NCBI GenBank assembly: GCA_026709085.1
Contig: JAPOTR010000006.1
Span: 1 to 64,000 of the forward strand
Source of the DNA: Cyanobacteria bacterium MAG CAR3_bin_5
GTDB taxonomy: Bacteria > Cyanobacteriota > Cyanobacteriia > PCC-6307 > Cyanobiaceae
DNA length: 64,000 bases
Reading direction: 5' to 3'
Shown one piece after another: positions 1 through 64,000 of the stretch. How positions within the stretch are numbered: position 1 is the first letter of the stretch; every line of letters starts with the position of its first letter. The translations under genes were made by a program, and so were the position numbers. Under the pieces are notes generated by a model that was not told where the DNA came from, searched no databases, and saw only the letters and a list, made by a program, of their open reading frames with translations.

Positions 1-111
1 TCTTCAGCCCAGGGCAGAAGGAATGGCCAGGATTACCCATCATGCCATGGTGACTGCCGAACGGTCCATCCCCCAGGCTCCCCTGCCCGCAACAGTCATG
101 TTTTCACACTT

Positions 112-598
112 ATGGCCCTCTTTGGTCTTTGGAGTATTTCTGATATTATTCCCTGTAAAGCCTTTTCCGAATGGAGGCCTCTTATAGATACCGATGACTT
201 TAATAATAAGAGCGTACTTTGCATTGATTACGTGGTAAATAAATCGTATGCTTCCTTAAGCTTACTTTGTAACTTTCTCATCGTTGTGGTTAGGGTTAAT
301 AAATCTTTATTTAACGACTTTGTTAAAGATTCTGATTCTGATTTTTTATGATATTGCTGATGTTGAAGTTGATGGAATTAAAAGATCATTAAAAGTATAT
401 ACTCCTGCTGCTTATAAAAACGTGCCTACTGTAGGTATGTTTGAATTGGAAGAAATAAAAGACCATAATAGAATTATCTTTGCCCACAAGAGAGAAATAA
501 TACTAAAAGCAGATGACCTAAAGACAAGTTTTAGATTCAGGCAAACCCATTGCGGGGAAGATGGTCTTGAAAAAGCCCTTAGAGACTTCCCTCAATAG
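112..598 (+). pseudogene. Low-GC hypothetical ORF split by a frameshift
   Basis: I do not recognise this gene. Two overlapping frames (112-351 and the open stretch to 598) read as one polar protein if a single T is removed from the T6 run near 342-347: frame 1 ends in a Lys-Asp-Ser-Asp rich segment and frame 2 continues with DIADVEVDGIKRSL. The stretch is far more AT-rich than the genes to its right, which suggests acquired DNA. No start can be chosen with confidence. It may instead be one or two unrelated fragments. Confidence 0.3.
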
Positions 599-700
599 TC
601 CCCTGACAATAGGCACAATGGGGAGAGATATCCCATGGGGAAGGCTGGCAAGCCTCAACAACAAGGCAAGCCCAGGGGAGACTTCTATCCGAAACTGGAG

Positions 701-2683
701 TTACTCAACAAATAGAGACAACGCAACGAGTTGCTCAGACAGTTCTTCTCTTTCATCGTCACGCCAGACAACGACAGTATACACGCCAGGCTGTTGGAGC
801 AGAGATCCCATCCTGGCTGTGACCATGAAGTTGTCGGGAGAGTCTATCCATCTGCTGGCCACCACTGCGTTTGCATCAAGGCTTGTGTAGTAGTGGCCCG
901 ATGGCGGCGGTTCCAGGATCCTGGCGGCGGCGGATTCGGGACAATGGGTTGTAAATCCTCCACCCGTACAGTAGCTGTTCAGTGCGTCAATCTGTGTGGG
1001 CGTTTTGGGTGTGGGCGGTGGATCATAGGCAATGCTGATTCCCCCAACGGTAATTCCCGTCTCCCGTTTGCTGAGGGAAAGGCACAACTTGCCATTCTGG
1101 TCCAGAACGGGCGGCCCATCAGCCTGGACCGCTCCCCCCTCGAAATGCTGGACAAATGTTGTGCGCCGGCCATTGAACCCAATGCCAATGCTCACAGCCC
1201 GATGGGTCTTGCCCAGGATGTTATCACGGTGACCCCAGTTCGCATGGGCATCGTCATACATCATGCCCCATTGCAGGTCGGTAATCTTCTCCTTGGGTTC
1301 CGGGACCGTGCAATTAACGTGCCAACCACAACTGTTGGCGACCCATTGAGCATCGGTCCACCCGGCAGTCGCTGCATTCTCGGCAGCATAACTTGTGCCA
1401 CCAGTCTGCGTATACACCATATAGGGCTTGCGTCCATCAGCCCACCAGTGACCAAAATAATCGTTGACAAGCATATCTTCAGCGTGAAGCTGGGAAGCGG
1501 GATTGGCACCAAGCACAACAGGCGGAAGCCCATGGATTGCCCTGTCATTGTTAATGAGTCTCAGGGCATGATACCGTAACTCACTTAACTCGTTACTGGA
1601 CAGCCTGGAGATCGATGGCGCCGTGGGCGATAGTGCGGGTGATGGTGCTGGCGGGGGCCCCTGGTAGGCGACGGTCTCACCCGTCTTCACGAGTGTGGGC
1701 AGTGGTGCTTGTGGGAAAGCTGGGATGCGTTCCGGCTGGATGGGCGCCCCACCCCCGGCCACGTGATCCAGAAGACACATCAACTCCCCGTCACAATCGG
1801 CAGAGGTGGCAACAGGAATCCACCGGTCGGGTCTCGGGTGGGATGTTGAAGGATTGTTGGCTACCGGGAGCGCCGGTGGCGGCCCGGCGGCAACCGATGA
1901 CGGACTGGATGGACTCCCACGGCGAACCGCTGCCAGATTCGCCCTGTAAAAGGTCTGGAGAGAGCGGAACGACCGCACGGGCTGGCCATAGTAACTGCGG
2001 CCGGAGTGTTTGGGGAAGGAAGCCCACTCCGGCGCCAACCGATGGGCAAGCTCCTTCGTGAACCTGCCACGATCCGCTAGCCCTAGCGCCTCACGACGGC
2101 AGATCAAATAGAGAGCGGCTTTATCCTGGGATTCAGGGCGGAAGTCTCTTAACCGGAGGGCTTTTTCCGCCATCCGCCATGTGGTGGGCGGGAACTGGTA
2201 GGCCCCCGCGGCGGCGGAATCCTGGTGGTGAATGATCTGGTCGGGATAGCGGCCCAGATTCTGGAAGAGCGTGCCTCCATAGAAAACCCTGTAGCCGATC
2301 TCGCTCCCATCCTTCCAAGTGCCCTCGGCAAAGCGAATGGTGTTCAGAAGAGCCCTGCGTTCAGGGGTCACCTCAAAATTAAGATGGCGGCACTTCCTGG
2401 CGGCAACAGCCGGCATGGCGCAGGTGACATGCCCCGCTGCTTCATCCGACGTAGCGGCCCCGCTGCGGCTTACCGTGAAACTGGCCGCCGTGTCCTCCGT
2501 CACTGATTCTGTGCCAGTCGTGACAGTCACATCCGGCGTCCCCTTGTTATGGATACGGTTATTCAAATAGCTGCCGAACCATGCAATAAAACTGAAGACC
2601 AGCACCATGCCTCTGAGCACGGAAAACCAATTCGGACCCCCTTCTGAAGCTGTATTCTTCCTCCTGTCGTTGTTGGGAATCAT
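701..2683 (-). CDS. Membrane-anchored lysozyme-like (GH24/GH104-type) + CAP domain protein
   Basis: A 660-residue protein with three parts. A hydrophobic segment at about residues 22-38 is a signal anchor. A lysozyme-like domain at about 103-260 contains an AEGT motif with candidate catalytic Glu near 120, a segment ending AAAGAYQF, and the late motif APEWASFP. A CAP/SCP domain (about 400-545) carries HAEDML, ENAATAGW and a C-terminal SVGIGF strand. The segment between the membrane helix and the lysozyme part (VTEDTAASFTVS) resembles Calx-beta-like repeats. By family knowledge the first domain hydrolyses peptidoglycan; the CAP function is unknown. The first Met with a sensible N-terminus is at 2683; the frame is open further upstream. 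It is divergent from the protease gene at 2800. Confidence 0.8.
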   Translation of the reverse strand: MIPNNDRRKNTASEGGPNWFSVLRGMVLVFSFIAWFGSYLNNRIHNKGTPDVTVTTGTESVTEDTAASFTVSRSGAATSDEAAGHVTCAMPAVAARKCRHLNFEVTPERRALLNTIRFAEGTWKDGSEIGYRVFYGGTLFQNLGRYPDQIIHHQDSAAAGAYQFPPTTWRMAEKALRLRDFRPESQDKAALYLICRREALGLADRGRFTKELAHRLAPEWASFPKHSGRSYYGQPVRSFRSLQTFYRANLAAVRRGSPSSPSSVAAGPPPALPVANNPSTSHPRPDRWIPVATSADCDGELMCLLDHVAGGGAPIQPERIPAFPQAPLPTLVKTGETVAYQGPPPAPSPALSPTAPSISRLSSNELSELRYHALRLINNDRAIHGLPPVVLGANPASQLHAEDMLVNDYFGHWWADGRKPYMVYTQTGGTSYAAENAATAGWTDAQWVANSCGWHVNCTVPEPKEKITDLQWGMMYDDAHANWGHRDNILGKTHRAVSIGIGFNGRRTTFVQHFEGGAVQADGPPVLDQNGKLCLSLSKRETGITVGGISIAYDPPPTPKTPTQIDALNSYCTGGGFTTHCPESAAARILEPPPSGHYYTSLDANAVVASRWIDSPDNFMVTARMGSLLQQPGVYTVVVWRDDEREELSEQLVALSLFVE

Positions 2684-2799
2684 GGGTGTTTCAAGAAGAC
2701 AATGTTGACTGATTCTACCCACTCCAGATGGTTGCCCAGCAAGAATCCCGGTGACCACCATGGCGTGACCGTGGAGAATGGCGTCAGTGCCCCAGCCCC

Positions 2800-4257
2800 G
2801 TGAACCAGACACCCCACATCCCCCGGCTGAAGTGGACCAGGGACTTGCAGAACCTGCTCCTTGGCCTCAGCCTGGTGCTCACCCTCCTGGTGTTCTGGGG
2901 GCCACCGCTGCTGAGCAGTCTGGAGCGACCCTCTGTGCAGGGTGTGCTGGAGCAACGGCAGTTGGAGCTACAAGCGCTGGCCGGCCAGGCAGCGGTCAAG
3001 GGGAATCTCGCCCTTGCCCCGGATCGGAACGCTCCTCTCCTCAGCCGCCAGTTGTTTGGCGCTGACACCCTCCGGGAATTGGCGGCCCTGCAGCAGCAGC
3101 GTCAGGACGACACAACCACCACGGACCGTGACCTGGGGCTGCGCCAAGTGTTGGTGCTTCTGGCCATGGACCAGCCGGAGCAGGCCTTACCTCTGCTGGA
3201 GAGGCTCGGTTCCGGGCCGGGGCAAGGAGAGTCCCCGGCAGCAGGCATCCTGCAACAGGCCCTTATGGAACGGGCGGCCGGGGATCAGGCTACGGTTGCC
3301 GCGCTGGAGGATCTGGACGATGAAGCCCTTGGGAATGTCCTACCCTCCCATCCCCTCTATTCGTTCCTGGCCTGCTCCGTCCTGGACCTGGACCGACCCT
3401 TCTGTGGCGATTCCCATACTGGCGCCCTGGCGCGCCTCACTCTGGTGGGCTTGGCGGGGCCGCTGGCGGCTGGGGGGGGCATCCTGCTCTGGCTGGTGCA
3501 ACTGGGACGTTTTCTATGGCCCCGGAAGCGATCTCCACGGTCACCCCTCCCGCTCCCGGCAACTTCCCCGCTGACCATCCCCGCCCTGCTGCTGTTTTTC
3601 TTTGGCGGCGTCGTGGTGCTGGGCAACGGGGCGGGCACCCTGGCGCTGGCGGCGCTGCGGCACTGGGGGCAGATCAGCAGCGGCACAGGGCAGGCCATGG
3701 CCACCATGGTGGTCTATGGAGTCCAAGCCCTACCGGGGCTGGCGGTTCTGCGCTGGTTGCGACGGGGGGAGGGGCAATCCGGCTGGCGCTGGCTGCAATG
3801 GGGTCTGGGCTGGCAATCGTTTCCCCTGGCGCTGGGGGGACTTCTGCTCAGTCTGCCCCTGGTGCTGCTGGCCAGTTGGGGGGTGTCTCAACTATTTCCG
3901 GATGCGGGAGGCAGTAATCCGTTGCTGGAACTGGTGCTGAACAACCGGGACTGGACGGCGCTGGTGTTCTTTGCCCTGACGGCCTGTCTTCTGGCGCCCC
4001 TCTATGAGGAACTGGTTTTCCGCGCCGCGATTTTGCCCGCCATGGGGAGATCCTATGGGGCCGGTGTGGGGGTTCTGGTGAGCAGCCTGCTGTTTGCCGC
4101 GGCCCACCTGAGCCTGGTGGAATTTGTCCCGCTTCTGATCCTGGGTCTGGGCCTGGGCTGGCTGCGGCTGAGCAGCGGACGGCTGAGCGCCTGTGTGCTG
4201 ATGCATGCCGCCTGGAATGGTTATACCCTCGCCAACCTCGTGCTCCTGAGCCTGTGA
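2800..4257 (+). CDS. CPBP family intramembrane glutamic endopeptidase
   Basis: A 485-residue integral membrane protein with one N-terminal helix (about 14-34), a soluble alpha-helical segment, then a bundle of helices. The C-terminal CPBP (Abi/CAAX) domain shows the glutamate motif YEELVFRAAI, a second motif with FAAAHL, and a third with HAAWNG; these are the expected catalytic Glu/His/His/Asn positions. The family includes CAAX prenyl-protein proteases and bacteriocin self-immunity proteins; the substrate here is unknown. The start is GTG at 2800. The next gene begins about 80 bp downstream on the same strand, so co-transcription with the ftsI region is possible. Confidence 0.88.
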   Translation: MNQTPHIPRLKWTRDLQNLLLGLSLVLTLLVFWGPPLLSSLERPSVQGVLEQRQLELQALAGQAAVKGNLALAPDRNAPLLSRQLFGADTLRELAALQQQRQDDTTTTDRDLGLRQVLVLLAMDQPEQALPLLERLGSGPGQGESPAAGILQQALMERAAGDQATVAALEDLDDEALGNVLPSHPLYSFLACSVLDLDRPFCGDSHTGALARLTLVGLAGPLAAGGGILLWLVQLGRFLWPRKRSPRSPLPLPATSPLTIPALLLFFFGGVVVLGNGAGTLALAALRHWGQISSGTGQAMATMVVYGVQALPGLAVLRWLRRGEGQSGWRWLQWGLGWQSFPLALGGLLLSLPLVLLASWGVSQLFPDAGGSNPLLELVLNNRDWTALVFFALTACLLAPLYEELVFRAAILPAMGRSYGAGVGVLVSSLLFAAAHLSLVEFVPLLILGLGLGWLRLSSGRLSACVLMHAAWNGYTLANLVLLSL

Positions 4258-4339
4258 TTGCCCGGCAGGCTGTGCTGTGCCAACTTAAGTTGGTCACCCA
4301 CACGGCGCTGTTGCCATTTGGCTCGGGGGTCCTACAGGA

Positions 4340-4822
4340 ATGGCGATCACGGGAAAATCCGCTCACGACACTGCCAGGGCATTGGTCTCCGGGCGAGGCC
4401 GTCGCCAGCGCTGGTCCCAGGGCGGGAAACGGGCTTCTCCTGTTCCAAAGGCCAACGGCGCCCCACCGGGGCTGGCAAGTATCCACTGGCTGGCCAACCG
4501 TGCGCTCCTGGTGTCCCTGCTGATCCCCACCGTCCTCTGTGTTCTGGAACTGCAGATGCGGCGCAACCTGAGTCGCGCCTACACGGCTCTCCAGGATGCC
4601 CGCACCATGCAGCAGCTTGTCATGGACTCCCGGGCCCAACTCATGGCTGCCCCGGACACCATTCCTGTCTCCAGGCCAACAGGGCAGGGTGATCTGTCCA
4701 CCAGCCAGGGCCTTGAACCGCTCCTGCTTCCCCCACCCCCGAGCGGACCGTTGAAGCATCGGTCCCCGTTCCGGCGCCTGGGCCGCTGGATCAAGGCTGG
4801 TCCGGTGGTGCGGGGCTATTGA
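4340..4822 (+). CDS. Small bitopic membrane protein, FtsL-like
   Basis: A 160-residue protein with a basic N-terminal half, one hydrophobic segment at about 52-69 (ANRALLVSLLIPTVLCVLEL), a short helical segment predicted to lie outside the membrane, and a Pro-rich basic tail. The stop codon overlaps the TTG start of ftsI (4819), implying translational coupling. A single-pass protein with a short coiled-coil-like segment directly before ftsI is the usual position of FtsL, the divisome protein that acts with FtsB and FtsQ. The FtsL role is an inference from position and topology; I see no diagnostic sequence motif. Confidence 0.6.
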   Translation: MAITGKSAHDTARALVSGRGRRQRWSQGGKRASPVPKANGAPPGLASIHWLANRALLVSLLIPTVLCVLELQMRRNLSRAYTALQDARTMQQLVMDSRAQLMAAPDTIPVSRPTGQGDLSTSQGLEPLLLPPPPSGPLKHRSPFRRLGRWIKAGPVVRGY

Positions 4823-6594
4823 ACTTGGGCCGTTCACGCCGCCGTCCGCAGCGCCCCGGACCGGCGCCCTCCACCAGGGGGCGGCTGGTGGTGGTGTTCT
4901 TCCTGCTGCTGTTGCCCGTACTGGGTCTTGCGGGACGGCTGTTCTGGCTCCAGGTGGTTCAGGGGGACGCCCTTGCTCAACAGGCCCGCTCCCGTCAGGC
5001 CCCCTCCATCCGGCCCGTTGCCATACGACGGCCCATTGTTGATCGCCAAGGGGAGGTGCTGGCCTGGGACGAGGTGCGGGTGCGCATCTGGGCCCACCCT
5101 GTCTATTTTCAATTCCCCGGCGACCGGGACGGCCAAAGGCGCTCCGCAGCGGAGGTGAGTCAACGGCTGGCCCCCGTCCTGAACCTGCCGGCAGCCGATC
5201 TGGAGCAACGCCTCTCCGGACAGGGCAGCAGCATCCGCCTGCTGGAACACCTCAGCCCGGAGACGGGGGAACTGGTGAAAGCCCTGGGCATCAGTGGGAT
5301 TGACGTGGAGATCTACCCACAGCGGCGTTATCCCCAGGGCGAACTCTTTGCCAACGTGGTGGGTTTCCTGAATCTGGAGCGCCAACCCCAGGCAGGCCTG
5401 GAATTGAGTCGCAACACCCAACTGCAGCAAGGGGAACGGAGCCCGTGGCGCCTGGGCGCCGGGGCCGGGGCGGTGCTACCCGTCCATACCTTGTCCATGG
5501 GCGCCATCACCGACGATGCCGTGCCGTTGCAGTTGAGTCTGGATGCTCGTCTGCAGCGGGCCGCCTATACCGCCCTGTCTGCAGCGATGGAGCAGTGGAC
5601 AGCCACACGGGGCGCGGTGATGGTGATGGACGTGCATAACGGCGAGCTTCTCGCCCTGGCTTCACAGCCCAGCTTTGACCCCGGCCGTTTCTGGCAGGCC
5701 AACCCCCGGCATTTTCGTGGGTGGCCTGTGGAAGACCTGTATGAACCCGGCTCCACCTTCAAACCCGTCAATCTGGCCATTGCCCTTGAGGAAGGGGTGA
5801 TCCACGGGAACAGCACGGTGCATGACACGGGCAGTGTTGTGGTGGAGTCCTGGACACTGCACAACAACCGGAATCAGGTTCATGGGGTGATTACCATGCC
5901 CCAGGTGCTGCAGGTGTCCAGCAATGTGGGCATGGTCAAAACCATGTTGCGGTTATCCCGGGAGCGGTACTGGCGCTGGCTGCACCGGCTTGAGATTGAA
6001 CAGGCGCCTGATACGGACCTGCCGGGCGCCACTGCGGGCCAATTGAAATCCCTGCAGGTTTTCCGTTCCAATCCCATCCATGCCGCCACGGCGTCCTTTG
6101 GTCAGGGAATTGCCCTCACCCCCCTCAAGCTGCTCCAACTCCATGCCGCCCTGGCCAACGGCGGCTGGCTGGTGCGGCCCCATGTTGTGCGGGGGCTGCG
6201 CAACAACGGGAACGCCATGGTGGCCACCCCCCACCTGCCCCAGCGCAAGCGCGTTTTCCAGGAGGCATCCACCGCCACCGTGCGCAACTGGATGGCAGCG
6301 GCCACCAGGCCGGCGCAAGCACCCGGAGCCGGGCTGCAGCCCCGTCCCGTTGCCGGCAAGAGCGGCACGTCTCAGAAGGCGCTCCATGGTAGCTACGACC
6401 CGGACACCGTTATCACCAGCTTCGTGGCTCACCTGCCCACGGATCAGCCTCGTTTCGTGGTGTTGGCGGTGGTGGATGAACCCCGTGGCCAGGAGACCTA
6501 CGGGACCACCGTGGCGTTGCCCGTGACATATCGCGTGATTGACAGCATCATGGCGTTGGACAACCTGCTGCCTGCCCATGGGGGCACCGGTTGA
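4819..6594 (+). CDS. ftsI: Peptidoglycan D,D-transpeptidase FtsI (PBP3-type)
   Basis: A 591-residue class B penicillin-binding protein. An N-terminal membrane anchor (about 24-45) is followed by the dimerisation/pedestal region and the transpeptidase domain. Active-site motifs are present: STFK with Ser about 312, SSN about 367, and KSGT about 514. FtsI crosslinks septal peptidoglycan in the periplasm as part of the divisome. The start is TTG at 4819, overlapping the stop of the FtsL-like gene; a downstream alternative is possible. No PASTA domains are seen, as is usual for cyanobacterial FtsI. Confidence 0.93.
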   Translation: MNLGRSRRRPQRPGPAPSTRGRLVVVFFLLLLPVLGLAGRLFWLQVVQGDALAQQARSRQAPSIRPVAIRRPIVDRQGEVLAWDEVRVRIWAHPVYFQFPGDRDGQRRSAAEVSQRLAPVLNLPAADLEQRLSGQGSSIRLLEHLSPETGELVKALGISGIDVEIYPQRRYPQGELFANVVGFLNLERQPQAGLELSRNTQLQQGERSPWRLGAGAGAVLPVHTLSMGAITDDAVPLQLSLDARLQRAAYTALSAAMEQWTATRGAVMVMDVHNGELLALASQPSFDPGRFWQANPRHFRGWPVEDLYEPGSTFKPVNLAIALEEGVIHGNSTVHDTGSVVVESWTLHNNRNQVHGVITMPQVLQVSSNVGMVKTMLRLSRERYWRWLHRLEIEQAPDTDLPGATAGQLKSLQVFRSNPIHAATASFGQGIALTPLKLLQLHAALANGGWLVRPHVVRGLRNNGNAMVATPHLPQRKRVFQEASTATVRNWMAAATRPAQAPGAGLQPRPVAGKSGTSQKALHGSYDPDTVITSFVAHLPTDQPRFVVLAVVDEPRGQETYGTTVALPVTYRVIDSIMALDNLLPAHGGTG

Positions 6595-6770
6595 CGGAAG
6601 ACTTCAGGGATTCCGGCGGCTTCCCTTCCCTCCCTGGAGGTGGGGGCCGACATCCTCTGGGATACCCGGCGCGAGGTATCAGCGCTACGGTGCGGCGCCG
6701 CTCCCTGCCGGCCCACGTAGAGGAGGAGTTCCGGGAGCAGGGCATGGACGGATGACAAACTGTCAGCATC

Positions 6771-6801
6771 TTAACTCGAAGTCGGTATGAGTACGAGTTA
6801 A
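6771..6801. promoter_or_regulatory. 8-bp inverted repeat upstream of rubrerythrin
   Basis: TTAACTCG at 6771-6778 and its exact complement CGAGTTAA at 6794-6801 are separated by 15 bases, ending 28 bases before the rubrerythrin ATG. The arms and spacing suit an operator for a dimeric regulator better than a terminator, since no T-run follows. That it controls the rubrerythrin gene is an inference. Confidence 0.5.
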
Positions 6802-6829
6802 AACATACAGCGTGGACGCCTCACCTACC

Positions 6830-7558
6830 ATGGACCTTTCCAGACCTCGTACCCACGCCAACCTTGAAGCCGCCTTTGGCGGAGAAAGCATGGCCAACCG
6901 CAAGTACCTCTTCTTTGCCGAGGTGGCCAAAGCTCTGGGCCACAAAGATCTGGTCAGGCTTTTCCGGGACACTGCCGCCCAGGAAACCGAGCACGCCTTT
7001 GCCCACTTCCGTCTTCTCCATCCGGAGCTGGTGGTTGAGGATCCCCGGACCTTGACCCCTGAACAACGGCAAGCGATCCTCAGCCGCTGCCTGGAGCTGG
7101 CCATTGAAGGGGAAACCTACGAGTACACCACCATGTACCCGGAGTTTGCCGCTGCGGCCCGCTCTGATCGTGACGCCGGGGCCGCAGCGGAATTTGACGA
7201 GCAGATTGCCGAGTCCCGGGAGCACGCCGGCATTTTCAAGAAGGCTGCCAGCAATTTCGGCTTCCTCACCTCGATTGAGCGCCACCACGCTGAGCGCTAT
7301 GGGGTGGCCCTTGCCGCTCTGGAAGGCAAAGGCGATGCTGTCGAGGCAGCCAACCCCGTCCCGGGGCTCTGGATCTGTCGCGTCTGCTCCATGATCTACG
7401 ATCCCGCAAAGGGAGATCCCGACTCCGGCATCGCCCCCGGCACCCCCTTCGAGGATATTCCCGATGACTGGGAGTGCCCCATCTGCGGCGCCCGCAAGGC
7501 CGGCTTCATTCCCTACCGCCCATCCATCCTGAACCAGCCGGCTTTGCAAACGGCTTGA
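6830..7558 (+). CDS. rbr: Rubrerythrin
   Basis: A 242-residue protein with a ferritin-like diiron domain (residues about 1-145; Glu-rich helices with [10 protein letters not shown] and the second [11 protein letters not shown] helix) followed by a C-terminal rubredoxin domain with two Cys-x-x-Cys knuckles, CRVCSMIYD and CPICGARK. Rubrerythrin reduces peroxide in the cytoplasm using electrons passed through the rubredoxin iron. The ATG at 6830 matches the usual family N-terminus (MDLSRP); a GTG at 6812 would add six residues. An inverted repeat lies just upstream. The preceding 230 bases contain no convincing gene. Confidence 0.93.
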
Positions 7559-7609
7559 AGCTCCCTTGCCCGGAGTTCCCTAAACTGGCCCCAAGCCCAG
7601 TCACCCCCC

Positions 7610-8023
7610 ATGGCCGTGTCACCCACCCCCACCCCTCAAGCCCCTTCCGCCTCACCGCCCCGGACAGACCGTGACGGCCGTGGAATCCTCATTACGGCGC
7701 CCGCCTTGAAGCAACTGGGCTTTCTACGCCAGCAACAGGGGACGGATTTCATCCTGAGGGTGGGGGTCCGTTCGGGGGGCTGTAGCGGCATGAGCTACAC
7801 CATGGACTTCATCCAGCCCCAGGACGTGCGGGAGGAGGACAAGGTGTACGCCTACACCCTGGCGGACAGCGCCGGTTTTCAGGTGGTGTGCGACCCCAAG
7901 AGCCTGCTCTACATCTATGGCCTCCAACTGGATTTCAGCACGGCCCTCATTGGCGGCGGCTTCAATTTCACCAATCCCAACGCCACCCAGACCTGCGGCT
8001 GCGGCAGTTCCTTCGCCGTTTGA
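7610..8023 (+). CDS. A-type iron-sulfur cluster assembly protein (IscA/SufA/HesB family)
   Basis: A 137-residue protein. The N-terminal 20 residues are Pro/Thr-rich and probably disordered; the rest is a complete A-type scaffold domain with the three conserved cysteines: GGCSGMSY and the C-terminal CGCGSSF. These proteins bind Fe-S clusters or iron and deliver them to apo-proteins. The ATG at 7610 lies 52 bp after rubrerythrin, itself an iron protein, on the same strand, so the two may share transcription. Confidence 0.92.
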   Translation: MAVSPTPTPQAPSASPPRTDRDGRGILITAPALKQLGFLRQQQGTDFILRVGVRSGGCSGMSYTMDFIQPQDVREEDKVYAYTLADSAGFQVVCDPKSLLYIYGLQLDFSTALIGGGFNFTNPNATQTCGCGSSFAV

Positions 8024-8081
8024 GACAGCCTTCTGCGGGTGCGCCTTCTGAGCTATGCTGCGGGCCTCAGGTTCTTCTTCC

Positions 8082-8318
8082 ATGTCCCGGGTCTGCCAAC
8101 TCAGCGGCAAGCGCGCCAACAACGCCATGGCCGTCAGCCACTCCCACATCCGCACCAAGAAGCTGCAACAGGTGAACCTGCAGCAACGGCGCCTCTGGTG
8201 GACGGAGGGACGACGCTACGTGCGCATGAGGATTTCCACCAGGGCGTTGCGCACCATCCAGAAGAAAGGTCTTGACGCCTATGCCCGGCAGATGGGCGTC
8301 AATCTCAACGCCTTCTGA
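8082..8318 (+). CDS. rpmB: 50S ribosomal protein L28
   Basis: A 78-residue basic protein starting [11 protein letters not shown], with the L28 signatures [15 protein letters not shown] and [12 protein letters not shown]. It is a structural protein of the large ribosomal subunit. The frame is open further upstream (from 8055), but the ATG at 8082 gives the conserved N-terminus. The gene lies between the A-type Fe-S protein and lycopene cyclase on the same strand. Confidence 0.95.
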
Positions 8319-8374
8319 AACAGCCCCGCCCCCATCGGCGGCTGCCCCGATTCCGTACCCCAGCCTGACCCGCC

Positions 8375-9634
8375 ATGGCTGCATCCCTCGCCTCCGGGGC
8401 TTCGCTCTGCGACGTGCTTGTGGTGGGTGCAGGGCCGGCCGCCCTTTCCATGGCCACGGCATTGGCCCGGCGTCAGCTTACGGTCACTCTCCTGGCGGCC
8501 CAGGATCCCTGGCGGCCCTGGCCCAACACCTACGGCATCTGGGGTCATGAACTGGACGATCTGGATCTGGGGTTTCTACTGGCCCACCGTTGGCGGCGCT
8601 GCTCCAGCGTATTCCTGGGGAAGGAGCACGACCACGGTCTGGATTACGGCCTGATTGACAAGAACGGTCTCCAGGGCTACTGGCGGCAACTGTGCAGCCA
8701 GCACTGCGTCCGTGTTCAGCGGGACGCTGCCGCGGCCATCCGCCACCACCCGGACCACTCCCACGTGCATGGGGCATCAGGACAGACCTACGGCGCCCGC
8801 CTGGTGGTGGATGCCACGGGCCACCAGCCGGTGTTCGTGCAGCGTCCCCGCTGTGTTGCCGTGGCGCAGCAGGCGGCCTACGGGGTGATGGGGCGCTTTT
8901 CCACACCCCCCATCCGGCCCGGCTCCTTCGTGCTGATGGACTACCGCAACGGCCACCTCAGCCCGGAGCAGCAGCAGGAGCCCCCCACCTTCCTCTACGG
9001 CATGGACCTGGGCAACGGCAGCTATTTCGTGGAGGAAACCTCCCTGGCAGCCTACCCTCCCCTCCCCTTTTCCCTCTTGAAACGCCGTCTGGAGCAACGC
9101 CTGGCTTGGCAGGGTTGTGCCGTGGAGCAGGTGCAGGAGGTGGAACAGTGTCTGTTTCCCATGAACCTGCCCCTGCCGGATCGACGGCAGCGGGTGGTGG
9201 GCTTTGGCGGGGCGGCCACCATGGTTCATCCCGCCTCGGGCTACATGCTGGGCTCCCTGTTGCGGCGCGGCCCCGGTCTGGCCGCCGCCATTGTCCAGGC
9301 CCTTCAGGAGGGGCGGCGCGGCGGCGCCCTGAGTCGCGCTGCCTGGGGCAACCTCTGGAGTGACGATCTGGTGCGCCGCCACGGCATCTACCGCTTTGGT
9401 CTGGAGAAGTTGATGGGCCTCGGCAGCAACGACCTGCAAACCTTCTTCCACACCTTCTTCCAGTTGCCCCAACCCCTCTGGAGCGGCTTCCTCGCCAACA
9501 CCCTCCCCCTGGCCAGCCTGACAGGGGCCATGGTGCGGCTTTTTGCGACGGCGCCATGGACCGTTCGCCGCCATCTGCTCCGGCCCCGAGGGCGTGAGTT
9601 GAACCTCCTCCTCACGGGGCTGCTGCTGCGCTGA
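8375..9634 (+). CDS. crtL: Lycopene cyclase (CrtL family)
   Basis: A 419-residue FAD/NAD(P)-dependent carotenoid cyclase. The N-terminal dinucleotide-binding motif is VVGAGPAALSMA (about 17-28), followed by the family motif TYGIWGHELDD and, later, the conserved PMNLPLP and GYMLGSLL segments. The enzyme folds the ends of lycopene into ionone rings during carotenoid synthesis in the membrane. Whether it makes beta or epsilon rings cannot be decided from the sequence alone. It fits with zeta-carotene desaturase at the other end of the window, although the two are far apart. Confidence 0.88.
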   Translation: MAASLASGASLCDVLVVGAGPAALSMATALARRQLTVTLLAAQDPWRPWPNTYGIWGHELDDLDLGFLLAHRWRRCSSVFLGKEHDHGLDYGLIDKNGLQGYWRQLCSQHCVRVQRDAAAAIRHHPDHSHVHGASGQTYGARLVVDATGHQPVFVQRPRCVAVAQQAAYGVMGRFSTPPIRPGSFVLMDYRNGHLSPEQQQEPPTFLYGMDLGNGSYFVEETSLAAYPPLPFSLLKRRLEQRLAWQGCAVEQVQEVEQCLFPMNLPLPDRRQRVVGFGGAATMVHPASGYMLGSLLRRGPGLAAAIVQALQEGRRGGALSRAAWGNLWSDDLVRRHGIYRFGLEKLMGLGSNDLQTFFHTFFQLPQPLWSGFLANTLPLASLTGAMVRLFATAPWTVRRHLLRPRGRELNLLLTGLLLR

Positions 9635-9743
9635 GGTGGGGGCTTTGTACTGATTGGCCCAAGGGCAACAGCCCACGGCGCGCCAAGTGCGGGCCATTCA
9701 GGGGAAGGTCCAACGGTTGGAATTCTTTACCAGGGGCTAAGCG

Positions 9744-10046
9744 GTGCAACCCATGGGGTTGTTATATATCCGTTACAAGACCGTGCTCCCCTACCAGACC
9801 ATGCTTGTGAATCGTCAGGGGCAAGGGGAGCATCAGGGGATCAAGACGGTGACCTATGAGGACGCCATTGCGGTTGCGGTAAGGCTCACCGGCGGCCTTC
9901 AGGAAGTGAACCAGACGGTGATAGCCCATATCATGGCGATTGGGGCAACAGTGGTTGCTGCTGATATTGATTCGGGGTATTCCACCGTTGGACGGATCAG
10001 CTATGGCAGGATTGATTTCCAGGTTCTTGAAGTCAGGATTGGGTGA
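9744..10046 (+). CDS. Hypothetical protein (weak)
   Basis: A 100-residue frame with a GTG start and no recognised domain. Residue use is balanced, with a hydrophobic segment AHIMAIGATVVAADI, and it is the only reasonable frame between crtL and the ankyrin gene. It could be a real small gene or chance; composition gives no strong support. Confidence 0.3.
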   Translation: MQPMGLLYIRYKTVLPYQTMLVNRQGQGEHQGIKTVTYEDAIAVAVRLTGGLQEVNQTVIAHIMAIGATVVAADIDSGYSTVGRISYGRIDFQVLEVRIG

Positions 10047-10066
10047 GGCCTACTATTGAGCCTAGT

Positions 10067-10114
10067 GGTCAGGAAGGGAACCAGGGAAGCGCATAAGACC
10101 TGACAGGGAATAGA
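10067..10114. repeat. Imperfect direct repeat, copy 1, right of the J-domain/ankyrin gene
   Basis: This segment beginning GGTCAGGAAGGGAACCAGG and containing GAAGCGCATA resembles 11881-11944, which starts GGTCAGGAAGAAGGGAGCC and also contains GAAGCGCATA. Alignment by eye needs several small gaps. The second copy is inside the small gene preceding the ankyrin gene. Confidence 0.4.
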
Positions 10115-11656
10115 TCAATCAGGGCATACCCAATGGCCAGTATGGACACTGCCAGGGCCATCCCTCAGGGTCAGCAGCAGGGACCTAAGCCGGCTACTTA
10201 TGCCGTTAAAGGGGCGCGAATCTATATCGTCTTTTTTACTAATACACGCCCCATTATCTAGTAATAGTTTTACTAGTTCAGTACTATTGCTATTTATAGC
10301 AGCAAAGGAGACTAATGACAATTTATTTCCCTTAAAATCAGTGATTATATGATTAGGATCTGCTCCTTTATCAATCAATAATTTTAGTGCTTCATTCCGT
10401 CCTGCTGATTGATGAAGGGATGCTGCAAGCATTGCAAGCATTGATAATTCATTGCCCTCAGAATCAGTGAGTAATTGATTAGGGTCTACTCCCTTGTCAA
10501 GTAGTAATTTTAGTAATTCATTATTCTCGTTCACTAGTGCAAAAGCAACTATTGGTAATTTATGGCCCTGCTCAGTAGTGAATATCTGATTAGGGTCTGC
10601 TCCATTATTTAGAAGTAATAATGTTAATTCTTTATTTTTAGTATTGATAGCTATACGTAAAGATGTACCTAATCCTAAGTTAGGATCTGCTCCATGATCT
10701 AGTAATAGTTTTACTATTTCGGTATTATCTCTATGTACTGCAATATCAAGTACTGATATTTCATCCTCATTATCTGTGATTATATGATTAGGATCTGCCT
10801 CTTTATCAAGTAGTAATTTTATTGCTTCATTTTTTTCTTGATATACTGCATAAGAAAGTATTGATAATTTAACATTCTCAGCACTAGTATATAAGTAATT
10901 AGAGTTTGCTCCATTATCCAATAATAATTTTACTGCTTCATTGTTATTTCTCTCTATTGCAATATAAAGAATTGATCTTTCGTCACCCCCAGAATCAGTG
11001 AGTACCTGATTAGGATCTACATTATCTAGTAATAATTTTAATAACTCAATATCATGATTCTCAAAAGAATGAATTAAGATTTCTTCCACTGTATCGTTTC
11101 TTATTTTGTCTAAGATACTATAACGATCCAATAAAGATTCTGCCTTTTTAACATTATTTTCAAGGATTGCATTAATAAAAACTTCTTCAATATGGTCACA
11201 GTTTGTACCTATGACACATGATATAGGAATGATTACATTATTATAGAATACTCTGATGAGAAAAAAGGACAGTACTAGAAGGACTAGTAGGGTTATGCAA
11301 CCACATCCCTGTTGTTGCTTCTTTGTTTTTGTTCTAGATTCTGCCTCATGTTGACTTTTGGACCCGTCATTGCTTCCTTGGGACTCCTTACCTGTGGGAG
11401 TTTCCTTTTCTCCATTTTCTCCACTTTCAAGATATTTATTATAGTGTTCACGTTTTTCAGGACAACTAAGGACTTGATAAGCATAATTAATTGTCTTAAA
11501 TCTTCCTTCAGTTCCGGCATCTTTATTAACATCAGGATGATATTTTATTGATAAATTACGATAAGCTGTTTTAATCTCATCTTGTGTGGCATTCTTATTA
11601 ATGCCTAAAAGAAGATAAAGGTCGTAATCATAGCCGGAAAGATCATAGTTATTCAT
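10115..11656 (-). CDS. J-domain, transmembrane, ankyrin-repeat protein
   Basis: A 513-residue protein of three parts. Residues about 9-75 are a J domain with the HPD motif (SIKYHPDVNKD), which in this family stimulates Hsp70 ATPase. A charged linker leads to a hydrophobic helix at about 120-140 (ITLLVLLVLSFFLI) preceded by Cys-Gly-Cys. Residues about 165-490 hold about eight ankyrin-like repeats, each ending in a variant of LLLDNGADPN. The likely topology puts the J domain and the ankyrin array on opposite sides of a membrane. The gene is strongly AT-rich relative to its neighbours, so transfer is likely. Ankyrin proteins of sponge symbionts are known to influence phagocytosis, but a host role here is inference. 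The start overlaps the preceding gene's stop (ATGA). Confidence 0.85.
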   Translation of the reverse strand: MNNYDLSGYDYDLYLLLGINKNATQDEIKTAYRNLSIKYHPDVNKDAGTEGRFKTINYAYQVLSCPEKREHYNKYLESGENGEKETPTGKESQGSNDGSKSQHEAESRTKTKKQQQGCGCITLLVLLVLSFFLIRVFYNNVIIPISCVIGTNCDHIEEVFINAILENNVKKAESLLDRYSILDKIRNDTVEEILIHSFENHDIELLKLLLDNVDPNQVLTDSGGDERSILYIAIERNNNEAVKLLLDNGANSNYLYTSAENVKLSILSYAVYQEKNEAIKLLLDKEADPNHIITDNEDEISVLDIAVHRDNTEIVKLLLDHGADPNLGLGTSLRIAINTKNKELTLLLLNNGADPNQIFTTEQGHKLPIVAFALVNENNELLKLLLDKGVDPNQLLTDSEGNELSMLAMLAASLHQSAGRNEALKLLIDKGADPNHIITDFKGNKLSLVSFAAINSNSTELVKLLLDNGACISKKDDIDSRPFNGISSRLRSLLLTLRDGPGSVHTGHWVCPD

Positions 11657-12036
11657 GCAGATATTCCTCCGACAGAGATACCTTCAAACCGGGGAACCGT
11701 GACTTGGGGGATGGAGACCGTAGGTTTTCCAAACAGGGACATCCGGCCTTCCTGCTGATCCAGGGAAGCCCCCTGGTTGGCTTCCTCTTGGTCTTGCTCC
11801 TTACTGACTTCTTGGGACTGCTGATCCGGGGAAGCCCCTTGCTGGCCTAAAGAAGGTTCTATCCCAAGGACAGGCAGAAAGGTCAGGAAGAAGGGAGCCA
11901 GGAAAGGGAAGCGCATAGGATAGGGCCAAGGGGGAAATAGAGATAATTGTAGCAGGAAGTTGTCTTGTGGCCAGGGGAACGGGTAAATGTTAAGAAAATT
12001 AACAACATGAGAAAAGGGATCATGCTTGACGATCAT
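11653..12036 (-). CDS. Hypothetical protein coupled to the ankyrin gene
   Basis: A 127-residue protein, not recognised. The N-terminal half is hydrophobic and rich in Phe, Pro and Leu (FPFLAPFFLTFLPVLG), then a Gln/Glu/Ser-rich stretch with two copies of a QGAS-DQQ motif, then GKPTVSIPQVTVPRF. Its TGA overlaps the ATG of the J-domain/ankyrin gene in an ATGA, which supports translation of both from one message. The hydrophobic segment could be a signal or membrane helix. Confidence 0.5.
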   Translation of the reverse strand: MIVKHDPFSHVVNFLNIYPFPWPQDNFLLQLSLFPPWPYPMRFPFLAPFFLTFLPVLGIEPSLGQQGASPDQQSQEVSKEQDQEEANQGASLDQQEGRMSLFGKPTVSIPQVTVPRFEGISVGGISA

Positions 12037-12072
12037 TTATGATTAGAAGATGGATGCCCTTTTCTTTTGAGC

Positions 12073-12417
12073 ATGGCCACTTCCCCCGCTCCTTCCTCAA
12101 AATCCGATAGAGAAGAATTGCGCAACAGAATTGGATCTGTACATGATACCATAAATAAATTGCAGATTCACTATATTCTTGTTAATTTATATCGACATAG
12201 CGATATATCCGGTGAAGACGTGAGACTTATACAAGAAAACCTGAAACCTTCGGTGCGTCAGGACGACCATAGCCTTGACCTGGATGGGCCAACAAATGTG
12301 GGGGAAGATATGATGCTTGAGATTGCATTGACAGATTGGCAGTTGGCAAAGGATATATTACAAGAGAAAATAGACGACTTGTTATTGGAAGACAAGGAAG
12401 ATAATAGAAACGATTGA
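12073..12417 (+). CDS. Hypothetical acidic helical protein
   Basis: A 114-residue protein with no recognised domain. It is charged and probably helical, with a segment DREELRNRIGSVHDTINKLQ and an acidic C-terminal helix ILQEKIDDLLLEDKEDN. The ATG at 12073 is chosen over a TTG two codons upstream. It is divergent from the minus-strand pair at 11653-12036 with 36 bp between starts. Base composition is lower in GC than core genes. Confidence 0.5.
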   Translation: MATSPAPSSKSDREELRNRIGSVHDTINKLQIHYILVNLYRHSDISGEDVRLIQENLKPSVRQDDHSLDLDGPTNVGEDMMLEIALTDWQLAKDILQEKIDDLLLEDKEDNRND

Positions 12418-12520
12418 AGGCCGCCAGCGCCGCGCCGTGGCCCCTGAACGGTTGCCCCTTGGCGCGGTCTCTGCTGTTGGCCCTGGACCTTTGTAGGATT
12501 GTTTCTCTGAATCCCCTTCC

Positions 12521-12820
12521 ATGCCCCAACTTGAGAGAGCGCCCTGGTTTCCGCCCCGTGGCCTTGACGCCCAGCTCAAGGTCCTGAACGATCTTGATCC
12601 AAGGATTGTGGGTTCAGGAAGATTTCAGTTTGATCTTGATCTGGCCAGGAGTCTTGTCAAAGCTATTATTACAAATAGTGGAAACAGCAAAGACTACGAT
12701 AAAGATTTCATGGAATTATATTGTAAAATTATTAACAGTTACAACCGCTATGTGAGTGCTTTCAATCGAGGGCACCCCCCGGAAACTTGCAACCCCTCAA
12801 AAGATCACGTTCCCTTTTGA
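12521..12820 (+). CDS. Hypothetical protein
   Basis: A 99-residue protein, not recognised. Its middle part (FDLDLARSLVKAIITNSGNS) looks like real helical protein, and the AT-rich third-position use in the second half resembles the preceding gene. It lies on the same strand about 100 bp after that gene. Confidence 0.45.
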   Translation: MPQLERAPWFPPRGLDAQLKVLNDLDPRIVGSGRFQFDLDLARSLVKAIITNSGNSKDYDKDFMELYCKIINSYNRYVSAFNRGHPPETCNPSKDHVPF

Positions 12821-12917
12821 GGGACCATCCGGGTGCGCCGTGGCCTTCCCCTGGTTCCCCTCACCAGTCATGGGAGACACCAACCCTGTCCAATGGCGTG
12901 GCAGAGCATGGGGGCTT

Positions 12918-13685
12918 TCACTGCTGTGGAGTTGATGGCCTCCTGATGCGCACACTACTCCTGCGGGCAACTCGCTCAAGGCGCTCCTTGAAGTACTGAA
13001 GGAATACCTGATTTTCAGAGTAGGCGGCTGGGTCGGCCCAGTAGGCTTCCAGACGTCCCACCAATCCAGCGATCCAATCCGCTGCTTGCATTGTTTGATA
13101 GCGGTGGCTTTCCACCTGGAACAGCGGCTCAATAAGATGACGCCTCGGTTCATCACCTCCATACATAGCCTGTGAAACCCTGGTGATCAGTTCTGGCCGT
13201 TGCTCGTGCTGGTCGAGAATCAAGATGAAATCTTCAGGCGGATTGCAGTCACGTTCACAGAATTGATCAATACGCTTGATGGCCTCGGCAAGAACCGCTT
13301 CGTAGAGTTTATCTGGCCTATGGTCACCTAGCGGCTTGGTCTTGTGCATCCCGACATAGAAAACAAAGCCGCCGATCTCATTGATTCGATTGAACAGGCG
13401 GTTCGTGAAACGTCTGAGTTCTGGATATTTACGCACATTCCTCACTGTGTAAAGGCTGGAGCCCTTCTTTTCCCACTGAGCCGGGTGTTTGCTGTCCCGG
13501 TTGATCTCCCACTGGAGAAGCTGGCATTTACGTTGGAAAAACCAGGTGCCAAACTCACGCACGCGCTTGGAGGACAAGACGAGACCCGCCAGGCCGAACA
13601 CTGGACTTTGATGGTATTTGGGGTCTTCCTTGCTGATATAGGGACCAATGTGGCCAAATTCGTCGAGGTACGCAAAGTAGGTCAT
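12918..13685 (-). CDS. DUF3800 domain protein
   Basis: A 255-residue protein with the DUF3800 signature: an N-terminal acidic motif AYLDEFGHIG, a central FILILDQHEQRP strand, and the C-terminal QAADWIAGLVGR motif. DUF3800 proteins are predicted to have an RNase H-like fold and are common in mobile and defence-rich regions; their activity is not established. The usual motif is Y-x-D-E-S/T-G; here it reads YLDEFG. The ATG at 13685 is the only plausible start. A hairpin lies just upstream. Confidence 0.82.
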   Translation of the reverse strand: MTYFAYLDEFGHIGPYISKEDPKYHQSPVFGLAGLVLSSKRVREFGTWFFQRKCQLLQWEINRDSKHPAQWEKKGSSLYTVRNVRKYPELRRFTNRLFNRINEIGGFVFYVGMHKTKPLGDHRPDKLYEAVLAEAIKRIDQFCERDCNPPEDFILILDQHEQRPELITRVSQAMYGGDEPRRHLIEPLFQVESHRYQTMQAADWIAGLVGRLEAYWADPAAYSENQVFLQYFKERLERVARRSSVRIRRPSTPQQ

Positions 13686-13724
13686 AGAAGGTCATAGAAC
13701 CGGACTGCCCCAAAAAACACGAAA

Positions 13725-13747
13725 GCCCGTGCTACAAAGGCACGGGC
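13725..13747 (-). terminator. Hairpin followed by T-rich run, minus strand
   Basis: An 8-bp perfect stem (GCCCGTGC at 13725-13732 with GCACGGGC at 13740-13747) and a 7-base loop. Read on the minus strand it is followed by TTTCGTGTTTTTT, the pattern of an intrinsic terminator. No minus-strand gene ends just before it, so it could insulate the DUF3800 gene from upstream transcription or be the end of a lost gene or small RNA. Confidence 0.55.
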
Positions 13748-13749
13748 CT

Positions 13750-14126
13750 CGGAAAGAGGGCAAGTACAACTTAAGCAACTTGCGTCTCACCATCACCATG
13801 ACTGATTTCCCCAGAGCTGTCAAGTGGGAGCCAGATTCCCCTTTGTCGACTGAGGATGCGGTGAATGGTGGTCAATGCCAGGCCGGTTTGTTCTTGGAGA
13901 GCTTGCAACCGCCAGACAGCCTTGAGCTACGGCCCGTGCTGGGATCATGTCCATCAAGAAAGCAGTGACCACCTGCCTTCTCGCCCTCACCAGTCACGGG
14001 AGCACCAATGCAAACGTTCTGCTGGGGGCTGTGCATCATCACGGCGATCATAGGCAGGCGATCCCCTTGTGACGCCGCCATGGGGGACCGTGCAGGGCCT
14101 CCCTTCATCTCCCCCCCTCACCCTAG
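13750..14126. other. Stretch without a convincing gene
   Basis: Between the hairpin and the first direct repeat I see only short frames on both strands, none resembling a family. The CCTCACCAGTCA(T/C)GGGAG phrase occurs here near 13986 and also near 12858, so part of the stretch is made of small dispersed repeats. Confidence 0.4.
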
Positions 14127-14334
14127 AAACCGAGCCAGCAGCTTTTGATGGCAGCGGTTCCGTTGTCGGCGCTGCGCCAGCCGCGCCGGTGAGAGGCGCC
14201 ACCGCCTAGCCCGCTCCCATGTATTCGGCAGGGGGACCAGACCGTCGGCATCCGCCAGGTTGGTGGATGGGATGGCCATGGCGGGGCTGCGGCGTCTACT
14301 TCGGGATCATAGCTGAGGGCTAGGAGGGGCCGAT
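14127..14334. repeat. Direct repeat (about 208 bp), copy 1
   Basis: Nearly identical to 14819-15025, offset about 692 bases, with a handful of substitutions and one single-base indel. The minus-strand translation of both copies contains ASHR-GWRSADNGTAAIK, which faintly recalls the C-terminal end of formylglycine-generating-enzyme (sulfatase-modifying) domains, so the repeat may be a duplicated gene relic. That family resemblance is uncertain. Confidence 0.85.
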
Positions 14335-14738
14335 TCACATCTAAACTTCATATCATAAAATGCTCTATCACTGATTTCTCCTTGCTGATGATAGTAAATG
14401 ATGAGGCGGATCAAGTCGTTTTGACGCTGCTCTAATGTTTCTCGCCGTGTCCTGGTCCTGCTAGCCCGGCCCGGCTTGTAGATGCCTGACGAGGGATCGA
14501 CAACTTCAAAATCGGCATCAAGAATCATCTTTCCTAACCCCAGTTTGCGGAACACTTCAAAGCAGTCCTCGTGCCACATCCATCTGCCGGCAACTTTTTT
14601 GCGGAAAGCCTCGACTTCAGGCCATTCTCTGGCATATCTGGTGACAGTACTTTCTGATCTGTCAATTCTTCTGGCCACATCTCTTGTGGTAAATATAAAG
14701 TTTCTACGATCTTCATCAACCCAGCGGGAGCTAGACAT
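14307..14738 (-). CDS. Helix-turn-helix protein lying between direct repeats
   Basis: A 143-residue protein. Residues about 15-60 look like a MerR/excisionase or homeodomain-like HTH (FTTRDVARRIDRSESTVTRY). The middle is basic (RASRTRTRRET), and the C-terminus (about 110-130) is YYHQQGEISDRAFYDM. The last ten codons run into direct-repeat copy 1, so the stop codon is supplied by repeat DNA. The gene is lower in GC than the flanking repeats, which suggests an inserted cassette. A DNA-binding role is inferred from the fold pattern; the target is unknown. Confidence 0.6.
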   Translation of the reverse strand: MSSSRWVDEDRRNFIFTTRDVARRIDRSESTVTRYAREWPEVEAFRKKVAGRWMWHEDCFEVFRKLGLGKMILDADFEVVDPSSGIYKPGRASRTRTRRETLEQRQNDLIRLIIYYHQQGEISDRAFYDMKFRCESAPPSPQL

Positions 14739-14818
14739 ACGATGGCACCTGACTGTTAGGAACTATCATCTTTGCATCCCCAGCAACTGATGCAGATCCT
14801 TCATCATTCTCACTTTAC

Positions 14819-15025
14819 AAACCGAGATAGAAGCCTTTGATGGCAGCGGTTCCGTTGTCGGCGCTACGCCAGCCGGGCCGGTGAGAGGCGCCACCGCCTA
14901 GCCCGCTCCCATGCATTCGGCAGGGGGACCAGACCGTCGGCATCCGCCAGGTTGGTGGATGGAATGGCCAGGGCGGGGCTGCGGCGTCCACTTCGGGATC
15001 ATAGCTGAGGGCCAGGAGGGGCCGA
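14819..15025. repeat. Direct repeat (about 208 bp), copy 2
   Basis: Second copy of the 14127-14334 repeat. Together the two enclose the HTH gene and about 480 bases of low-GC DNA. Confidence 0.85.
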
Positions 15026-15280
15026 TCCACCATGGATTCTACCGTGTTGGCCAACAGGATAAACAGCGCCACTGGCCCAGCTTCAACCCCTCCCACCATA
15101 GTGGAGGCCTTCCATGGTGGGGTAAGGGAGAAGAAAGCAGCCAGGCCATGGCGTCAGGACCAATGCCGATGGCCCGGCGCTTGCTGCTGGTGGCTGCCCT
15201 GGTGACTCATCGCAATGGATTCCCGCTTCGGCACGAATGACAAAGAAGAGGCGGGAAGGATGAAGGAGGCGCGGAAACCC
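15026..15280. other. Intergenic stretch before ctaB's 3' end
   Basis: No convincing gene. It contains GGATTCCCGCTTCGGCACGA near 15219, a phrase like the common dispersed 'attcccgc...gggaatga' repeats; a relative occurs near 34298 (CCTGCTTTCGTGGGAATGA). Confidence 0.35.
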
Positions 15281-16489
15281 TCACAAGCCAACCAGGAGCC
15301 CTGTGGACCAATGCTCCAGCAGGTGCAGCGCCTGCTGGTCCAACAGGGTGGCGGCCCCACTGCGGGACCACAGGATCAGTCCGCAGATGCCGAAGAGATA
15401 GAGGATGGAAAACCGGAACAGGCTGGTGGCCCGCTGCCGATCCTCCGGCAGCCGCCGGAGTGCGCCGCTGAGTTGAAGCAGACGTCCGTTGAGAGGCAGC
15501 ACCAGCAGGCCGTACAGGACCCCGCCACTGGGCAACAGGGCCATGCCCGCCAGACTGGCCACAGCCGTCAGCCTGGCGTAGTGGCCGATGGCGCGGCTGG
15601 TGAACAGGGCCCCTTTCACCACGGGCAGCATGGGGATGCCCACCGAGGCGTAGTCATCCTTCAGGAGCAGCGCCAGGGCCCAGAAGTGGGCTGGGGTCCA
15701 GACCATCACCAGGCCAAACAACCACCAGCCCCCAAGGCCGACGTGGCCGGCCGCGGCTGCGGCTCCCACCAGGGGCGGAATGGCGCCCGCCACCCCGCCA
15801 ATGACAATGTTGCGGCTGGTGCGGGGCTTGAGCACAACGGTGTACAGCAACACGTAGCTGCACAGACCCAGTAGCGAGAGTCCGGCGGCCAGGGAGTTCA
15901 CCCCTGCCGCCAGCACCATGGCCGCCGCCATGGTGAGGCTGACGGCCAGGAGAAGCGCTGTCCGTGCGGATAGGCGCCCCGACGGCAGCGCCCGCCCCGC
16001 AGTGCGCGCCATGCGCCCATCCAGTTCCTGCTCCCAGAGGCAGTTGAGCACACCGGCCGCTGCTGCGGCCAGGGCGCCGCCCCCAAGAGTGCAGGCAAGC
16101 CGGGGGGCGGGCAAGGGCCAGGATTCCGACAGGGCCATGCCCCCCAACGTAGTGGCCAGCAGCAAGGGGATCAGCCGGGGTTTGGCAACCTCCAGCCAGG
16201 GGGGCAGGCGCAGATGCCGGCGACTGGGCACAACAGCATCACGCCCGGAGAGGGTGATGGCGGCCCGGTTGACTTCCTCCCGAGCCTGCGAGAGGGAGGA
16301 TTCCTTCCCGGACTTGGCAGATGCCTTATCCCTCAGGCGGGCTCCTGCTTCATGGTCGAGGGCGGGCGAACTCGTCTTGCCTTCAGATCCACAGGCGGTT
16401 GTACGTCTCCGCAAGTCCTGTGGCGGCGGCTCGGTCATAGCACAATGCCCTGAATGGTGGGGCTTGTGTCCCTGGACAGCCATGGTCAT
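15281..16489 (-). CDS. ctaB: Protoheme IX farnesyltransferase (heme O synthase)
   Basis: An integral membrane UbiA-type prenyltransferase. The core (from [20 protein letters not shown]) carries the substrate motif [15 protein letters not shown] and the second Asp motif LLLKDDYAS, with several transmembrane helices. It farnesylates protoheme to heme O for cytochrome oxidase. The ATG at 16489 overlaps the ctaA stop in an ATGA, which supports coupling and gives 402 residues; an ATG at 16438 gives 385. Either way the first 70 or so residues are a charged, unconserved extension compared with the usual roughly 300-330 residues. The frame is open much further upstream, inside ctaA, but that part is a shadow. 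Confidence 0.9.
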
Positions 16490-17394
16490 GGGGATGAGGG
16501 CAGAGGATGGAGAAGACCGGCCAGGCTGGTCAGCACACTCAGCAGCAGGGCGGCGCCCAGTTGGTGGGCAATGGTCACCAGCGGTTGGGACAGGTGCAGG
16601 TGCAGGGTGAGCAACCCCAGACCAGCCTGCAGCAACACCAGGAGGCCGGCGGCAAAGGCCAGGTGGCGGGCGGGATGGGGCCAAGCGGCGGCAGCGGCCT
16701 TGAGGGGCAACGCCACAACGGCCAGCAGCGCAGCGCCGGCCAGCAGGCGATGGGTCGTGAGCCAGTGGCAGCCCTGCAGCAATTGCAGGCAGCGGCCCGT
16801 GGCCCACTGACTGGCCAGCACCCCCCCCAGAACACATTGGAGATAGACCAGCAGGGCCGCCGTGGTCGGCCACCAGCGCCAAGGCCCCGTCAGGGCGCCG
16901 TCCCTATGGAGCGGCAGGGGTTCCAGTGTCAGCCGCAGCCGTTGCCGCAGCAGGCTCAGCAGGGCCACCAGCAACAGACCCGTGGCCAGATGGGCGGTGA
17001 CAATGTCAAAACGCAGCAACCGGGTCACCGTCAGGGCGCCGAGGGCAACTTGCACCCCTACCAGCACCATGGCCGTGGTGGCCAGGGTGGTCACGGCCGG
17101 GGGCAGGCGCTGACGTTGCCCCCAACTGAGGGCGGTCAGCAGCAGCAGCCCCAAACCCACCAGAGCGGCATCCAGGCGATGGAACCATTCCAGGAAGACC
17201 CGGATGTTCATCTCTGCTGTGGGCAGAACGCTGCCGTAACAGAGGGGCCAGTCCGGGCAGGCCAGACCGGCTTCCATCACCCGTGTGGCGCCGCCTAGCG
17301 TCACCAGGGCCACCAGGGCCACCACCAGATGGGTGCTCAGCAGCAGTGGCGCCCTGTGGAGAGGCGGCGGCGCCAGACCAGCGGAACTGGACAC
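16486..17394 (-). CDS. ctaA: Heme A synthase (COX15/CtaA family)
   Basis: A 302-residue membrane protein with about eight helices. Signatures are [19 protein letters not shown] near the N-terminus, the heme-ligand region [18 protein letters not shown], and later [10 protein letters not shown] and [10 protein letters not shown]. It oxidises the heme O methyl group to give heme A. The start is GTG at 17394. It is translationally coupled to ctaB and divergent from ctaC, with 132 bp between starts that must hold both promoters. Confidence 0.92.
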
Positions 17395-17526
17395 AATCGG
17401 GTCACAAACGGTTACACGCTAGCCAGGTAAGTCAAATCACCCATGCCCGGCGCCGCTTTTTTAGATTCCCATTAGAAATTCATGGGCAACCATCCATACG
17501 CTGAAGGCGCGTAACAGGCGCGCACC

Positions 17527-18378
17527 GTGCCGATTCCTGCATCCGTCCTCACCCTGGCTGCCGGCATTCTGCTGGCGTTGGTCAGCCTTTGGGTTGGCCA
17601 GAACATCAACCTGATGCCCGTTGCCGCGGCAGACGATGCCGCCACTGTGGATGCGCTGTTCAAGGTGCTCCTGTCCATTGGCGTTGGCCTGCTGCTGGGC
17701 ATCACCGCCATGCTGGTGGTGGCGTTGGTGCATTTCCGCCGCCGCCCCGGCGATCACCTGGACGGTCCCGCCGTGGAGGGCAATCTTCCCCTGGAGATCT
17801 TCTGGACGGCTGTTCCCGCCATCGTCATCCTGATGCTTGGCGTCTATAGCTACGATATCTATGCGCGGATGGGTGGCATGGCCGACTTCAATCACCACAC
17901 GTCCATGCCGCCGCCAGAGGTGGAGCAGGCCTCCCTGGGGAACCCGGCCGATCCGGAAACCGTCATCTGGGGGGGCATTGATCGAGCCGAAGGCATGGCC
18001 TTCCCTGTAGAGGTGACAGCCATGCAGTTTGCCTTTATCTTTCACTATCCTCAACAGAACTTTACCACTGGGGAGTTGCACCTACCCCTGGGTCAGCCAG
18101 TGGAGTTGCAGTTAAAATCCAATGACGTAATTCATGCCTTCTGGGTGCCGGAGTTTCGTCTGAAGCAGGACGTGATTCCCGGTCAGCCCACGGTGCTCAG
18201 CTTCACCGCCAATCGGCAGGGTGATTACGACATTATCTGCGCTGAACTCTGTGGACCTTACCATGGGGGAATGCGCTCCAAGGTGGTGGTGGAAGACTCC
18301 CGGAGTTTTGAGGAGTGGCTCATTCGCAACACGCCAGCCACGGTCGCCACCGCTCCCGATTCCTCCCAGACCGCTTGA
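17527..18378 (+). CDS. ctaC: Cytochrome c oxidase subunit II
   Basis: A 283-residue protein with an N-terminal hydrophobic segment, two transmembrane helices (about 45-65 and 92-110) and a C-terminal cupredoxin domain exposed outside the membrane. The CuA site is intact: the late HAFWVPEF histidine and CAELCGPYHGGM. It accepts electrons from cytochrome c or plastocyanin and passes them to subunit I. The start is GTG at 17527. It is the first gene of ctaC-ctaD-ctaE. Confidence 0.94.
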   Translation: MPIPASVLTLAAGILLALVSLWVGQNINLMPVAAADDAATVDALFKVLLSIGVGLLLGITAMLVVALVHFRRRPGDHLDGPAVEGNLPLEIFWTAVPAIVILMLGVYSYDIYARMGGMADFNHHTSMPPPEVEQASLGNPADPETVIWGGIDRAEGMAFPVEVTAMQFAFIFHYPQQNFTTGELHLPLGQPVELQLKSNDVIHAFWVPEFRLKQDVIPGQPTVLSFTANRQGDYDIICAELCGPYHGGMRSKVVVEDSRSFEEWLIRNTPATVATAPDSSQTA

Positions 18379-18407
18379 TCAAGTGTCCCCCATTGTCACC
18401 AGGATCC

Positions 18408-20093
18408 ATGACAGCAAGTGCCCCCCCCGTCTCATCGCACCATAGGTTGCCAGAACCTATGGACGTTCAACACCACACCCCGTGGCACGAGTACTTCGGG
18501 TTCAGCCTTGACCATAAGGTGATCGGTATTCAGTACCTGGTGACGGGCTTTTTCTTCTATCTGGTGGGTGGGACCCTGGCGGGCATGATCCGTGTGGAAC
18601 TGGTGACCCCTCTCTCGGATTTCATGGCTCGGGACACCTACAACCAGGTCTTGACCCTCCACGGCACCATCATGATCTTTCTCTGGATCGTGCCGGTGGT
18701 GAACGGGGCTTTTGGCAATTATCTGGTGCCGTTCTATGTGGGAGCAAGGGATATGGCTTTCCCACGGCTCAATGCGGTGGCCTTCTGGATGCTCCCTCCG
18801 GCGGGTTTTCTCCTGTTGAGCAGTTATTTCATTGGCGGCGCCGCCCAGTCGGGCTGGACCGCCTACCCTCCCCTCAGCATCACCACACCTGCTGTGGGGC
18901 AGATGATCTGGATCATGAGTGTGCTGCTGTTGGGGGGCAGTTCCATCTTTGGCGCGGTCAACTTCATTGCCACGATCCTGAAGCTGCGGCGCCCTGGCTT
19001 GGGTCTGTTTCAGTTGCCCATGTTTTGCTGGGCCATGTTGGGCACCAGCGTTCTGGTGGTGCTGGCCACGCCCGTGCTTGCCGGCGCCCTGATCCTGTTG
19101 AGCATGGATATTGTTGCCGGCACCGGCTTTTTTAACCCGGCTCTGGGGGGGAACGCGGTGGTGTATCAGCATTTGTTCTGGTTCTATTCCCATCCCGCTG
19201 TGTACATCATGGTGCTGCCTGCCTTCGGGTTGGTCAGCGAGATTCTGCCCATTCATGCCCGTAAACCCCTGTTTGGTTATCGGTCCATGATCTATTCTAT
19301 TTTGGGCATTGTATTTCTGGGCTTGATTGTATGGGCTCATCATATGTTCACCAGTGGAACCCCGCCATGGATGCGGTTGTTTTTCACCATTGCCACAGCC
19401 ATTATTGCTGTGCCAACCGGCATCAAATTCTTTAACTGGCTGGCCACCCTCTGGCAAGGTAAGCTGGCCTTGAACAGTGCATTATTATTCTGCTGCGGCT
19501 TCATTTTCAACTTTGTCTTTGGGGGAATCACAGGGGTAGCTCTGGCCCAGGTTCCCTTTGACGTCCATGTCCATGACACTTATTTTGTTGTGGCTCATTT
19601 CCATTATATTGTCTTTGGCGGAACAGTCTTTGTGATTTTCGCAGCAATTTACCATTGGTTCCCGAAAATGAGCGGCCGCCTGCTCAATGAACACCTGGGT
19701 CGTCTTCATTGTCTGCTCTCGTTTCTCGGCTTCAACATCTGCTTCTTCCCCCAGCACTGGCTGGGGCTCAACGGCATGCCGCGGCGGGTGGCGGAATACG
19801 ATCCCCAGTTTCAGCTCATCAATCAGATTTCTTCCGTGGGGGCCCTGCTCCTGGCCATCAGCACCCTGCCCTTTCTGATCAACGTGGTCTGGAGTGCGTG
19901 GAAGGGGGCGCCTGCAGGAGATAATCCCTGGCGGGCATGCACCACGGAATGGCTCACCAGTTCCCCCCCACCCGTGGAAAACTGGCTCCGCGAGGCTCCC
20001 CTTGTGACAGAACCCTATGACTATGGCAGTGTGGAGGATGCCATGCCGGTCACCACGGTGCGGGGCCGTGAACTCTGGTCTGCAGGCCGTTGA
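18408..20093 (+). CDS. ctaD: Cytochrome c oxidase subunit I
   Basis: A 561-residue twelve-helix heme-copper oxidase core subunit. Heme and CuB ligand regions are visible: LHGTIMIF, WFYSHPAVYIM, WAHHMFTSG and VVAHFHYIVFG. The glutamate of the A1-type HPEVY motif is replaced by Ala with a Tyr-Ser just before it, the pattern of A2-type oxidases in which the YS pair is thought to serve the D proton channel. It reduces oxygen to water and pumps protons. ATG 18408 is chosen; the frame is open upstream into ctaC's end. Confidence 0.95.
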   Translation: MTASAPPVSSHHRLPEPMDVQHHTPWHEYFGFSLDHKVIGIQYLVTGFFFYLVGGTLAGMIRVELVTPLSDFMARDTYNQVLTLHGTIMIFLWIVPVVNGAFGNYLVPFYVGARDMAFPRLNAVAFWMLPPAGFLLLSSYFIGGAAQSGWTAYPPLSITTPAVGQMIWIMSVLLLGGSSIFGAVNFIATILKLRRPGLGLFQLPMFCWAMLGTSVLVVLATPVLAGALILLSMDIVAGTGFFNPALGGNAVVYQHLFWFYSHPAVYIMVLPAFGLVSEILPIHARKPLFGYRSMIYSILGIVFLGLIVWAHHMFTSGTPPWMRLFFTIATAIIAVPTGIKFFNWLATLWQGKLALNSALLFCCGFIFNFVFGGITGVALAQVPFDVHVHDTYFVVAHFHYIVFGGTVFVIFAAIYHWFPKMSGRLLNEHLGRLHCLLSFLGFNICFFPQHWLGLNGMPRRVAEYDPQFQLINQISSVGALLLAISTLPFLINVVWSAWKGAPAGDNPWRACTTEWLTSSPPPVENWLREAPLVTEPYDYGSVEDAMPVTTVRGRELWSAGR

Positions 20094-20160
20094 GCCCTGC
20101 GGGCCGCGGTTCTGGGGGCCCGGGTTTACCTTCCGTGTTTTTCCCTTTGCCACCTTCACC

Positions 20161-20784
20161 ATGACCATCCTGACTCAACGGCCCACCGCCCCTCTCTCCG
20201 ATCCACTGGAAGAGGCTCAACCGCAAGCCCCGGCCCACTCCCATCATCCGGATGTGCGCCTCTTTGGTCTGATTATTTTTCTGGTGGCGGACGGCATGAC
20301 CTTTGCCGGTTTCTTTGCCGCCTATCTCACCTATCGGGCGGTGAATCCCCTGCCCGTAAATGCGGAGTACGAACTGGAGTTGCTGTTGCCTGCCGTGAAC
20401 ACCCTGGTGCTACTGGCCAGCAGCCTCACCTTCCACCGGGGGAGCAAGGCGCTCATGGCCAGCCGCATGGCCACCTGCCGTGGTTGGCTACTGCTCACGG
20501 CTGCCCTGGGGGCGGCCTTCATGGCGGGCCAGATGTGGGAATACTTCCATCTCCCCTTCGGCTTGACCGACAATCTCTTTGCCAGCACCTTTTATGCCCT
20601 GACCGGTTTCCATGGTCTCCACGTCACCTTGGGCGCCATGATGATGCTAATTGTATGGTGGCAAGCGGGTCGCAAGGGATACTTCACGCCGGAGAACCAC
20701 TTCGGCTTTGAAGCGGCGGAGCTTTACTGGCATTTTGTTGATGGGGTCTGGGTTGTGCTCTTTGCTTTGCTGTATCTTCTGTAA
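20161..20784 (+). CDS. ctaE: Cytochrome c oxidase subunit III
   Basis: A 207-residue five-helix subunit (the family's short, cyanobacterial length). Characteristic segments are DVRLFGLIIFLVADGMTFAG, TGFHGLHVTLGA and AELYWHFVDGVWVVLF. It stabilises subunit I and proton pumping. The ATG at 20161 gives the conserved N-terminal length; the longer frame upstream overlaps ctaD's end and is discarded. Confidence 0.94.
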   Translation: MTILTQRPTAPLSDPLEEAQPQAPAHSHHPDVRLFGLIIFLVADGMTFAGFFAAYLTYRAVNPLPVNAEYELELLLPAVNTLVLLASSLTFHRGSKALMASRMATCRGWLLLTAALGAAFMAGQMWEYFHLPFGLTDNLFASTFYALTGFHGLHVTLGAMMMLIVWWQAGRKGYFTPENHFGFEAAELYWHFVDGVWVVLFALLYLL

Positions 20785-20802
20785 ATCTGAACTGGAAAGC
20801 CA

Positions 20803-21195
20803 ATGTCAAGCAATGAGCCAAACAATGGGGAGATGTTGGAGGGAGAGCAACTGCTGGCCAAAGTCAGAATCTTTGCGGACCGTCCCCTGGATCAGATCGC
20901 CAGGCTTTGTGGTTATGTTGGCCCGGCCGGCCGGCTGCTGAGACAGAAGTTCTATTGTGCCCTGGTGCTGGCCAAGGGCTTTCAGGCGCCAGTCAAGGGG
21001 GACAACGGCACAAAACACCGGGGCCGACAAGCAGATTTCACCACCCGGGTGCATGGCAACGGCAATCTGCTCATTGGCCAGACTTACACCCATCGGGTGG
21101 GCATTGAGCCGGGCCAGGAGTTTTTCATCGAGATTCAAGTGGATACCGGATCCATCTTTCTCCTGCCCTGCGATGGGGAAGACCTACGGGTCTAA
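20803..21195 (+). CDS. AbrB-family transcriptional regulator (cyAbrB-like)
   Basis: A 130-residue protein 18 bp after ctaE. The N-terminal part (EGEQLLAKVRIFADRPLDQ, then ARLCGYVG and FYCALVLAKGF) matches the conserved N-terminus of cyanobacterial AbrB proteins; the C-terminal part (TRVHGNGNLLIGQTYTHRVG followed by EPGQEFFIEI) is a swapped-hairpin AbrB-type domain. These regulators adjust carbon, nitrogen and redox genes in cyanobacteria. Its position suggests co-transcription with the oxidase genes. Its 3' end overlaps the convergent ribE gene by 12 bases. Confidence 0.8.
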   Translation: MSSNEPNNGEMLEGEQLLAKVRIFADRPLDQIARLCGYVGPAGRLLRQKFYCALVLAKGFQAPVKGDNGTKHRGRQADFTTRVHGNGNLLIGQTYTHRVGIEPGQEFFIEIQVDTGSIFLLPCDGEDLRV

Positions 21196-21912
21196 CCCCC
21201 ATGTCATAGGGGCGCTCCACCCCTGCTCCTGCAGCCAGGCCTGGCTGAGGGGCTGCGCCACGAGGCTGAAGGGCTGTTCCATGGGCTGCTCCTGCTCCTG
21301 GCCGGACCTGGAGTGCGGCGGCTCCAGGCGCAATAGTCGCTCGCTGTATTTGGCCAGCAGGTCCGCCTCCAGGTTCACCAGATCCCCCACCTGGCGATGC
21401 TGCAAGGTGGTTTCCCCCCAGGTCACAGGGATCACCGCCGCCGAGAAGCGCTCTCCTCCGGCACTGCACTGGGCCACCGTGAGACTGATGCCGTCCACCG
21501 CCACACTGCCTTTGCTTACCACGTACCTCCCGAAAACCGGATCCTGCCAGCGGATCTCCACGGTCCAGGAGCGGGGTTGACGCTTAATGGCCGCCACTTC
21601 CCCCAGGCCGTCCACATGACCGGAGACCAAATGGCCCCCCAGCCGGTCCTGGAGCCTCAGGGCCGGCTCCAGATTCACCATGGCCCGATGCACCATGGGG
21701 CGCCCCATGGTGCATCGGGCCATGGTTTCCGGGCTCACATCGGCGTGGAATCCCCAGGGCGCCAGTCTGGCCACGGTGAGGCAGACCCCATCCACGGCAA
21801 TGCTGTCCCCTTGCTGGGGCTTGACTGTCGCCAGGAAGTCCGGGCTCTGGATGGCAACCCCTCCCAGGCCAACGGTGGCCTTACCCATGGCCTGAATCAG
21901 CCCGGTGAACAT
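21184..21912 (-). CDS. ribE: Riboflavin synthase alpha subunit, carrying an internal palindrome
   Basis: A 242-residue lumazine-binding protein with the two-barrel repeat: barrel 1 starts MFTGLIQAMG with DSIAVDGVCLTV, barrel 2 begins GGHLVSGHVDG with VAVDGISLTV. It dismutates two 6,7-dimethyl-8-ribityllumazine to riboflavin. The C-terminal 35 residues (PPHSRSGQEQEQPMEQPF onward) exceed the usual family end. At the end of barrel 1, where the family reads about ETLRRTTLG-x5-VNLE, this protein has ETMARCTMGRPMVHRAMVNL, encoded by a perfect 50-bp palindrome. The loop is about one residue longer than usual, and function is probably kept. Confidence 0.92.
   Translation of the reverse strand: MFTGLIQAMGKATVGLGGVAIQSPDFLATVKPQQGDSIAVDGVCLTVARLAPWGFHADVSPETMARCTMGRPMVHRAMVNLEPALRLQDRLGGHLVSGHVDGLGEVAAIKRQPRSWTVEIRWQDPVFGRYVVSKGSVAVDGISLTVAQCSAGGERFSAAVIPVTWGETTLQHRQVGDLVNLEADLLAKYSERLLRLEPPHSRSGQEQEQPMEQPFSLVAQPLSQAWLQEQGWSAPMTWGLDP
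21677..21726. repeat. Perfect 50-bp palindrome inside ribE
   Basis: The sequence 21677-21726 equals its own reverse complement at every position (centre between 21701 and 21702, core GGGGCGCCCC). It has no spacer and contains four CCATGG sites. It is in frame in ribE. Confidence 0.95.
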
Positions 21913-21980
21913 GGCGGTCCCATGGAAAACAAGGCGGCTCTACCCCCATAATCAGGATAGCTAGCCATTGGGATGCCGAC

Positions 21981-22529
21981 ATGGTGGAGATGGGAGTTAC
22001 CGGCATTGCTCTTGATGCCACAAGTCATCAGCCCATTGTGCTGCTGGGTGATCCTGAGGGCCGTCGTCAGGTGCCCATCTGGGTGGACAAGGTGCAGGCC
22101 CATAGCATCATCTTCGGCTTGAAGGGTCTCCATTCTCCCCGTCCCATGACCCACGACCTGATGCTGAATCTATTGCGGGTGGCCGAGTTGGAATTTGATC
22201 GCATCATCATCAGCAGCATTCAAGACAACACCTTCCATGCGGAACTGCGCCTGCGACGGCAGGACAAAACCGTGGTGAGCCTGGATTGCCGACCCAGTGA
22301 CGCCATCGCCCTGGCGGTGCGCAGCAAGGCCAGCATCTGGATGGTGGAGGAGGTGGTCAGTGACGCCTCCATCCCGGTGGATGCGGAGGCGGATGCCATA
22401 GACACCGAAGCCTTCCGCAAGGCCATCGCCGATATCAGTCCCGCGGAGTTGATCCGTCGCTCCGGCGTGAATCCGGATTCCCCGCCACTGGCCTCCGATC
22501 CCGGGGAGCCATCCGAATCCAGGGGGTGA
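21981..22529 (+). CDS. Bifunctional nuclease domain protein (BFN/DUF151)
   Basis: A 182-residue protein with the complete bifunctional nuclease domain (about 1-130): QPIVLLGDPEGRRQVPIWV, PMTHDLMLNLL, DNTFHAELRL, and DCRPSDAIALAVR. Plant and bacterial relatives have DNase and RNase activity or act in wound and defence responses, but the bacterial role is not settled. The C-terminal tail is acidic. It is divergent from ribE with 68 bp between starts and is followed closely by the aldo/keto reductase. Confidence 0.88.
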   Translation: MVEMGVTGIALDATSHQPIVLLGDPEGRRQVPIWVDKVQAHSIIFGLKGLHSPRPMTHDLMLNLLRVAELEFDRIIISSIQDNTFHAELRLRRQDKTVVSLDCRPSDAIALAVRSKASIWMVEEVVSDASIPVDAEADAIDTEAFRKAIADISPAELIRRSGVNPDSPPLASDPGEPSESRG

Positions 22530-22560
22530 TTCACGCCAAGCGGTGACTGCTGCCCTTCCC

Positions 22561-23679
22561 ATGACCCGGCGGCCCTTTGGCCGCGGCCCCGGGGTGAGCG
22601 TTTTCACCCTGGGGCTGATGCGGGCCCTGGCCAGCCCTCTGCAACTGCGGCAGGTGGTTGCCCGGGCCCTGGCCATCGGCATCAACCATTTTGAGACAGC
22701 GCCCTCCTACGGCCCTTCCCAGATCTATCTGGGTCAGGCCATGGCCGCGTTGGCCGTACCCCGGCGCCGCTACGTGGTCACCAGCAAGCTTCTGCCGGGG
22801 ATGGAGGTGGAACAGGGCATGGCGGTGGTGCGCGCCACCCTCCGGCGCCTGGGACTGGATCGGTTGGACCAACTGGCTGTCCACGGCATCAACCGCCCCG
22901 AGCATCTCCACTGGGCCTTGCACGGCCCTGGCGCCAGGATCCTGGCAGCCTGTGAGGCGGAGGGCCTTGCGGGACAGGTGGGCTTCAGCAGCCATGGCAG
23001 CCCGGAGCTTGTGGAACAGGCCGTCACCAGTGGCCGTTTCGGGTTTTGCAGCCTGCATCTGCACCTGCTGAATCCCGCCATGATGCCCTTGGCCCGGCAG
23101 GCCATGGCAGCCGGCATGGGAGTGATGGCCATTTCCCCGGCGGACAAGGGGGGAAGGCTGTTTGATCCGCCGGACATGCTGCAGCGGCAGTGTGCCCCCT
23201 TCCACCCCCTGGAGTTGGCGTACCGCTGGTTGCTGGGCCATGGCGTCAGCACCATGACCGTGGGGGCGTCCCAGCCCTCCCACCTGGACTGGGCCCAGCA
23301 GCTTGCCCAGGTGGAGGACGGTATGCCCCCCGGTGTGGCCGCCGCTGCCGTGCGGCTGGATCAAGCGCGGCGGCAGCATCTCCGGGACACCTTCTGCGGC
23401 CAATGCCGCTGTTGCCTCCCCTGCCCGGAGGGAATCGACATCCCCGCCCTGTTGCGGTTGCGCAATTTGCGCCTGGGCCATGGGATGGCTGCCTTCTGTG
23501 AGGAGCGTTACGGCCTCATCGGGCAGGCGGGCCACTGGTTGCCCATGGTGCGTGGGGACGCCTGCACCCGCTGTGGCGACTGCCTACCCCGCTGCCCACG
23601 GAATCTGGAGATTCCCGCCCTGCTTCAGCACACCCATGGGCTGCTGCAAGGGCCGCCCCGGCGCCGCCTCTGGGGTTAG
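22561..23679 (+). CDS. Aldo/keto reductase with C-terminal 4Fe-4S ferredoxin domain
   Basis: A 372-residue protein. Residues about 1-270 form an aldo/keto reductase barrel with the catalytic-region motifs GINHFETAPSYG and VGFSSHG. Residues about 275-365 carry two ferredoxin-like cysteine clusters, CGQCRCCLPCPEG and CTRCGDCLPRCP. Such 'predicted oxidoreductases of the aldo/keto reductase family with 4Fe-4S' have no well-defined substrate. The ATG at 22561 is preferred; a GTG at 22543 is possible. Its 3' end overlaps the convergent next gene by 4 bases. Confidence 0.88.
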   Translation: MTRRPFGRGPGVSVFTLGLMRALASPLQLRQVVARALAIGINHFETAPSYGPSQIYLGQAMAALAVPRRRYVVTSKLLPGMEVEQGMAVVRATLRRLGLDRLDQLAVHGINRPEHLHWALHGPGARILAACEAEGLAGQVGFSSHGSPELVEQAVTSGRFGFCSLHLHLLNPAMMPLARQAMAAGMGVMAISPADKGGRLFDPPDMLQRQCAPFHPLELAYRWLLGHGVSTMTVGASQPSHLDWAQQLAQVEDGMPPGVAAAAVRLDQARRQHLRDTFCGQCRCCLPCPEGIDIPALLRLRNLRLGHGMAAFCEERYGLIGQAGHWLPMVRGDACTRCGDCLPRCPRNLEIPALLQHTHGLLQGPPRRRLWG

Positions 23680-24755
23680 CCGCCGGCCCCGGTGGCGCGG
23701 AGCCGCTCCCCCATGGCCACATCCCACACCTGCTGCACCCCAGCCTGGTGCTCCGGGGTCAGGGGTTGCAGGGTTTCCGCTTGGGCCATAGGCCCGTCCC
23801 CGGGGTGCAGCAGGGTGGCGCTGGGCTGCCGGGCAAGCTGGGGTTGGAGGGCCGCCATGGGCAGGGGTGGACAGAACCCAAGCTGGAGAAGAGCGTTGAG
23901 GGTGGCCCCCTTGGCGCCGGCCTGCAACCACGGCTCGGGAACAGGCCCGCCCCGGCGGGGCCGCACCAGCACCTGCCAATTGAGGAGAGGAGGAGAGGTG
24001 GCGGGTCGCACGGCCACAAGCCGCTGGTCACGTAGCAGTTGGGGAATCACGGTCCAGGAGGGCGCCACCGCGGCAGACCCGTAACCGTTCACCAGGCGGG
24101 TAAGGGCATGGCGGCTGTCAAACGCCCGCGCCCGGCGCACCACGGTGGCCAGGCGCGCCGCCAAACCGGGCACACGGGAAAGATCCGTGGTATTGGGGGA
24201 GTGTCCCAGGCTCTGTAGCGCCAGCGCCGTCACCACCCGGGGACTGGCCGGAAGAATCCACTCGTCCTGTAACTCCGCTGCGGCCAGAAGGGACCAGCCC
24301 TCTCGCCGGCTCCGCTCCAGCCAGGCCGGTCGGTTCCGGAAGACCATCACCCAACTGTCAAATGCCCAGGGAAACGCCATGGGAGCAGTGGCGCTGCCAC
24401 CCAGCACCGCAGGGTTTCGGGCGGCCTTCAGCAAGGGCTCAAGCAACTCCGGGGAGCCAAAGGGCTGAAGCCGGGGTTCCAGTTGGGGGAGCCAGGCCGC
24501 CCCCACCATGGCCAGATCAATGGCCCCGATCTGCAGGTCCGCCGCCAGGCGTTCCATGGTGGGGCGCGACTGGGGTGACCAGGCTTGGGGAAGTTGTTGG
24601 AGCCAGGCTTTGGGGCCTTGACCCTCCACGTAGAGCAGGCGTCGCGTCGGCCCCGGCTCCCACGGCCGGGTGCGCCAGAGCCCCAGGGCTGCCGTAGCGC
24701 CTGCTCCCACCCCGATGGTGGTGAGCAACTGCCGCCGTGTCAGGGACTGGGCCAA
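23676..24755 (-). CDS. Tat-exported periplasmic binding-type protein
   Basis: A 359-residue protein with a twin-arginine signal (LTRRQLLTTIGVGAGATAAL) and a body resembling extracellular solute-binding proteins of the spermidine/putrescine type: GAIDLAMVGAAWL, PWAFDSWVMVFRN, GYGSAAVAPSW. No ABC permease or ATPase lies nearby, so the transport role and ligand are unknown. The start is a TTG at 24755; no better ATG precedes the signal peptide. Confidence 0.7.
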   Translation of the reverse strand: MAQSLTRRQLLTTIGVGAGATAALGLWRTRPWEPGPTRRLLYVEGQGPKAWLQQLPQAWSPQSRPTMERLAADLQIGAIDLAMVGAAWLPQLEPRLQPFGSPELLEPLLKAARNPAVLGGSATAPMAFPWAFDSWVMVFRNRPAWLERSRREGWSLLAAAELQDEWILPASPRVVTALALQSLGHSPNTTDLSRVPGLAARLATVVRRARAFDSRHALTRLVNGYGSAAVAPSWTVIPQLLRDQRLVAVRPATSPPLLNWQVLVRPRRGGPVPEPWLQAGAKGATLNALLQLGFCPPLPMAALQPQLARQPSATLLHPGDGPMAQAETLQPLTPEHQAGVQQVWDVAMGERLRATGAGG

Positions 24756-24844
24756 CCCAAGACCGCGTTGATGTATCCGTTATTGTTGCCCATGGCCCGC
24801 ACCCCTGATCAGCCTTCCAGAGCGCGAATCAATAACCGTTGAAG

Positions 24845-26315
24845 TCAGGAACTGCTGGCAGCCTCAAAGTGGGCGAGTGCGGACCGCAGGTTTTCCAGGA
24901 TCTTTTCCACAAGCACGTCAGGATCCGGCAGGTTGTTCAGGTCGGTCATTGAAGCATCCCGGAGCCAGAACAGGTCGAGACTCGCCTTGTCCCGGGACAG
25001 CAATTCCTCCCGCCCATAGGCCCGCCAGCGCCCTTCCCCCGCTTCATCGCTCCAGGTGGGCTTGCGCCCATGGCGGTTGACCGGGTTGTAACAGGCCACG
25101 AAATCTTCCAGATGCCCGTAGGTCAGGGGCTTCTGCTTCAAGGTGTGATGCACGTTGGTCCGATAGTCGTAGTACCAGACCTTGGACGTCTGCGGATCGG
25201 GGCTAGCGGGGCGGTTGTCGAAGAAGATCACGTTTGCCTTCACCCCCTGGGCGTAGAAGATCCCCGTTGGCAGCCTCAGGATGGTGTGCAGGTCGGTGGT
25301 CTGGAGCAGCTTCCGCCGGATCGTTTCACCGGCGCCACCTTCAAAGAGAACGTTGTCCGGCACAACCACGGCAGCCTGACCGGTGGTTTTCACCATGGCC
25401 CGAATGTGCTGAACGAAGTTCAGTTGTTTGTTTGACGTTGTTGCCCAGAAATCCTGCCGGTTGTAGGTCAGGTTGTCCGTCTCCTGCTCCCCTTCGGCAT
25501 TGGTGAAGCTCATCGAGCTTTTCTTGCCAAAGGGCGGATTTGCCAGAACGTAGTCGAAAGTCTCGGATGGCGGCGCAACCAGCGCGTCGGCAGGAGAAAT
25601 CAGCGTGTCTCCCGTCATCTCGCCAATGCCGTGCAGGAACATGTTCATCAGGCACAGCCGCCGTGTGCCCGCCACGATCTCGTTGCCGTGGAAGGTGCGG
25701 CGCTTCAGAAAAGCCTTCTGGTCTCTGTCAAGCCTGTGATTTTCCGGGTTGGTGAGGAAGTCGTGTGCAGCGAGGAAAAAACCACCGGTGCCACAGGCGG
25801 GATCGGCAATGGTCTTGCCCGGTTCGGGGCGGACGCAATTCACCATGGCGCGGATCAGGGCCCGTGGGGTGAAATACTGGCCTGCGCCGGATTTTGTGTC
25901 CTCGGCGTTGCGTTCCAGAAGCCCTTCGTAGATGTCACCTTTCACGTCTGCCTCCAGCGTCACCCATTGGGTGCCGTCCACCATGGCAACCAGGCGGGAG
26001 AGCTTGGCCGGATCGGTGACCTTGTTCTGCGCCTTGGTGAAAATCTGCCCGAGCATCCCCCTCTGCTCCCCCAGTTTGCGCAGCAGCAGGACGTAATGCT
26101 CCTCCAGTTCCGCGCCGCGCCGGGTGGTGAGTGGGCCAGTCGTAGCCTGCAGGGATACCCACATCGCGGTTGTAGGGGGGCTGAGAATACTCATCGGCCA
26201 TCTTGAGGAAGATGAGGTAAGTCAGTTGTTCCAGGTAGTCGCCGTAGCCCACGCCGTCGTCCCGCAGTGTGGTGCAGAAGCTCCAGACCTTGGAGACGAT
26301 TGGGGCGGTGGTCAT
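24845..26315 (-). pseudogene. hsdM: Type I restriction-modification methyltransferase subunit HsdM, frameshifted
   Basis: An N6-adenine methyltransferase subunit. The N-terminus (MTTAPIVSKVWSFCTTLRDD from 26315) is in one frame as far as GIPAGYDWP, and the rest (LTTRRGAELEEHYVLLLRKL onward) is in another, so one base gain or a two-base loss lies near 26131-26140, in a GGCCC run. Downstream the methylase motifs are intact: DPACGTGGF and ANPPFGKKS. The start overlaps hsdS in an ATGA. A reading error or assembly error would give the same picture; if the frameshift is real the protein lacks its N-terminal helical domain. Confidence 0.85.
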
Positions 26316-27807
26316 GGGCGGGCGGGCCTCTGTCGAGATTGGTTCGTCACCTTGGTGCGCTCTGTCCTGATGCGTTCCAGCATCATAGTAGCGGGTTCAT
26401 CCTGGGGGTCCTGGGGAACCAACTTGCCCGAGAAGGCTTTTTTCAGGATGGATTGGCGCATGGCTGTGGCGCGGGTGAGCGCGGCGTCAATCTCAGCCTC
26501 AAGTGCATCAGCGGCATCAAGCCGGGTGTCGAGGAGGCGGACGATTTCTGCTTGTTCAGCTTGTCCGCAGCAAGGAATAATCAGAGTTTCGAGTGTCTTC
26601 AGATTTATATTCTTCTGAGCCGTCGCTGGAGCGTATGCCTCGATATTTTCGCGTGCGCTCTTGATAAACAGTTCGACATACTTGGGAATGATGACCACTC
26701 CAAAAGTGGTAAAGCCAACCACGCTATCGGGAAAACATGCGTCGAAGCTCAAAAATGCTGTTTCTGCGATGTTCGCGGCAATGGTAATGCAAAGGGTCCC
26801 AGCCGGCCAAAGCCTGCTTTGTTCAAGGCCAATCTCCGAATACGTGGCTTCGTATTTTCTAATGTAGCGTTCGGCTGCTTTCACTTCACTGGTTTGTATA
26901 AATGGATATGGGCCGCCGAATAGACGCTTGTCGTTTCTTGGGCGATGTTTTGATCTTCCGCGCTCTAGATTCCCCAAGTTTGCTAGATCTGTGTAAATCC
27001 AACCCGACGGCAATTCAGCCAAGAGGTCAGATTTTTGCTGGCCGACCTTAGTTTGGTCGGCTGACCGCTTTGACTTCTTCGGCCTCTTCCCTTTCTCACC
27101 GCCCGCCCGCCACTGTGCAAGCGCCTCCTGCCACGCAGCCACCGCTGCGGTGTAGCGCGCTTCCCGCTCAGCACGAATGCGGGCAAGAAGAACCTCGGGA
27201 CTTTCCAGCTTGTCGGCGTTTTGTGTGCGCCAGTCCGCAGTGAGGCGGCCTTCAAAAGCAGATTTCAGAAGGGACTGGCGATAGAGGCCGAGGGTGGCTT
27301 TCGCAGCCCGCAGGCTCTCGACTCCTTTCTCGATCTTCTCAAACATTGCCTCGATTCTCTCAACGATGCGGCGTTGTTCGTTGAGAGGAGGAAGGCAAAG
27401 TTGCTTTTGAAAAGACGCTTTTGTCTTCACAAAAGGCTGTCCGCTCCCGCCTTTTAGCCAAAATTCTTCATCATTGAATATCCACCAGAGGAACCCGGGG
27501 TCAATTACGCTGGTCTCTGGCCAGACCATGTGAGTATTTGCAATCGCACTCCATTTTTCTTTGGCAAGAAAGCATTTTCCACAACGAGCACCAACAGCGG
27601 AGATGATGATAGCGACGCCTTCATATTCCCAGTGATCCAGCCAAACATCTTGCCCAGAAGCACTGAAACCGGGAAACAGGCCGGGGCGGTGACCTTGAAT
27701 TGTTTTCCTTTGATCAGTTTTGAATTACCGGAGTGATGGGTGGCAATATCCGCGAATTTGCAAAAGACCCAGCCCACCGGAGGGTCTTGGGGAACCGTGT
27801 ATGTCAT
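26312..27807 (-). pseudogene. hsdS: Type I restriction specificity subunit HsdS, frameshifted
   Basis: The N-terminus (MTYTVPQDPPVGWVF from 27807, then SGNSKLIKGK) is in one frame; the continuation GLFPGFSASGQDVWLDHWEY and everything to 26312 is in another. Restoring one G in the CCCCGG run near 27681-27690 rejoins them. The remainder has the central conserved helix (PPLNEQRRIVERIEAMFEKI), a second target-recognition domain and the distal helix (LDTRLDAADALEAEIDAA). HsdS sets the DNA target of the complex. The start overlaps hsdR and the stop overlaps hsdM, both as ATGA. Confidence 0.85.
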
Positions 27808-30548
27808 GCCGCAAGCACCTCGTTCATCTCGGCCAGGATACCATCCATACTGTCCCCGAAGAGGGTGTACATCCGGCCCAGCCCACCCTTGCCGTTAAAG
27901 GGGGCCAACTCCAGGTCGTCGCGCCCGATGGTGAAGGAGGTAGTCAGGTGGTCGCGGATCATGCGCAGCCAGTCCATCTGTTCCTCGGTGAATTTCTCAC
28001 CCGCGCCCGAATGGCGTTTGAGGATCCAGTTCTTGAAGTTGCGCCGCACCCGGTCCGAGTGGCAGGTCAGCGTTTCGTCCAGGCCGCAGACACGACGAAC
28101 GAGTGCCACCAGCGCCGTGAGTTCGTTCAGCGGATTGGAGCCCTTGTAGTCGTCAAGGTGGGCATAGGCACGCCAGACGGTGAGCGGGGCCAGGCGTGGG
28201 CGGTCTTCCTTCAGCGTCTTCAGCGCCTCCTTGACCATGGCATGGGTTACGTCCGAGCGGCGGGCCGGGGTGTTGAAGTAGATGGATAGCGCCTCGATCT
28301 CGTCCCGGTTTTCGGTCAGGTATGCCTGGAACTCTTCCGTAATTTTCCTGGCGTTCTCTTCCACGTCGCCCGCCCACTCGGCTCGTTGCAAAGTGTCAAG
28401 GTTCTCATGGTCAATGGTCTGTTCACTCTGGCGGCGGATGGTGTCCATCAGGGTGATGAGCGGGCCGGTGAAGACGTTGGCAGCCTTCTTGATCCGCCCT
28501 TCCCGTGCGGTTGCCATGGCGGCATCATCAGGTTCCGGGTGTCCAGCCGCTCTGGCGGCAGCCTCCACCTGGTCGGGGTCGATGGCTTCCAGGAGTTGGC
28601 GCACGATGGTGGAGAGGGGTTGACCGGCTGCCGCGGCGATCTTGCCCTGATCCTCGGCGCCGAGTTTGTTGTCGAGCCGGGAAAGGCGGCCAGCCAGCGA
28701 ACTCACGGTCTCTTCGGACCGGTCACCCATCATCAGACCCATGGCCAGATCCTTGAAGGGGATGGAAGGTTTGGTGTCCAGCGGCCGGCTGGTGGTCTTG
28801 AGCGACCTGGTGACGCCCACGGCATCGACGATCACGTAATGGGTTTTGGCCTGGGCCGAGGGGGAGACCTTTTTCAAATCGTCGGAGTTGAGGACGCGGG
28901 TGCCCCTTCCCTTCATCTGCTCGAAGTAGGTCTTCGATTTTACGTCGCGCATCAGGCATTCCAGTGGTTTCACGTCGGTGCCCGTGGCGATCATGTCCAC
29001 GGTGACGGCAATGCGCGGGTAATAATCGTTACGGAAGGCGGAGAGGGAGGATTTGGGATTCCTCGCGCCATTGGTGATTTTGCGGCAGAAATCGTTGCCC
29101 TCGCCAAAGTCCTGGCGGACAGTCTGGATGATATCATCCGCATGGCTATCGGTCTTGGCAAAGATCAGGGTCTTGGGGAGTTCACTGCGACCGGGGAAAA
29201 TCTCCGGCCATTTGTCGCGGAACGTGCGAATGACCGTGCGGATCTGGTCCGGGTTGACCACCGAGCGATCAAGCTGGGTCACGGTGTAGGCTTCCTCCTC
29301 CTCCTGGGTTTCCCAGCGGCGGGCGCGGGTCTGGCGTTCGCGCATCTCCACTAGTTGTTCAGCCTTCAGAGTGTCGCCGCCCTGGGTAATCCGGGTCTCG
29401 ATCAGGTAAATCTCGTTGCCCACGTTGACCTTGTCGGCAACAGCTTTCTCATGAGAATATTCACTGACCACGTTCTTCTGGAAGAAGCCGTAGGTTCGAT
29501 TTCCAGGCGTGGCCGTGAGCCCGATCAGAAAAGCATCGAAATACTCGATCACCTGACGCCAAAGATTATAGATCGACCGGTGACACTCATCGATAATCAC
29601 CACATCGAAATATTCCGGCGGCAGCCTCGGGTTGTAGACAACCGGCAAGGGGTCTGTGGGTCTCCACTTGCGCTCGGCTGGGTTGTCCTCGTCGGCCTCT
29701 TCCGCCAACTCCTCACCTTTGAGCGTGGCGTACATGCGCTGGATGGTGGAGACGACAACCTGGCTGTCATGGGCAATGGCGGGTGAGGTGAGGCGCCGGA
29801 CGTTGTAAAGCTCGGTGAACTTGCGGTTGTCGTCGTTCGGGATGAAGACCATGAACTCCTGTTCAGCCTGCTCCCCCAGGTTCCTTGTGTCGACGAGAAA
29901 CAGGATGCGGCGGGCGCAGGTGTGTTTCAGGAGGCGATAAACCTGTGTAATCGCCGTGAAGGTCTTGCCCGATCCGGTCGCCATCTGGATCAATGCGCGA
30001 GGCTTACCGGCCTTCAGCGAAGCCTCGAGGTTGGTGATTGCCGTGATCTGACAGTCGCGCAAGCCGTCCGTGTTGAGGGGTGGCAGGGCCAAGAGATCGG
30101 ACCGGAGGCTGTTGGAGTCTGCCGCCCATGCGGTCAGAGTTTCAGGGCGGTGGAAGGTGAAGACCTCCCGTGATCTCGGGTGGGGATCCCGTGCGTCGGT
30201 GAAGCGTGTCACCTGTCCCGTGCTCTCGTAGAGAAAGGGCAGCGGTTCGGCGTTGCTCACCCATTTCAGCCCGGCTCTGGCATATGCTTCTAATTGCTCC
30301 TCCACGGACGTGAGGCGGATACCCTGGTTATCGGGCTTCGCTTCGACGACGGCAACAGGTTGCCCATCGGCAAACAGGACGTAATCGGCTGGGCCAATAT
30401 CCGTCCAGTACTCGCCCACAGCGATTCCGAGACCTGCGTTGAAATCAATTGCCTCCTTGCCCTGAACATGCCAGCCGGACGCCCGCAAGCGTTCATCGAT
30501 TCGGTCCCGAGCGGCTTGCTCAGGCGTCTGGTTGATGTCATGCGCCAT
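27804..30548 (-). CDS. hsdR: Type I restriction endonuclease subunit HsdR
   Basis: A 914-residue protein, intact. The N-terminal nuclease domain shows PADYVLFADGQPVAVVEAKP, the PD-(D/E)xK pattern. The motor follows: Walker A ATGSGKTFTAI (about 190), DEAD-type box IIDECHRSIYN (about 320), then the helicase C-terminal half with MKGRGTRVL. It translocates DNA and cleaves it when HsdS-HsdM meets an unmethylated site. It is first in hsdR-hsdS-hsdM, each junction an ATGA overlap. With hsdS and hsdM as read here the complex would not assemble. Confidence 0.93.
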   Translation of the reverse strand: MAHDINQTPEQAARDRIDERLRASGWHVQGKEAIDFNAGLGIAVGEYWTDIGPADYVLFADGQPVAVVEAKPDNQGIRLTSVEEQLEAYARAGLKWVSNAEPLPFLYESTGQVTRFTDARDPHPRSREVFTFHRPETLTAWAADSNSLRSDLLALPPLNTDGLRDCQITAITNLEASLKAGKPRALIQMATGSGKTFTAITQVYRLLKHTCARRILFLVDTRNLGEQAEQEFMVFIPNDDNRKFTELYNVRRLTSPAIAHDSQVVVSTIQRMYATLKGEELAEEADEDNPAERKWRPTDPLPVVYNPRLPPEYFDVVIIDECHRSIYNLWRQVIEYFDAFLIGLTATPGNRTYGFFQKNVVSEYSHEKAVADKVNVGNEIYLIETRITQGGDTLKAEQLVEMRERQTRARRWETQEEEEAYTVTQLDRSVVNPDQIRTVIRTFRDKWPEIFPGRSELPKTLIFAKTDSHADDIIQTVRQDFGEGNDFCRKITNGARNPKSSLSAFRNDYYPRIAVTVDMIATGTDVKPLECLMRDVKSKTYFEQMKGRGTRVLNSDDLKKVSPSAQAKTHYVIVDAVGVTRSLKTTSRPLDTKPSIPFKDLAMGLMMGDRSEETVSSLAGRLSRLDNKLGAEDQGKIAAAAGQPLSTIVRQLLEAIDPDQVEAAARAAGHPEPDDAAMATAREGRIKKAANVFTGPLITLMDTIRRQSEQTIDHENLDTLQRAEWAGDVEENARKITEEFQAYLTENRDEIEALSIYFNTPARRSDVTHAMVKEALKTLKEDRPRLAPLTVWRAYAHLDDYKGSNPLNELTALVALVRRVCGLDETLTCHSDRVRRNFKNWILKRHSGAGEKFTEEQMDWLRMIRDHLTTSFTIGRDDLELAPFNGKGGLGRMYTLFGDSMDGILAEMNEVLAA

Positions 30549-30655
30549 GGGACATAAGAGTAGTCCGGGAGCGGGTGATTGTGCAGGTTGAGCCGCGCCT
30601 GCGGCACTGTCCGGAGTAGAGGAATCGTCCAGGTATTCTTGCTCTCACCACATGG

Positions 30656-32461
30656 TCAGGGACGGTGAACGGTTGTCCCCACAGGATCATCCAGACCAAA
30701 GCTGTGGTGGACCGCCCGCAGGGCCGCTTCCCCATCCTCCTGGGCCACCACGCAACTGATGCGGATCTCGCTGGTGGCAATCATGGCAATGTTGATGCCC
30801 GCATCCGCCAAGGCGCGGAACATGCGGCCAGCGGTGCCGGCGGTGCAGGGCATTCCCGCCCCCACGGCGCTGACCCGGGCAATGGGTCCCCCCGGAATCA
30901 ACTCCGCGCCCGGCCATTGCTGGAGTAGGGGTGCAAGGGCCTGGCGGGCTTGGTCCAGGGCCTGGCGGGGCAAGGTGAAGGCCAGGTCTCTGGCGGCCCC
31001 CAAGGGGGTTTGGCGAGTGCATTCCGATTGCACGATGGTGTCCAGGCTGATGTTGTCGTCGCTCAGGGCGCGGCAGATGGCGGCGGCGGCGCCTGGCCAG
31101 TCCGGCACCCCGTGAACGGACGCCTGAGCCTGCCCACAATCCAGGGCCACACCCCGCACGGCCAGGATGTTGTCTTCACAGGGGATGGCCTCCAGATGCA
31201 CCTGGGACGGCATCAGCGCAAACCGTTCCCGGAGCAGATCCAGCGCCTGGGCAGCGTCACCGTCCTCGATTACACAGCTTACTTTCACCTCGCTGGTGGC
31301 GATCATCCGCAGACTGATACCCGCCTGTCCCAGAGTGGCAAACATGCTGGCGACAACATCAGGGCGACCGGTAATGCCGGCCCCCATCAGGCTCAGCTTG
31401 GCCAGTTCGGGATAGGCGGCGGTGGCAAAAGGCTGGGGACCCCCCAGATGGCCGCTCAGGGCGCTGACCACAGCCTGGGCCCGGGCCAGGTCCTTCCACT
31501 CAAGGGTGAAGGCCATGTCGTTGCTGGCCCCTTCATGGAGGGATTGCACAATCAGATCCACGTTGATGCCGGCTGCTGACAGGGCCTCGGACAACTGGGC
31601 CGCCACCCCGGGGCGATCCGGCACATGGGAGAGGGCAATCAGCCCTTGGTGGCGCACCAGTTCCAGGGCGTCCACGGGTTTGCCCAACTCCAGCGCCGCC
31701 CCCGCCACCCGCTGGCGGCGGTTGCTGGTGAGGCAGGTGCCCGGGTGGTCACTCCAACTGGAGCGCACAACCAGGGGCAGGCCGTAATTGCGGGCAATTT
31801 CCACGGCCCGGGGATGGAGCACCGCCGCCCCGAGGCTGGCCAACTCCAGCATCTCGTCACAGGTAATGCTCTCCAGCAATCGGGCGCCGGGCACAATGCG
31901 GGGATCGGTGGTGAGTACCCCTTCCACGTCGGTGTAGATCTCACAACGCTCCGCACCCAGAGCTGCCGCCAGGGCCACGGCGGAGGTGTCCGAGCCGCCC
32001 CGCCCCAAGGTGGTGATCTCCAGGCCGCCGTTGGCGCTGGCGGCGGCGCCCTGAAAACCGGCCACCACCACCACGGCGCCCTCCGCCAAGTGGGCGCGCA
32101 CCCGCTCGGTGCGAATGTTCAGAATGCGGGCCCGGCCATGGGCCGCTTCCGTGACAATCCCCACCTGCTGGCCGGTCATGGACACTGCCGCCACCCCCAA
32201 CTCCTGCAAGGCCATGCTGAGCAGGGCAATGCTCACCTGTTCCCCGCTGGCCAGCAGCATATCCAGTTCCCGTTGCGGGGGATGACGGCTGACGGAGCGC
32301 GCCAGTTGGGTGAGCTCGTCGGTGGTTTTCCCCATGGCCGACACCACCACCACCATGTCGTCTCCGCCGCGGCGTGTATTGTCAACCCGCTGGGCAACAG
32401 CCTTGAGGCGTTCGAGAGAGCCCACGGAACTGCCACCGAATTTTTGCACCAGGAGGGCCAT
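30656..32461 (-). CDS. lysC: Aspartate kinase with four ACT domains
   Basis: A 601-residue protein. The amino-acid kinase domain (about 1-240) starts [13 protein letters not shown] and has [16 protein letters not shown] and the aspartate-site segment [15 protein letters not shown]. The C-terminal half holds tandem ACT units (for example [18 protein letters not shown] and two [13 protein letters not shown]-type repeats), the roughly 600-residue cyanobacterial form. It phosphorylates aspartate at the entry to lysine, threonine and methionine synthesis and is feedback-inhibited through the ACT domains. The frame is open upstream into holA but the ATG at 32461 gives the family start. It follows holA by 23 bp. 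Confidence 0.94.
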
Positions 32462-32484
32462 GGCCGCCAGGATGGATGGAGTGA

Positions 32485-33465
32485 TTATCCGCTCTGGCGC
32501 GCCTGGGCCAAGGGCAACAAGTGCTCCCGGAAGGCCTGCCGGGGTGGTGTGCCCTGTTTGAGGGCCCATTCCAGTTCCAGCAGTGCGGCCAGGAGTTGTT
32601 GCAGTTGCCGGGGCTGGCAACCCCGCACCTGCCGCTGCAGGATGTAGACCCGTTTGGGATTCCCGAAGCCGGCGGCCTTGGCGATGGTCTGGGCATCCTT
32701 CTCCCCGGTGGCGGTCATCAGCGCCACCCACAACCAGCCGCGCACCTGGCTCACCAGGCTGGCCTGAATCCGCAGGGCCGGTTCATTGGCCCGGAGCAGT
32801 TCATCCAGCAGGTGCAGGGCGGTGGGGATGCGGTTGTGGAGCAGGGCCTCGCCAACTTGCAGGCTGGTCTGGCTGGTGGCGCCCACCAGGGCCGCCACTG
32901 CTGCAGTGGTGATGGTCTTGCCGGCACTGTAAAGATCCAGTTTCTCCAACTCTCCCGCCAGCCGTCCGCTGTCACTGCCCACCGCCGCCGCCAGCGCCGC
33001 TTCCGCTGCCGGCTCCATGGTGACGCCGGCGGCCTTGGCGGCCCGCTGCACCATCTGGTGCTGCCCCCTGCTATCCCACACTGCAGGTCGGGGAAAAGGT
33101 TTTACGGTGGCCTCCTTCTGGAGCAGCTTTGTGGATTTCAAGCGGCCGTCGGGCTTGTTGGCGGAGGTGAGCAACAGGTGACAGTTCCGGGGAATCCGGG
33201 GCAGGGTGGTGGTGAGGGCCGCCAGCAGTTCCGGCGGGCAACTCTCGCAAAAGGGGCTGTTGGCCACATGAACCAACCGCCCGCCACCGCCAAAGGGGGC
33301 CATGCGCACGGTGGTCAACGCCAGGGTTGCCCCATCCCCTTGTTGTCCGTCCAGCCGTTGCAGGTTGAAGCTTTCCCAGGCGGGATCCAGCACCTTCCGG
33401 GCCAGGACCGTCACCGCATGTTCCAGGGCTGTGGTGTCGTCACCCCAGTAGACATGCACCGGCAT
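32485..33465 (-). CDS. holA: DNA polymerase III delta subunit
   Basis: A 326-residue clamp-loader subunit. Visible family features are the N-terminal [22 protein letters not shown], the helical domain II with [13 protein letters not shown], and [12 protein letters not shown] near the C-terminal domain. Delta opens the beta clamp during loading. The ATG at 33465 matches the family N-terminus; an ATG at 33480 adds five residues. It is divergent from cobH with overlapping start regions, and is followed by lysC. Confidence 0.88.
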
Positions 33466-33478
33466 GGAACCGTTCCCC

Positions 33479-34099
33479 ATGGATCACCCGATTTTGACGG
33501 AAAGCCTGACGCTGATCCAGCGGCGCCTCCCTCCCACCGGATTCCGCGGTGTCCAGCAAGAAGTGCTGGTGCGGCTGATCCACAGCAGTGGGGATTGGCG
33601 CCTGGCCACGGCGCTGCGCTGCCCTGCCGCCGCCTGTGAACAGGCCATGACCGCCCTGGCCCGTGGCGCACCCATCCTCACCGACACCGCCATGGCTGCC
33701 GCAGCGGTGACCCCCATGGCCCGGCGCACCTTTGCCAATCCCGTGATCAACGGCTTGGTCTGGGCGCCGGATCCCGCGCCACCTGGTCAGACCCGCACCG
33801 CCCTGGGTCTGGCTGCCGCTGTGCAGCGCCATCCCCGCAGCGTGGTGGTGATCGGCAGCGCCCCCACGGCTCTGCTCCATCTGCTGGCCCTGGCTTCCCA
33901 GAGCCGCCTTGAACCACCGGTGTTGGTGGTGGGGATGCCGGTGGGCTTTGTGGCCGTGCAGGAGGCCAAGGCCGCCCTGGCCCGCAGTGGCTGGCCCCAG
34001 GTGCGTCTGGAAGGAAGCCGGGGCGGGGCCGGCCTGGCGGCAGCGGTGGTGAATGCCCTCCTGCGTCGGGCCTGGCTGGATGGTCGAGCCCACACTTGA
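33479..34099 (+). CDS. cobH: Precorrin-8X methylmutase
   Basis: A 206-residue cobalamin-pathway enzyme (CobH/CbiC). The catalytic histidine segment VRLIHSSGDW, then AMAAAAVTPMA, PTALLHLLAL and VGMPVGFVAVQEAK match the family. It migrates a methyl group from C-11 to C-12 to give hydrogenobyrinate. The ATG at 33479 is chosen; a second ATG at 33464 lies within holA's own start. No cobalamin riboswitch is evident because the gene starts inside the divergent holA start. Confidence 0.92.
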   Translation: MDHPILTESLTLIQRRLPPTGFRGVQQEVLVRLIHSSGDWRLATALRCPAAACEQAMTALARGAPILTDTAMAAAAVTPMARRTFANPVINGLVWAPDPAPPGQTRTALGLAAAVQRHPRSVVVIGSAPTALLHLLALASQSRLEPPVLVVGMPVGFVAVQEAKAALARSGWPQVRLEGSRGGAGLAAAVVNALLRRAWLDGRAHT

Positions 34100-34154
34100 C
34101 CTCTTTGGCGGGTTGTTCTGCAGCGGCAAGATTGGCGCCATTCACGGGGTGACC

Positions 34155-34251
34155 CATCTCCTTCATCTGGATATTGGCTGTGCCCAGGGGCATTTCCCCA
34201 TGGAGATGGCTGCCCTCCATCTCCGGCGCAATCACCTTGGCCTGGAGGTTC
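34155..34251 (+). pseudogene. Relic of tRNA (guanine-N7)-methyltransferase TrmB
   Basis: A short in-frame piece reads LHLDIGCAQGHFPMEMAALH then NHLGLEV, which is the SAM-binding motif of TrmB (about 30 residues of some 200). Upstream and downstream sequence no longer resembles the family. I read this as the residue of a deleted trmB. The region 34252-34418 after it has no gene and contains a dispersed-repeat phrase near 34298. Confidence 0.6.
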
Positions 34252-34418
34252 CTCCGTCCCCTGGCGGAGCGGGTAGAGGTATCAGTTATGTACCATGAAT
34301 TCCTGCTTTCGTGGGAATGACGGGGAGAGGATGTTGGAGTGATGGGAAGTGTGGGGTCTTCGGGACCAAAAGCCGTGATGGAGTCTTGAGCCTGGGCGCC
34401 AGGGAACACAGATCACCA

Positions 34419-35654
34419 TCAACCACCCGGCACAAGGCGGAGAATCCTGCCGTCGTGCTCGTCGTCAGTCAAGGCATAAACAACACCGTCAGGGGCGACG
34501 GCTACATCGCGGATGCGCTGCCCCTCGTCAGCAAGGAGCCGCTCCTCATGCACCACGGACTCACCCTCCAGCTCCAGACGGAGAAGGGCGCGAGCCCTGA
34601 GACCGGAGACAAGCAGGTTGCCTTGCCAGCCCGGGAGTTCCGGGCTTGTGTAGAAGGCAATACCGCCTGGGGCAATGGCCGGGGTCCATGTGGCGATGGG
34701 ATCCTCCAGTCCCGGCGCCCGACTGTGCCCACGACCCACCGGCCGACCGGAGTACTCCATCCCATGGGACACCAGGGGCCAACCGTAATTTCCACCTGGT
34801 TGGGGGATGTTCAGTTCATCGCCACCGCGAGGGCCGTGCTCGCTGATCCATAACTTGCCTGTCTCCGGGTGGATGGCCGCCCCCTGAACATTGCGGTGTC
34901 CATAGGACCAGATTTCCGGCAGGGCATCGTCGCGGCCAATGAACGGGTTATCGCCGGGCGCTGTGCCATCGGGTTGCAGCCGCACCACCTTGCCCAGGTG
35001 GGAGCGGAGATCCTGGGCCTGCCGCCGCCATCGGTCCCGGAACCGTTCCCCCAGGGTCACAAACAGAGTTCCGTCCCCGGCGAAGACCACACGGGCGCCA
35101 AAGTGCAGACGGCCCGGATACCGGGGCGACTGGCGAAAGACGACGGTGAGGTCTTCAAGGGTTGCGCCATCGCTGGAAAGCCGTGCCTGGGCCACCGCGG
35201 TGGAGTTGACGCCGTCGGCAGCCGGTTCGCTGTAGGCCAGCCAGAGCAGACGATTGCCCGCAAACGCCGGATCCACGGTCACGTCCAGGAGACCACCCTG
35301 CCCCTCGTCCGCCACCGGGGGCACCCCGGCCAAGGGCGCCGACAAGTTGCCATCCTGGTCTACAACCCTCAGCCGACCGGGCTTTTCCGTAACGATGATG
35401 GCGCCGTCGGGGAGAATATCCACACCCCATGGCTGGGCAAGACCTCGAGCCATAACACTGAGGCGAAGGGCGCCCTTCTCGGTCTCCACGACACGGGTCT
35501 GGGCGCTGGAGATCTCTGGCGGCGCGCCCAACAGGAGGATGGAAGCCGCCAGGGTCAGGGCAATTTTTCCCAGGCGTTCCCCAACGGTCTCCACGGCATC
35601 CTTTGCAGCAAGGTCAAATGTAGGGTGAAGGGAAACGCTGTTTGTTGACACCAT
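34419..35654 (-). CDS. PQQ-dependent sugar dehydrogenase family protein, exported
   Basis: A roughly 411-residue beta-propeller of the glucose/sorbosone dehydrogenase (YliI/Asd-like) family. The signal peptide is ALTLAASILLLGAPPEISSA. Family segments are GLAQPWGVDILPDGAIIVTE, YGHRNVQGAAIHPETGKLW, ISEHGPRGGDELN, NYGWPLVSHG and IRDVAVAPDG. Relatives oxidise aldose sugars with PQQ in the periplasm. Start choice is uncertain: ATG 35654 is used; ATG 35675 and TTG 35687 also stand in frame. It is divergent from the broken metallophosphatase. Confidence 0.85.
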   Translation of the reverse strand: MVSTNSVSLHPTFDLAAKDAVETVGERLGKIALTLAASILLLGAPPEISSAQTRVVETEKGALRLSVMARGLAQPWGVDILPDGAIIVTEKPGRLRVVDQDGNLSAPLAGVPPVADEGQGGLLDVTVDPAFAGNRLLWLAYSEPAADGVNSTAVAQARLSSDGATLEDLTVVFRQSPRYPGRLHFGARVVFAGDGTLFVTLGERFRDRWRRQAQDLRSHLGKVVRLQPDGTAPGDNPFIGRDDALPEIWSYGHRNVQGAAIHPETGKLWISEHGPRGGDELNIPQPGGNYGWPLVSHGMEYSGRPVGRGHSRAPGLEDPIATWTPAIAPGGIAFYTSPELPGWQGNLLVSGLRARALLRLELEGESVVHEERLLADEGQRIRDVAVAPDGVVYALTDDEHDGRILRLVPGG

Positions 35655-35699
35655 GGCGACGGCGCTCCCCGCCATCCGGGGGAACAAGCTCCCGCCGGT

Positions 35700-36292
35700 T
35701 CAGCGCCCCACCGTGCCCTGTTTCTCAGTGACGTTCACCTGGGCGCCGGACGGACAGAGGCCCAACGCCTTCTCCAGCAACTCCAGACCATCCCAGTGAA
35801 CGGTTGGCGCTGGTGGGTGACATCCTCGATTGCACCGTATGGCAGAGGCGCGGTGCGGTGTTCAGCCCCGATGAGGTGGAACTGCTGCTTTAGCTTGTGG
35901 CCGCTGCGGCGGCGCGCCAGGTGATCTGGGTGCTGGGGAACCATGAACACCCCCTGCAGAGGGCAATGGGTTCAGATGTGATGCAGATCGTCAAAGGGGG
36001 TGCGCCACGGCTCCGGATCGGCCACCGCTACATTCACCAGACCCGGGAAGGGAAGCGGCTGGCGGTCGTCCATGGGGATTGCCTGGGGGACGGTTCGGGC
36101 CGCTGGCAGCGGTTGGGCCATTGGGGCTACCAACTCCTGGTCACCCTGGAACGCTGGAGCCGCCGCCTGGGGTTGCCCAGCCCCACCCTGGCGGTGCGGC
36201 AGGGGCGACGGGGGCGGCAGGTGATCGCCGCCTTCCACCGGGATGCTGCCGCCTGGGCGCGGCGCAACTGGGGGCGGCGAACTGAGCGGTAA
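35700..36292 (+). pseudogene. LpxH-like metallophosphatase, broken by a frameshift and a stop
   Basis: Three pieces make one UDP-2,3-diacylglucosamine-diphosphatase-like phosphoesterase. ALFLSDVHLGAGRTEAQRLL (from 35715) gives the first metal motif D-x-H. ERLALVGDILD (from 35798) gives the GD motif but in a different frame. After an in-frame TAG at 35891-35893 the sequence continues VIWVLGNHEHPL (GNHE motif) and LAVVHGDCLG to the stop at 36292. The frame change lies near 35785-35800. No good start codon was found. Two separate lesions argue for true decay rather than one reading error. Confidence 0.75.
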
Positions 36293-36319
36293 AACGGCCC
36301 TACGCCGCCACCGGGACCC

Positions 36320-37348
36320 TCAGGACTCCGGGTGACCCATGGCGCGCTTCATGAACACTTCGGGATCAGCACGCCACTGGCTATAGCCAATGCGCCGGTG
36401 ATCCGTCAGCCAGTCCAGCTTCCGGCTGAGGCAGGCCGCCAGAGCAGTGTTGCCACGGTCCAGGGCAAAGCCGCCCAGTTCCTGGGCAGGATCAAGGACA
36501 CTGATGGCCAGCCGCCCGCCGGATTCATGGCTGGCGTCCCGATTGCCGATCTCGCCACGGGCAATCCCGTCAAGACTGCCGTCAGAGACCATGGCCAGCA
36601 ACTGCATCTCGTCCGTCCCGTAGATAATCTCCGGTTTATCGGCCGATGGATTGGATAATTTTGTGCGATCAGCGAGAGCCGGGCTTCTTCGGGATGCCGT
36701 AATCAGCCAATCGTCACTGCCGTCCGCCACAACCAGCCCGCGGGGGGTTTCCACGTGGACGCCCTTGGCCAACCGACCATCGGGCCGGGTCAATCCCGTG
36801 AGCGCCAGCAGGCGATGCTCACCCGTGGTTCCCGCCAGGGCGCCAATCCGCGCCGCGCCGTCCAACCGGTCGTAGCTGGAGAACCGCTCCACGTCAGCAG
36901 CCCGCACCAACAGGGATTGGCGGAAGGCGATATGGCCGGAGGTGAAGGTGACCACAGTGTCTCCGGTAGCATTGCGGGTGCGGGAGTCCAGAATTGTGAT
37001 GCCGCCGCCGACAAGATCAAACTCCGGCTCGGCGGCCCGTAGCCAGATACCGGGCCAGTCGCCAATGGCCCGGCGCGAAAACGTCAGCCCTGCCCCATCC
37101 ATGGCTTCCAGGGCATCCAGCAGGTCCGCTTCATAGCCCCGATGCTGATGAAATTCCGGTGAGCCCGGCCGGGGATCGGCGCTATAGCTCACAGGCCGGA
37201 AATCGGCAAAGAAGCCTACGTTCAACACAGTGCCCGGGGGCGTGCAGGGTCGATGATCGGCAAATACGGGCTGCCACCAGCCCAGGCCCATGTTGACGAT
37301 CCCTGTCAAGCCCAGGGCGAGCAAATGGGGCAGCTTATCCCACGGCAT
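36320..37348 (-). CDS. Periplasmic solute-binding protein (family 3-like), 5' end fused to an IS5 relic
   Basis: About 342 residues. A signal peptide (LLALGLTGIVNMGLGWW then QPVFA) precedes a family-3 binding domain: GYEADLLDALEAM, FDLVGGGITI, ARIGALAGTTGEHRL, DGIARGEIGNRD. Such proteins deliver amino acids or similar ligands to ABC transporters or sensors; no permease is adjacent. The frame continues upstream to 37480 through sequence matching an IS5 transposase N-terminus, so the Met at 37348 and its next five residues (MPWDKL) seem to derive from the transposase. The native start was probably replaced. Confidence 0.7.
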   Translation of the reverse strand: MPWDKLPHLLALGLTGIVNMGLGWWQPVFADHRPCTPPGTVLNVGFFADFRPVSYSADPRPGSPEFHQHRGYEADLLDALEAMDGAGLTFSRRAIGDWPGIWLRAAEPEFDLVGGGITILDSRTRNATGDTVVTFTSGHIAFRQSLLVRAADVERFSSYDRLDGAARIGALAGTTGEHRLLALTGLTRPDGRLAKGVHVETPRGLVVADGSDDWLITASRRSPALADRTKLSNPSADKPEIIYGTDEMQLLAMVSDGSLDGIARGEIGNRDASHESGGRLAISVLDPAQELGGFALDRGNTALAACLSRKLDWLTDHRRIGYSQWRADPEVFMKRAMGHPES

Positions 37349-37480
37349 CAGACCCTCCATCCGCTCCAGAAACAACTCCCGCCCCGTCTCGTGCTTCTTG
37401 CTCCCGTACTCAGGGTCCGCAAAGCTCCTCTCCATGCTCCCCATCTCCACAAGACTCCAATTATTCCCCAATCCTGCCAT
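37331..37480 (-). mobile_element. IS5-family transposase N-terminal relic
   Basis: On the minus strand the frame reads MERSFADPEYGSKKHETGRE then LFLERMEGLMPWDKL, the typical N-terminal 35 residues of IS5-group transposases. The rest of the transposase and any terminal inverted repeats are not present here; the reading frame runs on into the solute-binding protein. Confidence 0.7.
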
Positions 37481-37556
37481 GGGGAAGGGACTTCTTCAGA
37501 GATGCCTTGGATTTCCTCCCCACTGCCGATTCAATTATGCAACAATTTGTAACGTG

Positions 37557-37570
37557 CCCCCCCCCCCCCC
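37557..37570. repeat. C14 homopolymer upstream of the autotransporter gene
   Basis: Fourteen consecutive C ending 48 bases before the ATG of the subtilase gene. In other bacteria such tracts near promoters change length by slippage and alter expression; whether the promoter is here is not clear. Confidence 0.85.
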
Positions 37571-37618
37571 GCAAGGTGGCCAGATCTGAAACTTGAGATT
37601 CACCAAGTGGCCTCTCCC

Positions 37619-39819
37619 ATGTCTTCTGTTCATCGCGCTCTGCTGGCCTTACCCCTTGTTTTGCTGGCAGCCTGCGGTGGCGGGGGGGGGGGGCAGATAA
37701 CTCTACTTCCTCTCAACTTGATACCTGCTTCAAGGTACACGGCGGCGGTTGCCTGACCAATGCCGAGCTTGAGGAAAGGGCGCAGCAAGAAACAGAAAGT
37801 CTAAAACAGATAAGCCATCGCAGAATCGATGCAGTTTGGGATGAAGAGGCTGCTAATGCCGTAAAATGGCCTGCCGCACAAATCAATGCTTACCGGGCAG
37901 AGGCGAATCTTCGTCTGACCCATGGGCCTACGGACGCTTTAGGTGAAGAGGTCACCATTGGATTTATCGATACCGGCATCCACGAAAATCATGAAGCATT
38001 TGATTATGTGTCTGTTACGGAAGAATTTCTTGCCGGCGCAGTTAATGAGGATCTGGATGAGCAGTCTCACGGTACTGCTGTTGCCAGCATTGCAGTGGGT
38101 GATGATATAAATACACTTTTCTCAGACCATGGAAATACCAATATAAACGTCAAGATGTTTGCAATTCCTCTTGGAGATGGTAGTGGCGATTACACACCCA
38201 TAAACCTCAATCAGCTCGCGGCGGCTAACTTTGGCGATGCAGCCCTTTTTAGACATGTCCTCAATCAAGATCTCGATATTTTGAATCTCTCTTTTGGATA
38301 CAACGGCGGCATTGAGAACTACAGCGAGCAAGACCTGCGCAGCAATTACGGGAGAACCATTGCAGCCCTCGCCCAGGAAGGCAGGCAGGAGAAGACAATC
38401 CTTGTCTATGCTGCTGGCAATGCAGGTCGTGAAGCCAGGATCCACTCCCTTTCACCTGAGATTGGTGCTGGGCTTGTTGCTTATATGGAGGAGCTCCAAG
38501 GCCATTCCATAGCGGTTGTCAGCACTGGAGAAGACGGCAAGATATCGAACTTCTCCAATCGCTGCGGAATCGCTGCGGATTTTTGCATTGCCGCACCAGG
38601 AGAATTGCTTCTTGCAGCGACTCATACCATCGGAGTCAGAGATCTATATGGTCTATCTCAAGGAACTTCTTTTGCGGCCCCCATGGTCAGCGGGGGCTTA
38701 ATTGCCATGAAAAAACTGTTCCGAGACCAACTCACCAACGAGCAATTGGTATCCCGCCTCTTTAGAACAGCCAACGATGACGGCATCTATGCCAATTCAG
38801 CCATCTATGGCCATGGATTGATGGATCTGGGCGCCGCCACCAATCCCTGGGGCACCCCGGCGTTCATGGGCGCCAGCGGCGCCGCACTCCCAATCTCTTC
38901 CACCTCCCTGACGCTGGGCGCCCCGTTCGGTGACGGTCTTGCCAATGCCTTGGCTTCCCGTGAAGTTGTAGCTTTTGATTCCCTGGGGGCTCCTTTCTGG
39001 TTCGAGGCCGCCAGCTTTACCGGTCTCTCCGAAGGCGCTTCCCTCGCCACCCGCCTCAATGACTTCCTCCACCCCGCTCAACTTCGCTCCATCCCTGAAA
39101 CCTGGCAGTTCAATCTCAAAGAGAACGCCACGGCCACAGAAATTGGCCATCTTGCCCTCGCCAACGGGGCTTCACGCCTCACCATAGCCGGCCCCCAGGG
39201 AGTTTCCGCCATGCTTTTCCAGGATCCCCGAGAGCTTGAAGGGCTGACTCTCGCCTGTACACCCAGGACTTTTGACGCCTTCACCGTGGAAGCCGGCTAC
39301 CTCAACGAACACCAATCCCTCTTGGGCAGCCACGGCGAAGGCGCCGGGGGTCGGTTCTCCGGTGAGACCCTCTTCCTCGGCGCCGGGTTGAACGTCACGG
39401 CCGGGAACTGGCAGTTGGCGGCACAGGGGGAAGTTGGCCACGTGACCCCCGCTGTTGCCCACAGCCAATTCATCAAGGAGATCTCCTCCCTCTCCACCAG
39501 CTCCTTCCGTCTGGCCGCCAGTCGGCCATTTGCAAACGGCAGCGCGTTGCACTTCTCCCTGAGTCAGCCTCTCAGAGTGGAGAGTGGTTCCTTTACCCAC
39601 AACCTGGTGGCTAGCGGCGCCCATGCCCTCTCCCTGGATCAAGCCGTCTCCGATCCCCTTGCCCCCCAGGGCCGTCAGTTGGATCTCACCGCCCGGCTGG
39701 ACCTACCCTGGTTGGGAGGTGATCTCTCCCTCGGCGCCACACGCAGCGCCCAGCCCCGCCATCAGCAAAGCGCTGCACCGGAGTGGACCCTCTTCACCGG
39801 CTACCGCTCCACTTGGTGA
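37619..39819 (+). pseudogene. S8 subtilase autotransporter lipoprotein, out of frame at a G12 tract (phase-variable or decayed)
   Basis: From ATG 37619 a lipoprotein signal reads RALLALPLVLLAAC followed by glycines encoded by G12 (37682-37693), and the frame then stops at 37758-37760. The rest of the protein continues in another frame from 37693 without a stop to 39819: DNSTSSQLDTCFKVHGGG, then a subtilisin domain with Asp in GFIDTGIHENH, His in SHGTAVASIAVG and Ser in QGTSFAAPMVSGG, then a beta-barrel-like C-terminal domain ending FTGYRSTW with a terminal aromatic. With 10 or 13 G the gene would be an intact protein of about 730 residues, probably secreted through its own barrel to the cell surface. 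Confidence 0.85.
37682..37693. repeat. G12 tract inside the lipoprotein signal region
   Basis: Twelve consecutive G immediately after the lipobox cysteine codon and GGT GGC. The tract sets the reading frame of the subtilase autotransporter: 12 is out of frame, 10 or 13 would be in frame. Confidence 0.9.
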
Positions 39820-40095
39820 GGGGAGGTGAGTAGACGGTTTTGCATAGTGACCGTACCACCGGAGACTCGCCACTCCAAACAGGGTGTTCGAGGCTTGTTG
39901 ATGGTGCAAGCTTGGTAGATTTCTGCGCCAGCTAAAATGAGATAAAATCGCTCTCAAAAGGGTTCAACAGCAGTCCGAATTGTTGCCGAATGATTAGATT
40001 TCCATTCTTCATTCCGACCCAGGAAACTTTCTATCGTGCCTTGGGTGAGCATAGACTAGAGTCACCAGGAAATGCCCAACGCCAGAGCCCCGATG
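39820..40095. other. Intergenic stretch after the autotransporter
   Basis: No convincing gene on either strand. The composition drops in GC near 39900-40020. I see no clear terminator. Confidence 0.4.
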
Positions 40096-40290
40096 ATGCC
40101 CCGCATCACCCTGCAAAACACCCCCCACCGCAAGGGCGCCATCGCCCGTTCTGTCCGCTTTAACAGCCACGGGAACAGCTTGCAAGGCGCCCTCCACCTG
40201 CCGGAGACTGGCGCCACACCCTTGCCCGAGGCGCCTGGACTACGGTGAAGGAGCAGATGGCGGGCACCTATGCCCGGGAACTGTTGGTTG
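40096..40290 (+). pseudogene. Alpha/beta hydrolase N-terminal relic
   Basis: One frame from the ATG at 40096 reads SVRFNSHGNSLQGALHLPET, the opening strands of dienelactone-hydrolase-type proteins, and stops at 40247; a second frame continues GAWTTVKEQMAGTYARELL, the helix that normally follows the oxyanion loop. Sequence beyond about 40290 is unrelated, so only the first quarter of the gene remains, and it is frameshifted. From 40291 to 40672 I see only short frames without family resemblance. Confidence 0.6.
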
Positions 40291-40672
40291 ATGATGCGAT
40301 CCGTTATTGTTTCTCTGGTTACTGCTTGGCATCGCTGCATAAGTCTTTTGAAAGGCAAGCCAGTTCTTTTCCCGTACAGGTTAGAGTACGGTTGCGTGGC
40401 GCTCGGATTCTCGCATCCTTTTCAGAGCCTCGGCCTGTTGGAGAAGGAGGGTCTTGATCTTTGAGGAAGTTGATTGTCATGTTTGTTGCTCCTTTCCAGA
40501 AGAGACTCCATGTACATCCCAACCAGGGTATCGGGGCGCCACGGAAAATTGACGTCCCGCCCGTCCGGAAAAGCTTTCCGGCCCATCCAAACTCGCTCCA
40601 CTACTGACTTTCTCATGGTGAGAGGCCATTTCATGGGGGAAGGTTGTCCGATTTTTCGTAGCGCCCTTGAGC

Positions 40673-41884
40673 TCATTGGCCAGCACCATCGGCGCCATCA
40701 GCAGACCCCAGCGCACCCCAACGTCTGACCAACGCTTCCCCTGCCGCCTCGTCACACTGCCCTTGCAATCCGTTGGTGATGGCGCAGGTGTTGCCCACAA
40801 AGGTTTCCACGGTGCTCTGACCGGCGCCAAGACCGTCGGCAATCAGGTGTCGGGGGCTGAGGGGAATGCCGCTCTGTTCGGAAATCACCTGGAGAGACTG
40901 GCCGGGCGGGTCATGCTCCGGGAAGAGAACAACCACGTTGGCTTCCTCCAATTCACGGCGCAGATTGGCCAGCACGGCCGGCCGTACCGCCTCGGTGGTG
41001 CTGAAGCCCTGAAGCGCCAACTCCCTGAAGCCGTAACGGTGGGCGTAATACCCGAACGCCTTGTGGCGGGTGGCCAGGACCCTCTGTTGGGGGGGGATCG
41101 CCTCCACTTGTTCCTCAGCCCAGACATCCATATCCTTCAGCACAGCGATTGCCTCCTGGTTCAGCATCCGAAGGGCGGTTGCGTCTTCCGGCGCCAGCTT
41201 GGTCAATTCCTCGGTGACCACCATGGCCATGGCCTGGGTGTTCTCGGGGCTATGCCACACGTGGGGATCCACACCGCCATGGTCGTGGTGGTCATGTCCA
41301 TGGTGATCCTCGTGGTGGGGATCGGGGCTATCGCCGTGGCTCAGGTCATGGTCTTCATCTTCATGGCCGTGATCGTCGTGGTGGTCTCCGTCATGGCTGG
41401 ACTCATGGTGGTCCCCATGACCGTGGTCGTCTTCATCACTATGGCCGTGGTCATCATGGTCATCGTGATCGTCGTGGTCGTCGGCCATGGGGAGCGGGTC
41501 GGTCTCCTCCAGTGACGGGAGTTCAATGGCCTCCGCTACGGCCAGAGCCTTTCCCTCTTCGGCAAGGTTGGCCAGGACGGGGGTGAGGCCATGGCCGTTG
41601 ATCAGCACAAGATCAGATTGCTCCAGACGGCCCCGCTGCTCCGGGGACAGGGAGAACGTATGGGGATCCTCTTCACCGGACAGGAGGCAATGGACGGTGA
41701 TGGAAGGCGTGGCCAGGGTGCGGGTCAGGTCACACAGAACCCCGTCGGCCGCCAGCACCTGGGGATTGTCTGCCCCGGACGCAGCCGGGCTGGAGGACTG
41801 CGGTGATCGCGGGCGACTGCATCCTGTAGCCAGTCCCCCCAGCAACACCACTGCCAAGGCAAAACCGGTCAAGCGCTGAATCAT
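40673..41884 (-). CDS. znuA: Zinc ABC transporter substrate-binding lipoprotein
   Basis: A 403-residue cluster A-I metal-binding protein. The lipobox is LLGGLATGC (about 14-22). Zinc-ligand regions are visible: EEDPHTFSLSP, a very long His/Asp loop at about 135-205 (DDHDDHDDHDDHGHSDEDDH and similar), GVDPHVWHSPEN, and ATRHKAFGYYAHRYGF. It captures zinc in the periplasm and hands it to ZnuB. It is divergent from znuC with 128 bp between starts. I could not identify a clear Zur box there. Confidence 0.93.
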   Translation of the reverse strand: MIQRLTGFALAVVLLGGLATGCSRPRSPQSSSPAASGADNPQVLAADGVLCDLTRTLATPSITVHCLLSGEEDPHTFSLSPEQRGRLEQSDLVLINGHGLTPVLANLAEEGKALAVAEAIELPSLEETDPLPMADDHDDHDDHDDHGHSDEDDHGHGDHHESSHDGDHHDDHGHEDEDHDLSHGDSPDPHHEDHHGHDHHDHGGVDPHVWHSPENTQAMAMVVTEELTKLAPEDATALRMLNQEAIAVLKDMDVWAEEQVEAIPPQQRVLATRHKAFGYYAHRYGFRELALQGFSTTEAVRPAVLANLRRELEEANVVVLFPEHDPPGQSLQVISEQSGIPLSPRHLIADGLGAGQSTVETFVGNTCAITNGLQGQCDEAAGEALVRRWGALGSADGADGAGQ

Positions 41885-42012
41885 GGAATCCTGTGGGCGT
41901 CAAGCCCATTGCGCAAGGTTCACGCTACCATCAATCAAGACTCAATTGCAGGCTCAGTTTGAGAACAACCTCTCTGAGACGCAGCCAAGGGGCCGTTGAA
42001 CCTGATGAAAGG

Positions 42013-42717
42013 ATGCCTCCGGCCCCGCCGGGGCTGCGGGTCTGTGGTCTGGACTACCACTACGACCGGCAGCGGGTGCTTCACCAAGTGGCCTTCCAGC
42101 TTCGCCCCGGCAGCCTGACGGCCCTGGTGGGTCCCAACGGGGCCGGCAAGTCCACCCTGCTTCACCTGTTGCAGGGACAACTCCAGCCCAGTGCCGGGGC
42201 GGTGGAACTGGACGGGGCGCCGGTGCGGCGCTGCCGGCGGCGGATTGCCCTCATGCCCCAGAAGGGGGAAATCGACTGGCGCTTCCCCATCACGGTGGCG
42301 GAGTTTGCCGGTTTGGGGCGGTTGGCGGCTTCTCGCGCCGGTTGTTGCGACGTGGACGGGGCCTTGCAGAGGGTGGGCCTGGAGGCCATGAAGAGCAAGC
42401 GCCTCGACCAACTCTCCGGTGGGCAACAACAGCGCGCCCTGCTGGCCCGCACCCTGGTGCAGCCGGCGGACGTGTTGCTGCTGGACGAACCCTGCGCCGC
42501 CATTGATCCCCCCTCCCGCAACCTGCTTCTGGGTCTGATGCGCCAACTCAGCGATGGGGGGTTCACGCTGCTGGTCAGCAGCCACGATTGGGGTCCCGCC
42601 TTGAACGCCTACGACCGGGTGCTGGTGCTGAACCAGGCGCTCCGCGCCGACGGCACTCCCCAACAAGTGCGCCAGGCCCTCGATGACGTCACAATGGGGA
42701 ACCATTGCTGTGGTTGA
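42013..42717 (+). CDS. znuC: Zinc ABC transporter ATP-binding protein
   Basis: A 234-residue ABC ATPase. Walker A GPNGAGKST (about 44), Q-loop LMPQKGEIDW, signature LSGGQQQR, Walker B VLLLDEPCAAID and the switch histidine SSHDWG are all intact. The PQKGEIDW motif is typical of metal (Mn/Zn/Fe) transporter ATPases. The ATG at 42013 (MPPAPPGL) is chosen; the frame is open 40 codons upstream but without family-like sequence. It is followed by znuB after 51 bp. Confidence 0.92.
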   Translation: MPPAPPGLRVCGLDYHYDRQRVLHQVAFQLRPGSLTALVGPNGAGKSTLLHLLQGQLQPSAGAVELDGAPVRRCRRRIALMPQKGEIDWRFPITVAEFAGLGRLAASRAGCCDVDGALQRVGLEAMKSKRLDQLSGGQQQRALLARTLVQPADVLLLDEPCAAIDPPSRNLLLGLMRQLSDGGFTLLVSSHDWGPALNAYDRVLVLNQALRADGTPQQVRQALDDVTMGNHCCG

Positions 42718-42768
42718 ACCTTGGACACGGGGGATCCGGATGAGGCGTGATCGGGGAGACCACCTCCC

Positions 42769-43539
42769 GTGAGCTGGTGGATTGCGCCCCTGCTGCTGGC
42801 CCTGTTGACCGGTGCTCTATGTCCTGTCAGTGGCGCCTTGCTGATTGTGCAGGGGCGAGTCATGCAGGCCAACCTTATCGCCCACGCGGTGCTGCCGGGC
42901 TTGGCCCTGGCCGTGGCGTTCGGCCTTCCTCCCAGCGTGGGCGGCTCCCTCAGCGGTCTCCTGGGGGCCCTTGTAGCGGAGCGGCTTCTGGTTCCCGGAC
43001 AGAACACCACCAACCACGGCGCCGTGATGAACACCGTCCTGGCGGGGTTCATGGGGCTTGGGGTGTTGCTGATCCCCCTGCTGGGCATCAGGGTGGACCT
43101 GGAGGCCACCCTGTTTGGGGATCTGCTGCTTGTCCGGTCGGTGGACCTGCTCCTGGCCGGGGGCGGTCTCCTGTTGCAGGGACTCTTCTTTACAGCCTGC
43201 TACCGCCCTCTGGTGTTTCTCGGGGTGGATCCGACGGGAGCGGCCGCCAGTGGTCTACCGCTGCGGGCCCTGAAACTGGCCTTGGCAGGGATTACGGCTT
43301 TTGTGATCGTCAGCAGCATGGCCGCTGTGGGGGTGGTGCTGGTGATCGGTCTCATGTGTGCGCCCGCCTTATTTGGTCTGGCCGGGGCCACCAGCCTGAG
43401 ACAGGCGGTGCTCAAGGCTTCTGCGGCCGGCATGGCGCTCGGTGTCGGCGGCTTTCTGTTGGCCCTGCTGCTGAATCTTCCTCCAGGCCCCTTGATTGGC
43501 GTCCTTTGTGTTGGCCTGGTGATGGTGCGGAGGGGTTAA
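42769..43539 (+). CDS. znuB: Zinc ABC transporter permease
   Basis: A 256-residue ABC-3 type permease with about eight transmembrane helices; family signatures are GALLIVQGRVMQANLIAHAV near the N-terminus and VVGVVLVIGL-like helix VGVVLVIGLMCAPALFGL. The start is GTG 42769. Together with znuA and znuC it forms a complete high-affinity zinc importer. Confidence 0.92.
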   Translation: MSWWIAPLLLALLTGALCPVSGALLIVQGRVMQANLIAHAVLPGLALAVAFGLPPSVGGSLSGLLGALVAERLLVPGQNTTNHGAVMNTVLAGFMGLGVLLIPLLGIRVDLEATLFGDLLLVRSVDLLLAGGGLLLQGLFFTACYRPLVFLGVDPTGAAASGLPLRALKLALAGITAFVIVSSMAAVGVVLVIGLMCAPALFGLAGATSLRQAVLKASAAGMALGVGGFLLALLLNLPPGPLIGVLCVGLVMVRRG

Positions 43540-43971
43540 AGAAGGCCCCAGGGTTGGCGGTCCCATGTCCACGGCCCTAGCCGATGTCCCTTCGTAATGG
43601 ATCGGCTGGATATGGGAACTATTTTCCTCCATTGCTTGACAAGCAGATCCCTGTTTAGATTTCGCAGAAATTAGAGAGACAGATATAGAAATGCTTAGAG
43701 AACAATTATCCATTTTAAAACAAGAGAAAACACAGAAATATATGGAATAAGTTAGAAAACTGGAATCTATTCTTTAAGTCTTAATATCCTCAAAATTCTC
43801 CCATGTGCTTTCCCTGGATAGCCCTAAGCTATAGAGACGCCAATGAGAATCTGAAGTGATCCTTACATTCACGTGATTGTTACTTATTTATTTAGGCAGG
43901 TATAGTTCAAAATTCTTTTCTGTAAGTTTGTAGCCCTGAGGCTTGGGATGCCGAGGCGAACCATCCCTGTT
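43540..43971. other. Low-GC intergenic stretch with a small coiled-coil fragment
   Basis: No full gene. After an in-frame TGA at 43636-43638, a frame of about 35 codons reads DIEMLREQLSILKQEKTQKY, which looks like the end of a coiled-coil protein and stops near 43750. The 18-base phrase TCCTCCATTGCTTGACAA (43625-43642) recurs exactly at 44845-44862. Confidence 0.4.
43625..43642. repeat. 18-bp exact direct repeat, copy 1
   Basis: Identical to 44845-44862. An ATGGATCGGC phrase precedes each copy (near 43597 and 44792), so the similarity extends loosely over about 50-70 bases. The two copies enclose the DUF1643 gene and the J-domain relic. Confidence 0.7.
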
Positions 43972-44466
43972 TCAGCCCAGGCACCAAAGTTCAGTATCCC
44001 TCTTCTCCTTAAATTTATCTATAAATTCATCTATTATTTTACGACAATGAGGACGACAACCTTTAGTCCCCCATGCGCACACAACTTTAAGCTCTGTTGA
44101 GGTGTTTTTGGGAAAGCGACGCGCAAAATTGATAGTCCAATCAATAGCTTTCTCATTGTCAGGACCAAAAGGATCGTTTACCTTAAATAGCTTGTCAGAG
44201 TTAGATTCTATGTAGGCAGACAGATTGCACACCAGAACCGAATTGCGGCCCCAATCTTCGGTGATTCTTTCTACTCGTTCCATAGTTGGGTCGTTTTTCT
44301 TGTTATCAGCTTTGCTGGGATTGAGCATTATGAAGACAACAGGGTTGAGGCAGTCCGGATCCAAACCATCTGATGCCTGAAACCTTCGCCACAAGACATA
44401 TCGGTATTTGCCGCACTCGGACAGGCAAGCATCCATTGTGCAGTGAGGGTCAATTCGGAATTCCAC
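43972..44466 (-). CDS. DUF1643 domain protein
   Basis: A 164-residue protein with the DUF1643 signature: CGKYRYVLWRRF, the core FIMLNPSKADNKKNDPTMER and VLVCNLSAYIESN, and VCAWGTKG near the C-terminus. The function is unknown; the family is scattered in bacteria and phages, usually as a single gene. Composition is clearly lower in GC than znuB or hfq, and direct repeats lie on both sides, so recent acquisition is likely. Confidence 0.85.
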   Translation of the reverse strand: MEFRIDPHCTMDACLSECGKYRYVLWRRFQASDGLDPDCLNPVVFIMLNPSKADNKKNDPTMERVERITEDWGRNSVLVCNLSAYIESNSDKLFKVNDPFGPDNEKAIDWTINFARRFPKNTSTELKVVCAWGTKGCRPHCRKIIDEFIDKFKEKRDTELWCLG

Positions 44467-44529
44467 GCTAACCTGGCTCCTGACTTGGGGTGCGTTATGA
44501 GTGTAGCAGGCAAGCAGTCCCTTGGGTTA

Positions 44530-44679
44530 ATTGCCAACTTCTCTCCTTGAATCTTTCCTCAGCCCCCGGCTCCTTATTGATGTCAGGGTGGTACTGACGG
44601 GCCAGGCGCCGGTAGGCGCGTTTAAGGGTCCCGGGTTGGCGTCCCTGCTGACATTCAAAAGGTCGTAGTAATCGGCCAT
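44530..44679 (-). pseudogene. Truncated, frameshifted J-domain (DnaJ) fragment
   Basis: From an ATG at 44679 the minus strand reads [17 protein letters not shown]; after a frame change at a GGGACCC run it continues [20 protein letters not shown] then GAEERFKE, including the HPD motif. The match stops after the third helix of the J domain. The rest of DnaJ is absent. It is unrelated in composition to the J domain at 10115-11656. Confidence 0.75.
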
Positions 44680-44844
44680 GCAGAGGGCTTCACTGCTGCA
44701 ACAGTTGGATTCCCAGTTTAGGGCTTTGATCCGGGGGGGATCCGCCCCTAGCCAATGGCCCCTTGTACCAGCCCTTGGTGGGTCCCATGCCATGGATCGG
44801 CAGGTGTGGGAACCATGGATCCCATGCCCTTTCCACAACCGGCC

Positions 44845-44862
44845 TCCTCCATTGCTTGACAA
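44845..44862. repeat. 18-bp exact direct repeat, copy 2
   Basis: Second copy of the TCCTCCATTGCTTGACAA phrase, 17 bases before the hfq ATG. Confidence 0.7.
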
Positions 44863-44878
44863 CACCCCCGGCGACGCC

Positions 44879-45229
44879 ATGGCTCCATTTGATCCAACCC
44901 TGCCCAGCACCCGTCTGGTGCAGCAGTGGATCCGCCGCCAGCGGACCCTGGTGGTGATGCTCCATCAGGGGCGCTGCCTGGAAGGCCGGCTGCTCTGGCA
45001 GGATCCGGTGGCGCTGGCCTTGCAACTCCATGACGGGCTGGAGCCGGTGCTGGTGCAGCGCCGGAGCGTTGCCCTGATCCACCCGGCGGCGGTGAGCCTG
45101 GAGACGGCAACCGGAAGGAAGTCGACTACGGGTGGAGCAATGCCGTCAGTTGAGGCTGCAAGCCGGCAAAGGCGCGGCCCCGATGACCATGGCGGCGTTT
45201 CTGTGGGGGCGTCATCTGGGCAAAGCTGA
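44879..45229 (+). CDS. hfq: Cyanobacterial-type Hfq (divergent Sm-like RNA-binding protein)
   Basis: A 116-residue protein. Residues about 6-70 form an Sm fold as in cyanobacterial Hfq: LPSTRLVQQWIRRQRTLVVM, GRLLWQDPVALALQL and RRSVALIHP; the WQDP motif is typical of this divergent group. In cyanobacteria Hfq lacks the classical RNA-binding residues and is known to act in pilus biogenesis and motility. The ATG at 44879 gives the family start; the open frame upstream is discarded. The C-terminal 35 codons overlap rdgB on the other strand by 104 bases. Confidence 0.75.
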   Translation: MAPFDPTLPSTRLVQQWIRRQRTLVVMLHQGRCLEGRLLWQDPVALALQLHDGLEPVLVQRRSVALIHPAAVSLETATGRKSTTGGAMPSVEAASRQRRGPDDHGGVSVGASSGQS

Positions 45230-45722
45230 GGCCCACCGCCGGAACCCAGAAGAGGGGGTCATACCCGAAGCCCCCCTCCCCAATGGGGGCCTCCAGGATG
45301 TGCCCATGGCTCACACCCTGCGACGTCAGGGCAATGGAGCCGTCAGGCCGGGCCAGGGCCAGGGCCGTAATGAACCGGGCCGAGCGGTCCTGACAACCGG
45401 CCAGTTCCGCCAGCAGGCGTTCCATCCGCCGGGCATTGTCGGGGGCATAACGGGCGGAGTGGATGCCCGGCCGGCCGCCCAGGGCATTCACACAGAGCCC
45501 GGAATCATCCGCCAGGGCCCATGCAACCGTGGCCCTGGCCACCGCCGTGGCCTTCAGACAGGCATTGGCGAGAAAGTCGGCGCCGGTTTCCGCCACCGTC
45601 ACCCCCGCCGGCTGAGGGCGCACATCAACGGCCCCAGGAGGCAGATCCTCCTGCAAAAGCCCCTGAAACTCGGCCAGCTTGCCGGCATTGCTGCTGGCAA
45701 CGACAAGTACAGACCCGGTCAT
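45126..45722 (-). CDS. rdgB: XTP/dITP diphosphatase (RdgB/HAM1 family)
   Basis: A 198-residue nucleotide-pool sanitising pyrophosphatase. Family motifs are VVASSNAGKLAEFQGLL at the N-terminus, WALADDSGLCVNALGGRPG, SARYAPDNA and GEGGFGYDPLFWVP near the C-terminus. It hydrolyses dITP, XTP and similar non-canonical nucleotides to monophosphates. It is convergent and overlapping with hfq. Confidence 0.94.
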   Translation of the reverse strand: MTGSVLVVASSNAGKLAEFQGLLQEDLPPGAVDVRPQPAGVTVAETGADFLANACLKATAVARATVAWALADDSGLCVNALGGRPGIHSARYAPDNARRMERLLAELAGCQDRSARFITALALARPDGSIALTSQGVSHGHILEAPIGEGGFGYDPLFWVPAVGLSFAQMTPPQKRRHGHRGRAFAGLQPQLTALLHP

Positions 45723-45873
45723 GGTGGTTCAGTGTCCCTCAGCCCATCTTGACCGGCCAGGGGGTCCCAATCCCGTGCCGGGATCGCCGCCGGTCAGCAA
45801 CTCACCACCCCATGCCCCCATGTCCTGGTTCATGGGGTGACCCCATTGTCACCCTGTGGATGCTCCAGCCAGG

Positions 45874-46650
45874 CTATGGGCCAGCCTTGCCAAACACATG
45901 TTGGCGGTGCCAGGCCAGGTGGGTCTGGTGTCTGGACGTGACGGGGATGGACTGTTGCCAGCGCAGTTCAGCCTGGGCTGCCTGGCTGAGGCGGGGGGAA
46001 AACCGTGGCTGACCAGCCTCGTCGAAGGTGACCAGGCCGCGATCAAAGGCGGCATCCCAGAGGGCGGAGAGCAGCAGGCCGTTATGCACGTCCAGCCTGG
46101 CGGCGTCCGTCCTGCAATGTTTCCAGGGAATGATGTGGGAAGCCCGCAGCAGGTCTGGATCGCTGATGCCGGTGAGGGGGCAGCAGCCCTGCCAGTACTC
46201 CATGAGGCTGGCGCGGAAAATGTCCTGACCGATGCGCTGAACCACCAACCGCTCGGCCTCAGTTGTGCGGGGCAGGCCACGAACCTGAGCCGCAAACTGC
46301 TGCAACGGCGCATCGGAGAGGCTGGCGGAGAGGGCATAGACCCGTGGCAGCACTCCATAGAGGGCGCCAAGGTTGGAGAAGCTGTAGCGGGCCAGACCAG
46401 GGCCGGGCATGGCGGTGGGGGCGAGGCCAACGGCCTCAACGACTCCGCCATGATCCAGGGCCAGGAACCAAGGCCCGTGGTCTCCAGCGGCGGCCAAGGA
46501 CAGGGTCCCCGGAACGGTGGTGGAGGCGAAAGCGACCCAGCCCTCGCTGGCTGACGCCATGGGCCGACGAAACCCGTGCTGCCATGCGGCCTTCTCACAC
46601 TCCTGGCGGACAATAAAGGATTGGGGCGCCTGGACCATGGGTGTGCTCAT
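45874..46650 (-). CDS. HNH endonuclease
   Basis: A 258-residue protein. The C-terminal part (about 165-240) is an HNH domain of the HNH_2 type: LMEYWQGCCPLTG, DLLRASHIIPWKHC and DVHNGLLLSALWDAAFDRGL, with both cysteines and the central His-Asn. The N-terminal 150 residues are unlike any family I recognise. The ATG at 46650 is preferred; the frame is open to 46731. It opens the defence-rich segment and is divergent from the ATPase gene at 46757, so a shared regulatory region is likely. Confidence 0.82.
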   Translation of the reverse strand: MSTPMVQAPQSFIVRQECEKAAWQHGFRRPMASASEGWVAFASTTVPGTLSLAAAGDHGPWFLALDHGGVVEAVGLAPTAMPGPGLARYSFSNLGALYGVLPRVYALSASLSDAPLQQFAAQVRGLPRTTEAERLVVQRIGQDIFRASLMEYWQGCCPLTGISDPDLLRASHIIPWKHCRTDAARLDVHNGLLLSALWDAAFDRGLVTFDEAGQPRFSPRLSQAAQAELRWQQSIPVTSRHQTHLAWHRQHVFGKAGP

Positions 46651-46756
46651 CAGTGCAACGGCCTCATCAACATCCTGGGCCTGTGGATCGTGTGGGGGAA
46701 TGCCTGGACACAGGCTCCAGCAATGTGGCACACTTCAGATCCGATCAGACAACGCC

Positions 46757-47908
46757 ATGGGTGGCGAACTGCCACTGCCCAGCCTCTCCATCTCCGGTTT
46801 CCGGGGATTTCCGAACCTCTCGATTCCCCAACTGGGCCGCGTGACCCTGTTGACGGGGCGCAACGGGGTTGGCAAAACGACGGTGCTGGATGCCATACGC
46901 ATCTATGCCGCAGCCACGTATGATACCTCCTGGCCCCTGTCTACTCTGCTGGCGGACAGGCTGGGACAGCAGGACGAATGGAGAGAGGGTCTGGACGAGG
47001 ATGGGGGCAAGGTGCTCGTCGCGGACTACACCGGTCTGTTCCATGGCCGCAGCTTTCCCCCTGGGCAACCCATCTCCATTGGCCCGGAGAATGACGAGAA
47101 CAACGTCCAGCTTGATGTGTATCAGGCAGGAAGTTTGTCACAGGAAGAGGACGAGAAACTAATTCTCTCACTTTCTCGCATGGAAGACACAGATATTCTA
47201 CCTCTCTTGGTTACTTTTAAAGAGCGTCCCAAGTATCTTTTACCTTGGATAACCAGGAGAGAATATACTAGGTTATCAATGCGCAAACGTCTTTGGAGAA
47301 TGATGGACGACGATAACAAGCAGTCACCAGAGAAGCTTAACTGTGTATCTATCGGCCCCAATTTACCAAATAACGAAGATCTAGTTGAATTTATTGATAG
47401 AGTTGCATTAACTGAAGAAGATCATAAACCGAAAGAAACTCTAGAGCTTATTTATGAAGGCAACATCTATGGAATTGCCGTAATTGGCAGAGGTGAAAGG
47501 TCTCGGCCTCGCGTTATGGTGAAGTTATCAGAGCAAGGAGCCCGTGCCCCCTTGAAAAGTCTGGGTGACGGGGTGACGCGCTTTTTTGGGATTGCTGCTG
47601 GTTTGCTGAAGAGCCGTGATGGCATTCTCCTCATTGATGAGGTGGAAAATGGAATTCACTATTCTGTTCACGAAAGACTTTGGAAAATGATCCTCGAAGC
47701 TGCCCATAAATATAATATCCAGGTGGTAGCAACGACCCATAGTCGAGACACAATTGTTGGTTTTGCAAAAGCTATACGAAATTCAAAAACAGAGAATACT
47801 CATTCCGCTCTCGTAAGAATTGAAGAAAAAGGAGAGAATGCTCAAGCTGTAGAATACAGTGAAGAAGAAATAGATACAGCGTCTCGATATTATATTGAAA
47901 TGAGGTAG
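46757..47908 (+). CDS. AAA (SMC/OLD-like) ATPase of an ATPase-TOPRIM pair
   Basis: A 383-residue ATPase. The N-terminus SISGFRGFPNLSIPQLGRV leads to Walker A GRNGVGKTT (about 34-42). Near the C-terminus are a signature-like SLGDGVTRFFGIAAGLLKS, Walker B ILLIDEVENGIHYS (about 290) and the switch-His segment VVATTHSRDTI. This is the AAA_15/OLD ATPase type found in OLD, Gabija- and PARIS-like defence. The first 400 bases are GC-rich and the rest AT-rich. Four bases after its stop lies the TOPRIM-type gene. The ATG at 46757 starts the conserved region. Confidence 0.82.
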   Translation: MGGELPLPSLSISGFRGFPNLSIPQLGRVTLLTGRNGVGKTTVLDAIRIYAAATYDTSWPLSTLLADRLGQQDEWREGLDEDGGKVLVADYTGLFHGRSFPPGQPISIGPENDENNVQLDVYQAGSLSQEEDEKLILSLSRMEDTDILPLLVTFKERPKYLLPWITRREYTRLSMRKRLWRMMDDDNKQSPEKLNCVSIGPNLPNNEDLVEFIDRVALTEEDHKPKETLELIYEGNIYGIAVIGRGERSRPRVMVKLSEQGARAPLKSLGDGVTRFFGIAAGLLKSRDGILLIDEVENGIHYSVHERLWKMILEAAHKYNIQVVATTHSRDTIVGFAKAIRNSKTENTHSALVRIEEKGENAQAVEYSEEEIDTASRYYIEMR

Positions 47909-47912
47909 AGTG

Positions 47913-48683
47913 ATGAGTAATTTACAAAAACGGATTTTATTGGTGGAAGGTGATGACGACAAGCATTTCGTCAGTAACTTCTGCGACAAAATGTTACCCA
48001 GGCAATTAGTCTGTAAATTTGTAGAAGAAGATAACGGAAGTGATAGCAATGATAATAGCACACCGATACTTTATATTGATAGTGGCAGCAGAAAGAAAGG
48101 TGGTATTAGGAATATGATTAAACGCATATCACCCCAGATCAAAAAAGAGGAGACAGAGGTCGTAGGAATCATGGCAGATGCTAACGGACAAGGCTTTGAC
48201 AGTCCTGAACATCCATGGCAAAAGATAAGAAGTAAATTGGAGGAAGTCTTGGATTTTGAGGATGCCCTCCCAGAGTTACCTTGCCACAAAGGGCTTATTC
48301 GCTGTAATGTAAGACCTAAGCAGAAACCAAAATCGACTCTTCATGTTGGTGTCTGGCTGATGCCAGACAATCAATCCAGTGGCGAGCTTGAAAATTTCTT
48401 TGCGGGACTGATTCAGGATAATTCGACTTGGCCGCTTGCCAAGGAGTATATCAGTAAATACGTCGGAAGATCAATAGAAAAAGAAAGGACGGGAAGTCAG
48501 CGGGATGGCTTTGATATCGATAAACTGTATAAGGTCTCGAAAGCAGAAGTCTACGCATGGTTGGCGACAAGAAAGAAGCCAGGGAAAATGGGTGCAGTGA
48601 TCTCCAAAGGTCATGGCCTCAACTTTGATTCTGAACTTGCACAGCGCTTTGCTCAGTGGCTTGAAGACCTGTTCTGTTTCTAA
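47913..48683 (+). CDS. TOPRIM-like DUF3226/DUF4435-type protein, partner of the ATPase
   Basis: A 256-residue protein. The N-terminus RILLVEGDDDKHFVSNF is a TOPRIM glutamate motif; GIMADANGQGFDS supplies the acidic motif; GVWLMPDNQSSGELENFF is typical of DUF3226-like proteins. TOPRIM proteins of this kind act as nucleases or effectors when paired with an OLD-type ATPase. The ATG at 47913 follows a GTG at 47910. It directly follows the ATPase, so the two are almost certainly one operon. The nuclease role is inference. Confidence 0.78.
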   Translation: MSNLQKRILLVEGDDDKHFVSNFCDKMLPRQLVCKFVEEDNGSDSNDNSTPILYIDSGSRKKGGIRNMIKRISPQIKKEETEVVGIMADANGQGFDSPEHPWQKIRSKLEEVLDFEDALPELPCHKGLIRCNVRPKQKPKSTLHVGVWLMPDNQSSGELENFFAGLIQDNSTWPLAKEYISKYVGRSIEKERTGSQRDGFDIDKLYKVSKAEVYAWLATRKKPGKMGAVISKGHGLNFDSELAQRFAQWLEDLFCF

Positions 48684-48708
48684 ATCGAGACGTCCTTTGA
48701 ATCGTTTT

Positions 48709-49227
48709 CTATCTGGACGTTTTGAGATTTTGATGCACCAGCAGTGCCGCAAGGAAAATCTTTGTTGTTTCATCATCTTTGATATTCTGCCATTTTTGAT
48801 GAGCTATTTTAGCTAAATTATAAATAATCATAGCATCTTCCTTAGTATAGCTACGGACAAAATTGTAGTCGGCCTCATTGCGCTCATTTTGAAGATTACA
48901 AAAGGTGTCTGCCATGTCAGCTAGACCATGAGAAATATCATGGCCTGCCAGCACCTCTCGGATTTTCTGGCCAGGGTTTTTCTGGGCAAAACCTCGGCAG
49001 ACATCAGCGATACTCCGATGGCCAAAGGCGCGAATCACATAGCCGCGTAGAAGCTTTTTCTCCGGCCCGCCACCCACCATGGCTACTGCCGCTGCATCAA
49101 CAAGAAGAGAAAATAGTGAATAATAGGCAGTTGAGATTGACCGCCTCAGATTGGCTTGCCTGGGTCGGCGTGAGTCCAGATTAAGAAGGTGGTGGGCCTG
49201 CTGTAACAGGTCGGCGGCAAGGCTCAT
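48709..49227 (-). CDS. HEPN-like protein, coupled to the preceding small gene
   Basis: A 172-residue helical protein. The opening LLQQAHHLLNLDSRRPRQAN and LRRSISTAYYSLFSLLVDAA match a family of HEPN-like proteins where Tyr-Tyr-Ser/Ala-Leu-Phe is conserved; the C-terminal helix includes NERNEADYNF. A classical R-x4-H catalytic pair is not obvious, so this copy may be a non-catalytic relative. Its ATG overlaps the stop of the upstream gene in an ATGA, as in many toxin-antitoxin pairs. It converges on the TOPRIM gene. Confidence 0.65.
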   Translation of the reverse strand: MSLAADLLQQAHHLLNLDSRRPRQANLRRSISTAYYSLFSLLVDAAAVAMVGGGPEKKLLRGYVIRAFGHRSIADVCRGFAQKNPGQKIREVLAGHDISHGLADMADTFCNLQNERNEADYNFVRSYTKEDAMIIYNLAKIAHQKWQNIKDDETTKIFLAALLVHQNLKTSR

Positions 49228-49586
49228 GCTGGCGCCTCCCGGGACTGTTCAAGGGCTTCCTCGCGCTCCAATTCAGCCAATTCCGCTTGTCCCGCTTTTG
49301 TGCGAAATCGCACATAGACCCAGCGATCATCCCCTGACTTGGCAATCCGCTCCCGCACCTGTTTACGGATCACATCCAACTTGTCAAACTCCTCCTGGCT
49401 GGTTTCAAGATCAAACTGCTGGTTGGTTGCAAGGAGGACCCAGACCCAGATGGTCGGGTAGTCCAGGGAGTCTTCCCCGGTCTCTACCGTCCACCCCGTA
49501 ACCGGGGCGGCCCACTGCTGGCCCGGCTGCTTCAGCAGGGCGAGGATCTCCCTATCCTCCAGCAGAGCTGTTGGCCTGACCGTCAT
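49224..49586 (-). CDS. Hypothetical protein paired with HEPN-like gene
   Basis: A 120-residue protein, not recognised. It begins MTVRPTALLEDREILALL and has WVWVLLATNQQFD and VIRKQVRERIAKSGDDRWVY; the C-terminus is a Glu-rich helix. There is no nucleotidyltransferase GS motif, so this is not the usual MNT partner of HEPN. The start is uncertain (ATG 49586, or 49610 or 49727). Its stop overlaps the next gene's ATG. Its 5' end overlaps the 3' end of the second HEPN gene. Confidence 0.5.
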   Translation of the reverse strand: MTVRPTALLEDREILALLKQPGQQWAAPVTGWTVETGEDSLDYPTIWVWVLLATNQQFDLETSQEEFDKLDVIRKQVRERIAKSGDDRWVYVRFRTKAGQAELAELEREEALEQSREAPA

Positions 49587-50427
49587 GGTTGCGGCTCCCA
49601 GACTGAACATGGCAGGAAGTGTAGCACAGGTTCGGGTTCGGTTGGCATCCATGGGATCCCCCGTTTCCTTGTCCTGGCCTTCCCATCCTACTTGCCGTCT
49701 TTCTATTTTTGTCAACATCCTGTCCAATTAGTTTCTCAACATGATTCTTGACCATTGTTTCTGTCTTCTCAATCAACTTCTCAACATGATTGAGATATTC
49801 TCTAACATTATTCTTATTTGGCTTTAAGTTATAATTTCTATCATCTTTCTGACCATGCACAATCTTGTGACGGATGGTCAGATACTTGTTGAGTTTTTCT
49901 ATTACTCTTTCAGAATTGATCCCTTCCCAACACCAGCGAGCAGAAATATTTCTCAATCCCAGATATTTGAACAAGCTATCTACTTTTTTATTTGATGGTG
50001 TATTAAAATTATCTAGTTTTTTATTTTTCCATTCTTCTAAAATGATTTCCTTCCAGCCATTTCCAGCAAATTCCCAAACATACTCTCTTTCTCGAACATG
50101 GCCTGTATCATTTCTATTATTGTAAATATCTTCTTTTATGGCATCTGGAATTTTTTTGGGATTATCAAAAGAATTTAATAATCGTTCAAAATTTTCACGG
50201 AAAAGATCTTCAACATAAGCTTGCCAACATGCCGTGATCATTACTATTGCAGCGCGATGTAGAACTTGGATTTGCTCAGGTCTCCGGCCAGGCCTACCAG
50301 ATTGCCCTCCTTCCATTTCCATATGAATTTCTAGTAGATGTTCAATTTCTTGTTTGCTTTCCTCAAAATTCTTTCTGGCATTCGAGAGAATCGAATCTGT
50401 AGATTGATGATTTTGTTCTATGATCAT
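49552..50427 (-). CDS. RiboL-PSP-HEPN-type putative ribonuclease
   Basis: A 291-residue protein. It has VLHRAAIVMITACWQAYVED in the first half, SARWCWEGINSERVIEKL, and the HEPN motif R-x4-H as RHKIVHGQ (about 195-202). HEPN proteins with this motif are metal-independent RNases. Coding from about 49720 to 50427 is very AT-rich; the last 55 codons are GC-rich and low-complexity and may be a run-through past a lost stop. It lies 96 bp after the methylase gene on the same strand, so it may be part of the DISARM-like operon or an independent toxin. Confidence 0.7.
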   Translation of the reverse strand: MIIEQNHQSTDSILSNARKNFEESKQEIEHLLEIHMEMEGGQSGRPGRRPEQIQVLHRAAIVMITACWQAYVEDLFRENFERLLNSFDNPKKIPDAIKEDIYNNRNDTGHVREREYVWEFAGNGWKEIILEEWKNKKLDNFNTPSNKKVDSLFKYLGLRNISARWCWEGINSERVIEKLNKYLTIRHKIVHGQKDDRNYNLKPNKNNVREYLNHVEKLIEKTETMVKNHVEKLIGQDVDKNRKTASRMGRPGQGNGGSHGCQPNPNLCYTSCHVQSGSRNHDGQANSSAGG

Positions 50428-50523
50428 GATGAAGTTGCCTTATGGACAGACCTATGTCTACACTCAACCCCACCCCAGTGCAAGCTCATGGGGTGGGGTA
50501 ATAACCGAACAAGTCCATCCCCC

Positions 50524-53500
50524 TCAAAGCCCCAGATCCGCAAATCCCCCGCTGGCCTCCAATTCATCCCACGCCGCCAACACCAGCCGCCGGGTGCGGT
50601 ATTCGCCGTGGGCCTTGATTTCCTTTTCCTTCAGCCCACGGAAGGTTTCCGAGGGATAATCGGCGCCCATCACGTCAGCGGGATCCAGGATATAGCGGAG
50701 ATCATCACGGCTGAGGCCGTAGGCGCGAGCATAGAAGGCATCCAGCTCAGCCCGCAGCAGGGCGCGCCGATCCTCATCCCAGGAGAAGGGCGGGCCGCCA
50801 TAGCCCAGATCCTGGGCAAAGGGGGCCAGGGTGTGGGACGTGTAGGTGAGCGCCAACACCCTTGGCGTGACAAAGGCGAGGCGCTCAGGGCTATAGAAAC
50901 TGGGGGGCAGGATGGGGAATTGCTTGATAATGAAAAAATTCAGATTGGTTCCGCCAGCTTTCTGACGTGCAACGAAATCACAGGTGAGGGATGTAAGTGC
51001 GCCAAGTAGCCCTGGTATTTGCGGCAGGTGGTCGATTGACGGTAGCGTCACGACAAGGCTATTTCCAACTCCGCACCGGGGAGTAACGCTCGCAATCACC
51101 GTCCGCTCATTGGTTGCGTTAGTGATACCACGCCACCCCAGCAGCCAACTGCGATTCCAGCCCTTGGCATCCAGGCGGGCGGTTACCTCTTCGGCGGGGA
51201 CGTAGTAGCGGGGGGTGGGTTCCCAGTGGGGATTGGCCTTTTGGGCCGGGGTGGCGTCCATGGTTTTGCCCGTCTCCCCATAGGTGGCCCAACGGTGATC
51301 GAATTGGTGGATCATCTTGGCTTCATAGAGGGGCACGTAACGATGGGCTCGCGATGGTTCAGGGGCCAAGTCAAAGGATGTGCTGTTCGCCGTCGGCAGG
51401 TCCGGGGCAACGTTGGAATTGGCGCCTTCGGTCACCCAGCCGGTCCCGTTGCGGATCCAGCCGTCAGCGGACAAGGCGGCGGCGGTGCGGAACACGTGGC
51501 TGTCGTTCGACATGTCAAACAGTCTCGCAAAGCACACCCCCCATGGGTTGCCTTGGGGTCCCTTGCTGTCCTCCATCAACACCGGGACCTTGCCGTAGAT
51601 CCTGGCGGTCAACTCCCCGTCCTGGCGGGAGCGGAACACGGGGGCGGTGCGGGTGTTGGGGTTGATGGCGGCGATCTGCCGGGGCGAGAGGGTAAAGCTG
51701 CGCTCGGAGACAGCCAGTTGGTCGGGATCGGTGAGGAAGAAGGTGAACCGTGCCGCCGGCTCCCGCTGCCCCATGGTGAGCAGGCAGAATTTGAAGCTGC
51801 GATGCACGCTGGGGAAGAGCCCGGTGCGATTCTCGAAATCCACCAGGCTGGCCAGGCGATTTTGCTCCACCAGGTGGGCGAAGAACGGGGCGGTGGTGGC
51901 GTCGGTGGCCACACCCGTGGGCACAATCACCCCGGCGCGGACACGGCTGAGATTGGCCACCAACTCGGCAAACAAGGCAGTGGCGTCGGTGGCCACACCC
52001 GTGGGCACAATCACCCCGGCGCGGACACGGCTGAGATTGGCCACCAACTCGGCAAACAAGGCATAGGTGTTCACGTCGCCCCGGCCCGTGAAGGGGAAGC
52101 GCCCACCGTCAGTCACCCCCGGCACGTGGGCAAATTCGCTGACGGCCTCGGAGAGGCGCTTGGCCTGAAGAAAGTCGTCCCATAGCCCACGTCTGGCGCT
52201 GCCGACGGGCTCAGCGGCCAACGCCTTGAGGAGCCGATTCCGGGCGGCTTTGTTGGGGGCGTCGGCAATCTCGTCACTGCGGCTGGCGAAAAACTCCTGC
52301 TCCTGCAACTTGATGCGCTCCCACGGCGGATTCCCCAGCACCACGTCAAAGCCGCCTTGCTCCATCACGTCGGGAAACTCCAGGGGCCAGTGGAAGGCGC
52401 GGGCGGCGGCAGCGGCTTGGCGGGCCGGCTCCAGGGCGGGCGGCTCCTGGTCCCTCAGGGTTTGCCACAACTCGTTGGTGGTGGGTACCCCGGCGGCGTC
52501 GGTTTTGGGCAGCAGGAAGGCGGCCGCGTAGAGATCCGCGGCGGCCCTGGCCCGCCGGAAATCCGGTGTTTGGCGCAGATCCCGGAAGCGGCTGGCCTTG
52601 GCCTTGATTTGCCCCACCGTGTCTTCCCCCAGGGCGCGAAGGCGGGCAAACTTCAGCGCCAGGGGTTTCACGGCCGGCATCAGACCTTCCTGGTCCAGAG
52701 TGTCCAGGGCCAGGCTGCCCTGCCCTCTGTCCCTTACCTCCTGGTTGAGCTTCTTGCAGCGTTTGGCGGTGGCTTTGTGGTCGCCGGTCAGGGGTTTGTA
52801 GGCGGCGTCGGGAATGCCGTTTTCCAGCACGCTCAGATCAACCAGGCCCAGGAGGGCGTCGCCGCAGCGGATTTGGCCGTCCAGAAAGCCCAGGGGGAGG
52901 CCGGGGGTCACCGTCTCGATCCAGAGGGCCACACGGGCGAGTTCCACGGCCATGGGGTTCTTGTCCACCCCGTGGAGGCAGCAGCGGGCCACGTCCCGCA
53001 GGGCGGGGCGAAAGTCCGCCAATCCCGGGGCGCCGTCGGCGCGGATGCGGGCCAGGCGGGTGGCCAGGCGGCGGGCGGCGGCCAGCAGGAAGTGGCCCGA
53101 ACCGCAGGCCGGGTCCAGGATGGAGAGCTTGAGGAGCGCCGCGGCGGGGTCGGCGGCTGCCGCTTCGGTGCTGTCCAGAACCGGGTCAAGGGCGCTGTCC
53201 AGCAACGCCTGAACCAGGCTGTCCGGGGTGTAGTAGGAACCCGTGGTTTTGCGCTGGTTGCCTTTCCGTTCGCTGGCCTCGGCGGCAAACACCAGGCTGC
53301 GGCCGTCGTCCGCCAGTTGGGGTTGGAGTTCCAGCAGGGATTCATACACGGAGCCCAGTTCTTCGGTTTCCATGGCCCGCCAGTTGACCGGCGCCCGACC
53401 GGTGCGCTCCGGTAGCCACGCCAAATGCCAGAGGGCCGCCATGAAGGCGTTGTTGGGCAGACGGACCGTTTCCAGGCGGGGCAACTGGCGGGGGGCGAAG

Positions 53501-54576
53501 AGGCCGCCAAGGGCGGGCAGGGCCAGGCGCTCTTCCCCCTCAGCCAGGGCGCGGAACACCACTTTCATGCCTTCGTAGCGGTCGTGATGCCTGTCCCAAC
53601 TGGCGCGGCGCTGGCATTGACGGCGCAGGGTGGTGAGGCTATAGCCGTCCCTGTAGAGCTGGCGGGCGGCGGCTGTGCTCCGGGCGGGGTGGAGCAAATT
53701 GCGGTCCTCCGCCACCATCAGGAAGATGAGCCGATACACCAGCCGCAGGAGTTCGTTGAACCAGTCCGTCAGGGGGACATGGCCGGTTTGCAACTGGCTG
53801 GCCAGATCCCGGTTGGCGCTCAGAACACCGGACCCCAACACCTTGAGGGCCTGCCGCACCTGGGCCGCCAGTCGGTCCCGGGCGGCTTCCCCGAGTCGGG
53901 CGCCTTCCTCGCGCCAATGCTCCAGCGGGCAATCCGTTGCCGGAGCGCCGGACTGCCCAAAACGGGTGCGGTGGATCAGCAGCCAGAACGCCGCGAAGGA
54001 GGCGGCGTCTTCGTTGGCGAACATCCCCTCCAGATCGGCCTCGATGTGGGCCGGTCGGGTGAGGGAGGCGTTGTCCCGCAGCAGCCGCATCCGGCGGCCG
54101 TTGGTCACCAGGCCCCAGAGGGCGTGGTCGTGATGGTTGAGCCAATCCTGGAGGGCAAAGGCGGGGGAGCGGGAGCGATCCGTGGAGAGGGTGGGGCTGC
54201 GGCGCTCCAGGTCCTCCCCTGGCGGCGCCACCACCACAGGCACCCGCTCCCCGGCAACGAAAGACACAACCCCGTCAGTTGGAGCAAGGTCGTGGAAGCC
54301 GAAGGTCTCCGCCAGAAAATCCCGGACAAAGCGCTGCGTGGCCGCCAGGGAAGGATAGTGACGCCGGGCAAACTCGTCCCAATGGGACTGGCCCACCCGG
54401 AAGGCCGTGGCGATGTCCTCGCGAATCGTCAGCCCTTTGCGGACGCTGTAGCTGGCGCGGGTGGCGGAATCGTCCCCGGGGTCGCTGATCCGGGCCACCA
54501 TGGCGGGGGTGAGGAGGTTGCCCTCCAGGTGGAGGAAGGGCCAAGCCCCCGTCTCGGTGGCAGGTTGACGGACCAT
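50524..54576 (-). CDS. Eco57I-type DNA methyltransferase of a DISARM-like locus
   Basis: A 1350-residue protein. A long N-terminal region (about 1-430) precedes the N6-adenine methylase core: SYYTPDSLVQALLDSAL, SAM motif LDPACGSGHFLLAA (about 485), DKNPMAVELARVALWIE, and catalytic motif VVLGNPPWERIK (about 755). The C-terminal region is the target-recognition part. This is the layout of Eco57I/PglX-like or DISARM DrmMI methylases. An 84-bp exact tandem duplication lies in the core. The ATG at 54576 is preferred over a TTG at 54585. It is third in the operon after the two helicases. Confidence 0.82.
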   Translation of the reverse strand: MVRQPATETGAWPFLHLEGNLLTPAMVARISDPGDDSATRASYSVRKGLTIREDIATAFRVGQSHWDEFARRHYPSLAATQRFVRDFLAETFGFHDLAPTDGVVSFVAGERVPVVVAPPGEDLERRSPTLSTDRSRSPAFALQDWLNHHDHALWGLVTNGRRMRLLRDNASLTRPAHIEADLEGMFANEDAASFAAFWLLIHRTRFGQSGAPATDCPLEHWREEGARLGEAARDRLAAQVRQALKVLGSGVLSANRDLASQLQTGHVPLTDWFNELLRLVYRLIFLMVAEDRNLLHPARSTAAARQLYRDGYSLTTLRRQCQRRASWDRHHDRYEGMKVVFRALAEGEERLALPALGGLFAPRQLPRLETVRLPNNAFMAALWHLAWLPERTGRAPVNWRAMETEELGSVYESLLELQPQLADDGRSLVFAAEASERKGNQRKTTGSYYTPDSLVQALLDSALDPVLDSTEAAAADPAAALLKLSILDPACGSGHFLLAAARRLATRLARIRADGAPGLADFRPALRDVARCCLHGVDKNPMAVELARVALWIETVTPGLPLGFLDGQIRCGDALLGLVDLSVLENGIPDAAYKPLTGDHKATAKRCKKLNQEVRDRGQGSLALDTLDQEGLMPAVKPLALKFARLRALGEDTVGQIKAKASRFRDLRQTPDFRRARAAADLYAAAFLLPKTDAAGVPTTNELWQTLRDQEPPALEPARQAAAAARAFHWPLEFPDVMEQGGFDVVLGNPPWERIKLQEQEFFASRSDEIADAPNKAARNRLLKALAAEPVGSARRGLWDDFLQAKRLSEAVSEFAHVPGVTDGGRFPFTGRGDVNTYALFAELVANLSRVRAGVIVPTGVATDATALFAELVANLSRVRAGVIVPTGVATDATTAPFFAHLVEQNRLASLVDFENRTGLFPSVHRSFKFCLLTMGQREPAARFTFFLTDPDQLAVSERSFTLSPRQIAAINPNTRTAPVFRSRQDGELTARIYGKVPVLMEDSKGPQGNPWGVCFARLFDMSNDSHVFRTAAALSADGWIRNGTGWVTEGANSNVAPDLPTANSTSFDLAPEPSRAHRYVPLYEAKMIHQFDHRWATYGETGKTMDATPAQKANPHWEPTPRYYVPAEEVTARLDAKGWNRSWLLGWRGITNATNERTVIASVTPRCGVGNSLVVTLPSIDHLPQIPGLLGALTSLTCDFVARQKAGGTNLNFFIIKQFPILPPSFYSPERLAFVTPRVLALTYTSHTLAPFAQDLGYGGPPFSWDEDRRALLRAELDAFYARAYGLSRDDLRYILDPADVMGADYPSETFRGLKEKEIKAHGEYRTRRLVLAAWDELEASGGFADLGL
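51896..52063. repeat. 84-bp exact tandem duplication in the methylase gene
   Basis: 51896-51979 and 51980-52063 are identical and duplicate 28 residues (ALFAELVANLSRVRAG, then VIVPTGVATDAT) in frame. The flanking protein reads naturally with a single copy. Confidence 0.95.
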
Positions 54577-54712
54577 GGCGCTCAAGCCTTGGGCGCAGGC
54601 AGTTGCCTGGCCTCACTGGCGGCGACGGCTTTGCCCAGCCTGGTCTCCGAGGTCATCGCGCCATGGGTCACGGGATCAGCAGGCCAGTTTAGGATCATGG
54701 GCCGGCCACGGC

Positions 54713-57466
54713 TTACACCACGCTGGGCGCCAGAACAAAGAGGCCGATCACGTCCGGCGGCTGAACGGCCTCCACACTGACGCGGGCGGCTGAACGGGCC
54801 GCGGTCCGCAGTCGGGCATGATCCTGGCCCAGTTCAGCAGCGCGGGCGCGGACAAAGTCCGCCAACGGTCCCTTCAGCAGAGCAGGCAGGTGCGCCTTGG
54901 CGGCCGTGATGAATCGATCCCGCGCCACCGGCGCCATGTTGGCCGCTGCGGGCGTGTTCAACAGCGCCCGGGCCTCTTCCCCCGTGGCCGTGATGGCGCT
55001 GTCCTGGACGGCCGCCAATACTGCTTCCTCCACCAGCAGCAGCCGCTCGCGCCGGGCATGGGTGGTGAGCTGATGGCGGAGCCGCAGCAGCAGCAGCCAT
55101 GTCACCCGCTCAACTGCCGGGGTGGGCCAGGCGCCAACCCGACCAATGCCCAGCCCGGGCAAAGACTCCGGATCCAGGGAAGCTTCCACCAGTGCTTCCG
55201 CCGTGGTGGTGACCAGCCCATGGGTTCGGGTCAATCGCTGGGCGCCTGCCGGCGCCGGCTCGGCGGTGGCCAGCCGCACCGATCCCGTCAGGTTCCGCTG
55301 CTGGAGCCGTTCCCGCAGACCGGCTTCCAGCGCTTCCACGTGGGCCAACACCACAGATCCTTTGGGCTCCAACGGCACGCCGAAGCAGGCCATGGCGCGC
55401 TGAAGAAAAGTCCGGGCATCATCGGGCGACCCCAGAAGAGTGCGCACCTTCTCCCATTCGGGCGCCACCTCCTGGGGCTTCATGGCGTTCTGGGCGAAGC
55501 GGGTGCGGGATTTCCTTTCGTTCTCCGCCACGTCCCGCCAGCGGGTCTCCATGGCTGTGGCGCCCTCCTCAAGGCGCAAATCAAGGGCCAACTGGGGGCT
55601 GACGCCCCGCCGCAACACCATGGCGGCCAGCAGCGCATCGGTGACGGGACCCCGTTCCCGGGGAAGGGGCACGGTGACGCCCGTGGCTCTGCGGATGTCC
55701 TCGGCTTTGCGCAGAATCACCTGCAGCACGGCGCCGTCCACAGCACTGTCCGGGGAGAACATCATGACGGAACGCACCAGCGGCGCCGGCTGCCCGAAAC
55801 GATCCACCCGGCCTTCCCGCTGCTGGTGGCGGGTGGGATTCCAACACAGGTCGTAGTGAACCACCGTGTCGAACAACTGTTGGAGATTGATGCCTTCTGA
55901 AAGGCAGTCGGTGGCCACCAAAAGGCGCTGGCCCTCCTCTCCGGCCATCTCCGCCACCCGATCCCGTCGCTCGTCAGGGGTCAGCACACCGGTAACCGCT
56001 TCAATGGCAAGCCGGGGGAAGGCTTGGCGGAGACCGTTACGGACATGCTCCGCCGTGGCAATGTACCGGCAGAACACCACGGGATTGGCCCCCTGGCGCA
56101 GAAGGGGCGTGAGGGCCTTGACGAGGGCCGCCAACTTGGGATCAGGTTGATTCAGCAAATTCTCGGCCTGGCGCACCAGGGCGAGGAGATCCGGATCGGG
56201 AGCAAAGCCGGCGCCGGGCTCCAGGTCAACGGCGTCTTCATCCTCTCCGTCTTCGTCGTAGATCCGGGGCTCCAGGCGCTCGTCCTGATTCAAGGCCCGG
56301 TTGCGCAGCGCACTGAGGGCGGCGCGGGGAGACGAGCCAACGCAGCGCATCAGCGCCAGGGCGCCCCAAAACGCCAGCCGCCGCTCCCGCTGGCCAGTCC
56401 CGGCCTGCTCCACCACAGCAAGGCAGTAGTCCAGCACCGCCTCCTGGAACGCCATGTGGGCTGGCGATAGACGATAGGAATCCTCGGTGGTCTCGTGTCT
56501 GGGGAAGGCGCGGTCCTCCTGCCAGTCTCCCGAGACAAGATCCACCCGCCGCCGCTGCACAAAATGCCGAGCCAGCCGCTCCCGATAGCGGGGATCGTCA
56601 AAATCCATCTCTGCGAAGGATGAATCAACGAGCGACAGCAGGCGCCCAAACGCCGCCTCGTCTCCGGAGTGGGGGGTTGCCGTCAGCAGGACCATGCCGC
56701 GATCTGTATCCCTGGCCAGGCGGGAGAGGAGAGCAAAACGCTGTTGTTTGCCCCTGTGGGCGCCCACGCAGGCATGGGCCTCGTCCACAATCACGAAGTC
56801 CGGGCAGGCCATGGCAAAGGTCTCACGGCGTTTCTCGGCCTTGATGTAGTCCAGGCTCACCACGGTGGCGGGGAAGGCGTCAAAGAGGGTCTGGGCCATG
56901 GGAAGTCCCCGTTCCAGACGCGCTGCCGTAGCGGCGGTGACGGCAACCGCCGTGATCCCAAAACGCGATTTCAGCTCATTGACCCATTGCTCCACCAAGT
57001 GGGGAGGGCAGAGCACGGAGAAGGCGTCCACCTCGCCCCGGTCCTTCAGCTCCCGCAGAATCAAGCCGGCCTCGATGGTCTTGCCGATGCCCACATCATC
57101 GGCAATGAGGAGGCGGGGCGCTTGCAGGCGCAGGGCCATAAGCAGGGGCACCAGTTGATAGGTGCGCGGTTCAAAGGCAAGCTGGGCCGCAGAGCGGAAC
57201 GGACCGGCGCCACGGCGGAGGGTGAGCCGCAAGGCATCCGCCAGGAGCCCGGCCTTGGACTGGACCGTGATCCCGGCATCCGCCGGCAAATCAAAGCGGG
57301 CCGGCTCCACGGGGCTCAGCTCAAGGGACGGATCCAGCAGGATCACATCCTGTTCACTGCCCGAGAGGGGGCGCAACGCCAGAATGCCCTCCGAGGGAGA
57401 CGGCAGGGCCACCCACTCACGGCCACGGGCCTTTACCAGATCGCCGGGGGCAGGATTCATGCTCAT
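54713..57466 (-). CDS. SNF2-family helicase, DISARM DrmD-like
   Basis: A 917-residue superfamily 2 ATPase. It opens PAPGDLVKARGREWVALPS; the motor shows a Q-rich entry (FEPRTYQLVPLLMAL), Walker A-type ADDVGIGKTIEAGLIL (about 120), DEAH box VIVDEAHAC (about 220), motif III LLTATPHSGD and motif VI HQQREGRVDRFGQ (about 560). The whole layout matches SNF2/HepA helicases such as DrmD of class 1 DISARM. It lies between the large helicase (43 bp upstream) and the methylase (136 bp downstream) on the same strand. Confidence 0.85.
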   Translation of the reverse strand: MSMNPAPGDLVKARGREWVALPSPSEGILALRPLSGSEQDVILLDPSLELSPVEPARFDLPADAGITVQSKAGLLADALRLTLRRGAGPFRSAAQLAFEPRTYQLVPLLMALRLQAPRLLIADDVGIGKTIEAGLILRELKDRGEVDAFSVLCPPHLVEQWVNELKSRFGITAVAVTAATAARLERGLPMAQTLFDAFPATVVSLDYIKAEKRRETFAMACPDFVIVDEAHACVGAHRGKQQRFALLSRLARDTDRGMVLLTATPHSGDEAAFGRLLSLVDSSFAEMDFDDPRYRERLARHFVQRRRVDLVSGDWQEDRAFPRHETTEDSYRLSPAHMAFQEAVLDYCLAVVEQAGTGQRERRLAFWGALALMRCVGSSPRAALSALRNRALNQDERLEPRIYDEDGEDEDAVDLEPGAGFAPDPDLLALVRQAENLLNQPDPKLAALVKALTPLLRQGANPVVFCRYIATAEHVRNGLRQAFPRLAIEAVTGVLTPDERRDRVAEMAGEEGQRLLVATDCLSEGINLQQLFDTVVHYDLCWNPTRHQQREGRVDRFGQPAPLVRSVMMFSPDSAVDGAVLQVILRKAEDIRRATGVTVPLPRERGPVTDALLAAMVLRRGVSPQLALDLRLEEGATAMETRWRDVAENERKSRTRFAQNAMKPQEVAPEWEKVRTLLGSPDDARTFLQRAMACFGVPLEPKGSVVLAHVEALEAGLRERLQQRNLTGSVRLATAEPAPAGAQRLTRTHGLVTTTAEALVEASLDPESLPGLGIGRVGAWPTPAVERVTWLLLLRLRHQLTTHARRERLLLVEEAVLAAVQDSAITATGEEARALLNTPAAANMAPVARDRFITAAKAHLPALLKGPLADFVRARAAELGQDHARLRTAARSAARVSVEAVQPPDVIGLFVLAPSVV

Positions 57467-57509
57467 CCGTTCAGGTCTTCAACGCAGGTCTTGAAGTCGA
57501 GTCTTGGGG

Positions 57510-60500
57510 TCAAGTCTCGAACATGGCCGTCAATCCGCCGGGCAGCCCCTCGTCACTGGCGGCCGGCAGGGCAAACAGCATCCAGCCCTTGGCATGGCCC
57601 ATCTCCCGCGCCGTGTCCGTCACCGCATCCATGGCAGCGGCAACGAAATGGCTGCGCCATGCAAACGGGAACACCTGGTCCGCCATGGTGATGGGCGCAG
57701 CGTCCGGTGTGGGGAGGCCCGCTTCTTTGAACAGGGCCAGCCATGAACCGCTCTTCCGACTGCTGCTTGATGGGCCTGACGGGATGCTGTTCAGAACCAC
57801 TTCCCCACGGGCCAGGTCAATCAACAACTGCCTGGCCTGCTGGCTGGTGCGGTCAATCAACTCATGGTCCGGCTGATTGAAATACGACAGAAGACAGTGG
57901 TAGCAGCCCCGCACACAGGCGTCCTCCCGCTGATCAACGAGAATAGATGCATCACCAGCGGCAATAGCCTCGTTCACGTTGTCGAAGTGCATCAGGCCCA
58001 GCGCCTCCCGGGCCACCCGGCCCAGCGCCCGGGGATCCTCCACCAGTCGGCTCAACACACCCGCGCCGCCTTCCGTGGCCTCATAGGTGAGGATGGCGCG
58101 GCAGTGGTTGCGCTCGGGCAGTGGTTCGCTCAGCACTTCGCCTTCCTCCAACTGGAAGGCAACCGCAATGCCACGAACCAGGGCGTGTTGGACCGTGGCC
58201 ATCGTCTCGGCAGCATAGGCCTCCGGCTCATGGAAGCGCATCAACAGAGCGTTCTTGCGCTCCCGCACGATGGGAACAATGCGTACCGGCCGGCTCACTT
58301 CCGGTGACTCCTCCTCGTCCTCCTCCACCTCCGACTTCACCCAGTACCCACTTTGGGGATCAATGTTGAAGCCAAAAACAGTCTGGTTTTTACGGCGTTT
58401 CAGGCCCTTATTGATGCGGCTGATTTCAGCGCTGTTGGCATATTGCAGGGTCAGGATTGCGGTTCCCCCACAGCAAAAGTCAGCTTCCCTGATCTGCAGG
58501 CGATCCTGTTGCCTTGGCCAGGAAAATACGGTCTGGATATCAAATCCCTGACGGATACGCTCTTCATCATTGGCGGTGATCCGCGTTGCCGGCGCGGCTT
58601 CCACGTTGTCGATCCGCAGTGTCCGCTGCACAGGCGCCTCGTTGGCCATGGATTGACCACAGGCATGGCAGCATTCCACTTCCTCTTCGTGGCAGGCGCC
58701 ACAATGAGAGCAGATGAAGATATCCCTGGTGGCCAACTCGGAGCCGTCACTGGTGCGCACCTCCGGGGGGAGCTTGGCCTTGGTCACCCGATAAGCACGG
58801 CCTTCATGATAAATTAAACTACGGGGACCAAACTCTGAAATCGCCAGGAAACGAGCCCGCTGCAGAAAGGAGCCAGTCTTTTTCTCACCGGGAATAAAGG
58901 CATAAAGGGGTAGACGGGGAAAGTTATAGCCGGGCAGGAAACCTTCGGTGGCAAGGTATCGGTAGGAATAGAAGTCTGAACCGTTGGAGGCTTTGCCTTC
59001 CTCCAGCAAGGCAATCTGGTTGGTGGCCCGGGTCTGGGCGGCTTTGGTGGTTCTGCGATCCTTGCGAGGAAGGCCAGGGATCTCGGAGCGGGCGTTGGCC
59101 TCTTGCAGTTGAGTGCGGGCAGCACTGTATAGCTGCCGCCATCTGTCGAAAGCACGGTCAAACATCTTTGGCGCTCCCTTAGCAATTGTCAGCACAAAGT
59201 TGTCTGGATTGCCCATCCAGAGAGGCCTTGCCCCATCAACGGAGTCCAGAATCTGATCCAGAATCTGCCTCATTGGCGCCTGGGCAGCATCCACCAGGCT
59301 CTCCTGTTGAATGACATCCAGAATCTCCTGCTTCAGCGGGAAATTGTCCTTCCCAAGATCCAACACCTGCGGAATATCCGGCGAGAGGGCAAGCTTCGCC
59401 TGCGCAAGCCAGACGGCGTGGAGATGGGACCGCACCAACTCTTCATTGGTGATGTCCAGCGCTGGGGGGCGCACCACCCCCGCAACCATGGCGTTGCGGC
59501 GCTTGAAGAAGTACTGGTCATGGGGTGATTGGGCTGCGCAATAGGCCATGATCACCGCAGCCTGCCCTGAGCGGCCAGCACGCCCGGCCCGCTGGGCATA
59601 GTTGGCCGGGGTGGGGGGAACATTGCGCAGATAGACGGTATTCAACGCTGAAATGTCCACACCCAACTCCATGGTGGGAGAACAGAACAGAGCGGGAAGA
59701 AACTGGTCCGGCTCTCCGGCGGCTTTGATGTCTGCACGATTCTCGCCAATTTTCTGGCGATCATCCTCTTCATAACGAAAACGCCATTCCCGCCACTCCC
59801 GCTGCTTCTGGGGAACCTGCGCCGTGTGCTCACGACTTTCCAGGCCCCAATAGCTGCTGCGGCCCTGCTTGAGATCATCGGCAATATCGTGGTAAAGGTG
59901 ATGGAAATACGGGTTCCCCTGCGGTTCTCCTCGGCGCACTGCTTCACCTGGAACCAGCTTGACTGCTGCCGGGGAGAGATGCCAGCCATGGAGGTCGTCC
60001 TCAATCTCCCAGGGTGACACCAGTCCCTCCCGGCTCATCAGTTCCATCAGCCCCGCCATGACCCGGGCATAGTCGTCCCTGTTGAGATTCATGCCAGGGA
60101 TCTTCCTGATGGCTCGGCCAATACGAGAGTTGTGGCCTGCACGAATCATCACCGCCTGCTCCCCACGGCGCTGCCTGCCTGGCTTCAGGATCAATGCATT
60201 GCGACCGCGCAGTTGTTCCTCCTGATTCATGGCCCACGGAGCGCGGAGCAGATTTCTGGATTGCTGGGCAACTGAATCAAGAGTCGCCGGGTCCAATGCC
60301 TCCGTGTTGACGGCAAGGCCCTCAAGCAAGGCAGTCAGGATGATCCGGAGGACTGCTTTGCGTTGCTCTCGCTCAGCCGCCATCTCTGGGGGCAGGACGG
60401 CGCCCAGGCTTTCCCCATCGTCGGCCATATCCTCAAGACCGACAAACTGGAAATCCACCAATTTGAGCACCGCCAGGCTTGGGTTTGTGTATCGCCAGCC

Positions 60501-62666
60501 GCGGCGCAGGTCTGTCCAGACACGGTGCGCCAGCACCTTGGCCAGGGATCGCTGGGCGTTTTCCCGCACAACAGCCCCGGCATCCGGTTCCAGCATCCAG
60601 TGGATACGGGCGGCCTTGTTGGCTGCCGTGAATCCCAGCGCCTTTACCAGGCCCAGACCGAATTTGTCCTCGCTGATCCCGTCGTTGCCAGCATCCAGAA
60701 CGGCCCGCAACGTGGCGCCCCGCAGAAGACTGACAAAGAGAAAGTCGTTGAAGTGGCCCGCCTGGAGCGCCGCATCCTGCCGGTTGTCCGTGAAGCCCAG
60801 AAGCTTGCGCTTTTCGGGGGCGATGCCGCTAGCCTCGCCATTCATCCACTCCAAGGCAGTGGACACCAGCAGGGTGGTGGCCGAACTCCGGCCTTCGCCG
60901 GATAGCCCCGTCAGCTTTCTCCGCTCCCGCATGGTGGGCTGGTCAAGACAACAGGGACAGAAGCGAAAACGACCCGGAATGAACCAAAAGCTGGCGCCAG
61001 GCCCACCACAGCGCCCGTCCGGGCCTATGGTCAGTTGCTCGGGAACCTGGTTCTTCCGATTGGCGCGAAGCCGTTCGCTGCCGTTGCGTTCTTCGCGCCA
61101 GTCTTCCGGGAATGTGTCCAGTTCACCTGTGAACAGATAGTCCGTGTCCCCTTGTTGTCTCGTTGGCGTCAGGTAGCCGGCCACGTTGTCCTGGTCCTGA
61201 TCCTCAATGGGGGTGTCGTCGATATTGCGGGGCAGAAAGATCTCCTCACCACTCCTTGTGGCGCGGGTGACAACATGGGCTTCATGGCCACATGCCCTGC
61301 AGAAACGGGTTGGGTATAGGCGATGTCCTGGGGTCTCCGGGTCTTCCAGTTGACCATCGAACAGAACTCGGCGTGGGGACTCCGTGAGGGTTGTGTAGAC
61401 ATCACCTGCCCCGGAGATGAATCGATGCAGCTTGAACGCAAGAAAGGCGCCGTCTCCCGTCCCGCCTCGTTCAGTCTCCGGCAGGCTGACAATTGTGAGG
61501 AACTTCTCCAGGCTGGCGCGGCAAGTGTCATGGTCCTGCCCACTGTCCCGAGCCAATTTCTCGGCAGCCTCGCCAAAGGGGATGGGCTCCTTGCGCTTTA
61601 ACTCCTGCTGATCGTCCAGCCCAACAGCCAATTCTACCCAAACCGCCAGCGGGTGGGTGCGGAGCTTCTCATCGGTCAGGCCATGGGACAACTCAGCCCG
61701 CACGGCCTCCGCCAGTTTCGGGCGCACATGCTGGAGTTTGAGACCATCGTCCGTGGTGCGCTGCAGGGATTCATCGATCACGGCATCCGAACTCATAGGC
61801 GTTCCGAAGAGACGTGCCGCCACATCAGCCACTGCCTGGGATCTGCTGGCGCTTTCTCCCTCGTTGGCCATGGTGGCCGAGGTGCCAATACAGATGGGCG
61901 CCTTGTCTGGCGTGCACCGGTTCCGAAGTCGGCGGACAAGGATGGCCACGTCCGCTCCCTGGCGCCCCCGATAGGTGTGGAACTCGTCAAGGACAATAAA
62001 CTGCACTCCCCGGGCATGGTCGACGACTTTGGTATCCAATTCGTCCTGCCGGGTCAGCAGCAGCTCGGCCATCATGAAGTTGGTCAGCAGAATATCGGGT
62101 GGCTCCCTGGCAATGCGCTGGCGCTCCTCCCGGCTTTCCTGGCCCGTGTAGCGCCGCACGACCGGCTTCAGAGTTTCCGGCAGGCCGGACTGGGCGATGA
62201 ATTTCTCAATCTCGTTGATCTGGCTATTGGCCAGAGCATTCATGGGATAGACAATGACGGCCCGCGTCCCCCGTGGCTGCCGGGCCTGACGGGCACGGAC
62301 GATGGCATCCACAGTGGGAATGAAGAAGCAGAGCGACTTGCCCGACCCGGTCCCCGTAGTCACCACATAGCTCTTCCCCGCGCCGGCTTTGGCGATAGCC
62401 TCGGCTTGGTGCCGATATAGAGGACCAGGTAATCGGAAGATTTTGCCCGTTGCCTCGTCAAGCGTCCCATCAGCCACAAGACGATCCACGGTGGGACCGG
62501 ATCGGAAGCGGGGATTCAGAGACAACAACGCATCCGGCCAAAAACGCTTGTTGCCATACTGACGGCCAATCTCGTCACGCAGGTCATCGGCCCGAATGGT
62601 GCTGAACGACCGGGAGAATCGTTCATAGGAGTCGATGATGCGCCGGTCAAACGCAAACGCCTTCAT
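57510..62666 (-). CDS. Large DEAD/DEAH helicase with C-terminal DUF1998 (DrmA-DrmB-like fusion)
   Basis: A 1718-residue protein. The helicase half has Walker A VTTGTGSGKSLCFF (about 110), box II FIVLDEFHTYRGRQ, GTSATMANEGE, and the helicase-C motif FCSPTMELGVDIS followed by YAQRAGRAGRSGQ (about 1000). Zinc-knuckle cysteines follow (CSHCGACHEEEVECCHACGQ). The C-terminal part is DUF1998: ILTYEATEGGAGVLSRL and CVRGCYHCLLSYFNQPDH. In class 1 and 2 DISARM the helicase (DrmA) and DUF1998 protein (DrmB) are separate genes; here they are one chain. The ATG at 62666 (MKAFAFDRRI) is chosen; the frame is open to 62744. It is first in the operon. Confidence 0.82.
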   Translation of the reverse strand: MKAFAFDRRIIDSYERFSRSFSTIRADDLRDEIGRQYGNKRFWPDALLSLNPRFRSGPTVDRLVADGTLDEATGKIFRLPGPLYRHQAEAIAKAGAGKSYVVTTGTGSGKSLCFFIPTVDAIVRARQARQPRGTRAVIVYPMNALANSQINEIEKFIAQSGLPETLKPVVRRYTGQESREERQRIAREPPDILLTNFMMAELLLTRQDELDTKVVDHARGVQFIVLDEFHTYRGRQGADVAILVRRLRNRCTPDKAPICIGTSATMANEGESASRSQAVADVAARLFGTPMSSDAVIDESLQRTTDDGLKLQHVRPKLAEAVRAELSHGLTDEKLRTHPLAVWVELAVGLDDQQELKRKEPIPFGEAAEKLARDSGQDHDTCRASLEKFLTIVSLPETERGGTGDGAFLAFKLHRFISGAGDVYTTLTESPRRVLFDGQLEDPETPGHRLYPTRFCRACGHEAHVVTRATRSGEEIFLPRNIDDTPIEDQDQDNVAGYLTPTRQQGDTDYLFTGELDTFPEDWREERNGSERLRANRKNQVPEQLTIGPDGRCGGPGASFWFIPGRFRFCPCCLDQPTMRERRKLTGLSGEGRSSATTLLVSTALEWMNGEASGIAPEKRKLLGFTDNRQDAALQAGHFNDFLFVSLLRGATLRAVLDAGNDGISEDKFGLGLVKALGFTAANKAARIHWMLEPDAGAVVRENAQRSLAKVLAHRVWTDLRRGWRYTNPSLAVLKLVDFQFVGLEDMADDGESLGAVLPPEMAAEREQRKAVLRIILTALLEGLAVNTEALDPATLDSVAQQSRNLLRAPWAMNQEEQLRGRNALILKPGRQRRGEQAVMIRAGHNSRIGRAIRKIPGMNLNRDDYARVMAGLMELMSREGLVSPWEIEDDLHGWHLSPAAVKLVPGEAVRRGEPQGNPYFHHLYHDIADDLKQGRSSYWGLESREHTAQVPQKQREWREWRFRYEEDDRQKIGENRADIKAAGEPDQFLPALFCSPTMELGVDISALNTVYLRNVPPTPANYAQRAGRAGRSGQAAVIMAYCAAQSPHDQYFFKRRNAMVAGVVRPPALDITNEELVRSHLHAVWLAQAKLALSPDIPQVLDLGKDNFPLKQEILDVIQQESLVDAAQAPMRQILDQILDSVDGARPLWMGNPDNFVLTIAKGAPKMFDRAFDRWRQLYSAARTQLQEANARSEIPGLPRKDRRTTKAAQTRATNQIALLEEGKASNGSDFYSYRYLATEGFLPGYNFPRLPLYAFIPGEKKTGSFLQRARFLAISEFGPRSLIYHEGRAYRVTKAKLPPEVRTSDGSELATRDIFICSHCGACHEEEVECCHACGQSMANEAPVQRTLRIDNVEAAPATRITANDEERIRQGFDIQTVFSWPRQQDRLQIREADFCCGGTAILTLQYANSAEISRINKGLKRRKNQTVFGFNIDPQSGYWVKSEVEEDEEESPEVSRPVRIVPIVRERKNALLMRFHEPEAYAAETMATVQHALVRGIAVAFQLEEGEVLSEPLPERNHCRAILTYEATEGGAGVLSRLVEDPRALGRVAREALGLMHFDNVNEAIAAGDASILVDQREDACVRGCYHCLLSYFNQPDHELIDRTSQQARQLLIDLARGEVVLNSIPSGPSSSSRKSGSWLALFKEAGLPTPDAAPITMADQVFPFAWRSHFVAAAMDAVTDTAREMGHAKGWMLFALPAASDEGLPGGLTAMFET

Positions 62667-62786
62667 GGCAGCCGCTGCCTGGTTCGGCAACCATAGATGG
62701 GCTTGCAGTAGGAACCATGGCGCTTGACGACCACCACCCCACACCCCTGGCCCATAGAGTGACCCCTGTCCTGCTTGGCACTGGGT

Positions 62787-64000
62787 GAGGGTTGCAATTG
62801 TTGGCGCGGGGCTGGCGGGGCTGGCGGCGGCGGTGGAGTTGGCCGATGCCGGACACCAGGTGGACCTTTACGAAGGGCGCTCCTTTGCGGGGGGCAAGGT
62901 GGGCAGTTGGGTGGATGGCCAGGGCAACCACGTCGAGATGGGTCTCCACGTCTTCTTTTACAACTACGCCAACCTGTTTGCCCTCATGGCCAAGGTGGGC
63001 GCCCTGGATAACCTGCTGCCCAAGGACCACACCCATCTGTTTGTCAATGCCGGTGGCGACGTGCGTCAGCTTGACTTTCGTTTCCCCTTGGGGGCGCCCT
63101 TCAACGGGCTCAAGGCGTTTTTCACCACGGCCCAACTGGGTTGGGTGGACAAGCTGCGCAATGCCCTGGCCCTGGGCGCCTCCCCCATCGTGCGGGGCCT
63201 GGTGGATGTCAAGGGCGCCATGGCGGTGATTCGGTCCCTGGATCGTCTCAGCTTTGCGGAGTGGTTTCTGCGCCATGGGGGCAGCAGGGCCAGCCTGGAG
63301 CGCCTGTGGGATCCCATCGCCTATGCCCTGGGCTTTCTGGATTGCAAGGCCATCTCGGCCCGCTGCATGTTGACCATCTTCATGATGTTTGCAGCCCGGA
63401 CCGAGGCGTCCAGGCTGAACCTGCTGAAGGGCTCCCCCCACCGCTGGCTCCATGGCCCCCTGCTGCGCTACATCGAGGCCCACGGCGGCCGTCTGCACCT
63501 GCGCCACCGGGTGCGCACCATCCACGAGCAGGAGCATGGCGGCGCCACCCGGGTCACGGGCTTGTCCCTCACCACACCCACAGGGGAGCGGCAGGTGCAG
63601 GCTGACGCCTATCTGGCCGCCTGTGACGTGCCCGGCATTCAGCGGCTGCTGCCGGAGCACTGGAAGCGGCGCCATGCCCAGTTCGCCAACATCGACCAGC
63701 TTGACACCGTGCCGGTGGCCACGGTGCAACTGCGCTATGACGGCTGGGTGACGGAACTCCGCCAGCCCCGGGCGGCCATAGATTCAGCCCGGCCCACCGG
63801 CCTGGATAACCTGCTCTACACCGCGGACGCGGACTTCAGTTGCTTTGCCGATCTGGCCCTCACCAGCCCCGCCGACTACCGCAAGCCCGGCTGTGGTTCC
63901 CTGCTGCAGTGTGTGCTCACACCGGGCGATCCCTGGATCAAGGCCGGAAACGAGCAGGTCATTGCCCACACGGACCGCCAGGTGCGCCGCCTGTTCCCCT
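62787..64000 (+). CDS. crtQ: Zeta-carotene desaturase, 3' end outside the window
   Basis: The first 404 residues of a roughly 480-residue FAD-dependent carotenoid desaturase. The FAD motif is [20 protein letters not shown] (from residue 3), then [12 protein letters not shown] and [12 protein letters not shown]; these segments distinguish zeta-carotene desaturase from phytoene desaturase. It converts zeta-carotene to lycopene, the substrate of the cyclase at 8375. The start is GTG 62787; the frame is open to the end of the window. It is divergent from the large helicase gene, so the defence island abuts core DNA here. Confidence 0.92.

Follow-up and report, generated by a model that had tools for sequence, protein, structure and literature searches.

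In the window (the whole stretch of 64,000 nucleotides that was analysed), the signal peptide of a predicted lipoprotein and a long subtilase frame meet one base out of register at a run of twelve G, which raises the question of whether this gene is decayed, miscounted in assembly or switched by changes in tract length. An earlier note on this DNA had proposed homopolymer switching of a surface subtilase, with G12 as the control and C14 in the leader. The source genome falls in the same genus as the sponge symbiont Candidatus Synechococcus spongiarum, and most work on simple-sequence phase variation concerns pathogens and commensals of vertebrates. A search of the open-access literature, outside which most subscription papers lie, found no paper joining phase variation with Candidatus Synechococcus spongiarum; as far as we found, tract switching has no report in a cyanobacterial partner of an animal, though it is well known in animal pathogens. 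The relatives compared were other members of the genus (G003–G007), not the same species, with G000 denoting the source genome; the genus members searched included contigs of Candidatus Synechococcus spongiarum SH4 and SP3, and the genome tract census was built from searches and sequence stretches.

Two tracts precede an intact protease frame

The locus is laid out as follows.

36320–37480, minus strand: neighbour gene of 386 aa, whose 91% orthologue in G005 marks the syntenic locus
37537–37557, plus strand: putative upstream ATG start, with leader peptide MQQFVTC continuing into the C tract (codon comparison of four copies)
37557–37570, plus strand: C14 tract, proposed first slippage site (direct reading; motif recurrence; C9 in the syntenic relative)
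37619–37675, plus strand: second ATG and lipoprotein signal peptide MSSVHRALLALPLVLLAAC with lipobox LAAC (translation; similar signals in family members)
37682–37693, plus strand: G12 tract directly after the lipobox, encoding poly-glycine, proposed second slippage site (direct reading)
37690–39819, plus strand: intact 709-codon frame of the mature subtilase and C-terminal beta domain (translation; TGA stop at 39817–39819)
37942–38817, plus strand: Peptidase S8 domain (PF00082, E 1.9e-32)
37969, 38068 and 38668, plus strand: catalytic Asp, His and Ser, respectively (triad alignment)
39172–39810, plus strand: predicted outer-membrane barrel at the C-terminus, with about 12 long strands (AlphaFold2 model)

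Direct reading found C14, the lipoprotein signal from ATG 37619, the G12 after the lipobox and the intact frame all where the earlier note had placed them, and the one-base mismatch at G12 between signal and protease frames was confirmed (37619 is 2 mod 3; 37690 is 1 mod 3). The protease frame opens at 37597, and its earliest possible start is GTG 38008, past residue 94, the catalytic Asp at 37969; no complete protease can therefore be started inside the mature frame. In the assembled sequence, a frame read from ATG 37537 breaks at both tracts and one read from ATG 37619 at G12. The gene as assembled is off, a state that is not secure, since runs of more than about 10 may be miscounted by at least one base.

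The G/C runs in the window comprised five of length 7, four of 8, none of 9–11, one of 12 and one of 14, against a first-order Markov expectation per 64 kb of about 0.16 runs of at least 12 and about 0.02 of at least 14. Both C14 and G12 fall at the 5' end of the same gene, with 125 bases from the start of one to the start of the other. The arrangement fits a contingency locus: a tract beyond chance expectation, where a change in length shifts the frame of an intact gene. Elsewhere in the window, a perfect 84-bp tandem duplication (51896–52063) was seen in the region of a 1353-aa ORF (50524–54585, minus strand), and an AAA_21/AAA_15-type ATPase (46517–47908; Pfam name putative AbiEii toxin-like) is a possible defence gene.

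The product is a predicted lipoprotein of the S8 family

The protein is predicted from its sequence to be a lipoprotein and an S8 subtilase. Besides the PF00082 match, residues D94, H127 and S327 were conserved in 43 homologues, and the short signal ended in a lipobox Cys, with lipoboxes also present in family members. An AlphaFold2 model from the 43 homologues reached a mean pLDDT of 86.7, superseding a poor first model from 14 sequences (pLDDT 56.7), and showed about 12 long strands in residues 495–707. The best PDB match of the protease domain was the autotransporter Ssp (8e7f; VIA-align Z 30.6, rmsd 3.3, 293 residues). No Pfam barrel or autotransporter model matched any of the 43 family members, and NCBIfam similarity to the EprS and fusolisin autotransporter models was weak, falling below cut-off for P0002. 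There was no barrel among the fold-search matches listed, and the protease domain fills this list, making it uninformative on the barrel. The autotransporter label rests on the predicted C-terminal beta region, which has no family match; of the intact triad and barrel claimed earlier, the triad was borne out and the barrel stands as a prediction.

The S8 lipoprotein family of sponge symbionts, which is unnamed, comprised 92 loci. Its homologues, at 32–58% identity, came from sponge-associated Acidobacteria, Nitrospirota, Proteobacteria and others; the great majority stem from metagenome bins of sponge-associated bacteria in several phyla (for many records the sponge origin is our reading of the record names), and matches in free-living marine bacteria were weaker and shorter. 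As a side observation, the family (L129–L207) is common to sponge-associated bacteria of many phyla and little found outside them; judged from sequence, it is possibly a shared sponge-adaptation gene spread by transfer. In nearly all homologues the glycines after the lipobox used mixed codons and formed no long tract, which ruled out a universal tract at this position.

The C tract is probably translated

C14 had been taken for part of a leader outside the gene, a placement against which the upstream ATG 37537 (MQQFVTC) and the comparison of related copies suggest a tract inside the coding region. The leader codons before the C run in four S8 copies followed the pattern [M/V/L]-[Q/R]-[Q/R]-F-V-T-[C/S] (MQQFVTC in the window, VQRFVTC at the G005 syntenic locus, LQQFVTS in G003 and LRRFVTC in G000 C19), with the F, V and T codons varying at third positions only. 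The motif AACAA-N3/4-TANNN followed by a C run occurred at 13 places in the source genome, and its reversed control at none. Four related copies share this leader peptide ahead of the C tract, so that this tract, like the G tract, probably belongs to the coding sequence, and the two would stand in series. The proposal of G12 control with C14 in the leader was incomplete in this respect, the C tract probably being a second, upstream coding switch, and the locus is one of many.

Other roles for the C tract were considered. A promoter-spacer switch, with the tract between −35 and −10, was rejected, as no −10 element was seen behind the C tract in the window or the modules described below; what could be picked out by eye, in several modules of G000, was a sigma-70-like pair about 45 nt upstream. 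A known RNA element at the tract was likewise rejected, Rfam giving no match in six loci. Nor is a translated ORF claimed for the C-tract module in the FN3/Calx-beta copies of G000, where the copies' frames disagree and all three frames meet stops in some.

Related copies differ in tract length and frame

The 91% orthologue of the neighbour gene lies on G005 C123, and upstream, in the same place, stand GTGCAACGTTTTGTAACGTG and C9, then ATGATCATGGGCCAG..., with the signal LLAGCGGGG. The syntenic tract is C9 in G005 C123 versus C14 in the window, so a fixed tract length in relatives, which the earlier note had named as a refuting outcome, was not what we found. The G005 C123 contig stops inside the glycine run; a break in the second tract is compatible with length heterogeneity without proving it.

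In G003 C33 (C12), the ATG, tract, signal, lipobox and protease form one continuous frame of 1160 codons. In G000 C19 (C9), G005 C159 (C9) and G005 C90 (C11), the S8 frame is intact and the upstream start is out of frame; these three copies have no ATG, GTG or TTG in the signal frame between tract and signal core, and the C tract must therefore be translated in them. In G000 C20, the frame with ATG, signal and lipobox meets an S8-like frame (GDAELAERAREE...) out of register at G10. One of six tract-bearing S8 members, the window gene included, was in frame and five were not, counts that describe sequence states rather than expression states and depend on uncertain assembled tract lengths. The intact frames past the break argue against decay. 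A further observation was made in the S8 paralogue on G000 C19 (L333 around 1580), whose leader has adjacent homopolymers, C9 directly followed by A8.

Long tracts recur across the source genome

The source genome contained 36 C/G runs of at least 10 (15.2 per Mb), whereas 15 other genera of the family together had 1.7 per Mb; among members of the genus, density ranged from 0.6 to 15.2 per Mb, with few in G006 and G007. Runs of at least 12 were found at the 5' ends of genes for FN3/Calx-beta surface proteins (L059, L082) and of a barrel-like protein without Pfam match (L085). Further tract-bearing genes in G000 were as follows.

OprB porin: C17 at the 5' end
TonB receptor: G12 at the 5' end, in frame
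GT2 glycosyltransferase: C13, no start in frame
FkbM methyltransferase: C12, in frame
Type ISP restriction enzyme (C21, L090 2781): C13, 49 nt before a start
DUF1156 DNA methylase (C11, L086 3552): C12, 21 nt before the start

The last two are candidate phase-variable methylation genes. Runs of C10 or G10 inside ArgDC, an aminotransferase, homoserine dehydrogenase and TyrRS were all in frame, and another adjoins HisRS. Gene class by tract length divided 13:0 versus 1:5 (Fisher p 0.0005), in a post hoc comparison of classes that we assigned, with copies partly non-independent; many G000 modules share flanks and are therefore not independent. Signal-bearing ORFs downstream of tracts numbered 11 on the C strand and 2 on the G strand.

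Tract lengths also differed between genomes, at the syntenic locus and at the TonB receptor, whose orthologues carry G12 and G9, a difference of three that leaves both in frame. The relatives repeat the pattern: a lipoprotein starts 3 nt after C12 in SH4 (L310), another directly after C16 in G004 (L294), and internal tracts of 11–17 recur at matching gene classes in several independent assemblies. Runs of C20–C51 at contig edges in G004 (L289, L296, L297) and G005 (L283, L285) are probably sequencing artefacts; they were left out of the analysis and counsel care when tracts are counted in metagenome bins.

A repeated module accounts for about ten of the G000 tracts: the C run is followed after about 200 nt by a TATAAT-like box, then by an 8-bp tandem array and a gene. 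The gene directly after the array encodes an FN3/Calx-beta or barrel-like protein, and several contigs end in arrays (arrays at L085 2050–2530, L072 3319–3409, L089 1–60, L059 1250–1275 and L077 655–700). The array unit differs per group, for example CGCAGGAG x11.4, each unit of which holds a Shine-Dalgarno-like AGGAG. All genus members have a MutS, mostly full-length, and that of the source genome is intact; a mismatch-repair defect was thus rejected as the driver of slippage, and with MutS present, slippage rates need not be high.

Switching and its alternatives

We consider it likely that the locus is a NalP-like phase-variable lipoprotein subtilase, a contingency gene in a sponge symbiont of the Candidatus Synechococcus spongiarum type. 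The observations behind this reading are the tracts, the frames, the intact protease frame and triad, the C-tract difference in a relative and the recurrence of tracts at gene classes genome-wide. Slipped-strand mispairing at the C tract, between the leader ATG 37537 and the signal peptide, would shift the frame, as would mispairing at the G tract after the lipobox, and the protease would then be made by only some cells. The product would be an S8 subtilase anchored by lipid and ending in a predicted outer-membrane barrel, and would work as meningococcal NalP does. Slippage would take place within the population, and the gene would be expressed to give a surface-exposed, active protease with a role in host contact. 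The homopolymer switching of a surface subtilase proposed earlier is the best-supported reading, with two tracts rather than G12 alone probable.

In an unlikely but serious alternative, the C tract tunes expression through leader length or transcription start, translation begins at 37619, and polymerase or ribosome slippage, which can occur at poly-G runs, gives some full-length protein in every cell. The normal short signal peptide from ATG 37619 agrees with this, as does the layout of the repeated G000 modules, where some 200 nt separate the C tract from the gene downstream, and a C tract just before the start in two methylase/restriction genes fits a leader role; however, translation of the tract in the three copies without a post-tract start, and leader F-V-T codons that change at third positions only, speak against it. 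It is improbable that the tracts are real but miscounted and the gene constitutively in frame. Short-read assembly is prone to error in runs over 10, and two relatives have very long C/G runs at contig edges, but the internal tracts recur at matching gene classes in independent assemblies, C10/G10 is in frame in four housekeeping genes whereas G10 in the S8 paralogue is out of frame, the five-base difference in the syntenic C tract exceeds usual miscounting, and the tracts exist whatever their exact count. Recent pseudogenization, in which slippage broke the gene and decay follows without selection for switching, is very improbable: the frame is broken as assembled, and the source genome's S8 paralogue on C9 also has no clear in-frame N-terminus, but the earlier argument against decay held, with 709 stop-free codons, a conserved triad and a well-modelled fold, and several paralogues and the syntenic relative are arranged alike with frames intact where readable.

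Under the switching reading, the window gene is best read as one of many candidate switch loci in the source genome, a contingency repertoire. We lean, by a narrower measure of confidence, towards a genus-wide repertoire of surface proteases, adhesin-like proteins, a porin, a TonB receptor, sugar-modifying enzymes and restriction/methylase genes, varied by C/G tracts and by 8-bp tandem arrays before FN3/Calx-beta genes, so that within-sponge populations would be mosaics of surface types. If this is true, such mosaics would exist as in pathogens of hosts with immune memory, yet the host is a sponge; surface mosaicism could be useful against innate-only host recognition, or against phages and grazing, and sponge symbiont recognition would be testable by tract genotyping.

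Comparison with known systems

Surface proteins, glycosyltransferases and restriction-modification genes are homopolymer contingency loci in Neisseria, Campylobacter and Helicobacter. The candidate loci described here resemble them in functional classes, tract lengths and 5' position (the pathogen side being general knowledge), but sit in a cyanobacterial symbiont of an animal. Ssp of Serratia marcescens, an S8 autotransporter, is the best structural and sequence match of the window protease domain, a match that covers this domain and not the barrel; Ssp is not known to be a lipoprotein or to be tract-switched. Within the S8 family of sponge symbionts, the window gene differs from nearly all other members in its long tract, the others having mixed glycine codons. 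The closest architectural parallel, NalP (AspA) of Neisseria meningitidis, is a subtilisin-like protease that is both lipoprotein and autotransporter, and its poly-C switch lies in the coding region, where slipped-strand mispairing shifts the frame (PMC5472700). The window gene belongs to another phylum, probably has two tracts in series and has a beta domain unmatched by the Pfam autotransporter model. The likeness is one of architecture: the window gene, too, is predicted to encode a subtilisin-like protease that is a lipoprotein and, judging from its predicted beta region, possibly an autotransporter, and a homopolymer tract likewise lies near the 5' end of its coding sequence.
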